From positions 661,001 through 725,000 of the forward strand of contig NZ_CP014335.1 in the NCBI RefSeq assembly GCF_001610955.1: a stretch of DNA of 64,000 nt. Reading direction: 5' to 3'. Source of the DNA: Geobacillus thermoleovorans (GTDB lineage Bacteria; Bacillota; Bacilli; Bacillales; Anoxybacillaceae). Both the position numbers and the translations under genes were made by a program. Positions within the stretch are counted from its first letter, which is position 1; every line of letters starts with the position of its first letter. The notes under the pieces are model-generated. The model did no database searches, was not told the DNA's origin, and saw only the letters and a list, made by a program, of their open reading frames with translations. This document shows, in pieces, positions 1 through 64,000 of this stretch.

Positions 1-899
1 AGAAAATGAACGAAGCGAGGCTCGCCGCAGCGACAGATTCCAACGTGTTAATATTAGGGGAAAGCGGAACAGGAAAAGAGATGGTGGCTCAGGCGATTCA
101 TAATGAGAGCAAGCGGAGAAACAAACCGTTTATTGCCATTAACTGTGGAGGCATACCGCGTGATCTCCTTGGCAGTGAGTTGTTCGGATATGTGGACGGG
201 GCATTCACAGGAGCGAAAAAAGGGGGAAGCGCCGGAAAGTTTGAGCTTGCCAATGGGGGAACGCTTTTTTTGGATGAGATTGGCGAAATGTCCTTGGAAA
301 TGCAAGTGTTGCTTTTGCGCGTTATTCAAGAAAAGGAAGTGATGAGAATTGGCGGGCACAAAGTGATCCCTGTTGATGTAAGAATCATCGCAGCGACCAA
401 CAAAGACCTTCGCCAGGAAGTGCAAAAAGGCAGCTTTCGCGAAGACTTGTTTTTCCGGTTGAATGTTATGCCGATTGTTCTCCCGCCGCTTCGGAAAAGA
501 AAAGAAGATATTCCGCTTCTCGTCCGTCATTTTATTGAAAAACTGGCTCACAAACGAAATAAACCGTTTCCTGAGATACGGTCCGATTTCTTAGAGGCGC
601 TTATGCAATACGATTGGCCAGGAAATATTCGCGAGTTGCAAAATATGATCGAACGGGTGCTGAATCAGTGCGCAAAACCGGTATTGACAGCGGCTGATCT
701 GCCGGAAGAAATCTTTCGGCCTCTTCGCTTGCCTCAAGTTAGGGAGAACGTAGACATCTCCCGAAATGAGATAAAAAAGCAATCCATCATCGAGGCGTTA
801 AAGCAGTGCAACGGCAACATTTCCAAAGCTGCCCGTTATTTAGGCATATCGAGAAGCACATTTTACCGGCAAATGGATAAATGGAATATTCGGTATTGA
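1..899 (+). CDS. acoR: Sigma-54-dependent transcriptional activator, AcoR type (5' end missing)
   Basis: Bacterial enhancer-binding protein that remodels sigma-54 RNA polymerase. The window opens inside the AAA+ domain. Visible are the Walker A motif GESGTGKE, the sigma-54 contact loop GAFTGA, a Walker B region LFLDEIGE, an arginine-finger stretch around FREDLFFRLN, and a C-terminal Fis-type helix-turn-helix (GNISKAARYLGISRSTFYRQ). The N-terminal sensor domain lies upstream of base 1, so the first methionine at base 6 is internal and not a start. It sits directly upstream of acoABC on the same strand, and the next promoter is of sigma-54 type, so AcoR is the natural name. The family and role are secure. 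The effector (acetoin in the family) is inferred. Confidence 0.9.
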   Translation, partial: KMNEARLAAATDSNVLILGESGTGKEMVAQAIHNESKRRNKPFIAINCGGIPRDLLGSELFGYVDGAFTGAKKGGSAGKFELANGGTLFLDEIGEMSLEMQVLLLRVIQEKEVMRIGGHKVIPVDVRIIAATNKDLRQEVQKGSFREDLFFRLNVMPIVLPPLRKRKEDIPLLVRHFIEKLAHKRNKPFPEIRSDFLEALMQYDWPGNIRELQNMIERVLNQCAKPVLTAADLPEEIFRPLRLPQVRENVDISRNEIKKQSIIEALKQCNGNISKAARYLGISRSTFYRQMDKWNIRY

Positions 900-915
900 C
901 TGTCCCATTTTGTAT

Positions 916-970
916 CAAAGTGTAGCGACAAAGTGAAACAAAATGAAACACTTTGTCGCTGTTTTTGTTT
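916..970 (+). terminator. Terminator hairpin, possibly also an activator site
   Basis: A perfect 12-bp inverted repeat (AGCGACAAAGTG at 924-935, CACTTTGTCGCT at 949-960) is followed by GTTTTTGTTT, as expected for rho-independent termination of the regulator gene. A second overlapping inverted pair (CAAAGTGT at 916-923, ACACTTTG at 948-955) makes this a dyad-rich block about 75-110 bp upstream of the sigma-54 promoter. Enhancer-binding proteins commonly bind at that distance, so it may double as the upstream activating sequence. Confidence 0.7.
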
Positions 971-1033
971 AGGTTGGATCAAAAAGGCGGCTTTGGATAA
1001 ACAATTTGGCGGACGAAGAAAAGGAAACAAGCG

Positions 1034-1050
1034 TTGGAACGATTTTTGCT
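1034..1050 (+). promoter_or_regulatory. Sigma-54 (-24/-12) promoter of acoABC
   Basis: The sequence TTGGAACGATTTTTGCT matches the sigma-54 consensus YTGGCACGRNNNTTGCW with a single difference. The GG (1036-1037) and GC (1048-1049) dinucleotides are separated by exactly 10 bp. Transcription should start near 1060. The long reading frame that seems to begin at 1034 therefore starts inside the promoter and cannot be the real gene start. Confidence 0.85.
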
Positions 1051-1099
1051 TTATAGAAATGATGAAAGCGGTACCAATCAAGTGAAGGAGGAGAGAAAG

Positions 1100-2086
1100 T
1101 TGGCCATTTCCAAGGATCATCTTCTTTGGATGTACGAAACGATGTACAAAATTCGCTGCTATGAAGACAAAATGGCGGAGGCGTATGCCGAAGGGAAATC
1201 TCCTGTGTTTAATATCGGCGCGGGGCCGGTGCCAGGGGAAATGCATTTGGCCACTGGACAAGAACCGGCTGCGGCTGGGATGTGTGTTCACTTGAAAAAG
1301 GAAGATACGGTGACTGCCCCTCACCGTCCGCATCACCATGCGATTGCCAAAGGGGTGGATTTGAACCGGATGACAGCAGAGATTTTCGGAAAAGCCACTG
1401 GACTGGGAAAAGGAAAGGGCGGCCATATGCATTTGTTTGATCCTGACGTCAAATTTTCCTGCGGCGGGATCGTTGGGGCTGGGATTCCTCATGCCCTTGG
1501 CGCGGCGCTGGCGGCCAAGAAAAAGGGGACGGATTGGGTGGCGGTTGCGTTTATCGGCGAAGGAGCCGCCAATCAAGGGGCGTTTCATGAATCGTTAAAT
1601 ATGGCGGCATTATGGAAACTGCCATTCATTGTTGTCATTGAAAACAATCAATATGGAATTTCTGTGCCGAAAACGGCGTCTACAGCGGTTCCCTCGAATG
1701 ATGTACGGGCTGCCGCCTATGGCATTAAAGGATATTATGTCAAAGACAACGACCCGATTGATATGTACAACGTATCGAAAGAAGCGGTTGAACGTGCAAG
1801 AACTGGACAAGGGCCGTCGATTATTGAGATTGAAACATACCGTTATTTAGGACATTTCCAAGGCGATCCGGAAGTATACCGGGATAAAAATGAAGTGACG
1901 TTGCTTCGCCAAAAAGACCCCATTATTCGCCTTCGCAACTATTTATTGAATGAATGTGGGGTAACAGAGGAGACGATTGCACAGCTGGAAAACAAAGCGA
2001 CATTTGAGGTCGATCAGGCGTACGCGTTTGCGAGAGAAAGCGATTATCCCAAGCCGGAAGAGGCATTGGAAGATGTGTTTGTCTAA
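1100..2086 (+). CDS. acoA: Acetoin dehydrogenase E1 component, alpha subunit
   Basis: Thiamine-diphosphate-dependent E1 alpha subunit of the acetoin dehydrogenase complex, which cleaves acetoin to acetaldehyde and acetyl-CoA. The 328-residue length fits the family. Seen are the substrate/TPP region with GQEPAAAG and HRPHHH, and a TPP-binding motif from GEGAANQG to IENN (GEG in place of the usual GDG). The start is taken as TTG at 1100 because AAGGAGGAG lies 7 bases upstream and because the alternative start at 1034 falls inside the -24/-12 promoter. First gene of acoABC. Other branched 2-oxoacid E1 alphas are similar, and the AcoR neighbour favours acetoin. Confidence 0.9.
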   Translation: MAISKDHLLWMYETMYKIRCYEDKMAEAYAEGKSPVFNIGAGPVPGEMHLATGQEPAAAGMCVHLKKEDTVTAPHRPHHHAIAKGVDLNRMTAEIFGKATGLGKGKGGHMHLFDPDVKFSCGGIVGAGIPHALGAALAAKKKGTDWVAVAFIGEGAANQGAFHESLNMAALWKLPFIVVIENNQYGISVPKTASTAVPSNDVRAAAYGIKGYYVKDNDPIDMYNVSKEAVERARTGQGPSIIEIETYRYLGHFQGDPEVYRDKNEVTLLRQKDPIIRLRNYLLNECGVTEETIAQLENKATFEVDQAYAFARESDYPKPEEALEDVFV

Positions 2087-2113
2087 TTTCATAGGAGAAA
2101 GGAGTTTTGCCAT

Positions 2114-3133
2114 ATGCAACAAACAAAACAGCGGCTGTTAACGGGAAATAAGGCGCTGGCTGAAGCGATTCGCCTTGAGATGGAGAGAGATCCGAACGTC
2201 TTTGTGATGGGAGAAGATGTCGGAGTATACGGTGGGATTTTTGGAGCGACAGAGGGATTGTTCCAAAAGTTTGGACCGGAACGGGTCATCGATACGCCGA
2301 TTTCTGAGACCGCGTTCATCGGTGCTGCCATCGGCGCCGCTGCGGAAGGAATGCGGCCGATCGTGGAGCTGATGTTTGTCGACTTTTTTGGGGTTTGTAT
2401 GGACCAAATTTACAACCATATGGCGAAAATTCCGTACATGTCCGGCGGCAGGGTGAAACTGCCAATGGTATTGATGACGGCGGTGGGAGGCGGTTACAGC
2501 GATGCCGCCCAGCACTCGCAAACGTTGTACGCCACCTTTGCCCATCTTCCTGGGATGAAAGTCGTCGCTCCGTCGACGCCATATGATTTAAAAGGGATGA
2601 TGATTTCCGCTATTCGCGATGATAACCCTGTTGTCTTTATGTTCCATAAAACCTTGCAAGGGCTCGGCTGGATGGATCAGCTTGATGCTTCGGTTGGGCA
2701 TGTACCGGAAGAGGCGTATACTGTGCCGCTTGGGAAAGCAAATATTGTGCGCGAGGGAACGGATATCACCATTGTCGGTATTCAAATGTCAGTGCATCAG
2801 GCGCTCGAAGCGGCCAAAAGACTTGAACAACAAGGCATTCAAGCGGAAGTGATCGATTTGCGCTCTCTTGTCCCATTGGACAAAGAGACGATCATTCAAT
2901 CGGTTAAAAAGACACACCGCTTGCTTGTTGTTGATGAAGACTATCTGTCGTACGGGATGACGGCGGAAATTGCCGCGATTGCCGCTGAACATTGTTTGTA
3001 TGATTTGGAGGCGCCGGTGAAGCGGATTGCGGTTCCGGATGTGCCAATTCCTTATAGCCGTCCGCTTGAACAATTTGTATTGCCAAATGCCGATAAAATT
3101 TTCCGTGAGGCGATCCAACTCGTCAATGAATAA
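2114..3133 (+). CDS. acoB: Acetoin dehydrogenase E1 component, beta subunit
   Basis: Beta subunit of the E1 heterotetramer (339 residues). It contributes the pyrophosphate half of the TPP site and docks E1 on the E2 core. Transketolase-type pyrimidine domain features are visible (GEDVGVYGG, DTPISETAF, HSQTLYATFAHLPGMKVV), and a C-terminal transketolase domain follows from about residue 205 (VIDLRSLVPLDKETI). An ATG follows a GGAGAAAGGAG ribosome site, 27 bp after acoA, so the two are co-transcribed and probably co-translated in stoichiometric amounts. Confidence 0.92.
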   Translation: MQQTKQRLLTGNKALAEAIRLEMERDPNVFVMGEDVGVYGGIFGATEGLFQKFGPERVIDTPISETAFIGAAIGAAAEGMRPIVELMFVDFFGVCMDQIYNHMAKIPYMSGGRVKLPMVLMTAVGGGYSDAAQHSQTLYATFAHLPGMKVVAPSTPYDLKGMMISAIRDDNPVVFMFHKTLQGLGWMDQLDASVGHVPEEAYTVPLGKANIVREGTDITIVGIQMSVHQALEAAKRLEQQGIQAEVIDLRSLVPLDKETIIQSVKKTHRLLVVDEDYLSYGMTAEIAAIAAEHCLYDLEAPVKRIAVPDVPIPYSRPLEQFVLPNADKIFREAIQLVNE

Positions 3134-3162
3134 GGAGAAGTTCGTTCCAAGGGAGGCAGCTT

Positions 3163-4473
3163 ATGGTTGTCGAAGTGACATTGCCCAAACTATCCGATTC
3201 CCACGATGAAAGTTTCATTACGTTTTGGCACGTTTCCGAAGGAGATGCGGTGGAAAAAGGAGCCACGCTGGTGGAAGTGCAAACAGAAAAGGCCGTTTCA
3301 GAAATTCACGCTCCCGAGTCAGGAACAGTAAAAGAGATCAAAAAGAAACGAGGGGATACGGCCAAGGTCGGCGAAGTACTGGCCGTCATTGCCGTCGAAA
3401 CGTTTGCTCCGGACGGCGGAGATCCGCAGACAGAGATCAAGATCACCCCACGCGTAAAAAAACTGGCCAAGGAGCTTGGCGTCGATTGGAGTACGGTCAC
3501 ACCGACGGGGGCGAACGGCAAAATCACGGAAGAGGATATTCGTCGTGCGGCGAGCGCGGGAAAACAAAGGACTCCTCAAAAAACATTCGTGGCTGCCCCG
3601 TCAGTGCGAAAGTTTGCCCGCGAGCAGAACGTGTCTTTAGAGGAAATCACTCCAAGCGGAAAGAACGGAAGAATATTGAAAAGCGATATTGAAGCAGCAC
3701 TGTCGGTTCGGCAGCAAAAAGCAACCGATGAGGCTGCTGCTAGTGTTGAGATTGTCAAGAAGCAGGAAAGCCGGGAAAAAGTGCGCCGAGTGCCGCTGAC
3801 AGGCATCCGCAAGGCTATCGCCCAAGCGATGGTGCGGTCAATGCGGACCATTCCGCAAGTCACCCATTTTGGCGAGGCCGATGCGACCCGTCTTTTTCAA
3901 CATCGCCGACGGATCAAACCGCTAGCTGAGCAACAAGGGGTGAAACTGACCTATTTAGCCTATGTGGTAAAAGCACTGGCGGCGGTGTTGAAAAAGTATC
4001 CAATGCTCAACGCTTCGCTTGATGAGGAACGAGAAGAAATCGTCATTCACGAATTCATTCACATTGGGTTTGCGGTTGACACTGACCGTGGATTGCTCGT
4101 CCCGGTGATTCGTGATGCGGATCAAAAATCGTTGTTCCAAATTGCGAAAGAAATTGAAGAATTGACGGCGAAGGCGAGAGCGGGAACGATTCAAGCGGTG
4201 GAGATGAGCGGAGGGACATGCACGGTTTCGAACATCGGCTCGGCCAATGGTTCGTGGTTCACGCCGATTATTCATTATCCACAGTCTTGTCTTTTAGGAA
4301 TCGGGAAAGTTGAGAAAAAACCGGTGGTCGTCGATGATTCGATTGAGATTGCTTCTGTGATGCCGCTGTCTCTTACTTACGATCACCGTCTTATTGATGG
4401 GATGATGGCTCAACACGCCTTAAATGAATGTCAAACGTACTTGTCTGAACCGGATTGGCTGCTTGTTATGTGA
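3163..4473 (+). CDS. acoC: Acetoin dehydrogenase E2, dihydrolipoamide acetyltransferase, with two peripheral-subunit-binding domains
   Basis: Core acyltransferase that passes the acetyl group to CoA. Residues 1-78 form a lipoyl domain with the lipoyl-lysine motif QTEKA (K43). Two consecutive peripheral-subunit-binding domains follow, at about 95-128 (TPRVKKLAKELGV...GKITEEDI) and 145-178 (APSVRKFAREQNV...GRILKSDI). The catalytic domain from about residue 210 ends with the chloramphenicol-acetyltransferase-like motif DHRLIDG. Most homologues carry one such binding domain. No dihydrolipoamide dehydrogenase (acoL) follows, so E3 must be supplied from elsewhere. Last gene of the operon. Confidence 0.9.
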   Translation: MVVEVTLPKLSDSHDESFITFWHVSEGDAVEKGATLVEVQTEKAVSEIHAPESGTVKEIKKKRGDTAKVGEVLAVIAVETFAPDGGDPQTEIKITPRVKKLAKELGVDWSTVTPTGANGKITEEDIRRAASAGKQRTPQKTFVAAPSVRKFAREQNVSLEEITPSGKNGRILKSDIEAALSVRQQKATDEAAASVEIVKKQESREKVRRVPLTGIRKAIAQAMVRSMRTIPQVTHFGEADATRLFQHRRRIKPLAEQQGVKLTYLAYVVKALAAVLKKYPMLNASLDEEREEIVIHEFIHIGFAVDTDRGLLVPVIRDADQKSLFQIAKEIEELTAKARAGTIQAVEMSGGTCTVSNIGSANGSWFTPIIHYPQSCLLGIGKVEKKPVVVDDSIEIASVMPLSLTYDHRLIDGMMAQHALNECQTYLSEPDWLLVM

Positions 4474-4474
4474 C

Positions 4475-4505
4475 AAAAAACCCCGCCCCTATTCCGGGGT
4501 GGGGT
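4475..4505. terminator. Convergent terminator hairpin
   Basis: ACCCCGCCCC (4480-4489) can pair with GGGGTGGGGT (4496-4505). On the minus strand the stem is followed by TTTTTT, so it can terminate the SDR gene coming from the right. On the plus strand the stem is strong but has no T run, so it acts on acoC only partly or by blocking. Confidence 0.6.
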
Positions 4506-4645
4506 GAGAGAAGAGGGGCACCTTGTAAAGAAGTAGAGGAACATCGTAGCTTTATCGTACTCATTTTTTTACAATCACGCCATATTTTTGTTAGAAAAGG
4601 TAACGTGATTTTATTAAAAAAGTTCGGCGCCAGCGGCTGCCGCGG

Positions 4646-5509
4646 TCAATCGCTGATGAACTTGCCGCCATTTACATGAAGCATTTGCCCGGTCATGTAC
4701 GACGATTCGTCGCTCGCCAAAAAGACGTAGCACGGGGCGACTTCGCTCGGCTGGCCGGGCCGTTTCATCGGGGTGTTGGCGCCGAATGCGGCGACTTGCT
4801 CACTTTGAAAGGTGGAGGGGATGAGCGGCGTCCAAATCGGGCCTGGGGCGACGCCATTGACGCGGATGCCTTGCCCAACGAGCGCTTTGGCGAGCGAGCG
4901 GGTGAACGCGACGATTGCGCCTTTTGTCGCCGAGTAGTCGATGAGCTGTTCGTTTCCTTCGTAGGCGGTGACCGAAGCGGTGTTGATAATGGCGCTTCCG
5001 TTTTTTAAGTGCGGGAGCGCCGCTTTCGTTAGGAAAAAGTAGCCGAATACGTTCGTGCGAAACGTTTTTTCCAGCTGCGCGGCGGTGATGTTGAGAAAGT
5101 TCGGCTGTGGGTGCTGTTCAGCGGCGTTATTGACGACGATATCGAGCTTGCCGAACGCTTTGATTGTTTGTTTCACCGCCTCTTTGCAAAACGTTTCATC
5201 GCCGATGTCGCCGGCGATGGCCAAGCACCGTTTTCCTTCCTGTTCGACAAGCCGTTTTGTTTCCTCGGCGTCCTCGTGTTCGTTCAAATACAAAATGGCG
5301 ACATCGGCCCCTTCTTTGGCGAAATGGACGGCGACCGCCCGGCCGATGCCGCTGTCGCCGCCGCTGATGATGGCGACTCTGTTTTCGAGCTTGCCGCTTC
5401 CTTTATAGGTGTCTTTGATGGTGATCGGCTGCGGGTTCATCTCCGTTTGCAGGCCCGGCTGGCGCGTCTGGTGTTGCGGCGGCAGCGTCGTTTGTTGCTT
5501 CGTGACCAT
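4646..5509 (-). CDS. Short-chain dehydrogenase/reductase (YhdF/YdaD type)
   Basis: NAD(P)-dependent oxidoreductase of the classical SDR family, 287 residues. The Rossmann motif GGDSGIGRA, the NNAA motif, and the catalytic Ser-Tyr-Lys (TASVTAYEG, then YSATKGA) are all present, and the C-terminus is the usual MTGQMLHVNGG. An N-terminal Pro/Gln-rich extension of about 45 residues is typical of the Bacillus general-stress SDRs related to glucose dehydrogenase. The ATG at 5509 is chosen because GGAGGAG lies 6 bases upstream. An in-frame ATG 33 bases earlier has no ribosome site. Monocistronic; substrate unknown. Confidence 0.85.
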   Translation of the reverse strand: MVTKQQTTLPPQHQTRQPGLQTEMNPQPITIKDTYKGSGKLENRVAIISGGDSGIGRAVAVHFAKEGADVAILYLNEHEDAEETKRLVEQEGKRCLAIAGDIGDETFCKEAVKQTIKAFGKLDIVVNNAAEQHPQPNFLNITAAQLEKTFRTNVFGYFFLTKAALPHLKNGSAIINTASVTAYEGNEQLIDYSATKGAIVAFTRSLAKALVGQGIRVNGVAPGPIWTPLIPSTFQSEQVAAFGANTPMKRPGQPSEVAPCYVFLASDESSYMTGQMLHVNGGKFISD

Positions 5510-5567
5510 ATTTGCTCCTCCTTGGATATGTATTGTCATCATTAGTATGGGACGGAGGAGGGGAATT

Positions 5568-5744
5568 ATGTGTCAGGTGGACATCTATGATGAAAAATAT
5601 GGTGAGTCAAGAGGAGAACTCAGTTTCCTTGCCGTCCATTTAGCTCAAGATCGCAAATTTCGTGGGAATGACGGGCCTCAGCACCTTGTCAGTGAACTGA
5701 AACATGATGTTTTCCCTAAGTATGAAGGAGGGGATGATGAATGA
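5568..5744 (+). CDS. Small unknown protein, first of an overlapping pair
   Basis: 58 residues, acidic, starting with MCQVDIYDEKYGE and preceded by a strong GACGGAGGAGG ribosome site 8 bases upstream of the ATG. I do not recognise the family. Its stop overlaps the start of the next small gene as ATGA, which signals translational coupling. Two tiny, tightly coupled genes standing alone between convergent transcription units resemble a toxin-antitoxin pair in architecture, but no toxin fold can be named. The downstream partner has better codon structure than chance. Confidence 0.55.
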   Translation: MCQVDIYDEKYGESRGELSFLAVHLAQDRKFRGNDGPQHLVSELKHDVFPKYEGGDDE

Positions 5745-5896
5745 TCAAAAAGGAAGATCAGTTGATTTCGTTATTTGGGAGTATGCCTCCCAAAGGAGAC
5801 CGTTCTCCGATGGATTGGAAGAGTATTCGTAGACAAGCGAAAGAAGAATGGCTGAAAAAGTTGGAGAATCGTGAACAAATAAAAACAAAAAAGTGA
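5741..5896 (+). CDS. Small basic unknown protein, second of an overlapping pair
   Basis: 51 residues, lysine-rich, starting MIKKEDQLISLFGSMPPKG. It has a predicted helical, charged C-terminal half (WKSIRRQAKEEWLKKLENRE). The ATG overlaps the upstream stop, and the ribosome site AAGGAGGGG lies within the upstream gene. The form (short linear N-terminus, DxWxxIRxxAxEEW helix) recalls antitoxin-like or regulatory peptides, but this is only an impression and no family is assigned. Confidence 0.55.
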   Translation: MIKKEDQLISLFGSMPPKGDRSPMDWKSIRRQAKEEWLKKLENREQIKTKK

Positions 5897-5925
5897 CTGT
5901 ATATCGTTCGGGTGGAGCATTCAAA

Positions 5926-5963
5926 GAAAAACGACAAACGAGCCGGCCGATTCGGCCAGCTCG
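5926..5963 (-). terminator. Terminator of the yitJ-metH operon
   Basis: Read on the minus strand, CGAGCTGGCC pairs with GGCCGGCTCG around a 5-base loop (5939-5963) and is followed by a T-rich tract (TTTGTCGTTTTTC). It lies just past the metH stop codon. Confidence 0.65.
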
Positions 5964-5971
5964 TTTCCTGC

Positions 5972-8900
5972 TTATAACACATTGAAATAACGCGCTTCCG
6001 GATGGGCGAAGACGATCGCCGAAACCGATGCTTCGGGCTCCATCATATAGCCGTCGGTGAGGCGGATGCCGACATCTTCCGGATGAAGCAGGCGGAACAG
6101 TTTCTCTTGGTCTTCCAAGTTCGGACAGGCCGGGTAGCCGAACGAGTAGCGCTGGCCTTGGTATTTGGCGGCAAAGCGCTCTTCCATTGTGAAATCCGGG
6201 TCGTCCGGGAAGCCCCAACGGTCGCGCATAATTTGATGGATGCGCTCGGCGAATCCTTCGGCGATCTCGAGCGCCAACGCTTGGATGGCATGGCTTTTCA
6301 AAAATTCGCCTTCTTCCTTCCAGCGCTGGGCGAGTTCGCGGACGCCATGCCCGGCGGTGACGGCGAACAAGCCGACGTAATCCATTTCACCGCTTTCTTT
6401 CGATTTCAAATAATCGGCGAGGCAAAGATACGGCGCCCGCGGTTGGCGCGGAAAGTCGAACATCTCGAGCACTGTTTTGCCGTCAGTCGGATCGTAAATG
6501 TAAACCCGGTTGCCGTCGCTTTGCGCCGGGAAGAAGCGGTAGACGCCGGCGGGCTGAATCCAGCCATGCTCTTTCGCTTTGGCGACGAGTTCGTCGACGA
6601 CCGCTTTTAACGCCAACGCTTTTTCGTCTTTCTCTTCAAGCAGCCGTTTCACTTTTCCTTTCAAGCCGAGGTGGTGGCCGAGCACCATTTGCCAGTTGAC
6701 GTACGGCAACACGTGGTCAAGCGGCACATTTTTTAGCACGTGGCGCTCGAGATCGGCCGGGATGTAGACGGGAACGTCGGTCGAGACGGTCGATTTAACC
6801 GCTGTGACCACCGTCGTTTGCCGCGTTGGCTCGCTTTCGGCCGTTTCTTTTTTCTTGTAGTCAATCTCGCCCTGCTGGATTTGGTTGGCAAGGGCAAGCC
6901 CGTCCATGGCGTCTTTCGCGTACAAGACAACGCCGTCGTACTCGGGCGCGATTTTGTTTTCCGTAAATTTGCGCGTCAAGGCGGCGCCGCCGACTAAAAT
7001 CGGGGTCGAGATGCCCGCTTGGCGCAAGTCTTGGGCGGTGACGACCATCTGTTGAGCCGATTTCACAAGCAAGCCCGACAACCCGATAATGTCCGGCTGA
7101 TGTTCGCGCACCGCTTCAATGAGTTGTTGCGGGGCGACTTTAATGCCGAGGTCGATCACCTCGTAGCCGTTGTTGCTTAGAATGATGTCGACCAAGTTTT
7201 TGCCGATGTCATGCACATCGCCTTTGACGGTGGCGAGAATGACTTTTCCTTTTGTGCTTCCTTCTTTCTTTTCCATATACGGCTCTAAAAAGGCGACCGC
7301 TGCTTTCATCACTTCCGCGCTTTGCAATACTTCAGCGACGATGAGCTGGTTGTTGTTGAACAGCCGCCCGACTTCATCCATGCCGGCCATGAGCGGACCG
7401 TTGATGATGGACAGCGGATCGGAGTAGGTCTCAAGCGCCTTTTCCAAATCGGGAATGAGCCCGTCTTTCGACCCTTCAATAACGTAGCGGGCGAGCCGCT
7501 CTTCCAAGCTCAAGTTCGTCTGCGCCGGTTTGGCGGCGGTGATTTTGCTTCGGTAAAATTCGATAAAGGCGTTTAATGTTTCGTCGTTTGTGTCAAAAAG
7601 AAGCGCCTCGGCCATTCGCACTTCTTCTTCCGGAATCGAAGCGAACCGCTCGAGCTTCTCGGTGTTGACAATGGCGTAATCGAGCCCGGCTTGCGTGCAA
7701 TGGTACAAAAAGACCGAGTTCAGCACTTCGCGCCCGGCCGGCGGCAAGCCGAACGAGACGTTGCTGATGCCGAGCATCGTTAAGCAATGAGGCAGCCGCT
7801 CTTTAATGAGGCGGATCCCTTCGATCGTTTCTTTCGCCGCACCGATGTATTGCTCATCGCCGGTGCCGACCGGGAAGACGAGCGGGTCGAAAATGATGTC
7901 GCGCTCAGGCACGCCGTAGCGGTTCACGAGCAAGTCATACGAACGCAAGGCGATCTCGAGCTTTCGTTCGGCGGTGACCGCCATCCCTTGTTCATCGATC
8001 GTCCCGACCACAACGGCGGCGCCGTAGCGGTGTAGCAGCGGCACGACATTGGCAAAGCGCTCCTCGCCGTCTTCCAAGTTGATCGAGTTAATGATCGCTT
8101 TTCCTTGCGAATAGGTGAGGGCGCGTTCAATGACGCGCTCGTCGGTTGAATCGATGACAAGCGGCACTTTCACTTTTTTCACGACTTCGCGGACGAACTG
8201 CTCCATGTCATGGAGTTCGTCGCGGTCTGGGTCGGCGAGGCAAATGTCGATGACATGGGCGCCGCTTTTCACTTGGGCGCGGGCGATTTCCGCCGCTTCT
8301 TCGTATTTCCCTTCGGCGATGAGGCGCTTGAATTTGCGCGAGCCGATCACGTTTGTCCGCTCGCCGACAAAGAGCGGACGCATCGTTTCATCATAGATGA
8401 GCGCCTCGATGCCGGAAACGGCGTGGACATCAAACGAAGACGGAATCGCCCGCGGCGGGAGATCACGCACCGCTTCGGCAATGGCGCGGATATGATCCGG
8501 CGTCGTGCCGCAACACCCGCCGACGATGTTGATCCATCCCTTTTCGGCAAAGCGGCGGATTTTCTCTGCCAGCATATTCGGCGTTTCATGATAGTGGCCT
8601 TCCTCATCCGGCAGACCGGCGTTCGGGTAGCAGCTGACCGCCGTGTCAGCGAGCGAGGCGAGCGTGCGCAAATGGTCGGTCATAAACTCCGGACCGGTTG
8701 CGCAGTTTAAGCCGACGGCGATCGGCTTCATATGGCGCACCGAGATGAAAAACGCATCGATCGCCTGCCCGGCGAGCGTCGTGCCCATCGGTTCGATCGT
8801 GCCGGAAATCATGAGCGGCACGCGGCGGCCGACCGCTTCAAACGCCTTCGAAATGCCGAGAAAACCGGCTTTGACATTCAGCGTATCTTGGCACGTCTCG

Positions 8901-9382
8901 AGTAGGAGAAGGTCGACGCCTCCTAAGAGCAGTCCGCGCGCTTGTTCTTCGTAGGCGGCGACGAGTTCTTCAAACGTTGCGCCGCCGGTCACCGACAACG
9001 TTTTCGTCGTCGGCCCCATCGAACCGGCGACAAAGCGCGGCCAGTCCGGGGTGGAGAACGACTCAGCCGTTTGTTTGGCGAGTTTGGCCGCTTCGATGTT
9101 CAGCTCAAGCGCCAAATGACCGAGGCCATATTCGTCAAGCACGATGCGTGTCGCTCCGAACGTGTTCGTTTCAATGATATCAGCACCGGCTTCTAGGTAC
9201 GCTTCATGAATGCGGCGGATGACATGCGGGGCGGTGAGGGTCAAATATTCGTTGCACCCTTCATACGCCTCGCCGCCAAAGTCGGCGGCCGATAGGTTGG
9301 CGCTTTGGATCATCGTGCCCATGGCGCCATCGATGACAAGAATTTTTCTTTGCAGTTGCTGTTCTAAGGTGACGTTAGCCAT
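5972..9382 (-). CDS. metH: Cobalamin-dependent methionine synthase
   Basis: Transfers the methyl group of 5-methyltetrahydrofolate to homocysteine through methylcobalamin (1,136 residues). Domain order: homocysteine-binding barrel with zinc cysteines (GGCCGTTP near residue 300), pterin-binding domain ([12 protein letters not shown] onward), helical cap and Rossmann cobalamin module with the cobalt-ligand motif DVHDIG, and the C-terminal reactivation domain with [10 protein letters not shown] that binds SAM. ATG at 9382 follows AAAGGAAGG. The longer frame upstream lies inside yitJ. The start overlaps the yitJ stop by 8 bp, so the two are one operon under the SAM riboswitch. Confidence 0.96.
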
Positions 9383-11222
9383 GAACAACCTTCCTTTCTT
9401 TGGCGGCCGCTTCTTTTTCGTGAATGTAGCGGACAAGCTCGACCGTCATGTCGTAGCGCAAGAACGGCGTGATCAAATAAATGCCGTTAAACAAATCAAA
9501 CGCAGCGTCAATGAGCGATTTGGCGATAGCGATGCCTTCCTTGGCTGCTTGCACCGGGTCGCCGCCGCACGCCGCCATGCGGGCGCGAATCTCGTCAGAG
9601 AGCGTAATGCCCGGCACTTCATGATGCAAAAAGTCGGCGTTGCGCGCGCTCACAAGTGGCATAATGCCGATGTAAATCGGCGTGTCAAGATGCTTGGTCG
9701 CTTCGTGCACTTCAACGATTTTCTCTTCCGAGTAAATCGGCTGGGTCAAGAAATAGTGGGCGCCGCATTGAATTTTTTTCTCCATTCGCTCAACTGCTTT
9801 ATCCAAATGGCGGACGTTCGGGTTGAACGCAGCGCCGATCGAGAAGTTCGTTTTTTGCCCAAGCGGTTTGCCCGAGTACGACAGCCCTTCGTTAAACTGG
9901 CGGATCAAGCGGATCAAATCGAACGATGATAAATCATACACCGACGTTGCTCCTGGGAAGTCGCCGATTTTCGACGGGTCGCCGGTAATGGCGAGCACGT
10001 CGGTGATGCCGAGCGTATGCAAGCCCATCAAATGCGACTGCAAGCCGATCAAATTGCGATCGCGGCATGTAATATGCACAAGCGGGCGGATGCCGAGCTG
10101 CTCCTTGATGATCGTGGCGACAGCGGCGTTGCTGATGCGCGGCGTGGCGAGCGAGTTGTCGGCCAACGTCAGCGCATCGATGCCGGCGTCATGGAGCGCT
10201 TTCGCCCCAGCAAGAAACTTGTCAATCCCCAATTTTTTCGGCGGATCCAGCTCCACAATGACCGAGCGGCGCGTGCGGGCAAGCTCGGGAAGGGGAGATG
10301 GGGCGGGCCGATCCGCTTGCACTGATACAGACACCGCGCGCCGTTTCACCGTTTTTTCCGTCACCGGCGTTCGGTCGGAGAGCGCTTTTGCCATCGCTGC
10401 GATATGCTTCGGCGTCGTGCCGCAGCACCCGCCGATCAAGCGCACCCCTTGGTCGCGGAACGCTTTGGCTGTTTCCTCGAAATATTCAGCGTTCGTCTCA
10501 TAGACAAGCCGGCCATCGCGGTAATCCGGGAGGCTCGCGTTCGGATACGCCGACAAAAATGCCTGCTTCGGCAGCGGCACTTCCTCGAGCGACCGAAGCA
10601 TATGATATGGACCGAGACGACAGTTCAGTCCGACGACATCGGCCCCGAGCGCCTCTAGGCGGGCAAGGGCGTCCGCGAGCGGCGTGCCATCTTGCAAGAC
10701 GCCGACTTCATGGAGCGAGACGTGAGCGATAATCGGCAAGTCGGTCTCTTTGCGGGCGATGGCAAGCACCGTCTCCAACTCTTCCAAATCGTAATACGTC
10801 TCGAGCAGCACGCCGTCGACTCCTTCAGCCAGCAGGACAAACAGCTGCTCGCGAAACGTCCGTTTCACTTCTTCGAGCGTGACGACGCTTTTGTTTAACG
10901 TGCGCAGCCCCCCGATCGTCCCGAGCACGTACGCCCGCCCGTTCGCCGCTTGCCTGGCGAGCCGCACCGCCGCGCGGTTGATGGCCGGCACCTCATCTTC
11001 AAGGCCGTAGCGGGCGAGTTTCACATAGTTGGCGCCGTATGTATTCGTCTGAATGACGTCGGCGCCCGCGGCGATATACGCTTCATGAATATGGACGATT
11101 TCATCTGGATTGGATAGATTCAATTCTTCAAAACAACGGTCAATGCCGTGCGAATATAAAAGCGTTCCCATCGCCCCGTCGGCGATGAGAATGCGCTCTT
11201 TCAACTTATCCAGCAATCCCAC
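9375..11222 (-). CDS. yitJ: Bifunctional homocysteine S-methyltransferase / methylenetetrahydrofolate reductase
   Basis: 615-residue fusion. The N-terminal half is a homocysteine methyltransferase domain ([12 protein letters not shown]; zinc site GGCCGTTP near residue 280). The C-terminal half is a MetF-like reductase ([19 protein letters not shown], a flavin-binding (beta/alpha)8 barrel ending [10 protein letters not shown]). It makes methyl-THF for the neighbouring MetH and can itself methylate homocysteine. The start is GTG at 11222 with a GGGGGAA ribosome site. Expression is controlled by the S-box leader immediately upstream. Confidence 0.95.
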
Positions 11223-11246
11223 GTTCGATTCCCCCGTTTCTCCGTA

Positions 11247-11396
11247 GTAAAAGAAAAAAGCCTTCTATAAGAAGAAGACTTTTCATTCGCTTCTTCTTAT
11301 CTTCCAGGCTTCCGCCTGTCTGGATTTAGCACCTTGGCCGCGGGCCAGGTTGCTGAGGGTTCACCGGGCCAGTCCCTCCCCCTCTCTTGATAAGAA
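11247..11396 (-). promoter_or_regulatory. SAM-I (S-box) riboswitch with transcription terminator
   Basis: The minus strand shows the conserved S-box core: CTTATCAAGAG, then GGAGGGACTGGCCC, a GAACCCTCAGCAACC block, GGTGCTAAATCC and a closing GATAAG that pairs with CTTATC to form P1. Downstream, AGTCTTCT and AGAAGGCT form a terminator stem followed by TTTTTT. The alternative ATAAGAAGAAG/CTTCTTCTTAT pairing (11 bp) would capture the 3' strand of P1 and prevent termination. SAM binding therefore switches off yitJ-metH, as known for this class. Confidence 0.95.
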
Positions 11397-11509
11397 TGTC
11401 CGTATGCAATTGTGCGGCAGCGTTTTGATGATTACTATATAATTTAATGTATTTTTCGAAATTATTCAATACGGTGAAGCGAGGAAATTTCAAAAAAGAA
11501 TTTCTCGGA

Positions 11510-11893
11510 TCAACGGAGAAGCTCTTTTCCACATTGGGGGCAAAATTGGAAATTGTGCTGCACATGCCCGCCGCAATGAGGGCAATGCTTGTTTGGCTGT
11601 TTATGGCTTCCAAATCGGACGTTCAGCGGGTCGGGCTCTTCCTCGCTGTCGACAATGTCCAATAAGGACATGCGTTGTTTTCCCGTCGCATTTTTGTAAT
11701 GGTAAAACGCTTGAAATACGCCGATGGCGATGACGACAAGGCCGAAAAACGGAAAAAAGCGGGCGGCGGGAAACGGCGAGTCCGCGGTGATGGAGAATGC
11801 CATCACCATCCAAAAGATGCCGAACAACACAGCGGCGATGCTGCCGAAGAGTCCTTGCATCGACGGACCGCGGCCGGGTTTGATGCTTTTCAA
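11510..11893 (-). CDS. Membrane protein with C-terminal zinc-ribbon
   Basis: About 127 residues. Two hydrophobic segments (about residues 14-36 and 45-62) are followed by a cytoplasmic linker and a C-terminal CPHCGG...FCPQCG zinc-ribbon. The TTG at 11893 lies 7 bases after GGGAGG, whereas the ATG six bases upstream almost abuts the ribosome site. No function is known to me. It lies upstream of, and on the same strand as, the SAM-riboswitch leader, but the riboswitch must have its own promoter in the gap, so the genes are probably independent. Confidence 0.75.
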   Translation of the reverse strand: MKSIKPGRGPSMQGLFGSIAAVLFGIFWMVMAFSITADSPFPAARFFPFFGLVVIAIGVFQAFYHYKNATGKQRMSLLDIVDSEEEPDPLNVRFGSHKQPNKHCPHCGGHVQHNFQFCPQCGKELLR

Positions 11894-12216
11894 TTTCATT
11901 CCTCCCTAACAGAATTCATAGATATATTATAATAGAAAAAATTGGTTTTTACCATGTTCACATAGAAACGTTTGAGCCGATAGAGGCAAAAATATTAGAT
12001 TTTTAATTGGATTTATTTTTCAATACCTTGATTATGTCTTGTAAGAGAGGAAAACGGGCGGTATGTTGCCTTATCAATTGCATCATCGACCATTTTTCGC
12101 TTCTTAAGCATTGGCATGGGTGGGAAGACCGTTCAACGATCGTTTTGTCATTGCACTTTCATTGTCTCTATGTTCTAATTAGGAATGATGGAGATGAAGA
12201 AGACGGGGGGCTGGAA

Positions 12217-13278
12217 GTGAACGGGGAAGAGATCATCCGCTTCGAGCGAGTGACGAAGGAATACGACGGAACGGTCGTATTGGATGACGTCAGTTTTGCG
12301 ATGGAGCGCGGGAAGTTTTATACGCTGCTTGGCCCGTCAGGGTGCGGGAAGACGACGATTTTGCGGCTGATTGCCGGGTTTATCGAACCGACGGAAGGAA
12401 CGATTTATTTCCACGGGAAGCCGATTCAAAACGTCCCGCCGAACAAACGGCAAGTCAACACTGTCTTTCAAGACTATGCGTTGTTTCCTCACCTCGATGT
12501 GTTTGAAAACGTGGCATTTGGCTTGCGCGTGAAAAAGATGAAAGAAGCGGACATCCGCCAAAAAGTGAGCGAAGCGCTCCGGTTTGTCAACTTGGAAGGC
12601 TATGAGCGCCGCCGCATTCAAGAGATGTCCGGCGGCCAACGCCAGCGCGTCGCCATTGCCCGGGCGATTGTCAATGAACCTGAGGTGTTGCTCTTGGATG
12701 AACCGCTGTCAGCCTTGGATTTGAAATTGCGCACGGAAATGCAGTATGAATTGCGTGAGCTCCAACGTCGATTGGGCATTACGTTTATTTTTGTCACGCA
12801 TGACCAAGAAGAAGCGCTGGCGATGTCCGATTACATTTTTGTTCTGAATAAAGGGAAAATTCAGCAGTTCGGGACGCCGAAAGACATTTACGACGAGCCC
12901 ATCAACCGATTCGTCGCCGATTTCATCGGGGAATCGAACATTTTGTCGGGGCGCATGATCGACGATTTCCTCGTCGAATTTGCCGGCAAACAGTTTGCGT
13001 GTGTTGACCGCGGCTTCGCGCCAAACGAACCGGTCGATGTCGTCATCCGCCCGGAAGATTTGGAGCTCGCGGCGCCGGAAGACGGGCAGATCGTCATCCG
13101 CGTCGATTCGCTCTTATTCCGCGGTGTCCATTATGAAATTTGCGGCTATGACGAAAACGGCAACGAATGGCTTGTCCATTCGACGAAAAAGGCGGAAGTC
13201 GGGGAAACGGTCGGCCTCCGTTTTGAACCGGAAGCGATTCACGTCATGCGAGTCGAAAGGGAGGATGAGGGCGCATGA
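12217..13278 (+). CDS. potA: Spermidine/putrescine ABC transporter, ATP-binding protein
   Basis: ATPase of the PotABCD polyamine importer, 353 residues. It has Walker [10 protein letters not shown], the Q-loop QDYALFPH, the ABC signature [10 protein letters not shown], Walker [12 protein letters not shown], the H-loop VTHDQEEA, and a C-terminal TOBE regulatory domain from about residue 265. The GTG at 12217 is the first plausible start near the conserved N-terminus ([15 protein letters not shown]). The open frame runs further upstream with no good start. potB overlaps its stop by 4 bp. The 300 bp upstream (11,900-12,216) holds no gene I can support. Confidence 0.9.
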
Positions 13279-14084
13279 CGGAACGGGCGTGGCGAAACTG
13301 GTATTTAATCCCTTATGGCATTTGGTTGGTGTTGTTTGTCATCGCTCCGATCGTCTTTTTATTATATGAATCGTTTTTGGATATAGACGGACATTGGACG
13401 GTGGCGAATTATGAAAACGTGTTGACGCCCATTTATTTAAAAATGATGGCGTATTCGTTTTGGTACGCGTTTTTGATTACTCTTGTGTCGCTGTTGATTG
13501 GCTATCCGACCGCCTATTGGCTGACAAAGACGAGGCACAAGCAGTTATGGCTGTTGTTGCTCATCTTGCCGATGTGGGTGAATTTGCTGCTGAAGGTGTA
13601 TGCGTTTTTAGGGCTGCTCGGCACGTACGGGCTGGCCAACGCCCTGTTGCAGACGCTTGGCATTGGAGCGCGGCAGCTGTTGTTTACCGATTTCAGTTTT
13701 GTGTTTGTGTCGGTGTACATTTTTATTCCGTTTATGGTGCTGCCGATTTTCAACGCGCTGGAGGAGCTGCCGCCATCGCTTGTCGATGCCGCCCGCGATT
13801 TAGGCGCTTCAGCGTGGACGACGTTCCGCCGCGTCGTTTTCCCGCTCACGCTTAGTGGGGTGAAGGCCGGCTGCCAAGCGGTGTTCATCCCGTCGTTGTC
13901 GTTGTTTATGATTACGCGCCTTGTCGCTGGCAACCGCGTCATTACGCTCGGCACCGCCATTGAGCAGCATTTTCTTGTCACCCAAAACTGGGGAATGGGG
14001 GCGACGATCGCTGTTGTGTTAATGATCGCGATGGCGGTCATCGTCATCCTGACAGGAAGCGGAAGAAAAGAGGGAAGCCGATGA
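13275..14084 (+). CDS. potB: Spermidine/putrescine ABC transporter permease
   Basis: Integral membrane permease of the polyamine importer (269 residues) with six predicted membrane segments and the inner-membrane coupling (EAA) loop at about residues 165-185, where [15 protein letters not shown] can be read. Its start overlaps the potA stop and its stop overlaps the potC start, each by 4 bp, so potABC are translationally coupled. Confidence 0.92.
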
Positions 14085-14884
14085 AACGGATGCAGGCATG
14101 GGGACGTGTGTACTTGTTAGTCGTGTTTGCCGTGATGTATATGCCGATTGTGTATTTGATGTATTATTCCTTCAACAGCGGCGGGGCGATGCACGATTTT
14201 CAATCGTTCACGCTCAAGTGGTACCGCGACGTGCTGTCCGACGACCGCTTGCTCATCATCGTTTTGAATACAATCGTCGTCGCGCTGCTGTCGGCGGCGG
14301 TTGCGACGATACTTGGGGTCATCGGGGCGCTCGCCGTTTACTATGTCAAGCGGCAACGGACGAAAAACGCTCTTCTCGCCCTCAACAACGTGCTGATCGT
14401 CAGCCCCGATGTCATCATCGGCGCTTCGTTTTTGCTGCTGTTTACAATCGCTGGCATCAAGCTCGGCTTTACGTCCGTGCTGTTGTCTCATATCGCGTTC
14501 AGCGTGCCGATTGTCGTGTTGATGGTGCTGCCGAAACTGGAAGAAATGAGCCCGACGCTGATTGATGCGGCTAGAGATTTAGGAGCCAGTCATTGGCAAG
14601 TGCTGTCCGGTGTGGTGCTGCCGTTTTTGGCTCCGAGCATATGGGCGGGCTTTTTCATGGCGCTCACGTATTCGCTCGATGACTTTGCCGTGACCTTTTT
14701 TGTCACGGGAAATGGGTTCTCGACGCTGTCCGTGGAAATTTATTCGCGGGCGCGCCAAGGCATTTCCTTGTCGATCAACGCATTGTCGACGCTTCTGTTT
14801 TTATTTACCATGCTGCTCGTCATCGGCTATTACGTGCTCAGCCAAAAAGGCGGCCGCTTGTACGGGATAGGGGGGCGAAAGTAG
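14081..14884 (+). CDS. potC: Spermidine/putrescine ABC transporter permease
   Basis: Second permease subunit (267 residues), six membrane segments. The coupling-loop motif [14 protein letters not shown] is near residue 165. It pairs with PotB to form the channel. It begins inside the end of potB and stops one base before the potD start, so the order potABCD is uninterrupted. Confidence 0.92.
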   Translation: MKRMQAWGRVYLLVVFAVMYMPIVYLMYYSFNSGGAMHDFQSFTLKWYRDVLSDDRLLIIVLNTIVVALLSAAVATILGVIGALAVYYVKRQRTKNALLALNNVLIVSPDVIIGASFLLLFTIAGIKLGFTSVLLSHIAFSVPIVVLMVLPKLEEMSPTLIDAARDLGASHWQVLSGVVLPFLAPSIWAGFFMALTYSLDDFAVTFFVTGNGFSTLSVEIYSRARQGISLSINALSTLLFLFTMLLVIGYYVLSQKGGRLYGIGGRK

Positions 14885-15958
14885 GTGAGACGGCTTGTCC
14901 AAGGATTTGCGGCCGTGTTCATCGCCGCGTTCGTCCTGATGTTTGTCACTCATCGGCTGAACGAAGCGGAAGGGTACGGCGGAGGCAAAACGGTGACGGT
15001 CTACAACTGGGGCGATTACATTGACCCCGCGCTCGTTCGCGAATTTGAAAAAGAGACAGGGTGGAAAGTGATTTACCAAACGTTTGATTCCAATGAGGCG
15101 ATGATGGCGAAAATCGCCCAAGGCGGGGCGACGTTTGACGTCGCCGTTCCATCCGATTACGCCATCAGCAAAATGATCGAGGAAAACTTGCTGTTGCCGC
15201 TCGATCACGACAAGCTGCCGAATTTACAATATATCGAACCGCGGTTCCTCAACTTGCCGTTTGACCCGCACAACCGGTATTCAGTGCCGTATTTTTGGGG
15301 AACGGTCGGCATCGTCTACAACCGCGAGATGCTTGGCGGCAAGACCATCACAAGCTGGAACGACTTATGGGATCCGAACTTGCGCAATCAAATTTTGCTT
15401 GTCGACGGAGCGCGCGAAGTGATGGGGATGGCGTTAAACAGCCTCGGCTATTCGCTTAACGATACGAACAAAGCCCATTTGCAAGAAGCAAAGCGGAAAC
15501 TCGATCGACTCATGCCGAATGTGAAGGCGATTGTCGGCGATGAAATCAAGCTGCTTCTCGCGAATGAAGAGGCGGCCATTGGCGTCGTTTGGTCGGGTGA
15601 TGCGGCGGAAATCATCGCCGAAAACGACAAGCTCGACTATGTCGTGCCGAAAGAAGGATCCAACCTATGGTTTGACAACATGGTCATTCCGAAAACAGCG
15701 AAAAACATCGAAGGAGCGCACGCGTTTATCAATTTTATGCTCGACCCGAAACACGCGGCGCAAAACGCCGAGTATGTCGGCTATTCGACGCCGAATCGCG
15801 CGGCGCTTCGCTATTTGCCAAAAGACATCGCGGCCGATCGGCGCTTTTACCCCGATTTGGATTCAGCGAGGCATCTCGAAGTGTACGAAAACTTAGGAAA
15901 ACACATGCTCGCCTACTACAACGAGCTGTTTTTGGAGTTTAAGATGCAGCAAAAATAA
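14885..15958 (+). CDS. potD: Spermidine/putrescine-binding protein of the ABC importer
   Basis: Extracytoplasmic substrate-binding protein, 357 residues. It carries an N-terminal hydrophobic segment (residues about 8-24) and the PotD core motifs VYNWGDYIDP, FDVAVPSDYAI and VVWSGDAAEI. The hydrophobic segment has no cysteine lipobox, so the protein appears to be anchored by an uncleaved N-terminal helix or secreted, rather than lipid-modified as is usual in Gram-positive binding proteins. GTG start directly after the potC stop. Last gene of the operon, followed by a terminator. Confidence 0.9.
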   Translation: MRRLVQGFAAVFIAAFVLMFVTHRLNEAEGYGGGKTVTVYNWGDYIDPALVREFEKETGWKVIYQTFDSNEAMMAKIAQGGATFDVAVPSDYAISKMIEENLLLPLDHDKLPNLQYIEPRFLNLPFDPHNRYSVPYFWGTVGIVYNREMLGGKTITSWNDLWDPNLRNQILLVDGAREVMGMALNSLGYSLNDTNKAHLQEAKRKLDRLMPNVKAIVGDEIKLLLANEEAAIGVVWSGDAAEIIAENDKLDYVVPKEGSNLWFDNMVIPKTAKNIEGAHAFINFMLDPKHAAQNAEYVGYSTPNRAALRYLPKDIAADRRFYPDLDSARHLEVYENLGKHMLAYYNELFLEFKMQQK

Positions 15959-15984
15959 ACAAACGAAGCAGCGTTCTATCGGCG

Positions 15985-16030
15985 AAGCGAGCGTACGCCT
16001 TCATTCACGAGGGTTGGCGCTCGCTTTCTC
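15985..16030 (+). terminator. Terminator of potABCD
   Basis: AAGCGAGCG (15985-15993) pairs with CGCTCGCTT (16018-16026), with additional GCC/GGC pairing towards the loop, and is followed by TCTCATTTCTCC. Confidence 0.6.
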
Positions 16031-16147
16031 ATTTCTCCTTCTCCTGCAGAAAATCAGGAGGATTTCTCATCCGGGATGTCGAATGAGTGCTTAAAACATA
16101 AGGTTGTTGAGCAATAAAATGCAGATGGCCAATAAGGGGGCACGAGG

Positions 16148-17296
16148 ATGAACATTCATAAGTTCGTGATGCCCGAAGTGATTTTTGGTAACGGTTCCAT
16201 TCATCAAGTAGGGGAAAGTTGTCTAAGGCTTGGTGCGACAAATGTGTTGATTGTCAGCGATCCAGGTGTTACGGAAGCTGGTTGGCTCGATGTTGTCATT
16301 AAGAGTTGCAGGCAAGTAGGATTAAAATACACGACATTTTGTGATGTAACAATAAATCCAAAGGACGAAGAAGTAAAAAAAGGCTGTGAAGCATATCTTG
16401 AGAATGAATGCGATGCTATCATTGGAATCGGTGGAGGCAGTTCTATTGATGCCGCAAAGGCTGTCGCCATTCTTGCTACAAACGGGGGACAAATTCATGA
16501 ATATGAGGGAGTGGATAAAATTCAATTGCCCCTTCCTCCTCAAGTGATGGTTCCAACAACAGCAGGGTCAGGATCAGAAGTATCCCAATTTTCTGTTATT
16601 GTTAATACAAAAGAGAAAAAAAAGATGACGATCATTTCCCGATCTCTTATTCCTGATATTGCAATTATTGATCCAGAAACATTGTCGACAAAAAGCGCTC
16701 ATTTAACTGCCTCAACAGGATTAGATGTTTTAACGCATGGCATTGAGGCGTATGTAAGTCTAGCAGCTACACCGCTTACAGACGTTCAAGCTCAAAACGC
16801 TATTTCTTTAGTAGGAAAATATTTGCGCCCTTCTGTCGCCTCTAAAATCAACCAAGAGGCAAAAACCAATATGGCAATGGCGAGTTTGCAGGCAGGATTG
16901 GCTTTTTCTAACGCGATTTTAGGCGCTGTTCATGCAATGTCCCATGCTGTCGGGGGAAGGTATCCTCTTCTTCATGGGGATATAAACTCTATATTGCTTC
17001 CGCATGTGATGGAGTTCAATCTGTTGGCGAATCCGAAAAAATTTGCTGATATTGCTTGTTTTCTCGGAATGGATACTCGTGGCATGTCTTATATGGAAGC
17101 GGGAAGAAAAACAATTGAATATGTAAAACAATTGGCAGAGGATATTGGGGTGCCACAGCGATTATCTGATATAGGAGTGAAACAAGAAGAAATACGGAAA
17201 ATGAGTTTGGTTGCCTTTCATGACGCATGTATGATCACCAACCCTCGTGATATCACTGTAGAAGAAATTGAAGGAATATTCAGAAAGGCGTGGTAA
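16148..17296 (+). CDS. Iron-containing (group III) alcohol dehydrogenase
   Basis: NAD-dependent, iron-dependent alcohol dehydrogenase of 382 residues. Seen are the nucleotide motif GIGGGSSIDAAKA and the metal-binding region (GLDVLTHGIEAY, then HAMSHAVGG and LLHGD). Start ATG after AAGGGGGCACGAGG. It begins an AT-richer stretch and is followed within 6 bp by a sensor kinase gene, then a sigma-54 activator, which suggests that its substrate (ethanol or a related alcohol) is the signal for this module. I could not find a -24/-12 box upstream. The true substrate is not readable. Confidence 0.88.
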   Translation: MNIHKFVMPEVIFGNGSIHQVGESCLRLGATNVLIVSDPGVTEAGWLDVVIKSCRQVGLKYTTFCDVTINPKDEEVKKGCEAYLENECDAIIGIGGGSSIDAAKAVAILATNGGQIHEYEGVDKIQLPLPPQVMVPTTAGSGSEVSQFSVIVNTKEKKKMTIISRSLIPDIAIIDPETLSTKSAHLTASTGLDVLTHGIEAYVSLAATPLTDVQAQNAISLVGKYLRPSVASKINQEAKTNMAMASLQAGLAFSNAILGAVHAMSHAVGGRYPLLHGDINSILLPHVMEFNLLANPKKFADIACFLGMDTRGMSYMEAGRKTIEYVKQLAEDIGVPQRLSDIGVKQEEIRKMSLVAFHDACMITNPRDITVEEIEGIFRKAW

Positions 17297-17648
17297 ACAA
17301 AATGAATGACCGGCAACAGCTCATTAGCCTTTTAACAGGAGTTCAATCTTCGAAAAAAAGTTATTACACAGAATTAAAAAAGATGGTGATAGAGTTAAAA
17401 AAGAAAAATATGCAGTTGGAGATTATTAACGATATTACCAAAAGTTTTAATATTGATATGTCAATGGATGAAATGTTAAAAAATAGTATAGATAAATTGA
17501 AAACAATTTTTCCAGTGGAACGAATCAGCTTATCGTTATGTGAAAATCATAAATTAGTGTTAACAAATGTATATCCCGCTCACTCTTTGTATTTTCCTAC
17601 TGTAGATGAGCAAATTCACTGACATAAATTGACAACTAAACAAAAAAG

Positions 17649-17717
17649 GAGACATGAACCCGATTCCTTGGTTAGAATAGATGTACCACCAACTATCCAC
17701 AAGGAGGTTCATGTCTC
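17649..17717 (+). repeat. Inverted repeat covering the transposase ribosome site
   Basis: GAGACATGAACC (17649-17660) is the exact reverse complement of GGTTCATGTCTC (17706-17717), which includes part of the AAGGAGG ribosome site and ends at the base before the ATG. In RNA read in from outside the element, the ribosome site would be folded away. In RNA starting inside the loop region it would be free. Other insertion sequences are known to use this device to avoid activation by read-through. Confidence 0.75.
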
Positions 17718-18905
17718 ATGAATAGATTAGCACATCACCAAGGAATCCACAAGTTTTTCTTCACGCTGGGGTTGACGCTGCAGCTTTCCAAACCGGTCAT
17801 CAAGCATCTCATTCATATTGTCGATGCCTTGACCACCAAGGGATTCTCGGGAACATTGACTGATATTCATTACTGGAGCTTTCATCCGAATCATCGAACG
17901 ACGCTCAGTCACTTTTTCACGAAAAGCCCTTGGAACGAGGAAAGGCTGCTTGGGAAGCTTCAAGAGTGGATCCTTTCCCAGGTCGAACGACTGGCCAAAC
18001 GGAAGAATCAACCCCTTTTTGTTTCGATTGATGATACGATTTGCCAAAAAACGAAGCCTTCGTCACGGGCTGCGCACGCCATTCAAGGGTGCGACTGGCA
18101 CTACTCGCATAAAGATCATCAATCGGTCTGGGGGCATTCGCTCGTTTGGCTGATGGTGCACACCTTCACGCAGGCGTTCCCATTTGCGTTCCGCCTGTAT
18201 GACAAGAAAGCGGGAAAAAGCAAGATCGACCTGGCGATCGAGATGCTTTCCTCGCTCAAGGTGAAGCGGGCTCAGCCGGTGTATGTGCTCATGGATTCGT
18301 GGTATCCGTCCAAAAAGCTCATTGAAGCCTGCTTGAAACAGGGATTCCATGTCATCGCGATGCTCAAGACGAACCGGATTCTCTACCCGAAAGGCATCGC
18401 CATCCAAGCCAAGCAGTTCGCCCGCTATATCGAGTCCAAAGACACCCGCCTCGTCACGGTGGGGCAGGAGCGTTATCGCGTGTATCGCTATGAGGGGGCC
18501 ATCCATGGCCTCGATGACGCGGTGGTGCTGCTGGCTTGGAAGGCGGATCAGCCGATGGCGCCGGAACATCTTCATTGCATCTTGAGCACCGACCGGGAAC
18601 TCGGGGACGAAGACATCTTGCGTTACTACGCCCAGCGCTGGACGATCGAGTGCTTTTTCCGGCAGGCGAAAGATCAACTGAAGCTGGATGGATACCGCGT
18701 TCGCCACATTCGGGCGGTGAAACGGTATTGGGCGGTGGTGCTGTTGGCCTGCGTGTACAGCATCGCCGAATCCCGACAAAACCTCTCCACCGGGCTGGAG
18801 CTTCTTCGGTCGCGGAAAGACCACAGCGTCGTCGAGTTCATTTATGACGCTGCAAAGCAAGATATTCCCATTGATGTGATCAAAAAACAGCTCCGTATCG
18901 CGTAA
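17718..18905 (+). CDS. IS4-superfamily DDE transposase
   Basis: 395 residues. Catalytic acidic residues are recognisable: D in SIDDTICQK, D in VLMDSWYP, and E in RWTIECFFRQAKDQL, the last matching the signature around the catalytic glutamate. The gene has higher GC than the surrounding alcohol genes, as expected of an incoming element. ATG after AAGGAGG. The reading frame appears intact and is likely functional. Confidence 0.93.
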   Translation: MNRLAHHQGIHKFFFTLGLTLQLSKPVIKHLIHIVDALTTKGFSGTLTDIHYWSFHPNHRTTLSHFFTKSPWNEERLLGKLQEWILSQVERLAKRKNQPLFVSIDDTICQKTKPSSRAAHAIQGCDWHYSHKDHQSVWGHSLVWLMVHTFTQAFPFAFRLYDKKAGKSKIDLAIEMLSSLKVKRAQPVYVLMDSWYPSKKLIEACLKQGFHVIAMLKTNRILYPKGIAIQAKQFARYIESKDTRLVTVGQERYRVYRYEGAIHGLDDAVVLLAWKADQPMAPEHLHCILSTDRELGDEDILRYYAQRWTIECFFRQAKDQLKLDGYRVRHIRAVKRYWAVVLLACVYSIAESRQNLSTGLELLRSRKDHSVVEFIYDAAKQDIPIDVIKKQLRIA

Positions 18906-20328
18906 GGGGTACCCTGTTTGTCTCTCTAACCATGGAAATTATTGTAATGAAAAATGCTCATCTACAGTTCCTATTGGTTTTGTTTTGCCAAAAGAGCGAT
19001 CGCTCTATTGGCAAGTCATACAATCGCTCGAAAAAATTTTTTATCAAATAGAAGAGGACGAAGATTTGTATGTCGAAGTAGCTGTATATAACGCCTTGGG
19101 AATTCGCAGTGTGTTATTGATCCCCCTTATTAGCAAAGGGAAGGTGATCGGGGTACTGAGTATAGGAAGCAAGGAAAAAGTGGTGTATGATGAAGATGAT
19201 CTGTCCTTTTTTCAGCAATTTTGCGACCAACTGGCAGTTTGCATTGAAAATGCCCGTCTTTATAATGAAGTACTTACCAGTAAAAAAGAATGGGAAGAAA
19301 CGTTCCGTGCTGTTTCAGAAATGATATTCCTCATCGACCTAGAAGGGAATGTTTTGCGATATAACGATGCAGCTAACGAATTTTTTCAAGGTGACTTGTA
19401 TAAAAAGGATATATGTAAATTGTTATCAATCAATCCGAAGGAAAGCCCGATCGTGGAAATTTTAGAAACAAAAAAACCTGTTCATCGGCGTATTCACATC
19501 CAACAGCGGGTATGTGAATTGCGTTCTTATCCCGTCTTAAATGAAAAACAAAATATGTATGCTGTTATTATGTATCTCAATGACATTACTGAAAAATTGC
19601 AGATTGAAGCCCAACTTGTTCAATCAGGAAAGTTAGCTGCAATTGGGGAAATGGCTGCTGGAATTGCGCACGAATTGAATAACCCTCTCACCGCCATTCT
19701 TGGCAATGCCCAACTGTTGTTGAGGTCTTTTTCAAAAGATGATCGTATATATAAACTGCTATTTGATATTTATTCATGCGGGAAGCGTTGTAAAACTATT
19801 ATTCAAAATTTATTAACATTTTCAAGGCAAGATGAATATAGATTCGAGGACTGTTCTATAAATGATGCCGTTGAACAAGTATTAGGGTTAATTGGTGATC
19901 AAATTTGTAAACAAAATATTATTATTCAAAAAAGATTAGACGTTTCCATTGAATTGATTGAGGGAAACGTACAACAGATAAGCCAAATAGTTTTAAATTT
20001 ATTAATAAATGCTAAAGATGCGCTTGAAGAGATAGATATTCCAGAGAAAATCATTGTTATAGAAACAAAGTCGATCGTTGAAGCTGGAGAGCATTGGGTT
20101 GTTCTATCGGTTCGTGACAACGGAAAAGGAATAGAAGAACAATATTTACAGGAGATTTTTAATCCATTTTTTACAACGAAGAGGCCAGGGAAGGGAACCG
20201 GACTTGGGCTGTCTGTCAGTTTAGGGATTGCTGAGGCGCATGGTGGAACGATTGAGGTGGTCAGCGAACTTGGTAAAGGAAGTGAGTTTATATTAAAACT
20301 TCCAAAAAAGAAATAAGGGGGGAGATGA

Positions 20329-21783
20329 GTGGGGAATATTTTAGTTATTGATGATGAAAGGGAAGTTGGGACGTTTTTCCAACATTTATTAGAAGGAAGA
20401 GGGAACAAGGTTAAGCTTGGATTTAGTGGGGAAGATTTTTTTCAGTTGATTCAACAATACAAGTTTGATCTTGCTTTCATCGATGTGAAACTTCCAGATG
20501 CAAATGGTTTAAATTTATTAAAACAGTTAAAACGCTCATGTCCTTCTTGTAAAGCTGTTGTAATGACAGGCTATAGCACAGTAAAGACAGCGGTTGAAGC
20601 GATTAAACATGGAGCAAACGCCTATATTGAAAAGCCGTTTGACGATATTGAACAGTTAGAGCGATTAATCGATGAATTATTAAGTGATGGTCCTCTTTCA
20701 TCCCAAGATGATATGTATAAGCTGGCTGAGACGCTCGGTTTCATTGTTGGAACAAATAAAGAGATGAATGATTTGCTTAAATTGGCTTATAAAATTGCGA
20801 AAAAAAATGTGAACGTGTTGATTGAAGGAGAGACGGGGACTGGAAAAGAAGTGCTCGCTCATTTTATCCACAACGCGAGCATGCGCTATGACCAGCCTTT
20901 TATTGGGGTGAATTGTGGCGCTGTTTCGGAAACACTGTTAGAAAGCGAATTGTTTGGACATGAAAAAGGAGCGTTCACAGGAGCGGTAAAGGAGAAAAAG
21001 GGGATTTTTGAAATTGCTAACCGTGGCACGTTATTTTTAGATGAAATTGGAGAAGCGTCTCTCGCGACGCAAGTAAAACTGTTAAGAGTGCTAGAAACAG
21101 GGGAGTATATTCGCGTCGGGGGTGAAACGATCCGCAAAACGAATACACGCATTATTGCTGCTTCGCATGTCAATCTGGCAAAAGCGGTCGAGGAGAAGAC
21201 GTTTAGAGAGGATTTATTATATAGATTAGATGTTGTGAAACTTACCATTCCTCCGCTTCGAGAGCGGCTCGAAGATCTTCCAATTTTGATTGATTATTTT
21301 TTAAAAAAACTAAATACACCTCTATCGTTTTCAGAGGACTGTATTTCCCGTATGAAACAGTATCATTGGCCGGGGAATGTGAGAGAATTGTATAATGTTG
21401 TTAAAAGGGCGATAACTCTAGCGGAAGGAGAAACAGAGGTGATCACCGTTGATTATTTGCCGGAGAAGCTTAAGGTTCCGTTGCATTTAGGGCAAGTGTC
21501 GAATAACAAGCGAAGTACAAAAGATGAAGTAGAAGACTTAGAAGCTTATTTGCAAAAATGGATGAATGGTGTGCTAGCACTATGGAAAAACAGTGATCGA
21601 TTAGATCTTGAACAAGTAATATCTTCAGTGAAAGAACTAGAAACTAAAATCGGCCGATCTTTTGTAATGAAAATGTTAAAAGAAACGTTAGGAAATCGTA
21701 AAGAAGCAGCAGAGCGATTAAATATCAGCGTACGAACATTGAGATATTTATTAAAAGAAAAAGGAGCTGATCCAAAAGCGTAA
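20329..21783 (+). CDS. Sigma-54-dependent response regulator, NtrC family
   Basis: 484 residues. The receiver domain (VIDDERE; phospho-acceptor Asp in AFIDVKLPD; TGYS) spans residues 1-115. The AAA+ domain follows at about 140-375 with GETGTGKE, GAFTGA and LFLDEIGEA. A C-terminal Fis-type helix-turn-helix reads NRKEAAERLNISVRTLRYLL. GTG start with GGGGGGAGATGA upstream, 12 bp after the kinase stop. It is the partner of the interrupted kinase. A -24/-12 promoter in front of the nearby zinc alcohol dehydrogenase is the obvious target. Confidence 0.93.
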   Translation: MGNILVIDDEREVGTFFQHLLEGRGNKVKLGFSGEDFFQLIQQYKFDLAFIDVKLPDANGLNLLKQLKRSCPSCKAVVMTGYSTVKTAVEAIKHGANAYIEKPFDDIEQLERLIDELLSDGPLSSQDDMYKLAETLGFIVGTNKEMNDLLKLAYKIAKKNVNVLIEGETGTGKEVLAHFIHNASMRYDQPFIGVNCGAVSETLLESELFGHEKGAFTGAVKEKKGIFEIANRGTLFLDEIGEASLATQVKLLRVLETGEYIRVGGETIRKTNTRIIAASHVNLAKAVEEKTFREDLLYRLDVVKLTIPPLRERLEDLPILIDYFLKKLNTPLSFSEDCISRMKQYHWPGNVRELYNVVKRAITLAEGETEVITVDYLPEKLKVPLHLGQVSNNKRSTKDEVEDLEAYLQKWMNGVLALWKNSDRLDLEQVISSVKELETKIGRSFVMKMLKETLGNRKEAAERLNISVRTLRYLLKEKGADPKA

Positions 21784-21806
21784 ACGACTTTCGGATCAGC
21801 TTTTTG
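21763..21806. terminator. Bidirectional terminator
   Basis: AGCTGATCC (21765-21773) pairs with GGATCAGCT (21793-21801), with TTTTT on the plus-strand side and AAAAA before the left arm. It overlaps the response-regulator stop codon and also serves the convergent aldehyde dehydrogenase gene. Confidence 0.85.
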
Positions 21807-21818
21807 TTGCTTGATTGA

Positions 21819-23336
21819 TCAGAAAAATCCTAATGGTTTTGGATTGTAGCTAACGAGTAAATTTTTCGTTTGTTGATAGTGCGCTAACATCATATGATGG
21901 GTTTCACGGCCGATCCCAGATTGTTTATATCCTCCAAAAGCAGCATGGGCCGGATAAGCATGGTAGCAATTTGTCCAAACTCTTCCTGCCTGAATGCCTC
22001 TTCCGAAACGGTAAGCCAAGTTGATGTTTCTCGTCCATACCCCGGCACCAAGGCCGTACAACGTATCATTAGCGATCTCCAAAGCTTCCTGTTCATCTTT
22101 AAATGTTGTCACTGAGACTACTGGACCGAAAATTTCTTCTTGGAAAATACGCATTTTATTATGTCCTTTAAATACGGTTGGCTTGATATAATACCCGTTT
22201 TCGAATCCAGGGATTATGTTTTTTTCGCCGCCAATTAGGCATTCGGCGCCCTCTTGTTTTCCAATATCAATGTATGCAAGAATTTTTTCCATTTGTTCTG
22301 CTGAAGCTTGTGCTCCCATCATTGTGCTTGTATCAAGTGGATTTCCTGTTCGAATCTTTTTCACGCGTTCAAGAGCGCGCTCCATAAATTCGTCATAAAT
22401 GGACTCATGGATGAGAGCACGAGAAGGGCACGTACAAACCTCGCCCTGGTTTAAAGCGAACATGACAAATCCTTCAATCGCTTTATCTAAAAAGTCATCG
22501 TCTTTTTCCATTACATCAGGAAAGAAGATGTTTGGGGATTTGCCGCCCAATTCCAGTGTAACAGGAATAATATTTTGTGAAGCGTACTGCATAATCAGCC
22601 GCCCTGTCGTTGTTTCACCGGTAAATGCGATTTTGGCGATACGTGGACTAGAAGCTAATGGTTTGCCAGCTTCTAATCCGAACCCGTTGACAACATTGAG
22701 CACTCCAGGCGGCAACAGATCACCAATCAACTCCATAAGCACCATAATCGATGCTGGAGTTTGTTCAGCTGGTTTTAGCACAATGCAGTTTCCGGCAGCA
22801 AGCGCAGGAGCAATTTTCCATGCTGCCATCAATAATGGAAAATTCCATGGGATAATTTGCCCGACAACGCCGAGTGGTTCATAAAAATGGTACGCGATCG
22901 TATCGTCGTCAATTTGGCTGATTGTTCCTTCTTGAGCGCGTATGGCTCCAGCGAAATAACGAAAATGATCGATGGCTAAAGGAAGGTCAGCGTTTAATGT
23001 TTCACGGATTGGTTTGCCGTTATCCCATGTTTCGGCAACCGCTAACATTTCTAAGTTTTCTTCCATTCGATCAGCGATTTTATTTAAAATCAACGCTCTG
23101 TCAGCCGGTGATGTTTTTCCCCAAGCTTCTTTTGCCGCGTGTGCTGCATCTAACGCCAATTCAATATCCTCAGCCTGCGAGCGTGCTACTTCACAAAATA
23201 CTTCTCCTGTTATGGGTGTAATATTTTGGAAATATCGACCCGAAATAGGCAGTATCCATTCTCCGTTAATATAGTTATCGTATCTTGTTTTGAATTGAAC
23301 TTTTGCATCTTTTTCGCCTGGTTTGCTGTAAATCAT
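21819..23336 (-). CDS. NAD-dependent aldehyde dehydrogenase (acetaldehyde type)
   Basis: Oxidises an aldehyde, probably acetaldehyde, to the acid (505 residues). Conserved features: [12 protein letters not shown], the glycine loop FTGETTTGR, the catalytic glutamate in LELGGKSP, the catalytic cysteine region GEVCTCPSR, and EIFGPV. The ATG at 23336 is preferred over one 6 bases earlier because AAGGAG then sits at 7 bases spacing. It stands between an alcohol dehydrogenase and the sigma-54 regulator, completing an alcohol-to-acid route. No -24/-12 box was found upstream. Confidence 0.9.
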
Positions 23337-23436
23337 TTGCATTCTCCTTGTGTCATAAAGTTTCAGAAAGATGTTTAAATTAAGCTATTTTCCATTCAGA
23401 TATACTCTTATGGCCATTGCGTCTTATAAAGTAGCT

Positions 23437-23470
23437 GCTCTTAGGGGAGGGGGAATCGTCCCCTAAGAGC
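23437..23470. repeat. Perfect 12-bp inverted repeat upstream of the aldehyde dehydrogenase gene
   Basis: GCTCTTAGGGGA (23437-23448) and TCCCCTAAGAGC (23459-23470) form a GC-rich stem in an AT-rich intergenic region of about 325 bp (23,337-23,662). There is no T run, so it is not a typical terminator. It lies about 100-135 bp upstream of the aldehyde dehydrogenase start, where an enhancer-binding protein could sit. The rest of the gap holds no gene I can support. Confidence 0.6.
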
Positions 23471-23662
23471 TTGATATAATAGGCACCGTAATGTTTTCTA
23501 GAAAGCAGATGATAGGCGTTGTGGTGGAACAGGTCGATTTCTCAAAATGGGAAACCTTATGATATCAATCCACTCCTAAACCAAAAACAGACAATGCCGA
23601 AAAAATCGCTATTTTCCATCGTTCCTCTAGGAAATTTAGGGTTGTTCTTCTGCTGCTTTGTG

Positions 23663-24673
23663 TTACATTGTTAAAACAACGCGGCCATTGATTTGACCTT
23701 TTTCCATCCGTTCAAATACTTCGTTAATTTTTTCTAATGGTACCGCTTCCACAATAGGGCGAACTTTTCCGCGTGCGGCGAAATCTAGAGCTTCTTGCAT
23801 ATCTTTTCGTGTACCGACGATCGAACCTTTTATCGTAACGCCATTTAATACAGTGTCAAAAATAGGAATCGGCAGTTCATCGTGAGGCAGTCCAACTATG
23901 ACAAGGCAGCCGCCGCGTCGCACGGATTGATAAGCTTGTTCGAACGCTTTTTTCGTTACAGCAACGCTAATAGCCGCTTGTACTCCGCCTACTTTTTCAC
24001 GAATGGCTGCTACAGGGTCTTCTTGCAATCCATTGATCGTAATATCAGCACCCAACTTTGCCGCAAGTTCTGCCTTTTCATCACTGATATCAACAGCAAC
24101 AACATTTAATCCCATTGCCTTGGCATATTGAAGAGCAATATGGCCCAATCCCCCGATTCCATAAATAGCGACCCATTCGCCAGGCTTGGCATTTGAAACT
24201 TTTAATGCTTTATACGTTGTGACCCCAGCACAAAGAATAGGAGCAACTTGTACGGGATCGAGGTTTTTAGGAATTCGTGCGACATAATTGGCCGGGGCTT
24301 TGCAATATTCTGCATAACTGCCATCGACAGAGTATCCACCGTTTAATTGATGTGGACAAAGTGTTTCTTGACCGCTTAAACAATATTCACATTCACCGCA
24401 TGCTGAGTATAACCATGGAATGCCAACACGGTCGCCAATTTGGATTGATTTCACTCCCTCACCGATCTCAACAACAATTCCTACCCCTTCATGACCAGGA
24501 ATAAGTGGAAGTTTCGGTTTTACCGGCCAATCCCCATGAGCCGCATGCAAATCGGTATGGCAGACGCCACAAGCTTCAATTTTCACAAGCACTTCGCCAT
24601 ATCCTAGTTTTGGTTTCTCCACTTCTTCAATTTGAAGTTTTTGCTTGAATTTGTGAACAACGGCGGCTTTCAT
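23663..24673 (-). CDS. adhT: Zinc-dependent alcohol dehydrogenase (AdhT type)
   Basis: Medium-chain NAD-dependent alcohol dehydrogenase, 336 residues, closely resembling the thermostable Geobacillus ethanol dehydrogenase. Catalytic zinc ligands lie in ACGVCHTD and PGHEGVG. Structural zinc is held by the CGECEYC...C cluster, and the coenzyme fold shows [15 protein letters not shown] at 24673 behind AAGGAGAT. It has its own sigma-54 promoter about 50 bp upstream and so is likely driven by the NtrC-type regulator in this module. Confidence 0.93.
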
Positions 24674-24720
24674 TTCTCACCATCTCCTTATAAAGTTTTT
24701 TGGTTTCGCCTACTATGAAA

Positions 24721-24738
24721 CGCAAAAATCGTGCCAAG
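24721..24738 (-). promoter_or_regulatory. Sigma-54 (-24/-12) promoter of adhT
   Basis: The minus strand reads TTGGCACGATTTTTGCG, matching YTGGCACGRNNNTTGCW at all but the last base, with GG and GC exactly 10 bp apart. It is almost identical to the acoABC promoter at 1034-1050. Transcription would begin near 24710, leaving a short leader before the ribosome site. Confidence 0.92.
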
Positions 24739-24770
24739 TAATAATGGTGAAGAAGAGGGGGGGTGATAAA

Positions 24771-25016
24771 GTGAAAGAACATTTAAAACAAGCAAGTTCT
24801 CAATTTGAAAAGTCGACTTCCTCAGAATTTGCGAATAAACGGTTGGAAGAAATAAACATGCTTCAACAGCTCCTAAAGAGATTTGATAGGGGAAGCGTGC
24901 CAAGATTTCGTCCATTTTCTCCAAATGTTCGGCAATTTTGTTCGAAAATTCGAACTTATCAAATGAGTGTCCCAAAAGAGATAGGACACCTTTTCTTATT
25001 GCCGAATAACGCATGA
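24771..25016 (+). CDS. Uncertain small protein
   Basis: An open frame of 81 residues starting at GTG 24771 behind a GGGGGG ribosome site, rich in charged and helical residues (SEFANKRLEEINMLQQLLKRF). I recognise no family. Against it, the last 15 codons run through a stem (GTGTCC...GGACAC followed by TTTTCTT) that looks like a terminator, and the region is immediately upstream of the adhT promoter, where activator sites are expected. It may be spurious. Confidence 0.3.
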   Translation: MKEHLKQASSQFEKSTSSEFANKRLEEINMLQQLLKRFDRGSVPRFRPFSPNVRQFCSKIRTYQMSVPKEIGHLFLLPNNA

Positions 25017-25130
25017 ACTCTCTGCTCGAAGATGATTGTGATGAGTGTTTGAATATTTGGAAAAAGGAAGAGGGGGAATGGAAAGAGAAGTATAAAATAT
25101 TACCTCACCTTGATGAAAGGGGTCGAAAAC

Positions 25131-25451
25131 ATGCATAAACACTTGCCCATGGAAGAAGATGTGATGGATTTGCTCATTGGTGGTTTTTCCGGCGTGATGT
25201 TGGTCGCCATCATAACGGTTGTTTTTCTTTGGCGGAAGGACCGGCCGCGTCGTTCCGCATGGCATTGGATTTTTGCTCATTTTCTGCTGTTCTCTATTGC
25301 CGCCTACTTTGCATTGAGAGCAATCAAGTTTGATCTTACCCATGTGCAGTCATCTGAAGAAATCTCCCTCCTTCTTGGCAAGGCGGGGCTGGCGTGGGGA
25401 GTGGGGATGGTTTGTTTGTTGGTCGGCATTGTGAAACTTTCCAGACGATGA
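25131..25451 (+). CDS. Small membrane protein of unknown function
   Basis: 106 residues with three predicted membrane helices (about 15-35, 50-65 and 85-102) separated by a basic loop (WRKDRPRRSAWH). The ATG at 25131 follows GAAAGGGG. No family is recognised. Monocistronic, closed by the hairpin at 25503-25545. Confidence 0.65.
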   Translation: MHKHLPMEEDVMDLLIGGFSGVMLVAIITVVFLWRKDRPRRSAWHWIFAHFLLFSIAAYFALRAIKFDLTHVQSSEEISLLLGKAGLAWGVGMVCLLVGIVKLSRR

Positions 25452-25494
25452 CCACGATTTAGATCGGTATGATTGTAGAGAAACGCCAAGCTGC

Positions 25495-25545
25495 AAAAAA
25501 AAGCCATCCGCCTTTATCGACTGACGGTTCTGAGGGGCGGATGGC
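25495..25545. terminator. Convergent terminator
   Basis: GCCATCCGCC (25503-25512) pairs perfectly with GGCGGATGGC (25536-25545). On the minus strand it is followed by eight T residues, and on the plus strand by GTTTGC. Confidence 0.8.
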
Positions 25546-25575
25546 GTTTGCATGATCATTCGAATCAGAAGCTGC

Positions 25576-26079
25576 TTATGTTGTTTTTCGATTTCTTGGT
25601 ATGGTCAGTGTTTTCCAGTTGTTTGCGTTCAGCTGTTTCGCGATATAGACGATTTGCCCGATATGATACGAATAATGGTACATTTGCCGCTCAATGGCTT
25701 CGATGACGGAATGGGGTTCGCCGCGGATCGTGACTGTCCGCAACAAATCCGTTTCTTGCAGTTCGTTCAGCGTCTGAAAGAAAGCAGACCACCCCTTTTC
25801 CCAGCAAGCCAGCACTTCTTTGCGCGTATGGAAGTCGTTGATAAACTCATCATCGCGGTTTCGGTCCGGTTTTTCCCCATCCGACGACAAAAAGTCTGTC
25901 CAGCGCGACACCATATTTCCGCTCATATGTTTGACAATGATGGCGATGCTGTTTGCCTCCTCATGAAAGCAATGGAACAGCTGTTCCTCCGAACATTGGT
26001 CCATAGCCCGTTCGGCGGTCTTTTTCATGTCAACAAAGCGTGCGCGCACCACTCGCAAATATTCTTGGCCGATGTTCAT
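25576..26079 (-). CDS. DinB-superfamily protein (DUF1572)
   Basis: 167 residues with the four-helix DinB/YfiT-like fold signature. The metal-binding histidines are probably those of IVKHMSGNM, near residue 50, and YHYSYHIGQI, near residue 137. Many such proteins are bacillithiol- or metal-dependent transferases, but the reaction of this branch is not known. Start ATG at 26079 after GGAGGTGTG. Confidence 0.8.
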   Translation of the reverse strand: MNIGQEYLRVVRARFVDMKKTAERAMDQCSEEQLFHCFHEEANSIAIIVKHMSGNMVSRWTDFLSSDGEKPDRNRDDEFINDFHTRKEVLACWEKGWSAFFQTLNELQETDLLRTVTIRGEPHSVIEAIERQMYHYSYHIGQIVYIAKQLNANNWKTLTIPRNRKTT

Positions 26080-26196
26080 TCACACACCTCCGTCAAAGAA
26101 ATGCCATCTCTTTTATTCGCCGTCGATGCTGTGATTTCTTTCTATGTGACGGCAAAAAGCAAAAAAAGCAACGCCTTGGGCGGACATGACTATGGG

Positions 26197-26340
26197 TCAT
26201 GTTTTCGAAGCAGGCGAGTGAATAATCAGATCATAGCGGCACTCTTCGTTGCCTGTGTTCATAAATTGATGTTCGCAGGCGGCGTTGTAATAAAGAGAGT
26301 CCCCTTCGTGCAAGACGTCCGTGTTATGAAAACTCCTTTG
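26197..26340 (-). pseudogene. C-terminal remnant of a cupin-domain transcription regulator
   Basis: A minus-strand frame without a start encodes about 45 residues ending at a TGA (26197-26199). It includes VLHEGDSLYYNAACEHQF and then NTGNEECRYDLIIHSPASK, the sensory cupin tail typical of XRE-cupin regulators. The helix-turn-helix half is missing and the frame degrades upstream into the end of the ABC permease region. It is a decayed gene, not an expressed protein. The rest of 26,080-26,440 shows nothing else I can support. Confidence 0.6.
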
Positions 26341-26439
26341 CTTTCCCTGAGTGCGGAGGATTCATTCGGCATGGTCGCGAAAACATCCTCTCGATTTTCG
26401 CCGAAAGGGTGCGAAATGTGAGGGATAACGTCCGCTCTT

Positions 26440-27210
26440 TTATACGTAGCTTCCGATTTTTCCGTTTTTTCTCGCCCAATGCCATTGTTGCTTCAAGACC
26501 AATGAGCCCATGGCCAGCCATAATAGCGAGATGCCGAGAGCAGGAAAGAATACGGGCCATCCTTCATTCACTCCTTGCACGGCCCAAGAAAGGGGAGAAA
26601 AGTAGTTGAGAATATGAAACGCTGTCGGCAATAAATTTGAAGATAGAAAAAAACCTGAGAAGATTAATAAATAATAAAGCAGCACCTCGGTAACGGCTCC
26701 GACTTGTTTTAAGCGAAGGGACAGTCCTAAAATGAACACACCGATTCCCGTCATCCCGATTAGGCTTACGCCGCCAAATACGACGATCTCCGTTATCATG
26801 GATAATATTCCCGAGAGAATTTCGGAAAATCCAATCATCAAAGCCGCACAGATGAAAAAGAGCACTACCCACACGGATGATAATGCGATTTCCGCGATCA
26901 CTACGCCCATTAAAACTTGCCATGGGGGAGTCTTGGTGGAAAGTACCTGCTCTGCCGTGCCGAGATACGCTTCCTCGATCACCGTGTTGCCGAGCTTTGA
27001 GATCAAATGAGCGCTTAAGTACCAAAGGCTGAAACCGAACAGTTTGAGCGTCGCTTCCTTTCCGGTTTGTATCGGGCTTGCGTACAGCGTACCGAGAAAA
27101 AAGACAAATTTAATGATAAGGCCAACGGTAAAATCGAACCAATACCGACGATACTCTGCCCTTTTTTTCAAAAAGGAAGCCAATACTACATTCAAGATTT
27201 GCAGGGGCAA
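26440..27210 (-). CDS. ABC transporter permease (ABC-2 type)
   Basis: 256 residues with six hydrophobic segments, typical of two-component drug or peptide exporters. The TTG at 27210 lies 8 bases after AAGGAGG. A longer frame extends back through the ATPase gene and is not the start. It follows the ATPase gene after 13 bp and so forms an exporter with it. Substrate unknown. A small peptide gene heads the same operon. Confidence 0.8.
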   Translation of the reverse strand: MPLQILNVVLASFLKKRAEYRRYWFDFTVGLIIKFVFFLGTLYASPIQTGKEATLKLFGFSLWYLSAHLISKLGNTVIEEAYLGTAEQVLSTKTPPWQVLMGVVIAEIALSSVWVVLFFICAALMIGFSEILSGILSMITEIVVFGGVSLIGMTGIGVFILGLSLRLKQVGAVTEVLLYYLLIFSGFFLSSNLLPTAFHILNYFSPLSWAVQGVNEGWPVFFPALGISLLWLAMGSLVLKQQWHWARKNGKIGSYV

Positions 27211-27223
27211 CCGACTCACCTCC

Positions 27224-27949
27224 TTAGACGGATAGGTTGGAACGAATAGCGGCCAAAAAATGAGTTTCAAGGTCGGCTGGAGTTGAAAAATGTTCTTTCG
27301 TGCCGCTCCAAACGATTTTTCCGCCTTGAATAAAGACAAACTTATTTCCAACGGCGTGGGCAAAAGGAATGTCGTGGGTGGTGATGAGAACGGCTTTCCA
27401 CCATTGGTTTTCTTCCGTTAACATGGTTCGGATATGATGTTGCGACTCAACATCAAGGCCAAGAGTTGGCTCATCAAGGAACAAAAACGGCGCTCCTTTC
27501 ATTAAGGCGATCGCAAATGCCAGTTTTTGTTTCATCCCACGTGAAAGGGTTTGGGTAAGACGCTCAGCGTATGGGGTTAGATTCAACACGGCCATCATTC
27601 GTTCGGCTCTTCGTTTTGCTTCAGCACGACTCCATTTGTTCAGCAAGCCGAAGTATAAGAGATTTTCCAAAACAGTTAAATAAGAATAGGAGTTGTCAGC
27701 TTCTTCAAATACGACCGCAATCGACTCGCGCGCTTCATCTGGATGGCGGACAACATCTACTCCATTGACATAGATGCTGCCGCTGTCTGGTGCAGTAAGC
27801 CCGATGATGCATCTTATTAAAGTAGTTTTTCCGGCTCCATTCGGCCCTAAAAGAATAAGTCGATCCCCTTCAACCAGTTCAAGGGAAACATTATGTAATA
27901 CTTGGCGGTTTGGCGGATAGATTTTGTTTACGTCTTGCACGGCAATCAT
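27224..27949 (-). CDS. ABC transporter ATP-binding protein
   Basis: 241-residue exporter-type ATPase (CcmA/DrrA class). Walker A GPNGAGKTT, Q-loop region VFEEADNSYSYLTVLEN, signature LSRGMKQKLAFA, Walker B LFLDEPTLGLD and the histidine switch TTHDI are all present. Pairs with the permease immediately downstream. No regulator or modification enzyme is adjacent except the MocR gene on the far side of the peptide gene. Confidence 0.88.
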   Translation of the reverse strand: MIAVQDVNKIYPPNRQVLHNVSLELVEGDRLILLGPNGAGKTTLIRCIIGLTAPDSGSIYVNGVDVVRHPDEARESIAVVFEEADNSYSYLTVLENLLYFGLLNKWSRAEAKRRAERMMAVLNLTPYAERLTQTLSRGMKQKLAFAIALMKGAPFLFLDEPTLGLDVESQHHIRTMLTEENQWWKAVLITTHDIPFAHAVGNKFVFIQGGKIVWSGTKEHFSTPADLETHFLAAIRSNLSV

Positions 27950-27979
27950 TTTTTTCTACCCTTTCCATTTAATAAGCTA

Positions 27980-28010
27980 GGGTGGTCTTGAAAAATCTTG
28001 AGGACCACCC
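27980..28010 (-). repeat. Stem-loop between peptide gene and ABC exporter genes
   Basis: GGGTGGTC (27980-27987) pairs with GACCACCC (28003-28010) around a 15-base loop. There is no strong T run on either strand, so it could act as a partial terminator or as an RNA-stabilising stem. This would give more transcript of the small gene than of the transporter genes. Confidence 0.5.
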
Positions 28011-28020
28011 GAAAGGATTA

Positions 28021-28212
28021 TTACCAACTCGCTGGGACTTGAGACGGAGCATGTTTTAGTATGTCGTCACTTGTTGGAATAGGAGGGACCACAGTAAGAG
28101 AACCATGTCCTTCCAGTCGATAGAAAAGCTCTGTAGAAATACTGGTGGAAAGTTCAATAGCTATATCAATTTTGCACCACATATTAAATGGTCTATGATT
28201 TTTTCCACCCAT
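28021..28212 (-). CDS. 63-residue peptide of unknown function, upstream of an ABC exporter
   Basis: Starts at ATG 28212 with AAAGGGGAAAGAG upstream and begins MGGKNHRPFNMWCKID. It has a polar N-terminus, one cysteine, a Ser/Thr-rich middle (ELSTSISTELF) and a Pro-rich tail ending QVPASW. No signal peptide or membrane helix. It is separated from the exporter genes by a stem-loop and is on the same strand, an arrangement often seen for exported or modified peptides. However, no modification enzyme is nearby and I do not recognise a family, so an exported-peptide role is only a suggestion. Confidence 0.5.
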   Translation of the reverse strand: MGGKNHRPFNMWCKIDIAIELSTSISTELFYRLEGHGSLTVVPPIPTSDDILKHAPSQVPASW

Positions 28213-28378
28213 ATTCTCTTTCCCCTTTCTTTTTCAAACTTAAGTGTATTATACAAAAAAACAAAAAAATGTAAATATTTAAAATTAACGTGACATTAGA
28301 AACCGATCAAAAATACACGCCAAGACAGGGATTCCGTGAGCTTGTGTAAAAAGAGGGGCGTTTTCCGTGAAGTCGTCG

Positions 28379-29758
28379 TCAACACCATGCTTTTTTGAGC
28401 AGTTTTACTCCAAGCTCAATATCCTCGAGCGACAAGCCGCTAAAACCAAGCTTGATCATGGGTCGGTCTGGCCGTTGGTTCACAAAATAGCGCGAAGTGG
28501 GATACACTTTTACCCCACACGATAGGGCGCGTTGAAGTAGCTGTTCTTCTGAACAATCGGAATGAACTTTGATTAACACGTATAAACCGGACTGTTCGCC
28601 AATAATGGAGATCATATCCCCAAATGCTTTTCGCAGTAGTGATGTTAAATGCTCCATTTTTCGTTTGTACACGAGGCGCATGCGTTTAATATGGCGGCCC
28701 CATTCCCCCTCCTCCATAAATTTGGCCATCGCCAATTGGCTGAGGATGGACGCAGTGCTTTCGAAAAGGCGAAACTGCTGCTGATAACGGTACAAAAGCG
28801 ACGGCGGCAACACCATGTAGCTTAAGCGAATCCCAGGCAGAAACGATTTTGAGAAATTGCCCAGATAAATGACTTTTGTGGAATCAATGGAAGCAAGAGC
28901 AGGAAACGGCTTTTGCGTGTAACGGAATTCGCTGTCGTAATCGTCCTCGATAATATAGCCATCGACGTTGTTCACCCATTGAATGAGCCTGTGCCGTTGC
29001 TGGATCGGCATGCTGACTCCCATCGGGCTTTGATGTGAAGGGGTGACATAGATGAGCCGCGATCGCCTGTTCTCGAGCGGTGAAAGATCGATGACGGTTT
29101 CGGAAACAGGCACCGTTTCCAGCTGAAAGCGGTGAAACAAAAACGCTTCTCTGGCGCCGTCATAACCAGGGTCTTCGACGATCACGCTGTTGAATTCATC
29201 TTTTAGAATATAGCCAAGGGAGAGAAGCATTTGCTGCGTGCTGCTTCCGATGATGATGGCGTTTGGCTCTGTGATCACCCCGCGGGATTCGAGAAGGTAG
29301 ATGGCGATTTGCTTGCGCAAGCATAATTCCCCAAACGGATCCCCATAGCGGAAACATCCTTTGGCCGTCAATACTTGATTGGAAATTCTTCTCCATGCTT
29401 TAACGGGAAAATGATCGGCATCGACGGTATCGGCGCGAAAATCGACAACAACGGACGTTGCTGCTTCCCTTGCCGATTGGCGTGCAGAAATGCGGGCTTT
29501 TGGAATGAAAAGAGGTTCCACTTCATTGGCAAAATACCCTTTTCGTTTTTCCGCGCGAATATATCCTTCCGCTACCAGCTGTTCGTAAGCCATTAAAGTT
29601 GTGTTCCGGCTGACATTCAATGATTCGGCGAGTTGGCGAATGGAAGGTAGCGGCTCATTGGCTTGAATGTCGCCTTGTTCAATCAATGATTTCAATTTTT
29701 CGTAGATTTGCTTGTATTTAGGCGAGCCGTCCTTCAAGTCAAAAATGATCGTCTTCAT
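28379..29758 (-). CDS. MocR/PdxR-family transcription regulator (GntR HTH fused to aminotransferase domain)
   Basis: 459 residues. The N-terminal winged helix (about 12-75, YKQIYEKLKSLIEQG, LAESLNVSRNTTLMAYEQL) is fused to a fold-type I PLP-dependent domain with the PLP lysine in GNFSKSFLPGIRLSY. Such proteins sense PLP or amino-acid-like ligands. ATG at 29758 is preferred because the ATG 6 bases upstream abuts AGGAGG. It is divergent from the PaiB-like gene with a 119-bp gap, so that gene and the following LysE exporter are likely targets. Confidence 0.9.
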   Translation of the reverse strand: MKTIIFDLKDGSPKYKQIYEKLKSLIEQGDIQANEPLPSIRQLAESLNVSRNTTLMAYEQLVAEGYIRAEKRKGYFANEVEPLFIPKARISARQSAREAATSVVVDFRADTVDADHFPVKAWRRISNQVLTAKGCFRYGDPFGELCLRKQIAIYLLESRGVITEPNAIIIGSSTQQMLLSLGYILKDEFNSVIVEDPGYDGAREAFLFHRFQLETVPVSETVIDLSPLENRRSRLIYVTPSHQSPMGVSMPIQQRHRLIQWVNNVDGYIIEDDYDSEFRYTQKPFPALASIDSTKVIYLGNFSKSFLPGIRLSYMVLPPSLLYRYQQQFRLFESTASILSQLAMAKFMEEGEWGRHIKRMRLVYKRKMEHLTSLLRKAFGDMISIIGEQSGLYVLIKVHSDCSEEQLLQRALSCGVKVYPTSRYFVNQRPDRPMIKLGFSGLSLEDIELGVKLLKKAWC

Positions 29759-29877
29759 GTTCATCCTCCTGACATGTTTATTTTTTTGTTATTGTCACTT
29801 TTTTTATGTCAGTTTTGATTATATTATACATTGTGAAGAATGGAATGCTGTAATTGAAAAGATGGGGGAGAGGACTG

Positions 29878-30486
29878 ATGTATATTCCGAAGCATTTTGC
29901 CATCAACGATATGTCTGTCGTCTATGAGGTGATCGAGGAGAACAGTTTTGCCACCTTGGTGTCGATGCATCAAGGGGAGCTGTTTGCTACCCATTTGCCG
30001 CTGTTGCTCGATCGGGAGAAAACGTGTTTGTACGGCCATTTTGCCCGTTCTAATCCGCAATGGAACGACATTCAACGTCAGACGGTCTTGGCGATTTTCC
30101 ACGGTCCGCATTGTTATATTTCTCCTTCCTGGTATGAAACGAACCAGGCGGTGCCAACATGGAATTATGTGAATGTCCATGTGTACGGGAACGTGGAGTT
30201 GATCGACGATGAAGAAGAAATCATGCAGTCGCTGCACGATATGGTAGAAAAATACGAAGCGCCGGGCAGCCGTTACCAGCTGTCAGAGGTCGATGCCGGG
30301 ATGCTGTCCGGCATGAACAAAGGAATTCAAGCCTTCAAAATCATCATCAAGCGAATCGAGGGAAAAGCCAAGTTAAGCCAAAATCATCCTGCATACCGAC
30401 AAGAACGGATCATCAAGCAACTCGAGCAAATGCCATTTGAAAACGAAAAGCGAATCGCTTCCCTGATGAAAAAGCAACAGCAGTGA
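29878..30486 (+). CDS. paiB: PaiB-family FMN-binding negative regulator
   Basis: 202 residues. The flavin-reductase-like split barrel of the PaiB family is recognisable from MYIPKHFAI at the start, [11 protein letters not shown], and [11 protein letters not shown]...[13 protein letters not shown]. In Bacillus, PaiB is linked to polyamine/protease regulation, and its biochemical role is not firmly known. ATG at 29878 follows GGGGGAGAGGAC. It heads a plus-strand run paiB-lysE-B3/B4 gene divergent from the MocR regulator. Confidence 0.88.
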
Positions 30487-30509
30487 AATAGAAAATGAAG
30501 GAGTGAGAT

Positions 30510-31157
30510 GTGAGGATGGGGCTTTCGACGATCGGTGTGTTTATAGTGGCAGCCGCGGCACTGCTCATCGTCCCCGGACCGGCGGTATTGTACATTGTGT
30601 CTAGAAGCATCGGTCAAGGAACGAAAGCAGGAGTTGTAGCGGTGTTTGGCGTGGCATTGGGTGGCGCTGTCCATGTTGTCCTTGGAGCCGTGGGCGTTTC
30701 CGCGATTTTGATGACATCGGCGGCTGCCTTTACGATGATCAAATATTTAGGAGCCGTTTATCTTATCTATTTGGGAGGCAAAACGTTATTTTTTGCTTCC
30801 ACCAAGGATGAGGAAATCCCGAACACGAAGGCCAAGGAGAAAACATTGGCGCAAGTGTTTTACGAATCTCTATTTGTCGAAGTGACCAATCCAAAAACAG
30901 CGCTCTTTTTTCTTGCCTTTTTTCCGCAATTTATTTCGCCTTCTGCTGGATTGGTGGCTGGTCAATTTTTGCTTTTAGGGGCGATATTTGTTGTTCTCGC
31001 CTTGCTAAATGACAGCTTGTACGCCATGTTGGCCGCGGGCATCCGCAAACGGCTGGCTGCCAAGAAAGGAAGCATGAAGGTGATGAACCGGGTGGCGGGC
31101 TGTTGCTATATCTTGTTAGGACTATTCTCCGCCTTGGCGAGCCCTTCAAAACCGTAA
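30510..31157 (+). CDS. LysE/RhtB-family amino-acid exporter
   Basis: 215 residues with six predicted membrane helices and the family N-terminal motif (VPGPAVLYIVSRSIGQGTKAG). Exports amino acids or similar metabolites, specificity not readable. The GTG at 30510 has AAGGAG at 6 bases. An ATG two codons later is possible. It lies 23 bp after paiB and 16 bp before the B3/B4 gene, so these are probably one transcript. Confidence 0.88.
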   Translation: MRMGLSTIGVFIVAAAALLIVPGPAVLYIVSRSIGQGTKAGVVAVFGVALGGAVHVVLGAVGVSAILMTSAAAFTMIKYLGAVYLIYLGGKTLFFASTKDEEIPNTKAKEKTLAQVFYESLFVEVTNPKTALFFLAFFPQFISPSAGLVAGQFLLLGAIFVVLALLNDSLYAMLAAGIRKRLAAKKGSMKVMNRVAGCCYILLGLFSALASPSKP

Positions 31158-31173
31158 GAGAATGGAGGAGTGG

Positions 31174-31887
31174 ATGATGACACGTTTTGTTGTTGAAGAC
31201 GATGTTTGGGCCATATTTCCCCACGCCAAAATCGGTGTGGTCGTTGCCCAAGGGATTGACAACGGCATCAAGAATGCCAGCGTTTACGAACAAATGCTGC
31301 GAGAGGCGGAGAAAGAGGCGCGGAAATTCCTGGAGTTTGAAGAATTGAGCCGCAACCCCGTCATCGTTGTTTGGCGAGAGGCGTTTCGGCGATTCAAAAC
31401 GAAAAAAGGGGCGCGTTGTTCGGTTGAAGCGCTGCTGAAACGAGTGAAAAACGGTCAGCACATCCGAACGATCAACCCGCTTGTGGATATTTATAATTCT
31501 GTTTCATTGCGTTACGGGCTTCCATGCGGAGGGGAGGATATCGACACGTTTGTCGGCGACATCCGGCTGGCGCTGGCGGATGGTCATGAACCGTTCATCC
31601 CGTTGGGAGGCGAGGAAAACGACCCGCCGTATGAAGGAGAAATCGTGTATAAAGATGACGTGGGCGCCATATGCCGCTGCTGGAATTGGCGGGAAGCCCA
31701 ACGAACGATGCTCACCGAACAGACGAAGCACGCCTTCCTTTGCATCGAATCGATTGATGATACGAGGCATGAGGCGCTTCATCAAGCATTAGAGGAACTG
31801 GCTTATTCGGTACGGCACTATCTTGGCGGCACGGTGAAGATGCACATATTGGATGCCCATCATTCGGAAATATCGATAACAGATTAA
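31174..31887 (+). CDS. B3/B4-domain protein (tRNA-editing type)
   Basis: 237 residues related to the B3/B4 editing domain of phenylalanyl-tRNA synthetase beta chains, here free-standing. The recognisable block runs from NPLVDIYNSVSLRYGLPCG through IRLALADGHEPF. Free-standing versions are thought to hydrolyse mischarged aminoacyl-tRNA or bind related compounds. ATG at 31174 or 31177 after TGGAGGAG. Together with an amino-acid exporter, this could defend against a toxic amino acid, which is inference. Confidence 0.8.
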   Translation: MMTRFVVEDDVWAIFPHAKIGVVVAQGIDNGIKNASVYEQMLREAEKEARKFLEFEELSRNPVIVVWREAFRRFKTKKGARCSVEALLKRVKNGQHIRTINPLVDIYNSVSLRYGLPCGGEDIDTFVGDIRLALADGHEPFIPLGGEENDPPYEGEIVYKDDVGAICRCWNWREAQRTMLTEQTKHAFLCIESIDDTRHEALHQALEELAYSVRHYLGGTVKMHILDAHHSEISITD

Positions 31888-31888
31888 G

Positions 31889-32038
31889 GATCCCTTCATC
31901 AGTCTTGCTTTGGTTGCTGCCGCGATCGGCCGCCTCGGCGGGGAAGGAGAAGCGATGCGCCTTGTCGAACCGATTGTCGGGGCGACATTGGTGATCATTG
32001 TTGCCGGTGTTCTGGTCGGAAGGGTGGTTGGCGTCTGA
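31889..32038 (+). pseudogene. C-terminal fragment of a membrane protein
   Basis: Directly after the preceding stop codon, an open frame without a start codes for about 49 residues, including DPFISLALVAAAIGRLGG and a hydrophobic helix (GATLVIIVAGVLVGRVVGV) before TGA at 32036-32038. It reads like the tail of a transporter whose upstream part has been deleted. Family not identified. Confidence 0.45.
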
Positions 32039-32219
32039 TGATGGTTGCCTGTTTAAAGGTGTTCGCGGGCGGACGATGCCCGACGATTTAGAGAAAGGGG
32101 TGCATGGAGGGGAAGAAAAAAGAAGAGACCCCCTCTTTCCAAAAACGGCAATAAACTGTTGCCGAGCTTGTCCGCCCCAAGCTTGGCAGGGCGCGGCAGT
32201 AGCGGATTTCATCATAATA

Positions 32220-32362
32220 ATATAGATGCAATCTAAAACTTTAACATTTATCGCTTTTGCTGGTCATTGCACCCGGCTGTCGGGTGGCCGAACAACGCCG
32301 CTTCCAGGTTGTTGTTCGGTCTTCCGTCAAAGATATGTGAAACGATTTCATTGCATCTATAT
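32220..32362. repeat. 143-bp element with 13-bp terminal inverted repeats
   Basis: ATATAGATGCAAT (32220-32232) is the exact reverse complement of ATTGCATCTATAT (32350-32362). Inside, CCGAACAAC and GTTGTTCGG form another stem, and CACCCG/CGGGTG a third. The right repeat contains the stop codon of the M48 protease gene. No open frame is inside. It could be a miniature transposable element or a structured RNA. The interval 32,039-32,219 shows no gene I can support. Confidence 0.55.
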
Positions 32363-34108
32363 ATGCAACCACTCTTTCACAAAATCAGGAAGCGATTCGC
32401 GCCAACAGTCGCGCCACCATAATCGAAGTTTTTGCGTGCTCCATCCGGTTTCGGTCGTGCGGAGCGAATGAATGCGCCAATACATCGGCGGATGGGGGGA
32501 TAGTTGAAATTTGGAAAAGCGTGAAAACCAGTCCTCTCTCTCGAAAGTGAAAGAACCGTCCTCGGCAAATGCATCTTCCTCCTCATCGTCTTTTTCCTTC
32601 GCATCGATGTGGTAGCTATGTGCTTGCTCGATGGCTTGGTCTTGATTTTTTGAAAGAATGGCTAAGGCGTTGGCCATCTGGTCGTTGCCGCCATCAAGCA
32701 GCGTCGCTCCGAGATGATCAGCGCGCACTTCCATCCACTGCACAAGCCATGAACGGAAAGCGGGATACAATAGAACGATGAGCGTCCAACCGATCAAAAA
32801 CGTTGCGGCGCGATGTGTTTCCAACCAATGGGCGGCTGCTTCGTACACGCCGGCGATGATGGAGGAAATCACCATGATGAAGGCAAACTGCAACAGCTGC
32901 GCAGTTAAAACGTCCCGCTTTTTGACATGGACGGCTTCGTGGGCGATGACTCCTGCCAACGCATCGTGCGGAAGTTTCAACGTTTCCGATGTCAAGGCGA
33001 TCAGCGATCGACCGATGTAAGGGCCTGCCGCAAAGCCGTTGTAGTCGCTTGACTCTGTTGTATAAACTGCAAGATGGGGCAAGCCGGCCCGTGCGCAAAT
33101 GGTCCGAATGATGTGCTGGATAGGTGGATTCGTGACCGGTTTCATATCGAGAGCAATTTTCAAAACTCGATCAGAAATGAATAGGTTGATTGTCCAAAAA
33201 AAGAGAATGGCGGCGATCATGGTGATGGAATCGATTTTCCAATACGCCAGCAAGGCAAGAAGGGCGGCGTAAGCCCCCACCCCTTTGACGGCCGCGGAGA
33301 AATACGCTTTTCCAAGCAGCCGCTTCCAATTGCTTGGATGATAAAACGGCTGGATGTGAATCTCTCTCTGCGAAGACAACGGTTTTGGAAGGATGTTCAT
33401 TGATGCCAGCGATCCAGGATTGAGATACACTCGTTCCCCGTCAAACGACAGCTTCCACGTTTTTCCCATGTTGACCGTATAGTCGGCATGAGGGGAGAAC
33501 AAGTGAAACAGATGGAATAGCTGCAAAATATCGGGGGCTGTATGCACTTGGATGTCAACGCACTGATCCAATGGATATCGCTTCGCCTCAACGGAAGAGA
33601 TGAGATAGAGCGCATGATCGTTTTGGTCATAAAACAGGTGGAGCGAACGAAAAAGCGCCATGCGTTTGAAAAGTCCCGCCGCCATCGATAAAAAGCCGTA
33701 TAAGAGAAACAGCTCCACAACGGGAGATGGAGAGCCAATCCAAAAATAAGGAATGGCGATGCCGATGAATAAGGCGGAGAAGCCGATGTCAAGCAACGCT
33801 CGCTTTTTTTCGCGTGGAACAACAATTTCTTTTGCCCCTTTCGCTTGCAGTTCGGCAATGATGTCATATGTTGGCACGCGGTTTCGTTTCGGCAGCGGGA
33901 TGACTTCGTAACTGAGCCAAAACGCGCCGAGCATCGAAACAGACTGCAGCAATCCGCCTTGAACAAAACCACACCATGCCCAAACAGCTCCAATCAATGC
34001 AGCGAATAGGCGGCCGTATAAGGCTGCGTTCCATTTTTCTAACTTTTTGGCTACCCATTGGAAGGAAAAACCGAGAAGAAACGAAACGATCATCCCCCAA
34101 TCAGACAC
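32357..34108 (-). CDS. M48-family membrane metalloprotease
   Basis: 583 residues. Several membrane helices lie in the first 140 residues and around 280-320, and the zinc motif HEAVH (GVIAHEAVHVKKRDV) is followed by further helices and the third-ligand region MEVRADHLGA. The architecture resembles HtpX/Ste24-like proteases with an added N-terminal membrane part. GTG at 34108 lies 8 bases after GGGGAGG. Upstream in-frame ATGs lack a site. The last codons fall in the terminal repeat of the 143-bp element, so the C-terminus may have been altered. Confidence 0.85.
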   Translation of the reverse strand: MSDWGMIVSFLLGFSFQWVAKKLEKWNAALYGRLFAALIGAVWAWCGFVQGGLLQSVSMLGAFWLSYEVIPLPKRNRVPTYDIIAELQAKGAKEIVVPREKKRALLDIGFSALFIGIAIPYFWIGSPSPVVELFLLYGFLSMAAGLFKRMALFRSLHLFYDQNDHALYLISSVEAKRYPLDQCVDIQVHTAPDILQLFHLFHLFSPHADYTVNMGKTWKLSFDGERVYLNPGSLASMNILPKPLSSQREIHIQPFYHPSNWKRLLGKAYFSAAVKGVGAYAALLALLAYWKIDSITMIAAILFFWTINLFISDRVLKIALDMKPVTNPPIQHIIRTICARAGLPHLAVYTTESSDYNGFAAGPYIGRSLIALTSETLKLPHDALAGVIAHEAVHVKKRDVLTAQLLQFAFIMVISSIIAGVYEAAAHWLETHRAATFLIGWTLIVLLYPAFRSWLVQWMEVRADHLGATLLDGGNDQMANALAILSKNQDQAIEQAHSYHIDAKEKDDEEEDAFAEDGSFTFEREDWFSRFSKFQLSPHPPMYWRIHSLRTTETGWSTQKLRLWWRDCWRESLPDFVKEWLHI

Positions 34109-34177
34109 ACTTGCTTCCTCCCCTATAAACATCACTCTTCTATTTATGAAAAAACAGGCAGCGCGCTTCTGCCTGTT

Positions 34178-34669
34178 TCAGCGGTAGTTCACAAACTGCA
34201 CGTCAATCGGCAAATCGGCTTCGCGAATGGCGGCGATCACCTTTTGCAAGTCGTCTTTGCTTTTGCCGCTGACGCGAATTTGGTCATCTTGCACTTGGCT
34301 TTTCACTTTCAAGCCGGTGTTTTTGATGATCGTGGTGATTTTTTTCGCGTTTTCTTTGTCGATCCCTTGGACAAGCTTGGCGCGCTGGCGCACCGTGCCG
34401 CCTGATGCCGGCTCGATTTTGCCGTATTGGATGTTTTTCGTCGCCACCCCGCGCTTAATGAGCTTGCCGATGAGCACATCTTTCAGCTGCTCAAGCTTAA
34501 ACTCGTCGTCGGAGATGAGAACGAGCTCGTCTTTCTCGAGCGAAATGTCGCTTTTGCTTCCTTTGAAGTCGTAGCGCGTCTTGATTTCTTTCATGGCGAT
34601 GTTGATGGCGTTTGCCACTTCCGACAAATCGACTTTGGATACGATATCAAACGAACTTTCTTTGGACAT
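34178..34669 (-). CDS. yajQ: YajQ-family nucleotide-binding protein
   Basis: 163 residues matching the DUF520/YajQ family across its length ([17 protein letters not shown] at the start, [23 protein letters not shown] C-terminus). Members bind nucleotides, including cyclic-di-GMP in some bacteria. ATG at 34669 after GGGAGGTTGCTT. Monocistronic, with about 290 bp to the next gene. Confidence 0.92.
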
Positions 34670-34926
34670 AAGCAACCTCCCGGGCGTGTGATGTACTTTC
34701 ATTATAGAAAAAGGTGGGTGGGAAGGCAACAATAAGCAAGGAAGAAGACAGGCCCCCTTCCCTTTCAGCAGAAGTTCGAAGCAGCGAGCGGTTTTACTTA
34801 TGTGTCAGATGAGGCGGTATATCTGAGTTATGGTCTTTTTCGCTATAAAAATCAATGTAATAATTTTTCTCCTTGCTTAATAAATATGATGACAACAGAG
34901 CAAATAGGCTCAGCATTGGGCATGTC

Positions 34927-34936
34927 CTGTATACAG
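34927..34936. promoter_or_regulatory. Candidate GntR/FCD operator
   Basis: The perfect palindrome CTGTATACAG lies 25 bp upstream of the GntR-family start. FCD-type regulators commonly bind short TGTATACA-like dyads over their own promoters. The remainder of 34,670-34,961 shows no gene. Confidence 0.45.
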
Positions 34937-34961
34937 TCGACGAAAATGAAGGTGGTTAACG

Positions 34962-35621
34962 TTGAAACAGCAAATAGTGAAAAAAGAAACGTTGAAAAAG
35001 CAAGTGTATGAATATTTACGTGAGGAAATTATTACAGGAGGATTTGCCCCAGGGGAAAGACTCGTAGAGGAAAAAATAGCAAAACAAATTCAAGTAAGCC
35101 GAAGTCCTATTCGCGAAGCGATCCGCATGCTCGAAAAAGAAGGACTTGTCACCGTGAATAAGGGGGGAGGGGTTGCGGTATTCAGCCCTGACATTGAAAA
35201 CTTCCAGTATCTTTATGAATGTAGGGTGGTGCTTGAACCACTTGCAGCCTATTATGCTGCACAGAGAATAACGAAAAACCAAATTGAAGATCTCAGGAGG
35301 CAGCTCATTAGCATAGATGCACAACCGTTGGGGCTAAAAGAAATTCTCGAGATGAATACAAAATTCCATGAGGGGATCGTAGAAGCTAGTCGAAATCCGT
35401 TTTTAATCAGGATGATCGAACAAATTCGCGGCATTAACAGTTTGTACAGAATTGCTATCTTAAAACAAAATATGTTGCGGATGAAATCAGCCATTCAAGA
35501 ACATATTCAAATATTCGAAGCCATTAAAAGAGGAGATGCAGACAAAGCAAGGGAATGCATGGAGGAACATATTGAAAGCGATTACAAGTATTATATAAGC
35601 ATTTACCAAGGGAGGAAGTGA
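34962..35621 (+). CDS. GntR-family regulator with FCD domain
   Basis: 219 residues. Winged helix at about 10-75 (VYEYLREEIITGGFAPGERL, QIQVSRSPIREAIRMLEKEGLV) and a C-terminal all-helical FCD ligand domain with metal-type residues in ECRVVLEPLAA, NTKFHEGIVEAS and QEHIQIFEAI. TTG start. First gene of a six-gene catabolic cluster and only 7 bp from the CoA-transferase gene, so it is likely the local regulator responding to the substrate or its acid. Confidence 0.88.
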   Translation: MKQQIVKKETLKKQVYEYLREEIITGGFAPGERLVEEKIAKQIQVSRSPIREAIRMLEKEGLVTVNKGGGVAVFSPDIENFQYLYECRVVLEPLAAYYAAQRITKNQIEDLRRQLISIDAQPLGLKEILEMNTKFHEGIVEASRNPFLIRMIEQIRGINSLYRIAILKQNMLRMKSAIQEHIQIFEAIKRGDADKARECMEEHIESDYKYYISIYQGRK

Positions 35622-35628
35622 AAAAAGG

Positions 35629-36831
35629 GTGTCCAAGACACTGCCTCTAGAAGGCATAACAGTATTGGAAATGGGGAATTTTGTAGCGGCGCCGTTTGCT
35701 GGGAAAATCATGGCTGAATTTGGCGCAGAAGTGATTAAAGTTGAAGAACCGGTATCGGGAGATCCCCTGAGAAGCTGGCGGATTATGTACGGCCACTCTT
35801 CGATTTGGTGGTATGTACAAGCCAGAAATAAAAAATCGATTACAGTAAATTTAAGGAAAACAGCAGGCCAACAGATCATTAGAGAGCTCATCCCGAAAGT
35901 TGATGTCGTGCTGGAAAACTTTAAACCGGGAACGCTCGAAAAATGGGGATTAGGTTATGAAGAGTTAAAGAAAATAAACCCATCTATCATTATGACAAGG
36001 ATATCCGGGTATGGCCAAACCGGACCTTACCGGGATAAGGCTGGATTTGGAAGTGTGGCTGAAGCGATAGGAGGATTGCGATATTTGACGGGTTATCCAG
36101 ACCGCCCCCCGGTAAGGGTGGGAATCGCCATAGGGGACCTCGTTGCAGGATTGTATGCCGTGATCGGAACGTTAATGGCGTTGCGTGTCAGACAAGAAGA
36201 TAGCGAAAGAAAAGGGCAGTTGATTGACGTCGCTCTTTACGAATCAGTGTTCAGTCTATTGGAAGGGGCTTTGCCAGAGTATGTGTTAAGCGGTGTTGTA
36301 AGGGAGAGGACGGGCAGCACTCTCCCGGGTGTGGCGCCATCGAATACGTATGAATGCAAAGACGGAAAGCATGTTGTTATCGGGGGAAACAGCGATAATA
36401 TATTCCAGCGTCTCATGAAAACAATTGGGCGTCGTGACCTTGCTGATCATCCTCAATACGCTAACAACCAAGGAAGAGCAGAACATGCTGAGTTGATTGA
36501 TCAAGCAATAGAAGCATGGACGAAACAGCACACGTTGGAAGAAGTGCTAAACGCCCTCGATGAAGCATCCGTTCCGGCAGGACCTATTTATAGTATTCGA
36601 GATATTGTGAATGATATTCAGTATAAAGAGAGAGGCATGTTATTGCCGGTAAAACTAGAGGACGGGACGGAGTGCCTGTTCCCCGGCATTGTTCCAAAAT
36701 TGTCTGACACTCCAGGGCAAATGAAGTGGGTCGGACCGAAGCTGGGAGAGCACAATGAAGAGGTGTATGTAAGGGTGCTCGGTTATTCTCATGACCAACT
36801 CACACAATTGAAAAAGGAAGGGGTGATTTAA
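35629..36831 (+). CDS. Class III (CaiB/BaiF) CoA-transferase
   Basis: 400 residues. It has the family N-terminus (LPLEGITVLEMGNFVAAPFAGKIMAEFGAEVIKVE, here abbreviated by its ends), the candidate catalytic aspartate in IAIGDLVAG (D170), and the C-terminal interlocking tail. It moves CoA from a donor such as succinyl-CoA to a carboxylic acid. One branch of this family acts on glutarate and 3-hydroxy-3-methylglutarate. With an HMG-CoA-lyase-like enzyme next to it, activation of HMG or citramalate is the best guess. GTG start. Confidence 0.85.
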   Translation: MSKTLPLEGITVLEMGNFVAAPFAGKIMAEFGAEVIKVEEPVSGDPLRSWRIMYGHSSIWWYVQARNKKSITVNLRKTAGQQIIRELIPKVDVVLENFKPGTLEKWGLGYEELKKINPSIIMTRISGYGQTGPYRDKAGFGSVAEAIGGLRYLTGYPDRPPVRVGIAIGDLVAGLYAVIGTLMALRVRQEDSERKGQLIDVALYESVFSLLEGALPEYVLSGVVRERTGSTLPGVAPSNTYECKDGKHVVIGGNSDNIFQRLMKTIGRRDLADHPQYANNQGRAEHAELIDQAIEAWTKQHTLEEVLNALDEASVPAGPIYSIRDIVNDIQYKERGMLLPVKLEDGTECLFPGIVPKLSDTPGQMKWVGPKLGEHNEEVYVRVLGYSHDQLTQLKKEGVI

Positions 36832-36833
36832 AT

Positions 36834-37733
36834 TTGGCGGACGTCCAGATTATTGATGTAGGTCCTAGGGACGGATTGCAAAACGAACCGGCTATCGTTC
36901 CCACTGAGAAAAAGAAAAGACTAATCGAAATGCTTGTTGACTCCAACGTGAAGAAAATTGAAGCCACCTCTTTTGTTCATCCTCGAAAAGTTCCGCAAAT
37001 GGCCGATGCTGAGCAAGTCATGAAGCAATGTGCAACGTTTGGTGAAATCGAGTTTGTGGCGTTAATCCCAAACAAAAAAGGATTCGAGCGGGCGAAGCAA
37101 ACAAATGTATCTGAGGTGAACTGGGTAACAGCCGCCACTGAAACATTCAATTACAAAAACATCGGAATGAGCATCGACGAAAATTTCGCGCAGTTCAAAA
37201 CGATTGTTCAAGAAAGCAAGGCATTGAATATAAAAATCTGTTTTTCCATAGCGGTAAGTTTTGGTTGTCCTTATGAGGGAGAAGTAGCTCCAGCAAAAGT
37301 TATATCCTTGGTGGAACGCGCGGCGGAAGTCGGGGTTGATCGGATTGGGATCGCCGATACGATTGGAATCGCAACTCCTAAACAAGTCAAACAACTGCTC
37401 ACTGAAGTGATGCAAGTGGCGCCATCCATTCCTATTGCGATTCATCTCCATGATACAAGGGGGCTGGGATTGGCCAATGCTTATGCGGCATTGGAAGCGG
37501 GTGTGAACATATTTGAAACGTCTGTCAGCGGCATAGGGGGATGTCCTTTCGCCCCAGGAGCGGCGGGCAATTTAGCAACCGAAGATTTGGTTTATATGCT
37601 TGAACGAATGGGGGTTAGAACAGACATTGATTTTGAAAAATTGCTGGCGGCGGCTGACTTCGCTGCTAGTCTTACATCCAATCAACCATTAGGGAGAATA
37701 AGACAAGTAGAAAAAAGGGGGAAGTGCAAGTGA
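36834..37733 (+). CDS. mvaB: Hydroxymethylglutaryl-CoA lyase family enzyme
   Basis: 299 residues of the HMG-CoA lyase/DRE-TIM family. The divalent-metal motif IDVGPRDGLQNE opens the protein, HLHDTRGLGLANAY supplies metal histidines, and the lyase signature SGIGGCPFAPGAAGN holds the active-site cysteine. It cleaves HMG-CoA to acetoacetate and acetyl-CoA, or a related 3-hydroxy-3-methyl acyl-CoA. TTG start two bases after the CoA-transferase stop. Its end overlaps dctP by 4 bp (GTGA). Confidence 0.88.
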   Translation: MADVQIIDVGPRDGLQNEPAIVPTEKKKRLIEMLVDSNVKKIEATSFVHPRKVPQMADAEQVMKQCATFGEIEFVALIPNKKGFERAKQTNVSEVNWVTAATETFNYKNIGMSIDENFAQFKTIVQESKALNIKICFSIAVSFGCPYEGEVAPAKVISLVERAAEVGVDRIGIADTIGIATPKQVKQLLTEVMQVAPSIPIAIHLHDTRGLGLANAYAALEAGVNIFETSVSGIGGCPFAPGAAGNLATEDLVYMLERMGVRTDIDFEKLLAAADFAASLTSNQPLGRIRQVEKRGKCK

Positions 37734-38770
37734 GAAAACGAGCGTTGTTTGTGGGAGCTTTATTGACTGCTTCCATTCTGTTAAGCGCATGCGGCAAAAG
37801 TTCTTCCACAGCGGAACCACAACCGAATAAAGGTGAGGAAAATGGATATGAACCTGTCACCATCAGGCTGGCTTACAATCTTCCGCAAGATCATCATATT
37901 TCCATTGGCGTCGAAAATTTCGCCAAAACGGTGACAGAAAAATCAGGAGGCAAGGTGAAGATTCAAGTATATCCTGCTGGGCAATTGTTGAGTGATAAAG
38001 AGATGAATCAAGCCATACTAACCGGAGGGGTGGAGATGGGGGTCAACTCCTCAACACTGTGGGCTTCTACAGTTCCCGCAATGGGGATTTTTGATGTCCC
38101 ATACGCTTTTCCTAACCATGAAACAGCTGGTAAAGCGCTGTCCGGAGAGTTGAGAGAAAAGTTGAACAAGGCGATGGAGGAAAAAGGGGTAAAAGTTCTC
38201 ATGTATGCCGATTATGGCTATGCACAGTTTGCCAACAACGTCAGACCGCTTAAGTCACCTGAAGACTTTAAAGGATTGAAAATACGCAGCATTGGCGACA
38301 TTCCATCCGAAATGATCAAGGCTTATGGGGCATCGCCGGTATTTTTGGGAGCAGGGGAAGTCTATACAGCGCTGCAAAGAAAAACAATTGATGGAGCGAC
38401 ATCAGGGACGACAGCGATGCTTCAACGGCATTACGATGAGGTCGCTAAGTATTTAACGATAAACAATTATTCCTACTTGGAGTTCATCCTTGCGGTCAAT
38501 AAAAACTTTTGGGATCGGCTTCCTGAAAAAACAAAAAATCTCTTAACGGAGACTGCACAGCAAACGGAGCAATGGATTAGGGCGAAAGCGAAAGAGGAAG
38601 ATGAACGAACGGCCAAAGAATTAGCAGAAAAAGGGATGGAAGTGTACGTTGTTCCCGAATCGGATCTTCCAAAATGGAAAAAGGCTGCCCAACCGGCAAG
38701 GGAAGTATATATTGAGCGAGCTGGGGATTTAGGCAAGGAGCTGCTTGATATGGTGGAAAACATCCAGTAA
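37730..38770 (+). CDS. dctP: TRAP transporter solute-binding lipoprotein (DctP)
   Basis: 346 residues. Lipoprotein signal with lipobox LLSAC. The DctP fold is evident from IRLAYNLPQDHHISIG, VKIQVYPAGQLLSD and FKGLKIRS, with the carboxylate-binding arginine in the last. GTG at 37730 overlaps the mvaB stop and follows GGGGG at proper spacing. Binds a dicarboxylate-like substrate for the DctQM membrane unit downstream. Confidence 0.9.
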   Translation: MRKRALFVGALLTASILLSACGKSSSTAEPQPNKGEENGYEPVTIRLAYNLPQDHHISIGVENFAKTVTEKSGGKVKIQVYPAGQLLSDKEMNQAILTGGVEMGVNSSTLWASTVPAMGIFDVPYAFPNHETAGKALSGELREKLNKAMEEKGVKVLMYADYGYAQFANNVRPLKSPEDFKGLKIRSIGDIPSEMIKAYGASPVFLGAGEVYTALQRKTIDGATSGTTAMLQRHYDEVAKYLTINNYSYLEFILAVNKNFWDRLPEKTKNLLTETAQQTEQWIRAKAKEEDERTAKELAEKGMEVYVVPESDLPKWKKAAQPAREVYIERAGDLGKELLDMVENIQ

Positions 38771-38826
38771 GTAGGAGGAGACGGGGGAGGGAAAGCTCCC
38801 TCCCTTATTGGTTAAGGAGGTCAAGG

Positions 38827-39324
38827 ATGAGGAGGTTATATCATTTCTTAGATCGTTTGATCCAAGCAGGCGGGGCGATAGCGGGAATATTGATCATATT
38901 AACCACAGGCATGACAACGTTTGACGTTATCGCTAGGTCGGTGTTTAACCGTCCGACTACTTGGGCTACGGAATTATGCATATACGCCATTATTGGGAGC
39001 TGTTTTCTCGGTTCTGCCTATACGTTGAGAACATATTCCCATATTACAGTTGATTTACTAATCAATCTTGTGCCGAGCAAGGTGCAAAAAATATTGGCGT
39101 ATGCCTCGAATGTATGTGGATTCATTTTCAGTCTTATTTTTACGATTTACAGTGTCGAACATGTTGTCAACACATATCAACTAGGGACAACTTCATCATC
39201 ATTATTGAGGATTCCTATGTATCTTCCAGAAATGTTTCTCCCGATTGGCGGTTTACTTCTTTGTATTGCTTTTATATTGCAAATCGTAGACGGAGAAGCG
39301 CAAAAGGGGGATGGGCATTTATGA
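38827..39324 (+). CDS. dctQ: TRAP transporter small membrane subunit (DctQ)
   Basis: 165 residues, four membrane helices, family motif around TTFDVIARSVFNRPTTWATEL. It joins the binding protein to the large permease. ATG after TTAAGGAGGTCAAGG. Its stop overlaps the dctM start (ATGA). Confidence 0.9.
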   Translation: MRRLYHFLDRLIQAGGAIAGILIILTTGMTTFDVIARSVFNRPTTWATELCIYAIIGSCFLGSAYTLRTYSHITVDLLINLVPSKVQKILAYASNVCGFIFSLIFTIYSVEHVVNTYQLGTTSSSLLRIPMYLPEMFLPIGGLLLCIAFILQIVDGEAQKGDGHL

Positions 39325-40598
39325 ATGCGGCGTTTTTCCTTGGTGGAATGGCTGTACTGCTATTGATCGGACTGCCTGTCGCGTTTGCGCTCGGCTTATT
39401 GGCAGTTGGCGGCATGTATCTGTTCAATGGCGGGACGTTTTCTTTTTCACAAATTCCGATCATTTCTTACAAATCATTGGATGATTTTACATTGACCGCC
39501 TTGCCGATGTACGTTTTGATGAGCCAAGTTTTAGTAGTGAGCGGCGTTGGGCGCGATTTATATGAAATGGCAAGTAAATGGTTTCGGCATCTTCCTGGAG
39601 GACTAGCAATTGCCACATTGTTCTGCTGTGCTATTTTTGCGGCGATTTCCGGTTCGAGTGTTGCCACTGCTGTGACTGTTGGGGCGGTCGCGCTTCCGGA
39701 AATGACGAAGCGGGGATATGATAAAAGAACAGTTCTTGGCCTGTTGGCTGCCGGGGGAACATTAGGCATTCTCATTCCTCCAAGCGTGCCGATGATTATA
39801 TACGGTTCCGTGACAGGAGAATCGATTGGGAAACTGTTTGTTGCCGGAATTATCCCAGGAATATTATTAACGATAATATTCATGATCTATGCTTCATGGA
39901 AGACGTGCCACATAAAGGAAAAGCCAGCGACATGGGTAGAGAGATTCGAAGCGTCGAAAAAGGCCATATGGGGACTTATACTGCCCATCATTGTCATAGG
40001 AGGAATCTATACAGGAATCTTTACCCCTACGGAAGCTGCTGCCATTGGGGCTATGGCCAGTATTTTGATTTCCATTTTCGTATATAAAAACTTCACGACT
40101 TCTAATATTAAAACAATTGTCTTATCAACTGTCAAAACGAATGCAATGATTTTAATGATTATTGTCGGAGCTATGCTTCTTGGGTACATCATGACTATAT
40201 TGCAAATTCCGCAGACCATTACTCAATTTGCCACTTCACAACAAGTATCTCCTTGGGTCATTTTCGTTTTAGTGAATATTGTGTTGCTTATTTTAGGTTG
40301 TTTTCTCGAAACTATATCGATCCTTGTAATTACACTGCCTATTTTGTACCCCATTATAAAAGCTTTAGGGTTTGACCCCATTTGGTTTGCGGTTGTTATG
40401 GTCGTCAATATGGAGTTAGCTCTTATTACACCGCCGGTAGGGCTGAACTTGTTTGTTTTGAAAGGACTGGACAAGACGAATACGATTGACGAGATCGTGA
40501 AAGGCGTAGTGCCTTACGCTCTCATTATGATGCTGTTTATCGTTGTGCTGGCCGTTTTTCCGGAATTGACAACGATTCTTATAGACCGTGTGAAATAG
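39321..40598 (+). CDS. dctM: TRAP transporter large permease (DctM)
   Basis: 425 residues with about 12 membrane segments and the DctM motifs LGILIPPSVPMIIYG and IFTPTEAAAIGA. Sodium-coupled uptake channel. The open frame extends far upstream inside dctQ, but ATG 39321 with AAAAGGGGGATGGG upstream and the ATGA overlap fix the start. Last gene of the cluster, closed by a terminator. Confidence 0.92.
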   Translation: MNAAFFLGGMAVLLLIGLPVAFALGLLAVGGMYLFNGGTFSFSQIPIISYKSLDDFTLTALPMYVLMSQVLVVSGVGRDLYEMASKWFRHLPGGLAIATLFCCAIFAAISGSSVATAVTVGAVALPEMTKRGYDKRTVLGLLAAGGTLGILIPPSVPMIIYGSVTGESIGKLFVAGIIPGILLTIIFMIYASWKTCHIKEKPATWVERFEASKKAIWGLILPIIVIGGIYTGIFTPTEAAAIGAMASILISIFVYKNFTTSNIKTIVLSTVKTNAMILMIIVGAMLLGYIMTILQIPQTITQFATSQQVSPWVIFVLVNIVLLILGCFLETISILVITLPILYPIIKALGFDPIWFAVVMVVNMELALITPPVGLNLFVLKGLDKTNTIDEIVKGVVPYALIMMLFIVVLAVFPELTTILIDRVK

Positions 40599-40610
40599 GC
40601 AAAATAGCTG

Positions 40611-40647
40611 AAGCTGCCTACATTTAAAGATAGGCAGCTTTTGTTGT
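40611..40647 (+). terminator. Terminator of the TRAP operon
   Basis: AAGCTGCCTA (40611-40620) pairs with TAGGCAGCTT (40631-40640), followed by TTGTTGT. Confidence 0.85.
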
Positions 40648-40650
40648 GAT

Positions 40651-40782
40651 TTATAAATGATCCGTCTTCTTCGAATACGCGAACTTCCCGGCTTCGCGGT
40701 TTTTCTCGCGCATCATGTTTTTCTCATGGCGCTTCGCTTGGTTGTCGCGCGCTTTTTTGTCGTTGTCGCTCGTGTTTGGCAT
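40651..40782 (-). CDS. DUF3941-family small protein
   Basis: 43 residues, very basic and polar, beginning MPNTSDNDKKARDNQAK and ending YSKKTDHL, matching a small conserved Bacillaceae family of unknown function. ATG at 40782 after AGGGAGGGC. Too short for simple gene calling but the family match is clear from its ends. Confidence 0.8.
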   Translation of the reverse strand: MPNTSDNDKKARDNQAKRHEKNMMREKNREAGKFAYSKKTDHL

Positions 40783-40892
40783 CGGTAGCCCTCCCTTGTT
40801 TCGATCGTCCATCATTAGTATGCGGTAAATGGAAATGAACTATATGGAAATAGGGGAAGGTAGTTTGTGGAAAGATAAATTGAGAATTTTTC

Positions 40893-40921
40893 TTAACAAA
40901 TGGTTCGCTTCAGGGTATAAT
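40893..40921 (+). promoter_or_regulatory. Sigma-A promoter of the first fic gene
   Basis: TTAACA (40893-40898) and TATAAT (40916-40921) are 17 bp apart. Transcription would start near 40928, leaving an untranslated leader of about 90 bases before the fic ATG. Confidence 0.75.
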
Positions 40922-41016
40922 TAAGTACAAAAATAGAGATAAATGTTTGTAATAGGGTAAATATAGGTGTTTAACGATCATTTTTTATCTAAAATGTTCG
41001 TAAAGGGGAATGAAAA

Positions 41017-42111
41017 ATGAAACGAAAACCGTTTGTCCCCTTCAAGCTTCCTCTTAGCGAAGATGTCGTGAATCAAATGCGTTTTCTTCGCGAATTGATC
41101 GAAGCGAATAAGGCGATGGTGGAGTATCAAACGATGCTGCGGCATTCAAAGCTGCATCCGCGATTTCTGCTCAGGCCGATCATGCTGAAGGAGGCGGTGC
41201 AGTCGACGAAAATTGAAGGGACACAAGTGACATTGGATGAAGTGATGGAGACTGAAGCACAAAGCAGAAAAGCGAACAGCGATGTGCGAGAAGCATTAAA
41301 CTATTATGAAGCATTAGTGGCAGGGATGGATGCGCTGAAAGAGATCCCCATTTCGACTCGGTTGTTTAAGCAGTTGCATCGAATTTTGTTGTCAAACGAT
41401 GTACGCGGATCCCATCGGTCGCCAGGGGAATTCCGAAGGGTGCAAAATTTCCTCGGTCCGGAAGGATGCACGATTGAAACCGCCACTTACATTCCTTCGG
41501 AGCCGCATCTTGTCAATGAGTATATGTCAAATTTAGAGAAATACATTCATGAACCGAACGATGATTATGATGAATTAGTGAGAGTAGCCATAATTCATGC
41601 GCAGTTCGAAACGATTCATCCGTTTCTTGACGGAAACGGTCGGATTGGAAGAATTTTGATTCCGCTCTATTTGTATAGTAAGGGTGTCATCGATTACCCG
41701 AACTTTTTTATCAGCGATGTGCTTGAACGGGATAAGCACAAGTATTACCGCTATTTGAATGATACCCGCTACAAAGGCGACTGGACGCAATGGATTCAGT
41801 TTTTCTTGCAATGCGTCCATTTACAAGCGAAACAAAATGTTCGATTGATTCAAAAAGTAAACGATTTGTATGAAGAAGATTTGGAAAAGGCAAGTGCGCT
41901 TGTGAACAGCCATAATATTCGAACCGTTGTCAATGTCATGTTCCAGCACCCGATTTTTACCGCGAACATGATGGCGGAGTTGACCGGTTTGCCGGAAGCA
42001 ACGGTTCGGCGCTATTTGAATCGGTTTGAGGAACAGCAACTCATTTTCTCAGATGGCCGGATGCGGTCCAAAACGTACTACTACTACAACCTTCTTGATC
42101 AACTTCGGTGA
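41017..42111 (+). CDS. Fic-family protein with N-terminal inhibitory helix
   Basis: 364 residues. The catalytic loop HPFLDGNGRIGR (201-212) matches the AMP-transferase motif, and STKIEG (63-68) matches the (S/T)xxxE(G/N) inhibitory helix of class II Fic proteins. A C-terminal winged helix (from about 300; TANMMAELTGLPEATVRRYLNRF) suggests a DNA-binding part. Such proteins AMPylate, or de-AMPylate, target proteins or self-regulate. Own sigma-A promoter. Confidence 0.9.
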   Translation: MKRKPFVPFKLPLSEDVVNQMRFLRELIEANKAMVEYQTMLRHSKLHPRFLLRPIMLKEAVQSTKIEGTQVTLDEVMETEAQSRKANSDVREALNYYEALVAGMDALKEIPISTRLFKQLHRILLSNDVRGSHRSPGEFRRVQNFLGPEGCTIETATYIPSEPHLVNEYMSNLEKYIHEPNDDYDELVRVAIIHAQFETIHPFLDGNGRIGRILIPLYLYSKGVIDYPNFFISDVLERDKHKYYRYLNDTRYKGDWTQWIQFFLQCVHLQAKQNVRLIQKVNDLYEEDLEKASALVNSHNIRTVVNVMFQHPIFTANMMAELTGLPEATVRRYLNRFEEQQLIFSDGRMRSKTYYYYNLLDQLR

Positions 42112-42119
42112 TGAGGACA

Positions 42120-42142
42120 GGCGCCTGTGTTGTGCAGGCGCC
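42120..42142. terminator. Convergent hairpin between fic and degV
   Basis: GGCGCCTG (42120-42127) pairs perfectly with CAGGCGCC (42135-42142). No long T run follows on either strand (CGTGTTTCGTCC on plus), so termination may be weak. Confidence 0.5.
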
Positions 42143-42167
42143 CGTGTTTCGTCCGGCGGGAAAGGCG

Positions 42168-43115
<948 letters not shown>

Positions 43116-43209
43116 TCATTATCTTCTCTTAGTGTAGCGGTTTTTCGGACGGAATACAATGGAAAATCTCGAGCGGGCGAAAGAAACAGCTGCGGGAAAC
43201 CGCAGCCGT

Positions 43210-43410
43210 TTAGTGGGTGAGCTCGTCCAGCTCGGCTTGAAATTGACGCAACTGCGCTTTTTCCGCCGTGTTGGAATGCGCATAGGCAGATGACAAGGCG
43301 TTTTTGGCGATGGCAATGGCGCGGTCGACGTTCATGTCGATTTCGCCATTGGCCGCTTGTTTCGCCTGCGCGACCGCTTTGCGCGCCTCTTGGAACAGGC
43401 GGTTGCCCAT
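43210..43410 (-). CDS. DUF3813-family small protein
   Basis: 66 residues, predicted all-helical (MGNRLFQEARKAVAQAKQAA... ), a conserved small Bacillaceae family of unknown function. It begins 3 bases after the stop of the preceding small gene with the ribosome site GGAGGAGCG inside that gene, so the two are coupled. Confidence 0.8.
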   Translation of the reverse strand: MGNRLFQEARKAVAQAKQAANGEIDMNVDRAIAIAKNALSSAYAHSNTAEKAQLRQFQAELDELTH

Positions 43411-43412
43411 CG

Positions 43413-43565
43413 CTACGCTCCTCCAAGCGACGTTTCCATCGCTTTTTCCGCTTTGCGCGCTTCCGCCTCGGCGTACGTTAAATGATAAGGGATTCGCTTG
43501 TCATGCCGTTCAACCGCATCGACGCTTTGTTGGACGAAACGCTTCGATTTGTTTCGTTTGCCCAT
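43413..43565 (-). CDS. Small basic protein of unknown function
   Basis: 50 residues starting MGKRNKSKRFVQQSVD, ending METSLGGA. The ATG at 43565 follows AAGGGGGAATCC at good spacing. The strong ribosome site and tight coupling to the DUF3813 gene support it being real. I do not know the family. Confidence 0.7.
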   Translation of the reverse strand: MGKRNKSKRFVQQSVDAVERHDKRIPYHLTYAEAEARKAEKAMETSLGGA

Positions 43566-43875
43566 GACGGATTCCCCCTTTAAAATATGAAGACGCGCGT
43601 TGCGTCACGTATAGTGTAACCACACGGGGGGAACAGTAGTAAGGAAATTCGTTACAACACAAGTCGCTCTACAAAGCGGCAAGGCGGTTGGAGCAAGGCG
43701 AAAAGAGAAGCATCAGCCAGCGTTTAGATTGTAGGAAGCAGATAAGGCTGGTGATGGAACGCGGAAAACGCTCCAGCAAAGCGTTCGCCAACGGAGCAGC
43801 ATCGAAACAGTTCTTTTTTCTGTTCATGAACATTTTGGAGAAACGCGCTTTTTCATCCATCTTAATGGACGGCGC
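43566..43875. other. 310-bp gap without an identifiable gene
   Basis: An open plus-strand frame from 43688 (MEQGEKRSISQRLDC...) crosses the HAD-gene terminator and lacks a ribosome site, so I do not accept it. Part of the gap must hold the promoter of the two small minus-strand genes: TAGTGTAAC at 43615-43623 resembles half of the 18-bp palindrome at 44745. Confidence 0.4.
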
Positions 43876-43900
43876 CAAAAAAGGCGGCTCGGAAGCCGCC
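43876..43900 (-). terminator. Terminator of the HAD phosphatase gene
   Basis: On the minus strand GGCGGCT and AGCCGCC form a 7-bp stem with a 4-base loop followed by TTTTTTGG. Confidence 0.85.
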
Positions 43901-43910
43901 GCGATGGAAA

Positions 43911-44717
43911 CTACAAACGAAGCAAATCCTGCAAATATACACCGACGCCGTCTTCTTCATTGGTTTTTGCCACATCGTCGGCAATGGTTTTCAACGGTTC
44001 GATGGCGTTGCCCATCGCAACACCGAGACCGGCCCAGTCGATCATCTCGAGGTCGTTGTCTTCATCGCCAAAAGCAATGACGCGCTCCCTTGGGATGCCA
44101 AAATAGTCGGCGACTTGTTTTAAGCCTGCAGCCTTATGGACGCCATGGCGGATGATTTCAATGACATGCCACGGTTCGCTCCAGCGCCGTTGGTGGATGA
44201 CGTTGGCGTATACATTCGCTAAGTGTGATTGAATCCGCTCGATATGATCATCGTCCGTGTACACGAGCACGCTCGTCGGATCTTTGCCGAGCGAGCGGCG
44301 CAAATCACCGATTTCCACGGTCGGGTTGCCAAGGCGGACGATGTCAAGCAACACCTCGTCATGTTGGTGGAAATAGACATCGTCTAACACTTCGGCCATC
44401 ATATTCTTGATTCCATAGGATTCGCTGATTTCAACAATGTCTTTGACGATCGCAAGCGGCAGCGGGTAATGGTGCATGCCCCACGACGGCTGGCGCGGAT
44501 GGTGGACAAACGCGCCGTTGAAATTGACGATCGGCGTTGCAAGGCCAAGTTCTTCGTAGTACATGGAGCTTGCCCGGTACGGGCGGCCGGTGGCGATGAC
44601 AACAAAATGGCCGGTGTCGATGGCGCGGCGGATGACGTCTTTGGTAAATGGAGAAATCGTTTTATCCCCTTTGAGCAACGTTCCATCCAAATCCAACGCG
44701 ATTAAATACGGCTTCAT
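43911..44717 (-). CDS. Cof-type HAD-superfamily phosphatase
   Basis: 268 residues. HAD motif I (ALDLDGTLLKGD), motif II (VIATGRPYRAS), motif III lysine (HKAAGLKQV) and motif IV (IAFGDEDNDLEMI) are all present, with a Cof-type cap between. It dephosphorylates sugar phosphates, flavin or coenzyme intermediates in this family. Divergent from the YitV-type hydrolase with a palindrome between them. Confidence 0.92.
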   Translation of the reverse strand: MKPYLIALDLDGTLLKGDKTISPFTKDVIRRAIDTGHFVVIATGRPYRASSMYYEELGLATPIVNFNGAFVHHPRQPSWGMHHYPLPLAIVKDIVEISESYGIKNMMAEVLDDVYFHQHDEVLLDIVRLGNPTVEIGDLRRSLGKDPTSVLVYTDDDHIERIQSHLANVYANVIHQRRWSEPWHVIEIIRHGVHKAAGLKQVADYFGIPRERVIAFGDEDNDLEMIDWAGLGVAMGNAIEPLKTIADDVAKTNEEDGVGVYLQDLLRL

Positions 44718-44744
44718 GTCCGACTCCTTTGCCCTCGTTATTCT

Positions 44745-44762
44745 TTACACTACATAGTGTAA
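44745..44762. promoter_or_regulatory. 18-bp palindrome between divergent genes
   Basis: TTACACTACATAGTGTAA has 8-bp perfect arms around CA. It sits in the 116-bp gap between the divergent HAD phosphatase and hydrolase genes, where an operator would control one or both. Confidence 0.5.
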
Positions 44763-44833
44763 CTCTTTTCCAAAATCGCTGTCCATATGGTAAACTATAC
44801 AGCGATGGAAAAAGAAAAGGGGTTTGTGCAACC

Positions 44834-45601
44834 ATGGTGATCATTGAACAGGAACAGTTGGCCGGCGTGCCGGTTCTTCACGTTGTCAAGCCGGAAAAGC
44901 GGGACGAACGGCTGCCGCTGATTTTCTTTATCCACGGCTTTACGAGCGCCAAAGAACATAATTTGCATTTCGGCTACTTGCTCGCCGAGGCGGGCTACCG
45001 CGCTGTGCTTCCCGACGCGCTGTTTCACGGTGAACGGGACGAAGGCTTGAGCGAACGGAAATTGCAGCTGTCGTTTTGGGACATTGTTGTGCGCACGATC
45101 ACCGAAATCGAGGAGATGAAAAACGACCTTGTAAGCCGCGGGCTGGCTGACCGAGAACGGATTGGGCTCGCTGGGACATCGATGGGCGGAATCGTCACGT
45201 TCGGCGCGCTCGCCGTCTATCCGTGGGTGAGGGCGGCGGTGGCGCTCATGGGCTGCCCGAACTACAGCGCCTTTTTTGATGAGATGATTGAAGAAGGAAA
45301 GCGGCGCCAAATCGACATTCCACTGCCGCCGACGCTGCTTGCGCTCGAAAAAGAAAAGCTCGCCCGCTACGATTTATCCAAGCAGCCGGAAAAACTCGAC
45401 GGCCGGCCGCTGTTCATCTGGCACGGGAAAGCCGACCAAGTCGTCCCGTATGCTTATACATATGAGTTTTACAAGCAAATTAAACCACTTTATGAAGGAA
45501 ACGAAGACCGGCTGCAATTCATCGCTGACCCGCACGCCGGCCATAAAGTGACGCGTGAAGCGTTTTTGGAGACGGTGCGCTGGTTTCGCGAGCATGTGTA
45601 A
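44834..45601 (+). CDS. yitV: Alpha/beta-hydrolase, YitV type
   Basis: 255 residues. The nucleophile elbow GTSMGG, an oxyanion region FFIHGFTSAKEHN, and C-terminal Asp/His (WHGKADQVVP, DPHAGHKV) complete the catalytic triad. Closest in form to the Bacillus YitV esterase/peptidase-like hydrolases, substrate unknown. ATG at 44834. The frame reaches further upstream but into the promoter region. Confidence 0.85.
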   Translation: MVIIEQEQLAGVPVLHVVKPEKRDERLPLIFFIHGFTSAKEHNLHFGYLLAEAGYRAVLPDALFHGERDEGLSERKLQLSFWDIVVRTITEIEEMKNDLVSRGLADRERIGLAGTSMGGIVTFGALAVYPWVRAAVALMGCPNYSAFFDEMIEEGKRRQIDIPLPPTLLALEKEKLARYDLSKQPEKLDGRPLFIWHGKADQVVPYAYTYEFYKQIKPLYEGNEDRLQFIADPHAGHKVTREAFLETVRWFREHV

Positions 45602-45664
45602 GCAAAATCGGCAATGAGGAAACGAACATGTTTGTGGTCAGCTAAAGCGTGCTTCACAAGAGGG

Positions 45665-45699
45665 AATCCGCCTTTTAAAAACAAAAAAGGCGGATTTTT
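45665..45699 (+). terminator. Terminator
   Basis: AATCCGCCTTTT (45665-45676) pairs perfectly with AAAAGGCGGATT (45685-45696), then TTTC. It separates the hydrolase from the metal operon. Confidence 0.85.
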
Positions 45700-45718
45700 C
45701 GTTTGAGCACATTTTTTG

Positions 45719-45783
45719 TTCAAATGAATATTTGAATATAAGGGGGAGATATGCTATTCTATATTCAAACGAATATTTGAATA
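45719..45783 (+). promoter_or_regulatory. cadCA promoter flanked by two CadC-type operators
   Basis: TTGAAT (45732-45737) and TATTCT (45755-45760) are 17 bp apart. An ArsR/CadC-like dyad TTCAAATGAATATTTGAA (45719-45736) covers the -35 and a second, TATTCAAACGAATATTTGAA followed by TA (45762-45783), covers the start. Binding of CadC without metal should block this promoter. Confidence 0.85.
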
Positions 45784-45803
45784 TTGACAAGGAGCGAGAA
45801 GGA

Positions 45804-46175
45804 ATGCACCGTCATGATGTGTGCGACGTTTACTGTTATGACGAAGAGAAGGTCGAGCGGGTTCAGAGGCGGCTTCGTGATGAAAACATTGCCGCGATCG
45901 TGCCGTTTTTCAAGGCGCTTGCCGACGAAAATCGGGCGAAGATCGTGTATGCGCTTTGCGGTGAAGAGGAGTTGTGCGTCTGTGACCTAGCGAACGTCAT
46001 TGGTGCGACGGTGGCGACGACATCGCATCATTTGCGCATCTTGTACAAACAAGGCATCGTGAAATATCGGAAAGAGGGAAAACTCGCCTTTTATTCACTG
46101 GATGACGACCATATTCGCGAGCTGCTGCTTGTCGCGCTCGCCCATCGGAAAGAGGGGGACGGCCGTGGGGAATGA
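45804..46175 (+). CDS. cadC: ArsR/SmtB-family metal sensor repressor (CadC type)
   Basis: 123 residues. An N-terminal Cys pair (DVCDVYCYDEE) plus ELCVCDL in the recognition region provide the alpha3N-type thiolate site for Cd/Pb, and the winged helix has SHHLRILYKQGIVKYRKEG. Releases its operator on binding Cd(II), Pb(II) or Zn(II). ATG at 45804 after AAGGA. Overlaps the start of cadA by 11 bp. Confidence 0.92.
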   Translation: MHRHDVCDVYCYDEEKVERVQRRLRDENIAAIVPFFKALADENRAKIVYALCGEEELCVCDLANVIGATVATTSHHLRILYKQGIVKYRKEGKLAFYSLDDDHIRELLLVALAHRKEGDGRGE

Positions 46176-48291
46176 ACAAACATTAGATCGGCTCGAGGCC
46201 AAAACATACCGCGTGCAAGGACTGACGTGCACAAACTGCGCAGCTAAGTTTGAGCAAAACGTGAAATCCTTGCCCGGCGTGAAAGAGGCGAAAGTGAATT
46301 TCGGCGCCGCCAAGCTCACCGTTTGGGGCGAGGCGACGATTGATGAGCTTGAACAAGCGGGAGCGTTTGAACGCCTGAAAATTCGTGAAGAACGCGAGCG
46401 CACCATCCGGCGGGAGCCGTTTTGGAAGAAGAAAGAGAACAGGAACGTCCTTGTCTCTGCTGTATTGCTTCTGATTGGCATTGCGGCCGATGCGGCGGAC
46501 AAGGGGATGCTGGCGATTGCGATGTATTTGGCGGCGATCGTGATCGGCGGCTACTCCCTGTTCTGGACGGGGCTCCGGAATCTGGCCCGCTGGCAGTTTG
46601 ATATGAAAACATTAATGACGATCGCTATTCTCGGTGCGGCGGCGATCGGCGAATGGCAAGAGGGAGCAGTCGTTGTCATTTTATTTGCCATCAGCGAAGC
46701 GCTCGAGAGCTACTCGATGGATCGAGCACGGCGGTCGATCGCCTCGTTGATGGAGATGGCGCCCGCTGCAGCGACGATTCGGCGCGGTGCGGAGGAGGTG
46801 ACCGTTCCGGTCGAAGACGTTCGCGTCGGGGATGTCATGATCGTCAAGCCGGGTGGAAAAATCGCTTTGGACGGCATTGTCATAAGCGGCGCCTCCACAG
46901 TGAATGAAGCGGCGATCACCGGCGAAAGTCTGCCGGTGGAAAAAGCAGTGGGGGATGCAGTGTTTGCCGGGACGCTGAATGGAGAAGGATTCCTCGAAGT
47001 TGAAGTGACAAAGCGGGCGGATGAAACGACATTGGCGAAAATGATTGATCTTGTAGAAGAGGCGCAAGCGGAGCGGGCGCCGTCGCAAGCGTTCGTCGAC
47101 CGGTTTGCTCGCTATTATACGCCGTTTATTATCGTGACCGCGCTTCTGATCGCCATCGTTCCGCCGCTCGTGATGGGCGGGGAGTGGCTTGATTGGATTT
47201 ACCGCGGTCTTGCCGTTCTTGTCATCGGCTGCCCGTGCGCGCTCGTCATCTCCACCCCGGTGGCGATTGTGACGGCCATCGGAAACGCGGCTCGGCGCGG
47301 CGTGCTCATCAAAGGCGGCGTGCATCTCGAACAAATCGGCCGGCTGCGTGCCGTTGCCTTTGATAAAACCGGGACGTTGACGAAAGGGAAACCAGCCGTG
47401 ACCGATGTCGTCGTGTATGAAGGAACACGTGAGCAGCTGTTGGCCATCGCCGCCGCCATCGAAAAACGGTCGCAGCACCCTTTGGCTTCTGCCATCGTCC
47501 GCAAAGCGGAAGAAGAGGGAGCACCGTTTCTTGATGTGGCCGTCGAGGAGTTTCAATCGCTCACCGGCCAAGGAGTGAAGGCGGTGATTGCGGGGAACAC
47601 GTACTATATCGGCAGCCCCGCTTTGTTTACCAGTTGGATCGGGAAGTTGCCCGATGAAGCGGAAAAGCAAATCTCTGCCTTTCGGGACGAAGGAAAAACC
47701 GTGATGGCCGTCGGCACGGCCGATCGGCTGTTGGGGCTTGTCGCCGCGGCCGATCAACTGCGGCCGTCCGCCCCGGAAACGGTTGCCGCGCTGCGGCGCC
47801 TTGGGGTGGCGGAAGTGGTGATGGTGACGGGCGACCACGAGCAAACCGCACAGGCCATCGGCCGTCAAGCGGGCGTATCCGATATTCGCGCCGAGCTCCT
47901 TCCGGAACAGAAGCTGGCGGCGATCCGCGAGCTGAAAGAACGTTGCGGCATGACCGCCATGGTCGGCGACGGGGTGAATGACGCCCCTGCCTTGGCCGCG
48001 GCCGATATTGGTGTGGCGATGGGCGGGGCGGGGACGGATGCCGCCTTGGAAACAGCCGATGTTGTGCTCATGGCCGACGATTTGCGCCAGCTGCCGTACA
48101 CCGTCCACCTTGGGCGCCGAACGCTTGCCGTCATCCGGCAAAACATCGCCGTCGCCTTAGGGCTTAAAGTGCTGGCACTCGTGGCCGCCGTCCCGGGCTG
48201 GCTCACCCTTTGGCTCGCGGTGTTCGCCGATATGGGCGCGACGCTGCTAGTGACACTCAACAGCATGCGCCTGCTGCGGGTGAAGGAATGA
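46165..48291 (+). CDS. cadA: Cadmium/zinc-exporting P1B-type ATPase
   Basis: 708 residues. N-terminal metal domain with GLTCTNCA, actuator TGES, transmembrane metal site CPC (GCPCALVIS), phosphorylation motif DKTGT, SQHPLA, and hinge GDGVNDAPAL. Expels Cd2+, Zn2+ or Co2+ from the cytoplasm. GTG at 46165 inside the end of cadC, with AGAGGGGGA upstream. Controlled by CadC. Confidence 0.95.
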   Translation: MGNEQTLDRLEAKTYRVQGLTCTNCAAKFEQNVKSLPGVKEAKVNFGAAKLTVWGEATIDELEQAGAFERLKIREERERTIRREPFWKKKENRNVLVSAVLLLIGIAADAADKGMLAIAMYLAAIVIGGYSLFWTGLRNLARWQFDMKTLMTIAILGAAAIGEWQEGAVVVILFAISEALESYSMDRARRSIASLMEMAPAAATIRRGAEEVTVPVEDVRVGDVMIVKPGGKIALDGIVISGASTVNEAAITGESLPVEKAVGDAVFAGTLNGEGFLEVEVTKRADETTLAKMIDLVEEAQAERAPSQAFVDRFARYYTPFIIVTALLIAIVPPLVMGGEWLDWIYRGLAVLVIGCPCALVISTPVAIVTAIGNAARRGVLIKGGVHLEQIGRLRAVAFDKTGTLTKGKPAVTDVVVYEGTREQLLAIAAAIEKRSQHPLASAIVRKAEEEGAPFLDVAVEEFQSLTGQGVKAVIAGNTYYIGSPALFTSWIGKLPDEAEKQISAFRDEGKTVMAVGTADRLLGLVAAADQLRPSAPETVAALRRLGVAEVVMVTGDHEQTAQAIGRQAGVSDIRAELLPEQKLAAIRELKERCGMTAMVGDGVNDAPALAAADIGVAMGGAGTDAALETADVVLMADDLRQLPYTVHLGRRTLAVIRQNIAVALGLKVLALVAAVPGWLTLWLAVFADMGATLLVTLNSMRLLRVKE

Positions 48292-48528
48292 GACGGGGCT
48301 GCGGGCAGCGAGGAACAGACCGTTTCGATGCATCGTCCAACTTAGAAGGAGTGCATTTGCCCTCTCTCATGAAATAAGTGGAAAATATGGATGTCTTCTG
48401 ACGATGGGAGATGGTATAATGAAGAGGAAAACATCACAGCTGATCAGGTTGAACATTTGGGGATAGCGGCTGTTGGATGGAAACATCGTTTTGGCCTGCT
48501 CATGAAAATCGTGGGGAAGAGGGGCGGC

Positions 48529-48774
48529 ATGAAGGGCTCTCGAGAAGAAGAGAGGCATGAAACGCAACGGATAGAAGAGGTTCAACGGGTGGACGACCGG
48601 GTGTTTTCGCCGACCGAAGAGTTGGATCGGATCGCTGCGGGAGGGGCGATGAAGCGGGAAGCCCTCGATTGGCGAGGATTTCCCCGGTGGATTCGATATG
48701 TCGGATACATCGCCTTCGCCTTTTTTGTCATCGTTCCTTTGATGGCATGGTTGTGGAACGTGTTGCTTGAATAG
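48529..48774 (+). CDS. Small membrane-anchored protein of unknown function
   Basis: 81 residues: a charged N-terminal half (REEERHETQRIEEVQRVDD) and a C-terminal membrane helix (IRYVGYIAFAFFVIVPLMAW). ATG at 48529 after GAGGGGCGG. A longer frame from 48391 lacks a ribosome site. Function not recognised. Confidence 0.6.
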   Translation: MKGSREEERHETQRIEEVQRVDDRVFSPTEELDRIAAGGAMKREALDWRGFPRWIRYVGYIAFAFFVIVPLMAWLWNVLLE

Positions 48775-48820
48775 CCGATCAAACGCCAACCGGAGGCGGG
48801 TCTCATGGAGGAGAAAAACA

Positions 48821-48857
48821 AACGACACGGAAATGCCCGTTGTTCCGTGTCGTTTTG
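48821..48857. terminator. Bidirectional terminator
   Basis: AACGACACGGAA (48821-48832) and TTCCGTGTCGTT (48843-48854) form a perfect 12-bp stem, with TTGTTT after it and AAAAAC before it. Serves the small membrane protein and the convergent second Fic gene. Confidence 0.85.
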
Positions 48858-48871
48858 TTTGCGCTCTGTTG

Positions 48872-49618
48872 TTAATCCTCCATCCCTAAAGCGTACAAGT
48901 AATGGCGCAAGCTTTCTTCGACACATGCGGCGATCAGTTGAATGAACGGAGTGACCTCACCTTTGACGCTCGCTTTTTCCAACGCTTCGTAATACTTCCG
49001 GCGCTGTTCCGGGTTTGCTTTCACAATAGCGGGCGGATAGCCATGCTGCATTAAAATGAAATTCATCATTAAGCGGGCGGTTCGTCCGTTTCCGTCAGCA
49101 AATGGATGAATGTATACGAGCTGAAAATGGAAACGAGCCGCCAGTTCGATTGGATGAAGAGCATGTTGATTCGTTTCATACCAAGAAAACAATTGATTCA
49201 TTTCATCTTGTATATGCAAAAAGTGAGGGGGGGTGTACGAGCTGCCGGAAATGCGCACATTGTATGTTCGATATTTCCCGGCATTTTCATTGTCAATGCT
49301 CTTTAATACTAAATAATGGACCTGTTTCAACACGTGCTCAGTCAAATGTTCTTTGTTTGCGACTAACTCTTCAATAAAGTCAATCGCCTCCGCATGGTTA
49401 ATAGCTTCCAAATGTTCCTTAAGCCGTTTCCCGCCAATGGTAATCCCTTCTTCTATGACTAGCTTTGTTTCCAGCAAGGTTAACGTATTGCCTTCGATGG
49501 CGTTCGAATGGTACGTCCATTCGATCCGAAATGATTCCCGCAAGTTTTTCACCAACCCTGGAGGCAAAGGGCGCAACGCATCCAACCGTTGTTTCAGCTC
49601 GTCGATTTTGGCAAACAT
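48872..49618 (-). CDS. Second Fic-family protein
   Basis: 248 residues. Catalytic loop HPFADGNGRTAR (171-182) and inhibitory helix SNAIEG (38-43), so again a class II enzyme, but without the C-terminal winged helix of the first. ATG at 49618 behind AAGAGGTGAG. A GTG nine bases earlier overlaps the ribosome site. The two Fic proteins share only the motif regions and are not recent duplicates. Confidence 0.88.
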   Translation of the reverse strand: MFAKIDELKQRLDALRPLPPGLVKNLRESFRIEWTYHSNAIEGNTLTLLETKLVIEEGITIGGKRLKEHLEAINHAEAIDFIEELVANKEHLTEHVLKQVHYLVLKSIDNENAGKYRTYNVRISGSSYTPPHFLHIQDEMNQLFSWYETNQHALHPIELAARFHFQLVYIHPFADGNGRTARLMMNFILMQHGYPPAIVKANPEQRRKYYEALEKASVKGEVTPFIQLIAACVEESLRHYLYALGMED

Positions 49619-49811
49619 CGCTCTCACCTCTTGGTATATGATTCGCGGCCTCGATTCGTTTTTCCTTTAAATAGCCAAGCGATGGCTCTCGTTTTTTCTA
49701 TTATGATACAAAAATAAAGGGCGGGGAGTGTTCAGCAGTTGCAGAACAATGAAACAACCGCCCGCCCAACACGGGCGAACGGCGAAAAGGGGATGGAAAA
49801 AGTGGAGTGTT

Positions 49812-50114
49812 TCAAGAAAAATGCCCAAGCTGCCGGAGCGCTTCTTCGCTCATTCGCTCCGGCGTCCATGGCGGGTTCCATGTCACTTGGACGCGCACGT
49901 CACGGATGCCGTCAATGTGCTCAAGCGCCCGTTTGACGCCGCCGGCGATCGAGTCGTGAAGCGGGCAGCCGGGGGTCGTGAGCGTCATCAGGACATTGAT
50001 ATGCCCATCTTCGATTTTTAAGTCATAAATCAACCCTAAATCGACGACGTTAATGCCGAGCTCCGGATCAAGGACCGTTTTCAGCTGTTGAATGGCAAGT
50101 TCGCGGACATCCAT
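49812..50114 (-). CDS. DUF59/SufT-like metal-sulfur cluster protein
   Basis: 100 residues, MIP18/DUF59 fold with conserved DPELGINVVDLGLIYD and the cysteine motif TTPGCPLHD. Members help assemble or repair iron-sulfur clusters. ATG at 50114 after GAGGAGG. Last gene of the run of four starting with DUF2249, so it may repair NO-damaged clusters, which is inference. Confidence 0.85.
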   Translation of the reverse strand: MDVRELAIQQLKTVLDPELGINVVDLGLIYDLKIEDGHINVLMTLTTPGCPLHDSIAGGVKRALEHIDGIRDVRVQVTWNPPWTPERMSEEALRQLGHFS

Positions 50115-50136
50115 CGTTCTTTTCCTCCTCATTCGC

Positions 50137-51387
50137 TTATTTTCGGAAGACCGTTAAAATCGTTCCGGCAAAGGCAACGCTTAATCCAGCCAACAGCACT
50201 TGAGTGATGGCGAACAGCGGCACGCTCGCGACAGCAAGCGCAACGGCCGCCAGCGCGAGGGCGATGAGCCATAGGCGGCATTGGACGGTGACGGCTCGCT
50301 CATTCATCATTTGTTTTAACGTCGGCACGTTTTGTTGGCCGACTTTTTCGCTGTAGCGATGCGTCCACCATAAAAACGGCACGATTTTGAACAAATAGCC
50401 GACGATGCTGAAGAGAATCCAGCCGACAATGAATAGATAAACAATGATGCCAAGCAGCCGTCCGCTGCCGACGACGATGGCGACAAAGGCGGCAACGTGC
50501 AGTCCAAGACCGATGACGATGGCCGAAAGCGAAAAGCGGAACGGGCGGTCAAGCGTTTTTTTCATCCGCTTTTGCAAAATGGCGCGGATATGCCAGGCGA
50601 AAACAATGAATCCGCTCATGAGCAAGGCTGCACCGGCTGCAAGCCATGCGTGGCTTCGCAAGAATAAGCTGGCGAACGCCACCGCAATCCCGCTGATGTA
50701 CAGCGCATAGACGTAACGCGCCGGCCGCAGCGAAAAGCCGTGGGCGAGCGAGAACATCGGCGCCATTTTGTACGAAAAGCCTATGATGAGCAGTGTGAAC
50801 CAGCCGCACAGCCCGAACAGCACATGCAAGCCGAACACCGTTTCATGACTGTTGGCGCCTGTGGCGGCGAAAAAGTGAAAGGCAAGCAGCCCTCCGGCGG
50901 CGCCCGTCAGCAGCAAAAACAACAAGGAAGTCGCGACAAACAGCGTCATGATCGTTTTGTTTTTTTGTTGTTTTAATGTCATCGCCATTTGCCAGACAAA
51001 CAGCACGATGCCGAACAGCAGAAGCAAGCCAGGGAGAAACGCCTGGTTTGGCGTAAACGCTAAACTGGCGGCAAAGGCGACGATGCCGAGAGCGGTGATC
51101 GCAAACTGCCAAAAACCGAGCCGCTCGCTCCAAATCGGCGTCAAAAAGGCGACCGGAACGAGCTGGTACATCGCCCCCATGGCCGTCATCAATGCAAAGC
51201 CAAGCAACGCCAGGTGGGCCGCCGCCCACACGAACGGCAGCCGGAACGCGCCGCTGCTAAGTGAGGGAATCGCTCCAAGCAACATAAGCTGCGACGCGGC
51301 GAACGCCAACACGGCGAACATGATAAACGAGAACGGAAGACGGACGTCTGTTTCCGTCCCCGTGCGAGTAGGAAACACGTTGCTCAT
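50137..51387 (-). CDS. 12-TM membrane protein, NnrS/haem-copper-like
   Basis: 416 residues, about 12 predicted helices. Histidines lie at helix ends (FVWAAAHLALLG, FGLHVLFGLCGW, WWTHRYSEK), which recalls the metal-binding NnrS or oxidase subunit I families, but full ligand sets were not confirmed by eye. Overlaps the upstream DUF2249 gene by 4 bp. Sits in an NO-responsive-looking operon, so a role in NO metabolism is plausible but not shown. Confidence 0.75.
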   Translation of the reverse strand: MSNVFPTRTGTETDVRLPFSFIMFAVLAFAASQLMLLGAIPSLSSGAFRLPFVWAAAHLALLGFALMTAMGAMYQLVPVAFLTPIWSERLGFWQFAITALGIVAFAASLAFTPNQAFLPGLLLLFGIVLFVWQMAMTLKQQKNKTIMTLFVATSLLFLLLTGAAGGLLAFHFFAATGANSHETVFGLHVLFGLCGWFTLLIIGFSYKMAPMFSLAHGFSLRPARYVYALYISGIAVAFASLFLRSHAWLAAGAALLMSGFIVFAWHIRAILQKRMKKTLDRPFRFSLSAIVIGLGLHVAAFVAIVVGSGRLLGIIVYLFIVGWILFSIVGYLFKIVPFLWWTHRYSEKVGQQNVPTLKQMMNERAVTVQCRLWLIALALAAVALAVASVPLFAITQVLLAGLSVAFAGTILTVFRK

Positions 51388-51593
51388 CCTTTCGTAATGC
51401 GGATTTCAAAACTGCCGTCTTCGCGTGCGACCGTCTCGTGCCGGTAGCCAAGCTCGTCAAGCTGCTCGTACAAAAACATCGGGCGGCGATCGTTAATGAT
51501 CGTCAGCGTCTCCCCAGGATTCAGCTTAGCGAGGGCAGCGAGCGTCCGCATCATTGGCTGCGGCGGCTCGAGTCCGCGGTTATCGAGGATCAT
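51384..51593 (-). CDS. DUF2249 protein
   Basis: 69 residues with the TusA-like DUF2249 fold (LDNRGLEPPQPMMRTLAAL, GETLTIINDRRPMFLYEQL). No cysteine thiol of TusA is present. Found beside NO-reductase genes in many bacteria, function unknown. Second of the run after the 77-residue DUF2249 gene. Confidence 0.85.
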   Translation of the reverse strand: MILDNRGLEPPQPMMRTLAALAKLNPGETLTIINDRRPMFLYEQLDELGYRHETVAREDGSFEIRITKG

Positions 51594-51596
51594 CGG

Positions 51597-51830
51597 TCAT
51601 CCCCCCTGTTTGACAAACGTTACTCTCCAATGTTTTTTCTCGATTTGTTCGGCCTCGTACGTAAATCCTTTCGCTTTCATAATCGGAAACAACGGCAGCG
51701 GCTTGAACGGGGCGTGTAAAATGAACGTATCGCCCGGCTGCAGCGGCTTGATGGCGTTCATAATTTTTTCAAACGGCTCACGTTTCTGCCGCAAATCTTC
51801 GCGCACATCGAGTTCAATCGTCACACCCAT
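51597..51830 (-). CDS. DUF2249 protein
   Basis: 77 residues: VTIELDVREDLRQKREPF, then GDTFILHAPFKPLPLFPIM. ATG at 51830 after AAGGAGGG. The upstream ATGs lie in the promoter. First gene of the minus-strand operon (two DUF2249, the 12-TM protein and DUF59). Confidence 0.85.
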   Translation of the reverse strand: MGVTIELDVREDLRQKREPFEKIMNAIKPLQPGDTFILHAPFKPLPLFPIMKAKGFTYEAEQIEKKHWRVTFVKQGG

Positions 51831-51855
51831 GCGCTTTCCCTCCTTTTTGACTATC

Positions 51856-51898
51856 ATGATAATCATTTTCACTGTGGAATGTTGTGATATAGCTCACA
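51856..51898 (-). promoter_or_regulatory. Crp/Fnr-type site and -10 box of the DUF2249 operon
   Basis: TGTGATATAGCTCACA (51883-51898) is a perfect TGTGA-N6-TCACA site. On the minus strand a TATCAT box spans 51861-51856, giving a start near 51849. The site centre (51890.5) is then at -41.5, as for a class II activator. Confidence 0.85.
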
Positions 51899-52067
51899 TC
51901 TTTCGGCCGAAACATGACATATTCCACTTTGGAAAAAAGGTTTCGTTTTCGTTTGAAAGGGCGGAATAGCATGTTCCAGAAAGATGGGCTTGCCGAAATG
52001 TTTGAAAGGAAACCCCATCAGCTCCATTGCGCATCCCGACCGGTGCCGGACGATGGGGAAAAAGGAG

Positions 52068-52760
52068 TTAGAAAAAGATTTCTTGTTCGAGCCCTTCGCG
52101 GTCAATCAAATAAAAGCCGTGTTCGTCGACGTCAATCAGCCCTTTCCGTTTCAGTTGGCTCAACGTGCGGCTCACCGTTTCCCGGGCGGTGCCGATCATG
52201 TTGGCCAGCTCGCGGTTTGTCACATGGGCGGTGAGACGGTGCCACTTCCCTTGTTTGACGGCGTTCGTGCGCGTCAGCCGCAACAAAAGCAACACGATTT
52301 GTTCGTACGTATTATGGAGCACTTGCGCTTCGAGCCGGTTTTGCAAGTCGACGATTTTTTCGCCCATGACGCGAAACAGTTTTATGCAAAGTTCAGGGCT
52401 CGCCATCAGCACTTGTTCGAAATCGTGGATCGGGATCGCGATCAATGTCGCTTCCTCGACCACTTCGGCGTGGGCCGGATAGGTGCCTTTTAAGAAAAAG
52501 CCGGCATGCGGAAACATTTCTCCCGTCTGCAAAATCGAAACGATTTGTTCTTTCCCGCTGAAGTCCGTTTTATAAATTTTTACCGTGCCGGAATGAATGA
52601 AATAGACTCGCTCGAGCGGGTCGCCTTGCATAAAGACAAACGTCCGCGGCTTGTAAACGCGCACGTGGGAAATGGCAACCAGCGAATCAAGCTCGTAATC
52701 GGACAGTTCACGAAACAACGGAACAGCTTTTAAGCGGTCTTTCATCCAATGGTTCGCCAT
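52068..52760 (-). CDS. Crp/Fnr-family transcription regulator
   Basis: 230 residues: cyclic-nucleotide-type beta-barrel (15-125), long dimer helix, and winged helix TNRELANMIGTARETVSRTL that recognises TGTGA-type sites. Only one cysteine (in SPELCIKLF), so no Fnr iron-sulfur cluster. It more likely senses NO or redox in the manner of Dnr/NnrR regulators. ATG after AAAGGAGAG. Its own promoter carries a matching site at -41.5. Divergent from norB. Confidence 0.9.
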   Translation of the reverse strand: MANHWMKDRLKAVPLFRELSDYELDSLVAISHVRVYKPRTFVFMQGDPLERVYFIHSGTVKIYKTDFSGKEQIVSILQTGEMFPHAGFFLKGTYPAHAEVVEEATLIAIPIHDFEQVLMASPELCIKLFRVMGEKIVDLQNRLEAQVLHNTYEQIVLLLLRLTRTNAVKQGKWHRLTAHVTNRELANMIGTARETVSRTLSQLKRKGLIDVDEHGFYLIDREGLEQEIFF

Positions 52761-52865
52761 GGCGTTCTCTCCTTTGGAAATGTGACAAAAGTGTGGCGGC
52801 TGTCAACAGAGCATCGATGCTTTTCTCTTTTTGAACATCCGCGCCGTTTGGCCTTTTCTGCCTTC

Positions 52866-52959
52866 ATTGTATACATTCTCACGCCATAAAGCTGTGATAT
52901 AAATCATAACGGACATTTGCCCCGGCTCACAAACCGCCGAACGATCAGCGCGCTACAAT
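52866..52959. promoter_or_regulatory. Divergent regulator/norB control region
   Basis: TGTGATATAAATCATA (52893-52908) is centred exactly at -41.5 for the regulator promoter, whose -10 box TACAAT is read on the minus strand at 52871-52866. For norB, TACAAT (52954-52959) implies a start near 52965-52966. A weaker half-conserved site TTTGCCCCGGCTCACA (52916-52931) sits near -42 and the strong site near -65. The two site centres are 23 bp apart, about two helical turns. Confidence 0.75.
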
Positions 52960-52992
52960 GGGGGCGAACAAACGAGAAGGAGGTTGGCTCAT

Positions 52993-55356
52993 ATGGAAGT
53001 TCATCGATCCGTTCGCCCCAACATGCGGCCGGGGCGGCAAACGACCAACAGTTTTCTCAAATCGATTCTCATTTTCACTATTGTGATCAGCTTTACCGTC
53101 CTGCTTGTCGGCGGATATTGGATTTTTAAAGAAATGGCGCCGAGGCCGAAGGAAGTGCGCAGTGAAGACGGCCAAGTGTTGATGACGAAAGAAACGATCA
53201 TCGGCGGGCAGGCCGTCTTCCAAAAATACGGGCTGATGGATTACGGAACCGTGCTTGGGCATGGGTCGTATATGGGGCCGGACTATACGGCGGAAGCGTT
53301 GAAAATTTATACGGAAGGCATGCAAGATTACAAAGCAAAAGAGCGGTATCACAAACCGTTTGCCGATTTAACCGCCGATGAGAAAACGATCATCCGCGAA
53401 CAAGTCATCAAGGAAATGCGAAAAAATCGCTACAACCCGGTTACGGATGTTCTCGTCCTGACAGATGCGCAAGTATACGGGTTGGAAAAAGTGCGCGACT
53501 ATTACCGCGACGTGTTCACCAATGGCGATGGTTGGGGATTGAAAAAAGGATTGATCAAAGAAAGCGACATGCCAAAATCAGGCCGTGCTTGGGTCGCGGA
53601 CGGCGACCAAATCAAGCAAATTGCCGACTTTTTCTTCTGGACCGCTTGGCTGTCAAGCACGCCAAGACTTGGCGACCACATCACCTATACGAACAACTGG
53701 CCGTACTATGAGGACGCCGGCAATACGATGTCGTTTTCCGCGGTATGGTGGAGCGGCGCGAGCGTCACGATTTTGATTTTGTTCATCGGGATCATTTTGT
53801 ATGTGTTCCACCGCTATCAGTTAAGCATGCAAGAAGCGTATGCAGAAGGGAAGTTTCCAGTCATCGATTTGCGGCGGCAGCCGCTGACTCCGTCGCAAGT
53901 GAAAGCGGGCAAATATTTCGTCGTTGTATCGGCGCTCTTTTTCGTCCAAACGATGTTCGGGGCGCTGCTCGCCCACTACTATACGGAACCGGACAGCTTC
54001 TTTGGCATCAAATGGATCCATGACCTATTGCCGTTTAACATCGCCAAAGGGTATCATTTGCAGCTGGCGATTTTTTGGATTGCCACCGCTTGGCTTGGTA
54101 TGGGGATTTTCATCGCCCCGCTTGTCGGCGGGCAAGAGCCGAAAAAGCAAGGGCTGCTCGTCGATCTGCTCTTTTGGGCGCTTGTCGTCCTTGTCGCCGG
54201 CAGCATGATCGGCCAATGGCTCGGCGTCAACGGCTATTTAGGAAACGAATGGTTCCTGTTTGGCCACCAAGGTTGGGAATACATTGAGCTAGGCCGCGTT
54301 TGGCAAATCATTTTAGTCGTGGGCATGCTGCTTTGGCTGGTCATCGTCTTCCGCGGCGTCAAACGCGGGCTGAAGCAAGAAAGCGACAAAGGCGGGCTCA
54401 TCCACTTGCTGTTTTATTCGGCCATCGCCGTTCCGTTCTTTTACATCTTCGCGTTCTTTATCGAGCCGGATACGAACTTTACGATGGCTGACTTCTGGCG
54501 CTGGTGGATCATCCACTTGTGGGTGGAAGGCATTTTTGAAGTGTTCGCCGTTGTTGTCATCGGGTTCTTGCTCGTTCAATTGCGGCTCGTAACGAAAAAA
54601 TCGACGGTCCGGGCTCTCTATTTTCAATTTACGATTTTACTAGGGAGCGGTGTGATCGGCATCGGCCACCACTATTACTACAACGGTTCACCGGAAATTT
54701 GGATCGCCCTTGGCGCGGTGTTCTCGGCGCTCGAAGTGATTCCGCTCACGCTCCTTATTTTGGAAGCGTATGAGCAGTACAAAATGATGCGCGACGGCGG
54801 GGTCAACTTCCCGTACAAGGCCACATTCTGGTTCTTGATTTCAACCGCCATTTGGAATTTGGTCGGCGCTGGCGTGTTCGGTTTCCTCATCAACTTGCCG
54901 GCGGTCAGCTACTTTGAACACGGGCAGTTTTTAACGCCGACCCACGGCCATGCGGCGATGATGGGCGTGTATGGCATGTTTGCGATCGCCGTGCTCCTTT
55001 ACTCGCTGCGCAACATTGTCAAACCAGAGGCGTGGAATGACAAATGGCTGAAGTTCTCATGCTGGATGTTAAACATTGGATTGGCCGGCATGATCGCCAT
55101 CACGCTGCTTCCGGTCGGGATTTTGCAAATTAAGGAAGCGTTTGTCAATGGCTATTGGGCGTCGCGTTCACCTTCGTTCTTACAACAAGATATCGTCCAA
55201 AACTTGCTGCTTGTCCGCTTTGTTCCGGATACGATCTTTTTGATCGGCGTCGTCGCGTTGCTTGTTTTCGCCATCAAGGTGCTGTTCCATTTGCGCAAGC
55301 CAACGCACGGCGAAGGGGAAGAGCTGCCGGTGGCGAATTTGGCGGAGGAAGAATAA
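52993..55356 (+). CDS. norB: Quinol-dependent nitric oxide reductase
   Basis: 787 residues, one polypeptide with an N-terminal cytochrome-c-like periplasmic domain lacking haem c, and about 14 membrane helices. The histidine-rich catalytic core shows NIAKGYHLQLAIFW, RWWIIHLWVEG, GIGHHYYYNG and THGHAAMMGVYG. Reduces NO to N2O with menaquinol, as known for the G. stearothermophilus enzyme. ATG at 52993 is 9 bases after AAGGAGG. A TTG nine bases earlier abuts it. No nitrite reductase gene is in the window, so NO detoxification is possible. Confidence 0.96.
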   Translation: MEVHRSVRPNMRPGRQTTNSFLKSILIFTIVISFTVLLVGGYWIFKEMAPRPKEVRSEDGQVLMTKETIIGGQAVFQKYGLMDYGTVLGHGSYMGPDYTAEALKIYTEGMQDYKAKERYHKPFADLTADEKTIIREQVIKEMRKNRYNPVTDVLVLTDAQVYGLEKVRDYYRDVFTNGDGWGLKKGLIKESDMPKSGRAWVADGDQIKQIADFFFWTAWLSSTPRLGDHITYTNNWPYYEDAGNTMSFSAVWWSGASVTILILFIGIILYVFHRYQLSMQEAYAEGKFPVIDLRRQPLTPSQVKAGKYFVVVSALFFVQTMFGALLAHYYTEPDSFFGIKWIHDLLPFNIAKGYHLQLAIFWIATAWLGMGIFIAPLVGGQEPKKQGLLVDLLFWALVVLVAGSMIGQWLGVNGYLGNEWFLFGHQGWEYIELGRVWQIILVVGMLLWLVIVFRGVKRGLKQESDKGGLIHLLFYSAIAVPFFYIFAFFIEPDTNFTMADFWRWWIIHLWVEGIFEVFAVVVIGFLLVQLRLVTKKSTVRALYFQFTILLGSGVIGIGHHYYYNGSPEIWIALGAVFSALEVIPLTLLILEAYEQYKMMRDGGVNFPYKATFWFLISTAIWNLVGAGVFGFLINLPAVSYFEHGQFLTPTHGHAAMMGVYGMFAIAVLLYSLRNIVKPEAWNDKWLKFSCWMLNIGLAGMIAITLLPVGILQIKEAFVNGYWASRSPSFLQQDIVQNLLLVRFVPDTIFLIGVVALLVFAIKVLFHLRKPTHGEGEELPVANLAEEE

Positions 55357-55495
55357 CCAAAACGGGGCTGACCCAAAACGCGAATGCGTTTTGGGATTAG
55401 CCCGTTTTTACACGAAATATAGAAGAGAATCGTTCGTTTTCTGGCAGAATAGAGTCACCATAAACCACTATCACCGAAAAAGGAGCGATTCTTTT

Positions 55496-55699
55496 ATGAC
55501 ACATCATCATATTTTTGAAGAGTGTACCGTGGATCACCTCACGTTGCCAAGCGATATCATTCCATTGGATCATATGGCTCATGTAGTTTACGAAATCGCC
55601 AAGCGCATTCCGATGGAGACGTTTCTTCCTTACTATAAAAGGCGGCCACACCTAAGAAAGGTAGGGAGGGATGCTCTCTCCTTGCTTATGGTGCCTTAA
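55496..55699 (+). pseudogene. Transposase N-terminal fragment
   Basis: 67 residues beginning MTHHHIFEECTVDHLTLP and continuing IPLDHMAHVVYEIAKRIPME, like the start of IS1182/IS1634-type transposases. It is broken after about residue 49, where the frame runs into unrelated sequence and stops. ATG preceded by AAAAGGAGCG. Not functional. Confidence 0.75.
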
Positions 55700-56537
55700 T
55701 AAGACGAATGCTGGAAATTGCCGCTTCTTGTTCAATCGAACGCCTAGAAAGAAGATCTAAAATCCGTTCGTGCTTTTCCATGTTTTGTTCTATTTTCTTA
55801 ACGATTTCATTTGTTTCAAGCACTGCTTGTTGGACGAAAACAAACTCTTGCTTCGTGACCATATTGGCTTTGACATGATCTAATTCTTTCATTAGGTTGT
55901 TCTTTACGTCCTCAAGCTCCTGTTTGGTAGCCATGTTGGCTTTGATGTCCTCAAGCTCCTGCTTGGTAGCCATGTTGGCTTTGATGTCCTCAAGCTCCTG
56001 CTTGGTAGCCATGTTGGCTTTGATGTCTTCAAGCTCCTGCTTGGTAGCCATGTTGGCTTTGATGTCTTCAAGCTCCTGCTTGGTAGCCATGTTGGCTTTG
56101 ATGTCTTCAAGCTCCTGCTTGGTAGCCATGTTGGCTTTGATGTCCTCAAGCTCCTGTTTGGTAGCCATGTTGGCTTTGATGTCTTCAAGTTCTTGCTTGG
56201 TAGCCATGTTGGCTTTGATGTCTTCAAGTTCTTGCTTGGTAGCCATGTTGGCTTTAATGTCTTCGATCTCTTTTGTGAAACTATGCTTCACTTCTTCGAG
56301 TTCTTGTTTAGTGGCCATGTTGGTTCTAATATCTTCGAACTCTTTTGTGAAACTATGCTTCACTTCTTCAAGCTCTTGTTTCGTTGCCATGTTGGCTTTA
56401 ATATCCTCAAGCTCTGTTGAGAAGTTTTGCTTCACTTCTTCGAGCTCCTGTTTCGTTGCCATGTTTGTTTTGACGTCGCTTACTTCATGTTCGATAATTT
56501 GGAGCTTGTCCAAAATTTGTTTCAATATCTCTTCCAA
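55686..56537 (-). CDS. Coiled-coil protein built from 13-residue tandem repeats
   Basis: 283 residues, no membrane segment. Starts at TTG 56537, 7 bases after GGGAGG. An N-terminal heptad-like part (MEEILKQILDKLQIIEHEV) is followed by degenerate MATKQELEEV units, then nine near-identical units of the form MATKQELEDIKAN, then a C-terminal coil (VLETNEIVKKIEQNMEKHERILDLL). A long parallel coiled coil is predicted. Function unknown. It lies wholly inside the ends of a decayed insertion sequence. Copy number of the repeat may vary between strains. Confidence 0.85.
   Translation of the reverse strand: MEEILKQILDKLQIIEHEVSDVKTNMATKQELEEVKQNFSTELEDIKANMATKQELEEVKHSFTKEFEDIRTNMATKQELEEVKHSFTKEIEDIKANMATKQELEDIKANMATKQELEDIKANMATKQELEDIKANMATKQELEDIKANMATKQELEDIKANMATKQELEDIKANMATKQELEDIKANMATKQELEDIKANMATKQELEDVKNNLMKELDHVKANMVTKQEFVFVQQAVLETNEIVKKIEQNMEKHERILDLLSRRSIEQEAAISSIRLIKAP
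55917..56268. repeat. Nine tandem 39-bp repeats
   Basis: The unit contains TTGGTAGCCATGTTGGCTTT and repeats every 39 bp with one to three differences (TCC/TCT, CTCCTG/TTCTTG). It encodes 13 residues per unit on the minus strand, so copy changes keep the frame. Recent unequal exchange or slippage is likely. Confidence 0.9.
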
Positions 56538-56992
56538 GGAAAATCCTCCCTTCTAATAAGATATATAGCAGCCCTGGAAAAGCGAGTGATGATGAATCGC
56601 TCCTTTCTTTTGAGGACTGGGGAAACGAGCGTGTAGAGTAAGTGGTTGAGGAAAGGGATGGGATTGTAGCGCAGAACAAATGAGGACAATCGTTCCCCAT
56701 TCATATTATAAATGATTCGTAGAAATTTGAAAATAACGTTTTGTGTCATTGTCGCTTTGTATCCGTCCAGGAAAAGGAGTGCGTTTTAGCCCGTACGGTC
56801 ATGTTAATCCCGGCAGCGACATTGTTTTTAAGAAAATCGAACTTCCTTTCTTTAATAATAAGGAGAAACAAGGGATTTAATCGGAATCGTTCATGATCAA
56901 TGTACGATTTAAAAAAGAAAGAGCTGGCTCCAAAAGTCCACTTGTTAGTGGATTTTTGGGTCAGCCCCCCTTTCATTTGTGAACGTTTTCAA

Positions 56993-57160
56993 TCACTTGT
57001 GGCATTTGTCCGGTGTGGTGTGTTCGGTTTCCTTTTGCTTGTCATGGCATGGAAAGCAGTACAACGTCTCTGTTTCTCGGCTGACGACGCCGTTTAAAAA
57101 CCCATGCAGACAATGGATCGGCTTGCCGCATTGCGCGCAAAAGCCAACAAGCTCTTCCAA
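56993..57160 (-). CDS. Small zinc-ribbon-like protein
   Basis: 55 residues starting at TTG 57160 behind AAAGGAG. Two CxxC pairs, FCAQCGK and YCFPCHD, are separated by HCLHGFLNGVV, with further Cys/His at the C-terminus (DKCHK). It looks like a compact metal-binding domain with no other part. It lies just outside the IS remnant and upstream of a DUF2249 gene in opposite orientation. Family not recognised. Confidence 0.65.
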   Translation of the reverse strand: MEELVGFCAQCGKPIHCLHGFLNGVVSRETETLYCFPCHDKQKETEHTTPDKCHK

Positions 57161-57206
57161 CCGCCATTTCTCCTTTCATGGGGATTGAACATGTTCACCT
57201 TCGGGC

Positions 57207-57249
57207 TGTGACGCTCGTCACTACCCCCCAAGGTTCAAGCGGTTATGAT
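57207..57249 (+). promoter_or_regulatory. Crp/Fnr-type site and -10 box of the third DUF2249 gene
   Basis: TGTGACGCTCGTCACT (57207-57222) centred at 57214.5. TATGAT (57244-57249) predicts a start at about 57256, placing the site at -41.5. A second possible -10 (TATAAT, 57256-57261) would give a less usual spacing. Confidence 0.8.
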
Positions 57250-57289
57250 AAAGTATATAATTCATTATACTACAAAGGAGGCCAATGTT

Positions 57290-57523
57290 ATGAACCAATT
57301 TGCCGCCAAAATCCACGCCCCGGACTATCCGCCGCGCGACCGCCATCCGGCAATTTTTCGGCTGTTTGACAGTTTGAAGCCGGGGGAAGTGATGGAGCTG
57401 ACGAATGACCATGACCCGCGTCCGCTGCAATACCAATTCATGATGGAGCGTCCGGATCAGTTTACATGGGAGTACTTAGAGGAAGGGCCGGACGTATGGC
57501 GGGTGGCCATCGGCAAAAAATAA
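57290..57523 (+). CDS. DUF2249 protein
   Basis: 77 residues (PPRDRHPAIFRLFDSLKPGE, LTNDHDPRPLQYQFMMERP). Third DUF2249 gene in 6 kb. The three proteins are diverged from each other. ATG after AAAGGAGG. Single gene closed by a strong terminator. Confidence 0.88.
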   Translation: MNQFAAKIHAPDYPPRDRHPAIFRLFDSLKPGEVMELTNDHDPRPLQYQFMMERPDQFTWEYLEEGPDVWRVAIGKK

Positions 57524-57540
57524 ATCATCCGCTCCATTGG

Positions 57541-57573
57541 GATTTCCGTCTGCAGGCGGAAATCTTTTTTTTT
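57541..57573 (+). terminator. Terminator
   Basis: GATTTCCG (57541-57548) pairs with CGGAAATC (57557-57564), followed by nine T residues. Confidence 0.9.
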
Positions 57574-57628
57574 CGCCGGTTGGTATGGTACGGTAAAAAC
57601 AAACGATGGATGTCCGGAAAGGGGAAGC

Positions 57629-58210
57629 ATGATGAAACAAACGATTGCCGGAGCGGTGCTCGCCGGCGGCCAGTCGCGCCGGTTTGGGCGGCCGAAGGCG
57701 TTTGCGTTGCACGAAGGAGCTCCGTTTTTCACTTGGTCCGTCGCGGCGCTGCGATCCGTCGCCGATGAATTGTACATCGTCAGCCACCCGTCGCTTATCG
57801 ATGAATTCCGCCGGCAAACGGACATCCCGGTGCTGCTCGATGTGGAGCGCTGCCGCGGCTGTGGGCCGCTGGCCGGCCTTTACACCGTCATGGAACAGAG
57901 CCGAGCCGACTGGGTGTTCGTCCTGCCGTGCGACATGCCGTACATGCGGCGGGAAGTGGCGGAGCGGCTTGCTTCCTATATCGATCCGACGTTTGACGCC
58001 ATCGTTCCACTCCATGGCGGCCGCCCAGAGCCATTGGTCGCTCTATACCATCGTCGGCTTCGTTCCGTGATCGCCGAGCTGCTTGACGCCGGCGAACGGC
58101 GGATGATCTCGCTTATTGACGGCGCCCGCGTCCGCTATGTTGACGCCCAACAGCTTGCCGCGGATGAAACCGTATGGCGCAATGTCAATACGGAGGGAGA
58201 GTACCGGTGA
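57629..58210 (+). CDS. mobA: Molybdenum cofactor guanylyltransferase
   Basis: 193 residues. Adds GMP to molybdopterin. Nucleotidyltransferase motif GAVLAGGQSRRFGRPKA, FVLPCDMPY with the metal-binding aspartate, and C-terminal HGGRPEPLVALYH. ATG at 57629 or 57632 (AAAGGGGAAGC upstream). No other cofactor gene adjoins it. It sits within the NO/anaerobic block, where molybdoenzymes such as nitrate reductase are used. Confidence 0.9.
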   Translation: MMKQTIAGAVLAGGQSRRFGRPKAFALHEGAPFFTWSVAALRSVADELYIVSHPSLIDEFRRQTDIPVLLDVERCRGCGPLAGLYTVMEQSRADWVFVLPCDMPYMRREVAERLASYIDPTFDAIVPLHGGRPEPLVALYHRRLRSVIAELLDAGERRMISLIDGARVRYVDAQQLAADETVWRNVNTEGEYR

Positions 58211-58479
58211 AGGGGGAATTGTGGCCGAAGGAGACACAGCATATACTTTTTTTCAATCAGAAGAGCCATCCTTGACCACGAAATGGTTCTTTTTCCCGGC
58301 TTTTCACCATAAAATGCACTTGATGCAGGAAGACGCTCATGATACGCAAGTGAAAAATGATTTCGCCTGTACAATAACTGTCAATAAAAGGTCAAGTGCA
58401 CCTTTTGATGATGACCTTGAATTTTATGAAACGGCAACAGTGCGAAAAAAAAGAACCGTACGGCCTCGGCTCTTTTGCG

Positions 58480-58698
58480 TCATTGGACTGGGGGTTGATT
58501 TTGGTCCATTTCCTTCGCCAGGTCCGCTACTTCGGCGACGGTCAGCCCCGTTCGTTTCGCGACTTCGTGAATAGGCAGAACGTCAAGCAAGTTTTTCGCG
58601 ATTTCGATGGCTTTTTGTTTTTCGGCTTGTTTGACCGCCTTCTCTTTTTCCTGTTCTAGATCTTCTACGCGCAAACGAAAGACTTTATTCATTTTCAT
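58480..58698 (-). CDS. Short protein resembling the C-terminal tail of Rpn-type nuclease proteins
   Basis: 72 residues: a charged helix (EDLEQEKEKAVKQAEKQKAIE) then IAKNLLDVLPIHEVAKRTGLTVAEVADL, a helix-turn-helix-like tail seen at the end of Rpn/PD-(D/E)XK recombination-promoting proteins. The nuclease part is absent. A good AAGGAG site precedes the ATG, and a minus-strand hairpin with eight T residues (58446-58473) follows, so it may be expressed as a short form. The gap 58,211-58,479 holds no convincing gene. Confidence 0.6.
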   Translation of the reverse strand: MKMNKVFRLRVEDLEQEKEKAVKQAEKQKAIEIAKNLLDVLPIHEVAKRTGLTVAEVADLAKEMDQNQPPVQ

Positions 58699-58810
58699 CC
58701 ACTCCTTTACTTTTTGGGCGTATGGCGGGTCAATATATTATACCGCCTGTTCAGATGGCTGTCATCTTCGCCCATGGTACGATCGCCCTCTGTTGTGGCT
58801 TTGCTGTGGA

Positions 58811-58853
58811 TGTGATCGATATCACATAACGCGCCTGAATGTTGCGGTACAAT
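58811..58853 (+). promoter_or_regulatory. Crp/Fnr-type site and -10 box of the radical SAM gene
   Basis: TGTGATCGATATCACA (58811-58826) is a perfect TGTGA-N6-TCACA dyad. TACAAT (58848-58853) gives a start at about 58860, so the centre at 58818.5 is again at -41.5. The leader would be about 15 bases. Confidence 0.85.
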
Positions 58854-58874
58854 GGAGGCCAAGGAGGGAATTGG

Positions 58875-59993
58875 ATGCACGATTTCAATAAAAACCCGTT
58901 TATCGTCATTTGGGAGTTGACACGGGCGTGCCAACTCAAGTGCCTTCATTGCCGCGCTGAAGCGCAATACCATCGCGATCCGCGCGAGTTGACGTTTGAG
59001 GAAGGGAAAAAACTGATCGATGAGATTTACGAGATGGATCAGCCGATGCTCGTCTTTACGGGCGGCGATCCGCTCATGCGTCCGGATGTGTACGATTTAG
59101 CGAAATATGCGATCGATAAAGGGCTGCGCGTGTCAATGACGCCAAGCGCGACGCCGAACGTGACGAAAGAGGCGATCCGCAAAGCAAAAGAGGTCGGCCT
59201 GTCGCGCTGGGCGTTCAGCCTTGACGGGCCGAACGCCGAGATTCACGACCATTTCCGCGGCGTGAGCGGCTCGTTTGATTTGACGATCCGTGCGATTCAC
59301 TACTTGCATGAGCTCGATATCCCTGTGCAAATCAACACCGTCATTTCGCGATACAACGTTCATGTGCTTGACGAGATGGCGGCGCTGGTGGAGAAGCTGA
59401 AATGCGTCCTGTGGAGCGTCTTTTTCCTTGTGCCGACAGGCAGGGGGAAGGAGGAGGACATGATTTCCCCCGTCGAGCATGAGCGGGTGTTCCGCTGGCT
59501 GTATGAGACGAGCAAGCGCGTTCCGTTTGACATCAAAACGACGGCCGGCCAGCATTACCGCCGCGTCGTGCTGCAGGCGAAAATGCGTGAAGGAAAAACG
59601 GCAAAAGGCGGCATCCGTTACGAAGACGTGTTGAACAAAGGCTTAACCGGGCAAGTCGACGGGCTTGGCCGCGCGCCCAAAGGGGTAAATGACGGCAACG
59701 GCTTTGTTTTTATCTCCCATATCGGCCACGTCTACCCGAGCGGGCTGCTGCCGGTGAAGGCAGGGAACGTCCGGGAAACGCCGCTGGCGGACATTTACCG
59801 ACACTCGCCGATTTTCCAAGACTTGCGCAATCCGGACAAATACAAAGGAAAATGCGGCGTCTGCGAGTTCCGATATGTGTGCGGCGGCTCACGCTCCCGG
59901 GCGTACGCGGTGACGGGAGACTATTTGGAAAGCGAGCCGTATTGTGTTTACATTCCAAAGGCGCTGCGGACAAAAGAGCAAAGCCAACGGTAA
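58875..59993 (+). CDS. Radical SAM/SPASM-domain enzyme (NirJ/AhbD-like)
   Basis: 372 residues. The radical SAM cluster motif CQLKCLHC lies in the first 30 residues, with FTGGDPLMRPD, FSLDGPNAEIHD and a C-terminal SPASM-type cysteine cluster (CGVCEFRYVCGGSRSRAYA...C). Relatives act on haem-type tetrapyrroles (NirJ, AhbD), but several members are unassigned. ATG at 58875 after AAGGAGGG. Placement under the same site as NO-reductase genes suggests a role in anaerobic or NO metabolism. Confidence 0.88.
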   Translation: MHDFNKNPFIVIWELTRACQLKCLHCRAEAQYHRDPRELTFEEGKKLIDEIYEMDQPMLVFTGGDPLMRPDVYDLAKYAIDKGLRVSMTPSATPNVTKEAIRKAKEVGLSRWAFSLDGPNAEIHDHFRGVSGSFDLTIRAIHYLHELDIPVQINTVISRYNVHVLDEMAALVEKLKCVLWSVFFLVPTGRGKEEDMISPVEHERVFRWLYETSKRVPFDIKTTAGQHYRRVVLQAKMREGKTAKGGIRYEDVLNKGLTGQVDGLGRAPKGVNDGNGFVFISHIGHVYPSGLLPVKAGNVRETPLADIYRHSPIFQDLRNPDKYKGKCGVCEFRYVCGGSRSRAYAVTGDYLESEPYCVYIPKALRTKEQSQR

Positions 59994-60094
59994 GAGGGCG
60001 GGGAAAAACGGCTGCTTAAAATGACGGCGCTGCGGCGTTCGTGAGACGGTTGTCCGGGCGCATGCGGCGGATGTTGGATGTGTGTTCAAAACAC

Positions 60095-60127
60095 ACGGGG
60101 AAGGAGCAGACGCCCTTCCCCGTTTTT
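60095..60127 (+). terminator. Terminator of the radical SAM gene
   Basis: ACGGGGAAGG (60095-60104) pairs with CCTTCCCCGT (60114-60123), followed by TTTTA. The T run is also the apparent target (TTTAT) of the adjoining miniature element. Confidence 0.85.
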
Positions 60128-60129
60128 AT

Positions 60130-60345
60130 CATCCTGAACCGAGAAGATCCCCCACTTCCACGCGTGAGCGTAAGTGGGGAATGAATCGGGATTGGCCGTC
60201 ATTCTTCCTCTTGCTTCCGCAGAACAGAAGGGGTAAAGACCCGTGGGACGCACGGGGATGGCTTGGTGAACAGCCTGCTGTGGGGCGGGTGTTCCCAAGA
60301 ATCTCCCACCTCAAAGCTCAAGCGTAGGTGGGAGAGCGTTCAATG
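60130..60345 (+). mobile_element. IS200/IS605-type miniature element without tnpA or tnpB
   Basis: A left-end hairpin CCCCACTT...AAGTGGGG (60150-60179) follows TTTAT (60125-60129), a typical target/TAM-like sequence for this superfamily. A right-end hairpin CTCCCACCT...AGGTGGGAG (60303-60334) closes the element. The roughly 200 bp between contain no gene but a G-rich structured stretch (about 60225-60334) resembling the omegaRNA-bearing right ends of Geobacillus TnpB elements. The exact right boundary is uncertain. Confidence 0.6.
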
Positions 60346-60352
60346 TTGAAGA

Positions 60353-61102
60353 TCATTCATGCTCCAAATCGATAGTAAATGTCTCCGGCCCGGTCGGCGC
60401 CGCGCTTCCCCCTTTTGGTTCGAGGCTCGCTTTAATTTGCTTGAACTGTTTGACATCCTCGCCGGTGATCAAAATGCGCGCCGCTCCGTGGCGGATCGTC
60501 AACAGTTCCCCTTTGACCTCGTTGTTGGTGTAAATGATCCACAATTGATAATCGCGGGCCGCAAACGGCGGCAGCCCTTCAATTTCCATCAACATTTCCT
60601 TCGTATCGTCATTGAGCCAAATCGTGCCGTCCATCTGTTGAAAGAGCGCCGATGGCTCAATCGGAATTTGTTTCGTTTTGGGATTATGGATGATTCGCTC
60701 GATCGGAATGTCGGTATGTTGTTCGACAATCTGGTATCGATATGGCTCATCCGATCGGTCATGGGAAGCGGCTGGTCCGTCGCTGGGAGCGGAAAGGCGC
60801 AAGGTGAAAAGGAAAACGGCCAAAGCTGCACCGATCCACCCGCCTGCCATGCGGAGACCGCGCCGCATCCGCTTCGTTTGTTTTTGCGCTTCTGCTTGGG
60901 CCCAAATTCGCTCTTTATGAGAAAGGGGAGGTGCTTCATATTGAGCTTCCTCCTTAAGCCCGATGTTTTTCCACGCTTCAAGCAAGCGTTGGCATTCAAG
61001 GCACTGCTTTAGATGGTTGGACACGTCTTCTTTTTCTTGCTCTGGCAGCATGCCTAACAGCCAGTCCACGATTTTTGCTTCCGAAATATGGCTATGCTTC
61101 AT
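60353..61102 (-). CDS. Membrane-bound anti-sigma factor (zinc-finger, RskA-like)
   Basis: 249 residues. An N-terminal ZAS-type domain with HLKQCLECQ (H-x3-C-x2-C), one membrane helix near residues 85-105 (GGWIGAALAVFLFTL), and an extracytoplasmic RskA/anti-sigma-K domain (QLWIIYTNNEVKGELL). Overlaps the sigma gene by 11 bp. It holds its sigma factor inactive until a signal releases it. Confidence 0.88.
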   Translation of the reverse strand: MKHSHISEAKIVDWLLGMLPEQEKEDVSNHLKQCLECQRLLEAWKNIGLKEEAQYEAPPLSHKERIWAQAEAQKQTKRMRRGLRMAGGWIGAALAVFLFTLRLSAPSDGPAASHDRSDEPYRYQIVEQHTDIPIERIIHNPKTKQIPIEPSALFQQMDGTIWLNDDTKEMLMEIEGLPPFAARDYQLWIIYTNNEVKGELLTIRHGAARILITGEDVKQFKQIKASLEPKGGSAAPTGPETFTIDLEHE

Positions 61103-61673
61103 GCTGTTCTTCACCTCTGCCAGCCCCCATCCAGTGGAACAGCTCTTTTTGTTTCCGCAAATTGCGCAAGCCGTAGCGGATGAGCGACTTGACGGAGCCT
61201 AACGGTTTGTTCATCGCGGCGGCGATTTCCCGCTGTGTTTCCCCATGAAAGTAAAAGTGAATGATGGCTTGCCGCTGCTCCTCGGGGAGATGGGTTAAAG
61301 CGTCTATGATGACTTGTTGTTCCAGTTGGCGGAGAAAATCAAATTCCGCCCCCTTTTCTGTTAAAGCTGCTTCCTCAAGGCGGCTCACTAAAAGGTCCCG
61401 TTTCTTGCGCAGGCGGTCGAGCGACCGGCTTTTCGTTTTCACGGCAAGAAAGGCTTGAACGCTTCCCCGTTTCGGGTCGAATTGATGCGGTTTTTGCAAG
61501 ATTTCGAGAAACACATCGTGGCTGACATCTTCCGCCTCCACCTCGTCGCCGACGATCCGAAGAGCGATATGATAGACCATCGGAGCGTATTTTTCGTAAA
61601 AACGGTCAAAGGCGGCGCGCGAGCCTTCGGCGATCTTCTCGAGCAGTTCGAGGTCTTTCCGTCGGTCTTCCAT
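61092..61673 (-). CDS. ECF-type RNA polymerase sigma factor
   Basis: 193 residues. Region 2 (FDRFYEKYAPMVYHIALRI, EDVSHDVFLEI) and region 4 helix-turn-helix (YFHGETQREIAAAMNKPLGSVKSL). ATG at 61673 after GGGAGGTGGGC. Paired with the anti-sigma gene. Divergent from the NEW3-domain surface protein gene, which is a natural target. Confidence 0.92.
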   Translation of the reverse strand: MEDRRKDLELLEKIAEGSRAAFDRFYEKYAPMVYHIALRIVGDEVEAEDVSHDVFLEILQKPHQFDPKRGSVQAFLAVKTKSRSLDRLRKKRDLLVSRLEEAALTEKGAEFDFLRQLEQQVIIDALTHLPEEQRQAIIHFYFHGETQREIAAAMNKPLGSVKSLIRYGLRNLRKQKELFHWMGAGRGEEQHEA

Positions 61674-61800
61674 CTTGCCCACCTCCCGACGCATGCTTGG
61701 AATGGTTGCTCTGCATCTATTCTACAACTGAATTTTTCTCCTGCAAAACAAATCCATTGATCCATTTCTGGCGTATACGAAGTGAAAACAGAAGGAGGGA

Positions 61801-62967
61801 GTGAATGTCGTGCAAAGCAGGATCATCATGATGTTCGCCATGATCTTGACTCTCTTTTCGCTTCTTCTTCCGATCCGCCCGGCATCGGCGGCAAGCGGTG
61901 TTGTTCTCTTCACGCCATACACCGGGCTTTCCGTGACGCCGGGGGAAACAATCGACTATACGGTCAATGTCATCAACAACGGTTCCAACATTGAAAACGT
62001 CACCTTCTCGTTTGACCACCTGCCGAAAGGATGGTCGACTTCGATTACCGCTGAGGGGAGAACGATTGAGCAGCTGTCCGTCCGAGGCGGAAAAGAAGAA
62101 GAGGTCACGTTGGAAGTGACCGTGCCGCTGGATGTCGACAAGGGGGATTACCGCTTTTGGCTCGTCGCGAAAGGGGACAGTGGTTCATCGAAATTGCCGC
62201 TGCTTGTCCGCGTGACGGAACAAGGATCGTTTAAAACGGAACTGACGTCGGAACAAACGAACCTCGAGGGGCACGCGGATTCGAGCTTCACGTATGATGT
62301 CACGCTGAAAAATCGAACTGCCAAGACGCAAAATTACGCGTTAAGTTCGGCGGCGGAAAAAGGTTGGCAAGTCACGTTCAAATCGGAAGGCAATTCCGTT
62401 ACGTCGGTGAAGCTCGAGCCGAATGAATCAAGAGACATTACCGTAGAGGTTAAACCGCCGGAAAATGTGAAAGCGGGCACGTACAAAATCCCGATCAAAG
62501 CGCAAACGAGCGATACGTCGGCTGAGCTGACGTTAGAAGCGGTCATTACGGGCACGTATGCGCTCAAACTGACGACGCCGTCAGGAAACTTAAGCACCGA
62601 TGTGACGGCGGGGCATGAACGGGTGATCGATCTTGTTGTCAAAAACACCGGAAGCGCTCCACTTTTGAACATCAATATGACGGCTGACGCTCCGCCTGAT
62701 TGGGAAGTGGAATTCGATCAAAGCACGATCGCCCAGCTGAACCCGGGCGATTCCAAAACAGTCAAGGCGAAAGTGAAAGCGTCGGATGAAGCGATCGCTG
62801 GGGATTATGTTGTCAACTTCCAGGCGCAAACGGCGGAAACGTCGGCGGAGGCGGCGTTCCGCGTCTCGGTCAAAACGTCGACCGTTTGGGGAGTGGTGGC
62901 GGTGTTGATCATTCTCGGGGTGGCCGGAGGGCTGTACTATTTGATCAAAACATACGGGAGGAGGTAA
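61801..62967 (+). CDS. Exported NEW3-domain (CARDB-like) protein, ABC-transporter associated
   Basis: 388 residues if started at GTG 61801, or 385 from GTG 61810, which has better spacing to AAGGAGG. A signal peptide (residues about 8-32, ending ASAASG) precedes three immunoglobulin-like NPCBM/NEW3 repeats (SVTPGETIDYTVNVINNG; NLEGHADSSFTYDVTLKN; VTAGHERVIDLVVKNTG). A C-terminal membrane helix (VVAVLIILGVAGGLYYLI) anchors it. Adjacent to an ABC ATPase gene after 2 bp, so it probably belongs to the transporter complex. Confidence 0.85.
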   Translation: MNVVQSRIIMMFAMILTLFSLLLPIRPASAASGVVLFTPYTGLSVTPGETIDYTVNVINNGSNIENVTFSFDHLPKGWSTSITAEGRTIEQLSVRGGKEEEVTLEVTVPLDVDKGDYRFWLVAKGDSGSSKLPLLVRVTEQGSFKTELTSEQTNLEGHADSSFTYDVTLKNRTAKTQNYALSSAAEKGWQVTFKSEGNSVTSVKLEPNESRDITVEVKPPENVKAGTYKIPIKAQTSDTSAELTLEAVITGTYALKLTTPSGNLSTDVTAGHERVIDLVVKNTGSAPLLNINMTADAPPDWEVEFDQSTIAQLNPGDSKTVKAKVKASDEAIAGDYVVNFQAQTAETSAEAAFRVSVKTSTVWGVVAVLIILGVAGGLYYLIKTYGRR

Positions 62968-62969
62968 GC

Positions 62970-63926
62970 ATGGCAGCACCCGCTGTCATCGAGCTTGACA
63001 ACTTGTGCAAAACGTATGGCGACCATCGGGCGGTTGACCATTTGTCGCTTTCCATTCAAAAAGGGGAAATTTTTGGGCTTCTTGGCCCGAACGGGGCCGG
63101 AAAGACGACGACGATTTTGATGATGCTCGGGCTCACCGAGCCGACGTCCGGCATGGTTAGGGTATGCGGGATCAATCCAGTGCGAAATCCCATTGACGTT
63201 AAACGGAAAGTCGGGTACTTGCCGGATGATGTCGGCTTTTACCATCACATGACAGGGTTGGAGAACTTGCTGTATACGGCGGCGTTAAACGGCATTCCTC
63301 GCGCCGAGGCGGAAAAGCGAGCGTGGGAGCTGCTCGAGAAGGTGAATTTGACCGATGCGGCCCATAAAAAAGCGGGGAAATACTCGCGGGGAATGAGGCA
63401 GCGGCTCGGCTTGGCCGATGTGTTGATGAAGCGCCCGGAAGTGATCATTTTGGATGAGCCGACGTTGGGCATCGACCCTGAGGGAGTGCGCGAGCTGCTT
63501 CGGCTGATCCGCGATTTGAGCCGCCATGAAGGCATCACGGTCCTGCTGTCCTCGCACCAATTGCACCATGTGCAGAAAATTTGCGACCGAGTCGGCTTGT
63601 TCGTGGGCGGCCGATTGTTGGCCGAAGGGAATATCGAACGCCTGGCGCAACAGCTGTTTTTGCAGGATGCCTATGTCATCCATGTGGTTGCTTCGCCGCT
63701 TGACGCTTCCTTACGGTCCAAAATCGAGGCGATTCCGGGCGTCAATAAAGTGGAGCAAACGGAAGATGGATGGGATGTGTATTGCCAAACGGATGTGAGC
63801 GCCGCCATCAGCCAGACGATCATCGAATCAGGATCTTCGCTGTTCCATCTCAGCCGGCGGGATTTTGGACTTGATGAGATTTATCACCGCTATTTTGAAG
63901 GGAGGGATGTACGTGAAGGCCAGTAA
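62970..63926 (+). CDS. ABC transporter ATP-binding protein
   Basis: 318 residues, exporter type. Walker A GPNGAGKTT, Q-loop LPDDVGFYHHMTG, signature YSRGMRQRLGLAD, Walker B VIILDEPTLGIDP and H-loop SSHQLHH are present, with a C-terminal DUF4162-like tail. ATG at 62970 after GGAGGAGG. The long upstream extension overlaps the NEW3 gene. Confidence 0.92.
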   Translation: MAAPAVIELDNLCKTYGDHRAVDHLSLSIQKGEIFGLLGPNGAGKTTTILMMLGLTEPTSGMVRVCGINPVRNPIDVKRKVGYLPDDVGFYHHMTGLENLLYTAALNGIPRAEAEKRAWELLEKVNLTDAAHKKAGKYSRGMRQRLGLADVLMKRPEVIILDEPTLGIDPEGVRELLRLIRDLSRHEGITVLLSSHQLHHVQKICDRVGLFVGGRLLAEGNIERLAQQLFLQDAYVIHVVASPLDASLRSKIEAIPGVNKVEQTEDGWDVYCQTDVSAAISQTIIESGSSLFHLSRRDFGLDEIYHRYFEGRDVREGQ

Positions 63927-64000
63927 GGAAGAGCGATGGGCAAACGATGTTTTTTCATATGTGAAAAGATGGAGCGAACGGCTGAAGGTGGGTGCGCTTG
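63913..64000 (+). CDS. N-terminal part of the next gene, probably an ABC permease (cut by window end)
   Basis: Only about 29 codons are visible (KASKEERWANDVFSYV...). GTG at 63913 has GGAGGG 6 bases upstream, while the ATG at 63907 abuts the site. It overlaps the ATPase stop, as usual for an ATPase-permease pair. Function inferred from position only. Confidence 0.6.
   Translation, partial: MKASKEERWANDVFSYVKRWSERLKVGAL

Follow-up and report, generated by a model that had tools for sequence, protein, structure and literature searches.

Bacillus subtilis Fnr acts as an activator from sites centred at -41.5, with nar and narK among its targets. The consensus TGTGA-N6-TCACA is listed for this regulator (PMC8151001, Table 1). 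In Pseudomonas, the Fnr-type regulator ANR stands above a second Fnr-like protein, DNR, which together with NO turns on NO reductase genes (PMC8139620); DNR is described as having no Fnr cysteine motif, and the boxes of DNR/NnrR proteins as TTGAT-type or TTGCG-type (PMC1274295). A second gene annotated as fnr2 adjoins qnorB in Bacillus licheniformis, with narK and fnr1 nearby (PMC4719734). The nitrate-respiration circuit of Thermus thermophilus is described as being under the Crp-like DnrT, and its DrpB as one protein with an N-terminal DUF1858 and two DUF2249 domains (PMC6282519). In Haloferax volcanii, ahbD is reported to be needed for anaerobic growth only (PMC5746218).

We compared these systems with a stretch of 64,000 nucleotides from Geobacillus thermoleovorans (NZ_CP014335.1, positions 661,001 to 725,000), the whole of which is termed the window. 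The switch predicted there is itself of a known kind, and a radical SAM gene that it would control is a good candidate for heme synthesis without oxygen. The sites are as follows:

51883..51898, minus strand: dyad TGTGAGCTATATCACA, promoter of the DUF2249/DUF2249/12-TM/DUF59 operon; no mismatches; gap of 21 nt to TATCAT at 51856-51861
52893..52908, minus strand: dyad TATGATTTATATCACA, promoter of the regulator gene REG and upstream norB site; one mismatch; gap of 21 nt to TACAAT at 52866-52871
52916..52931, plus strand: proximal norB site TTTGCCCCGGCTCACA; two mismatches; gap of 22 nt to TACAAT at 52954-52959
57207..57222, plus strand: dyad TGTGACGCTCGTCACT, promoter of the lone DUF2249 gene; one mismatch; gap of 21 nt to TATGAT at 57244-57249
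58811..58826, plus strand: dyad TGTGATCGATATCACA, promoter of the radical SAM gene; no mismatches; gap of 21 nt to TACAAT at 58848-58853

A sequence-only reading had proposed TGTGA-N6-TCACA dyads at 51883, 52893, 57207 and 58811, centred at -41.5 on four promoters. All four dyads were recovered, and the gap between the gene-facing side of the dyad and a -10-like hexamer is exactly 21 nt in each, i.e., the centre lies at -41.5. Given that TAnnnT occurs in the window at a frequency of 0.0084, the probability of such a hexamer at this gap, on either strand, in four of four dyads is ~8e-8, or 4e-6 once 50 possible common gaps are allowed for. Loose dyads (at most two mismatches) were not enriched in the window, with 26 found compared to 22.7 expected. 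Other details of that reading stood in part: the dyads it called near-identical are alike in their half-sites but differ in the central six bases; its -10 box for the lone DUF2249 gene does lie at gap 21, but the assignment is ambiguous in this genome because a perfect TATAAT at gap 33 competes with TATGAT; and its promoter list, while correct for four sites, overlooked the site pair at norB. The proximal norB site has a gap of 22 in this genome and of 21 in the five others of six compared, and a second dyad lies 23 bp upstream of it in all six; this upstream site and the REG promoter dyad at 52893 are the same element. The first operon also contains a second DUF2249 gene that was absent from the earlier description.

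The same reading had suggested a genome-wide scan for dyads with -41.5 spacing, which we carried out. Exact dyads numbered 10 in the whole genome and none in a reversed control, and those with at most one mismatch 77 and 29, respectively; spacing was examined for 31 of the 77. Six of the 10 exact dyads cluster within 19 kb, four of the six outside the window, an arrangement equalled in none of 20000 random placements. The 10 gave six matches at gap 21 and two at gap 22, and 71 exact dyads in relatives gave 55 matches at gap 21 compared to a mean of 2.7 at other gaps (nominal P ~9e-8 for this genome and ~5e-56 for the relatives, which are not independent of one another). The gap-21 geometry recurs outside the window, where class II sites precede narK-, mod/moa- and narG-like genes and RIC, so that the regulon is not the compact one first proposed. 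Dyads recur across genera with diverged centres, and the operon-promoter dyad at 51883 is among those that recur in relatives. From these sequence patterns, it is strongly supported that the dyads would constitute a class II Crp/Fnr regulon.

The relatives' promoter compilation started from 106 loci, with identity floors of at least 50% for REG and at least 75% for the radical SAM gene. It left out near-copies (L049, L050), loci with REG but no nearby box at one mismatch or fewer (L056, L058, L059, L060, L066, L068), REG-less genomes (L069-L074), a box-less second radical SAM paralogue (L092, L093, L098, L105-L107), and other own-genome and plasmid loci; because of these exclusions and floors, its fractions for REG and the radical SAM gene are favourable. 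The survey of 12-TM loci was confined to the 80 best matches among the 311 relatives of this protein.

The locus is most simply read as a Bacillus-type Fnr regulon, given its TGTGA-N6-TCACA operators, their gap-21 position, and an Fnr with C-terminal Fe-S cysteines encoded in the genome. It shares with the B. subtilis Fnr regulon the consensus, the -41.5 geometry, nar/narK targets and an Fnr with C-terminal cysteines; Geobacillus adds norB, the DUF2249 genes, the 12-TM/DUF59 operon, RIC, molybdenum cofactor genes, the TIGR04053 gene, and an Fe-S-free second Crp/Fnr protein with its own box. The genes in the window are:

49812..50132, minus strand: DUF59/MIP18-type metal-sulfur cluster assembly protein (PF01883; 58% identity to a Thermus plasmid gene)
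50137..51387, minus strand: 12-TM protein with predicted heme-copper oxidase subunit I fold, cbb3/NOR-like (COX1 just below cut-off)
51384..51593, minus strand: DUF2249 protein b (PF10006 at C1:712390-712587; 43% identity to the second DUF2249 domain of a DrpB-like Thermus protein)
51597..51830, minus strand: DUF2249 protein a (PF10006; tblastn, 39% identity to a DUF2249 domain of the DrpB-like Thermus protein, L109)
52068..52760, minus strand: REG, regulator of the Crp/Fnr family with no Fe-S cysteine motif (RETVSR as recognition helix; His85 invariant)
52993..55356, plus strand: quinol-type nitric oxide reductase NorB (PF22085 and PF00115)
57290..57523, plus strand: lone DUF2249 protein c (PF10006; 59% identity to a DrpA-like Thermus protein, residues 2-77)
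57629..58210, plus strand: MobA-like molybdenum cofactor guanylyltransferase (PF12804; NCBIfam MobA models below cut-off)
58875..59993, plus strand: TIGR04053 radical SAM/SPASM protein, predicted AhbD-like O2-independent heme b synthase (profile scores)

Several of these partners have counterparts on one Thermus plasmid, which encodes DrpA-like (59%), 12-TM (29%), DUF59 (58%) and TIGR04053 radical SAM (49%) proteins and DrpB-like DUF2249 domains (39/43%). The names DnrT, DrpA and DrpB were assigned there by layout from the published circuit, the plasmid record itself giving family names only (PMC6282519). The lone DUF2249 protein c is a putative DrpA counterpart, being single-domain, close in sequence and in a nitrate/NO-respiration cluster, with a box at gap 21. 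The paired DUF2249 genes do not correspond to DrpB as such, since they are two separate short genes and the N-terminal domain is absent, whereas the Thermus DrpB-like protein is fused. The AlphaFold model of the 12-TM protein (pLDDT 88.5) matched cbb3 and NOR in Foldseek, and its homologues occur in Thermus and haloarchaea; the nirK/norB clusters of the latter hold counterparts of part of the Geobacillus partner genes. The fnr2-qnorB-dnrN cluster of B. licheniformis, likened here by annotation alone, also has a second fnr-type gene beside qnorB, but DUF2249, 12-TM and radical SAM partners are not mentioned in its description (PMC4719734).

The radical SAM gene carries the best box. Its product scored 529.8 bits against TIGR04053 (curated cut-off 395) and 381.5 bits over the full model length against AhbD TIGR04545, below the cut-off of 500; AhbD is by far the closest function-named family, the next being NirJ2 at 234 bits. 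A PDB search gave PqqE as the best match. In Haloferax larsenii, the place of ahbD, with halocyanin as neighbour and norB close by, is taken by a TIGR04053 protein, to which the Geobacillus protein is 47% identical. The latter is like AhbD in being a radical SAM/SPASM protein near norB, but falls in a separate NCBIfam family. Among the 61 relatives, ChdC-family genes were present in all and AhbC was found in none above cut-off; because AhbC is absent at that threshold, the Geobacillus enzyme, unlike AhbD, would draw coproheme from the coproporphyrin route. Haloarchaeal gene position and the H. volcanii work (PMC5746218) are the basis on which we propose this protein as a candidate O2-independent coproheme decarboxylase, converting coproheme to heme b. 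TIGR04053 had no match above cut-off in 21 of the 61 relatives, including the Fnr-bearing G008, G046 and G056, so the enzyme is not the answer for every anaerobe of the order. Several Bacillaceae have a second, box-less TIGR04053 copy, and in Deinococcus ficus the neighbours of the TIGR04053 gene are siroheme and sulfate genes instead of norB.

A broader reading, which we hold tentatively and a little short of an even judgement, is that the TIGR04053 protein may serve as the O2-independent coproheme decarboxylase in those coproporphyrin-pathway bacteria that carry it (Bacillaceae, Thermus), replacing the H2O2-dependent ChdC under anoxia and being wired into the Fnr/REG regulon, and that DUF2249, 12-TM and DUF59 form one accessory module of Bacillaceae, Thermus and, partly, haloarchaea. 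Somewhat doubtful, though the strongest of the alternatives, is that the protein modifies something else, e.g., a peptide, or heme destined for a special cofactor, and makes no heme b. Its function-free family name and sub-threshold AhbD score are consistent with this, as are the D. ficus neighbourhood, the box-less second copies and the 21 relatives without the gene; the distance between AhbD and NirJ2 in the profile scores and the ahbD position near norB in H. larsenii argue for the decarboxylase.

With respect to which protein reads the boxes, the genome encodes two further Fnr proteins (C1:728655 and C1:757437) with C-terminal CExCPPxxC, which we take to be the Bacillus Fnr motif. These two Fe-S-type proteins, together with boxes kept in several REG-less relatives, speak against the compact, one-sensor regulon of the sequence-only reading. 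That reading was right that REG has no Fnr cysteine cluster: its single Cys, at position 125, is kept in 12 of 16 orthologue rows and there is no Fe-S motif, while His85, a candidate ligand residue only, is present in all 16. The recognition helix is R-E-x-x-x-R, as in one of the two Fnr paralogues. REG orthologues (at least 43% identity) occur in 39 of 61 genomes, this one included, and an uninterrupted Fnr-like match (at 38-100% identity; cysteine motifs checked in this genome only) is listed for 38 of the 39 and likewise for 49 of the 50 genomes behind the 12-TM loci (REG not being in view in every one); the sole exception in both counts is G022/G062, with identical coordinates. Because REG orthologues and Fnr co-occur in almost every genome, the reader of each box is not assignable from sequence. 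The REG-less G009 and G035 have, between them, class II boxes before modB-, RIC-, moaA- and moeA-like genes and a narG-size ORF, and the radical SAM gene has a gap-21 dyad in all three REG-less genomes that carry it. The Fnr region of six REG-less genomes had no dyad at one mismatch or fewer in two (G008, G046).

Taken together, REG looks like a second, co-regulated reader of the boxes. Like DNR, it has a Crp/Fnr fold without an Fe-S cysteine motif and is paired with Fnr-type regulators, but its promoter has TATGA-N6-TCACA/T in place of a TTGAT/TTGCG-type box, TGTGA in Geobacillus standing against TTGAT in Pseudomonas. A PDB search with REG gave many CRP-family matches; DNR was not the best of them and shows no particular closeness to REG. 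Its best plasmid-borne relative is the DnrT-position protein of Thermus plasmids, likewise a Crp-like activator without an Fe-S cluster. This likeness, and the DrpA- and DrpB-like DUF2249 proteins in the same regulon, would fit a REG that senses nothing and acts by concentration, with the DUF2249 proteins giving the nitrate/NO input; we consider that unlikely, since the identity is a low 33%, the Thermus recognition helix has P-E instead of R-E, which argues against DnrT orthology, and the DrpB N-terminal domain is absent.

It is more improbable still that REG alone senses NO or anoxia and reads all boxes, the Fe-S Fnr proteins having other targets. The central position of REG and its RETVSR helix point that way, as does its own promoter box with the characteristic TATGA half-site, seen in 55 of 60 REG sites at three mismatches or fewer in the selected, and hence favourable, loci. 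Without selection, a class II box with at most one mismatch faces REG in seven of 19 relatives' regions containing REG, one of which (L056) stops 124 bp short of the gene. In G022 (G062 by coordinates, L117), REG is intact alongside five class II sites and the other listed Fnr-like matches are two interrupted fragments, but the interruption of fnr could have arisen recently or reflect an error in the draft genome; moreover, the boxes of G009 and G035 and the radical SAM boxes of the three REG-less carriers exist without REG. Chance placement of random dyads near random -10 boxes is vanishingly improbable and is ruled out by the gap-21 statistics and by recurrence across genera despite diverged centres, even though the window has no excess of dyads at two mismatches or fewer.

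We therefore return to a Bacillus-type Fnr class II regulon that includes REG as probable second reader and an AhbD-like enzyme, an explanation that we consider probable as a whole. Points that count against it are the seven-of-19 figure for boxes facing REG, the Fnr regions of G008 and G046 without a dyad, the sub-threshold AhbD score and the 21 relatives without a TIGR04053 match. The sites, their spacing, their recurrence in relatives, the gene content and the boxes present without REG were observed; binding, the signal of REG and the reaction of the radical SAM enzyme are inferred. Under anoxia, the Fnr dimer, and probably REG too, would occupy TGTGA-N6-TCACA at -41.5 and recruit RNA polymerase. 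Nitrate/nitrite transport and reduction, NO reduction (norB, through tandem sites) and molybdenum cofactor supply would be switched on, with Fe-S repair (ScdA/RIC), the Drp-related DUF2249 proteins, the heme-copper-oxidase-like 12-TM partner, and the AhbD-like enzyme, which would most likely convert coproheme to heme b without oxygen. Because the REG promoter carries a box, REG may be raised by Fnr and/or itself, in a cascade from Fnr to a second activator like that from ANR to DNR, or as a concentration-driven activator like Thermus DnrT.

On this reading, the DUF2249 proteins have a predicted regulon and partners in an operon, and the Bacillaceae join Thermus and haloarchaea, whose circuits had been studied apart from each other. 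It also names a candidate for the missing O2-independent coproheme decarboxylase, at least in carrier species, and the promoter of the candidate gene is of the anaerobic type. If true, heme for the nitrate and NO reductases would be made exactly when oxygen is gone.

The regulon is real, recurrent and of a known kind, with class II spacing. The window genes discussed here are as follows.

Window genes
51830-49812 (-): first operon, with DUF2249a, DUF2249b, 12-TM and DUF59 genes
52068-52760 (-): REG, Crp/Fnr regulator gene
52993-55356 (+): norB, quinol NO reductase gene
57290-57523 (+): DUF2249c, lone DrpA-like gene
58875-59993 (+): radical SAM gene

The sequence-only reading had placed TGTGA-N6-TCACA dyads before the first operon, REG, DUF2249c and the radical SAM gene. 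All four are where it put them, and each -10 hexamer it named lies 21 nt off on the gene side (4/4), which centers the dyad at -41.5 (class II). The chance of four common 21-nt gaps in the window is ~8e-8, or ~4e-6 allowing for any common gap. Dyads with up to two mismatches are not in excess in the window (26 found vs 22.7 expected), so the case is carried by the spacing and the genome-wide picture. The whole-genome scan that this reading had proposed returned 10 exact dyads in 3.5 Mb and none in the reversed control. Six of these fall inside 19 kb, four of them outside the window, a clustering matched by 0/20000 random placements. From the exact dyads, a -10-like TAnnnT lay at gap 21 in six cases and at gap 22 in two, with a mean of 0.23 and a maximum of 2 at other gaps; no class II -10 was found at exact dyads 463331 and 555473.

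Boxes outside the window (own-genome contig coordinates, C1; the names narK, modB and narG were given by eye, beside Pfam matches)
C1:726180: class II box before an MFS gene resembling narK
C1:729140: class II box before a modB-like ABC permease gene, which precedes moaA
C1:731817: class II box before the ScdA/RIC repair gene
C1:731861: box with gap 22, facing the MCP/moeA side
C1:844987: class II box before a YVTN-type beta-propeller lipoprotein gene
C1:1732391: class II box with 1 mismatch, before a 1231-residue ORF reading as narG
C1:1739737: box with gap 22, before a hemerythrin gene

At norB, left out of the earlier set of boxed promoters, a weaker proximal site (52916) is accompanied by a dyad 23 bp farther upstream; this pair is kept in 6/6 genomes compared, with a proximal gap of 22 in the window and 21 in the other five. 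An ORF of about nine 13-residue repeats (window 55686-56537, -), underlain by a 39-bp tandem array (55908-56264, 97% matches), lies in the interval from norB to DUF2249c. A further box, CGTGATGGCCATCACA (L108:5663-5678; C1:3331662), stands at gap 21 to TATAAT before a gene that lies a few ORFs past chdC and encodes a membrane protein of 174 residues.

In many, not all, of 20 fetched relatives' regions, boxes with diverged centers again precede the same genes. The closest named relatives that turned up are Geobacillus species. The 71 distinct exact dyads from the relatives' fetched loci gave 55 gap-21 matches, other gaps having a mean of 2.7 and a maximum of 11. We also counted dyads with up to two mismatches at gap 21 or 22 in 106 loci, using one shuffle per upstream region as control and demanding at least 50% identity for REG and at least 75% for the radical SAM gene. 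This count leaves out near-copies (L049, L050), REG-less genomes (L069-L074), other own-genome and plasmid loci, loci whose REG has no nearby box at up to one mismatch (L056, L058, L059, L060, L066, L068), and loci of a box-less second radical SAM paralogue (L092, L093, L098, L105-L107). A dyad preceded 40/41 radical SAM genes (shuffled 0/41), 67/70 DrpA-like DUF2249 genes (1/70), 57/89 DUF2249a genes (0/89), 58/92 REG genes (1/92) and 21/35 norB genes (0/35), counts that are not independent because the loci are akin to each other and that, the set being selected, are favorable for REG and the radical SAM gene. The unselected figure for a box facing REG at up to one mismatch is 7 of the 19 relatives' regions with REG; in one locus (L067) the box belongs instead to the radical SAM gene, and REG comes after that gene. 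Half-site variants tend to be promoter-specific: TATGA at REG, TTTGC or NATGA at norB, TCACT at DUF2249c and the full consensus at the radical SAM gene. In a Geobacillus relative (L104, G010:C5, 1860-10520), the stretch from mobA to the radical SAM box spans ~8.7 kb, compared with 0.6 kb in the window, and contains a partial mobA copy.

The genome encodes four Crp/Fnr proteins, two of which, one in the same cluster, carry a C-terminal CExCPPxxC, which we take to be the Bacillus Fnr cysteine motif. REG lacks an Fe-S cysteine motif, as had been read from the sequence: it has a single cysteine and no CExCPPxxC. The recognition helix R-E-x-x-x-R is common to REG and the cluster's Fnr; in a passage of PMC1274295, arginine at that position accompanies TGTGA boxes, and the Fnr consensus excerpted from PMC8151001 fits the boxes. 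Fnr regions were fetched from six REG-less genomes (G008, G009, G035, G041, G046, G056). In those of G009 and G035, taken together, gap-21 boxes precede modB-, RIC-, moaA- and moeA-like genes as well as a narG-sized ORF of 1230 residues; that of G041 has several class II sites, that of G056 has one site at gap 20, and those of G008 and G046 lack any dyad at up to one mismatch. All three REG-less genomes with the radical SAM gene (G009, G035, G041) show a gap-21 box before it. The boxes can therefore be explained without REG. The proposed compact NO regulon with a single sensor is not established. A pure Fnr reading is challenged by a Parageobacillus thermantarcticus locus (L117; G022/G062 C43:83172-83839), in which the cluster fnr is two interrupted fragments whereas REG is unbroken and the locus has five class II sites; besides REG, the sole Fnr-like matches among those listed for G022/G062 are interrupted fragments, although the break may be a recent event or an assembly error. 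His85 of REG (in FPHxGFF), kept in 16/16 REG sequences and absent from Fnr and from the protein at the DnrT position of a Thermus plasmid, is on this sequence pattern a candidate ligand residue.

The radical SAM protein scores above the TIGR04053 cut-off (529.8 bits vs 395); of the families named for a function, AhbD heme b synthase comes closest, with a score below that family's cut-off (381.5 of 500 bits). In Haloferax larsenii and Halobellus limi, a TIGR04053 gene has DUF2249 next to it and a norB homologue nearby, along with halocyanin or nirK. This layout is that of H. volcanii ahbD (HVO_2144) as described in an excerpt of PMC5746218, which reports that deletion of HVO_2144 reduced anaerobic growth alone. 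TIGR04053 is above cut-off in 40/61 relatives and the ChdC family (PF06778) is present in 61/61; AhbC is above cut-off in 0/61, and 58 give weaker matches, with these same radical SAM genes at their head. Given ChdC in all and AhbC above cut-off in none, the candidate TIGR04053 enzyme would draw coproheme from the coproporphyrin route. Counting against a general role, 21/61 relatives lack TIGR04053, some of them with Fnr, and only 2/14 control genomes have it above cut-off. An oxygen-independent enzyme for the coproheme step is called unknown in a portion of PMC10965808; the string TIGR04053 was not found in the literature searched, and no such enzyme was seen named for Bacillaceae in the titles, abstract openings and some passages of the AhbD papers retrieved. 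Several relatives (L092, L093, L098, L105, L106, L107) have a second TIGR04053 paralogue, 68-72% identical, whose promoters show no class II dyad at up to one mismatch. The 2.9-kb record NZ_CP029056.1, filed as a Campylobacter jejuni plasmid, contains at 213-1316 a TIGR04053 gene 84% identical to that of the window; the record appears to be misassigned DNA from Bacillaceae.

A Thermus thermophilus plasmid (L109) carries a corresponding gene set around nar, nir and a nor-like gene, in which we assigned the names DnrT, DrpA and DrpB by layout from PMC6282519. The protein at the DrpA position is a DUF2249 protein with 59% identity to DUF2249c, and that at the DrpB position has two DUF2249 domains (39% and 43% to DUF2249a/b); the 12-TM homologue shares 29%, DUF59 58%, the TIGR04053 radical SAM protein 49%, and the Crp-like protein at the DnrT position 33% with REG. 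Passages of the same source report that drp expression in Thermus requires DnrT and that expression becomes nitrate-independent when both Drp proteins are lost; in Haloferax mediterranei, four DUF2249 genes are activated in denitrifying conditions, according to an extract of PMC11218638. Among the best 80 of 311 loci from a 12-TM family search, with flanks of up to 10 kb and some contigs ending early, the neighbors were DUF59 (80), DUF2249a (79), DUF2249b (79), REG (60), DUF2249c (59), norB (37) and the radical SAM gene (18). For the 12-TM protein a heme-copper oxidase subunit I fold is predicted, the best matches of its predicted structure being cbb3 oxidase and NOR. Two records titled Chryseobacterium (L126) and Paenibacillus (L131) hold a Bacillaceae-like module (12-TM identity 49% and 47%) and are probably mislabelled. 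Of the new findings, the most useful are the link of the module to Thermus and haloarchaea and the candidate anaerobic heme enzyme.
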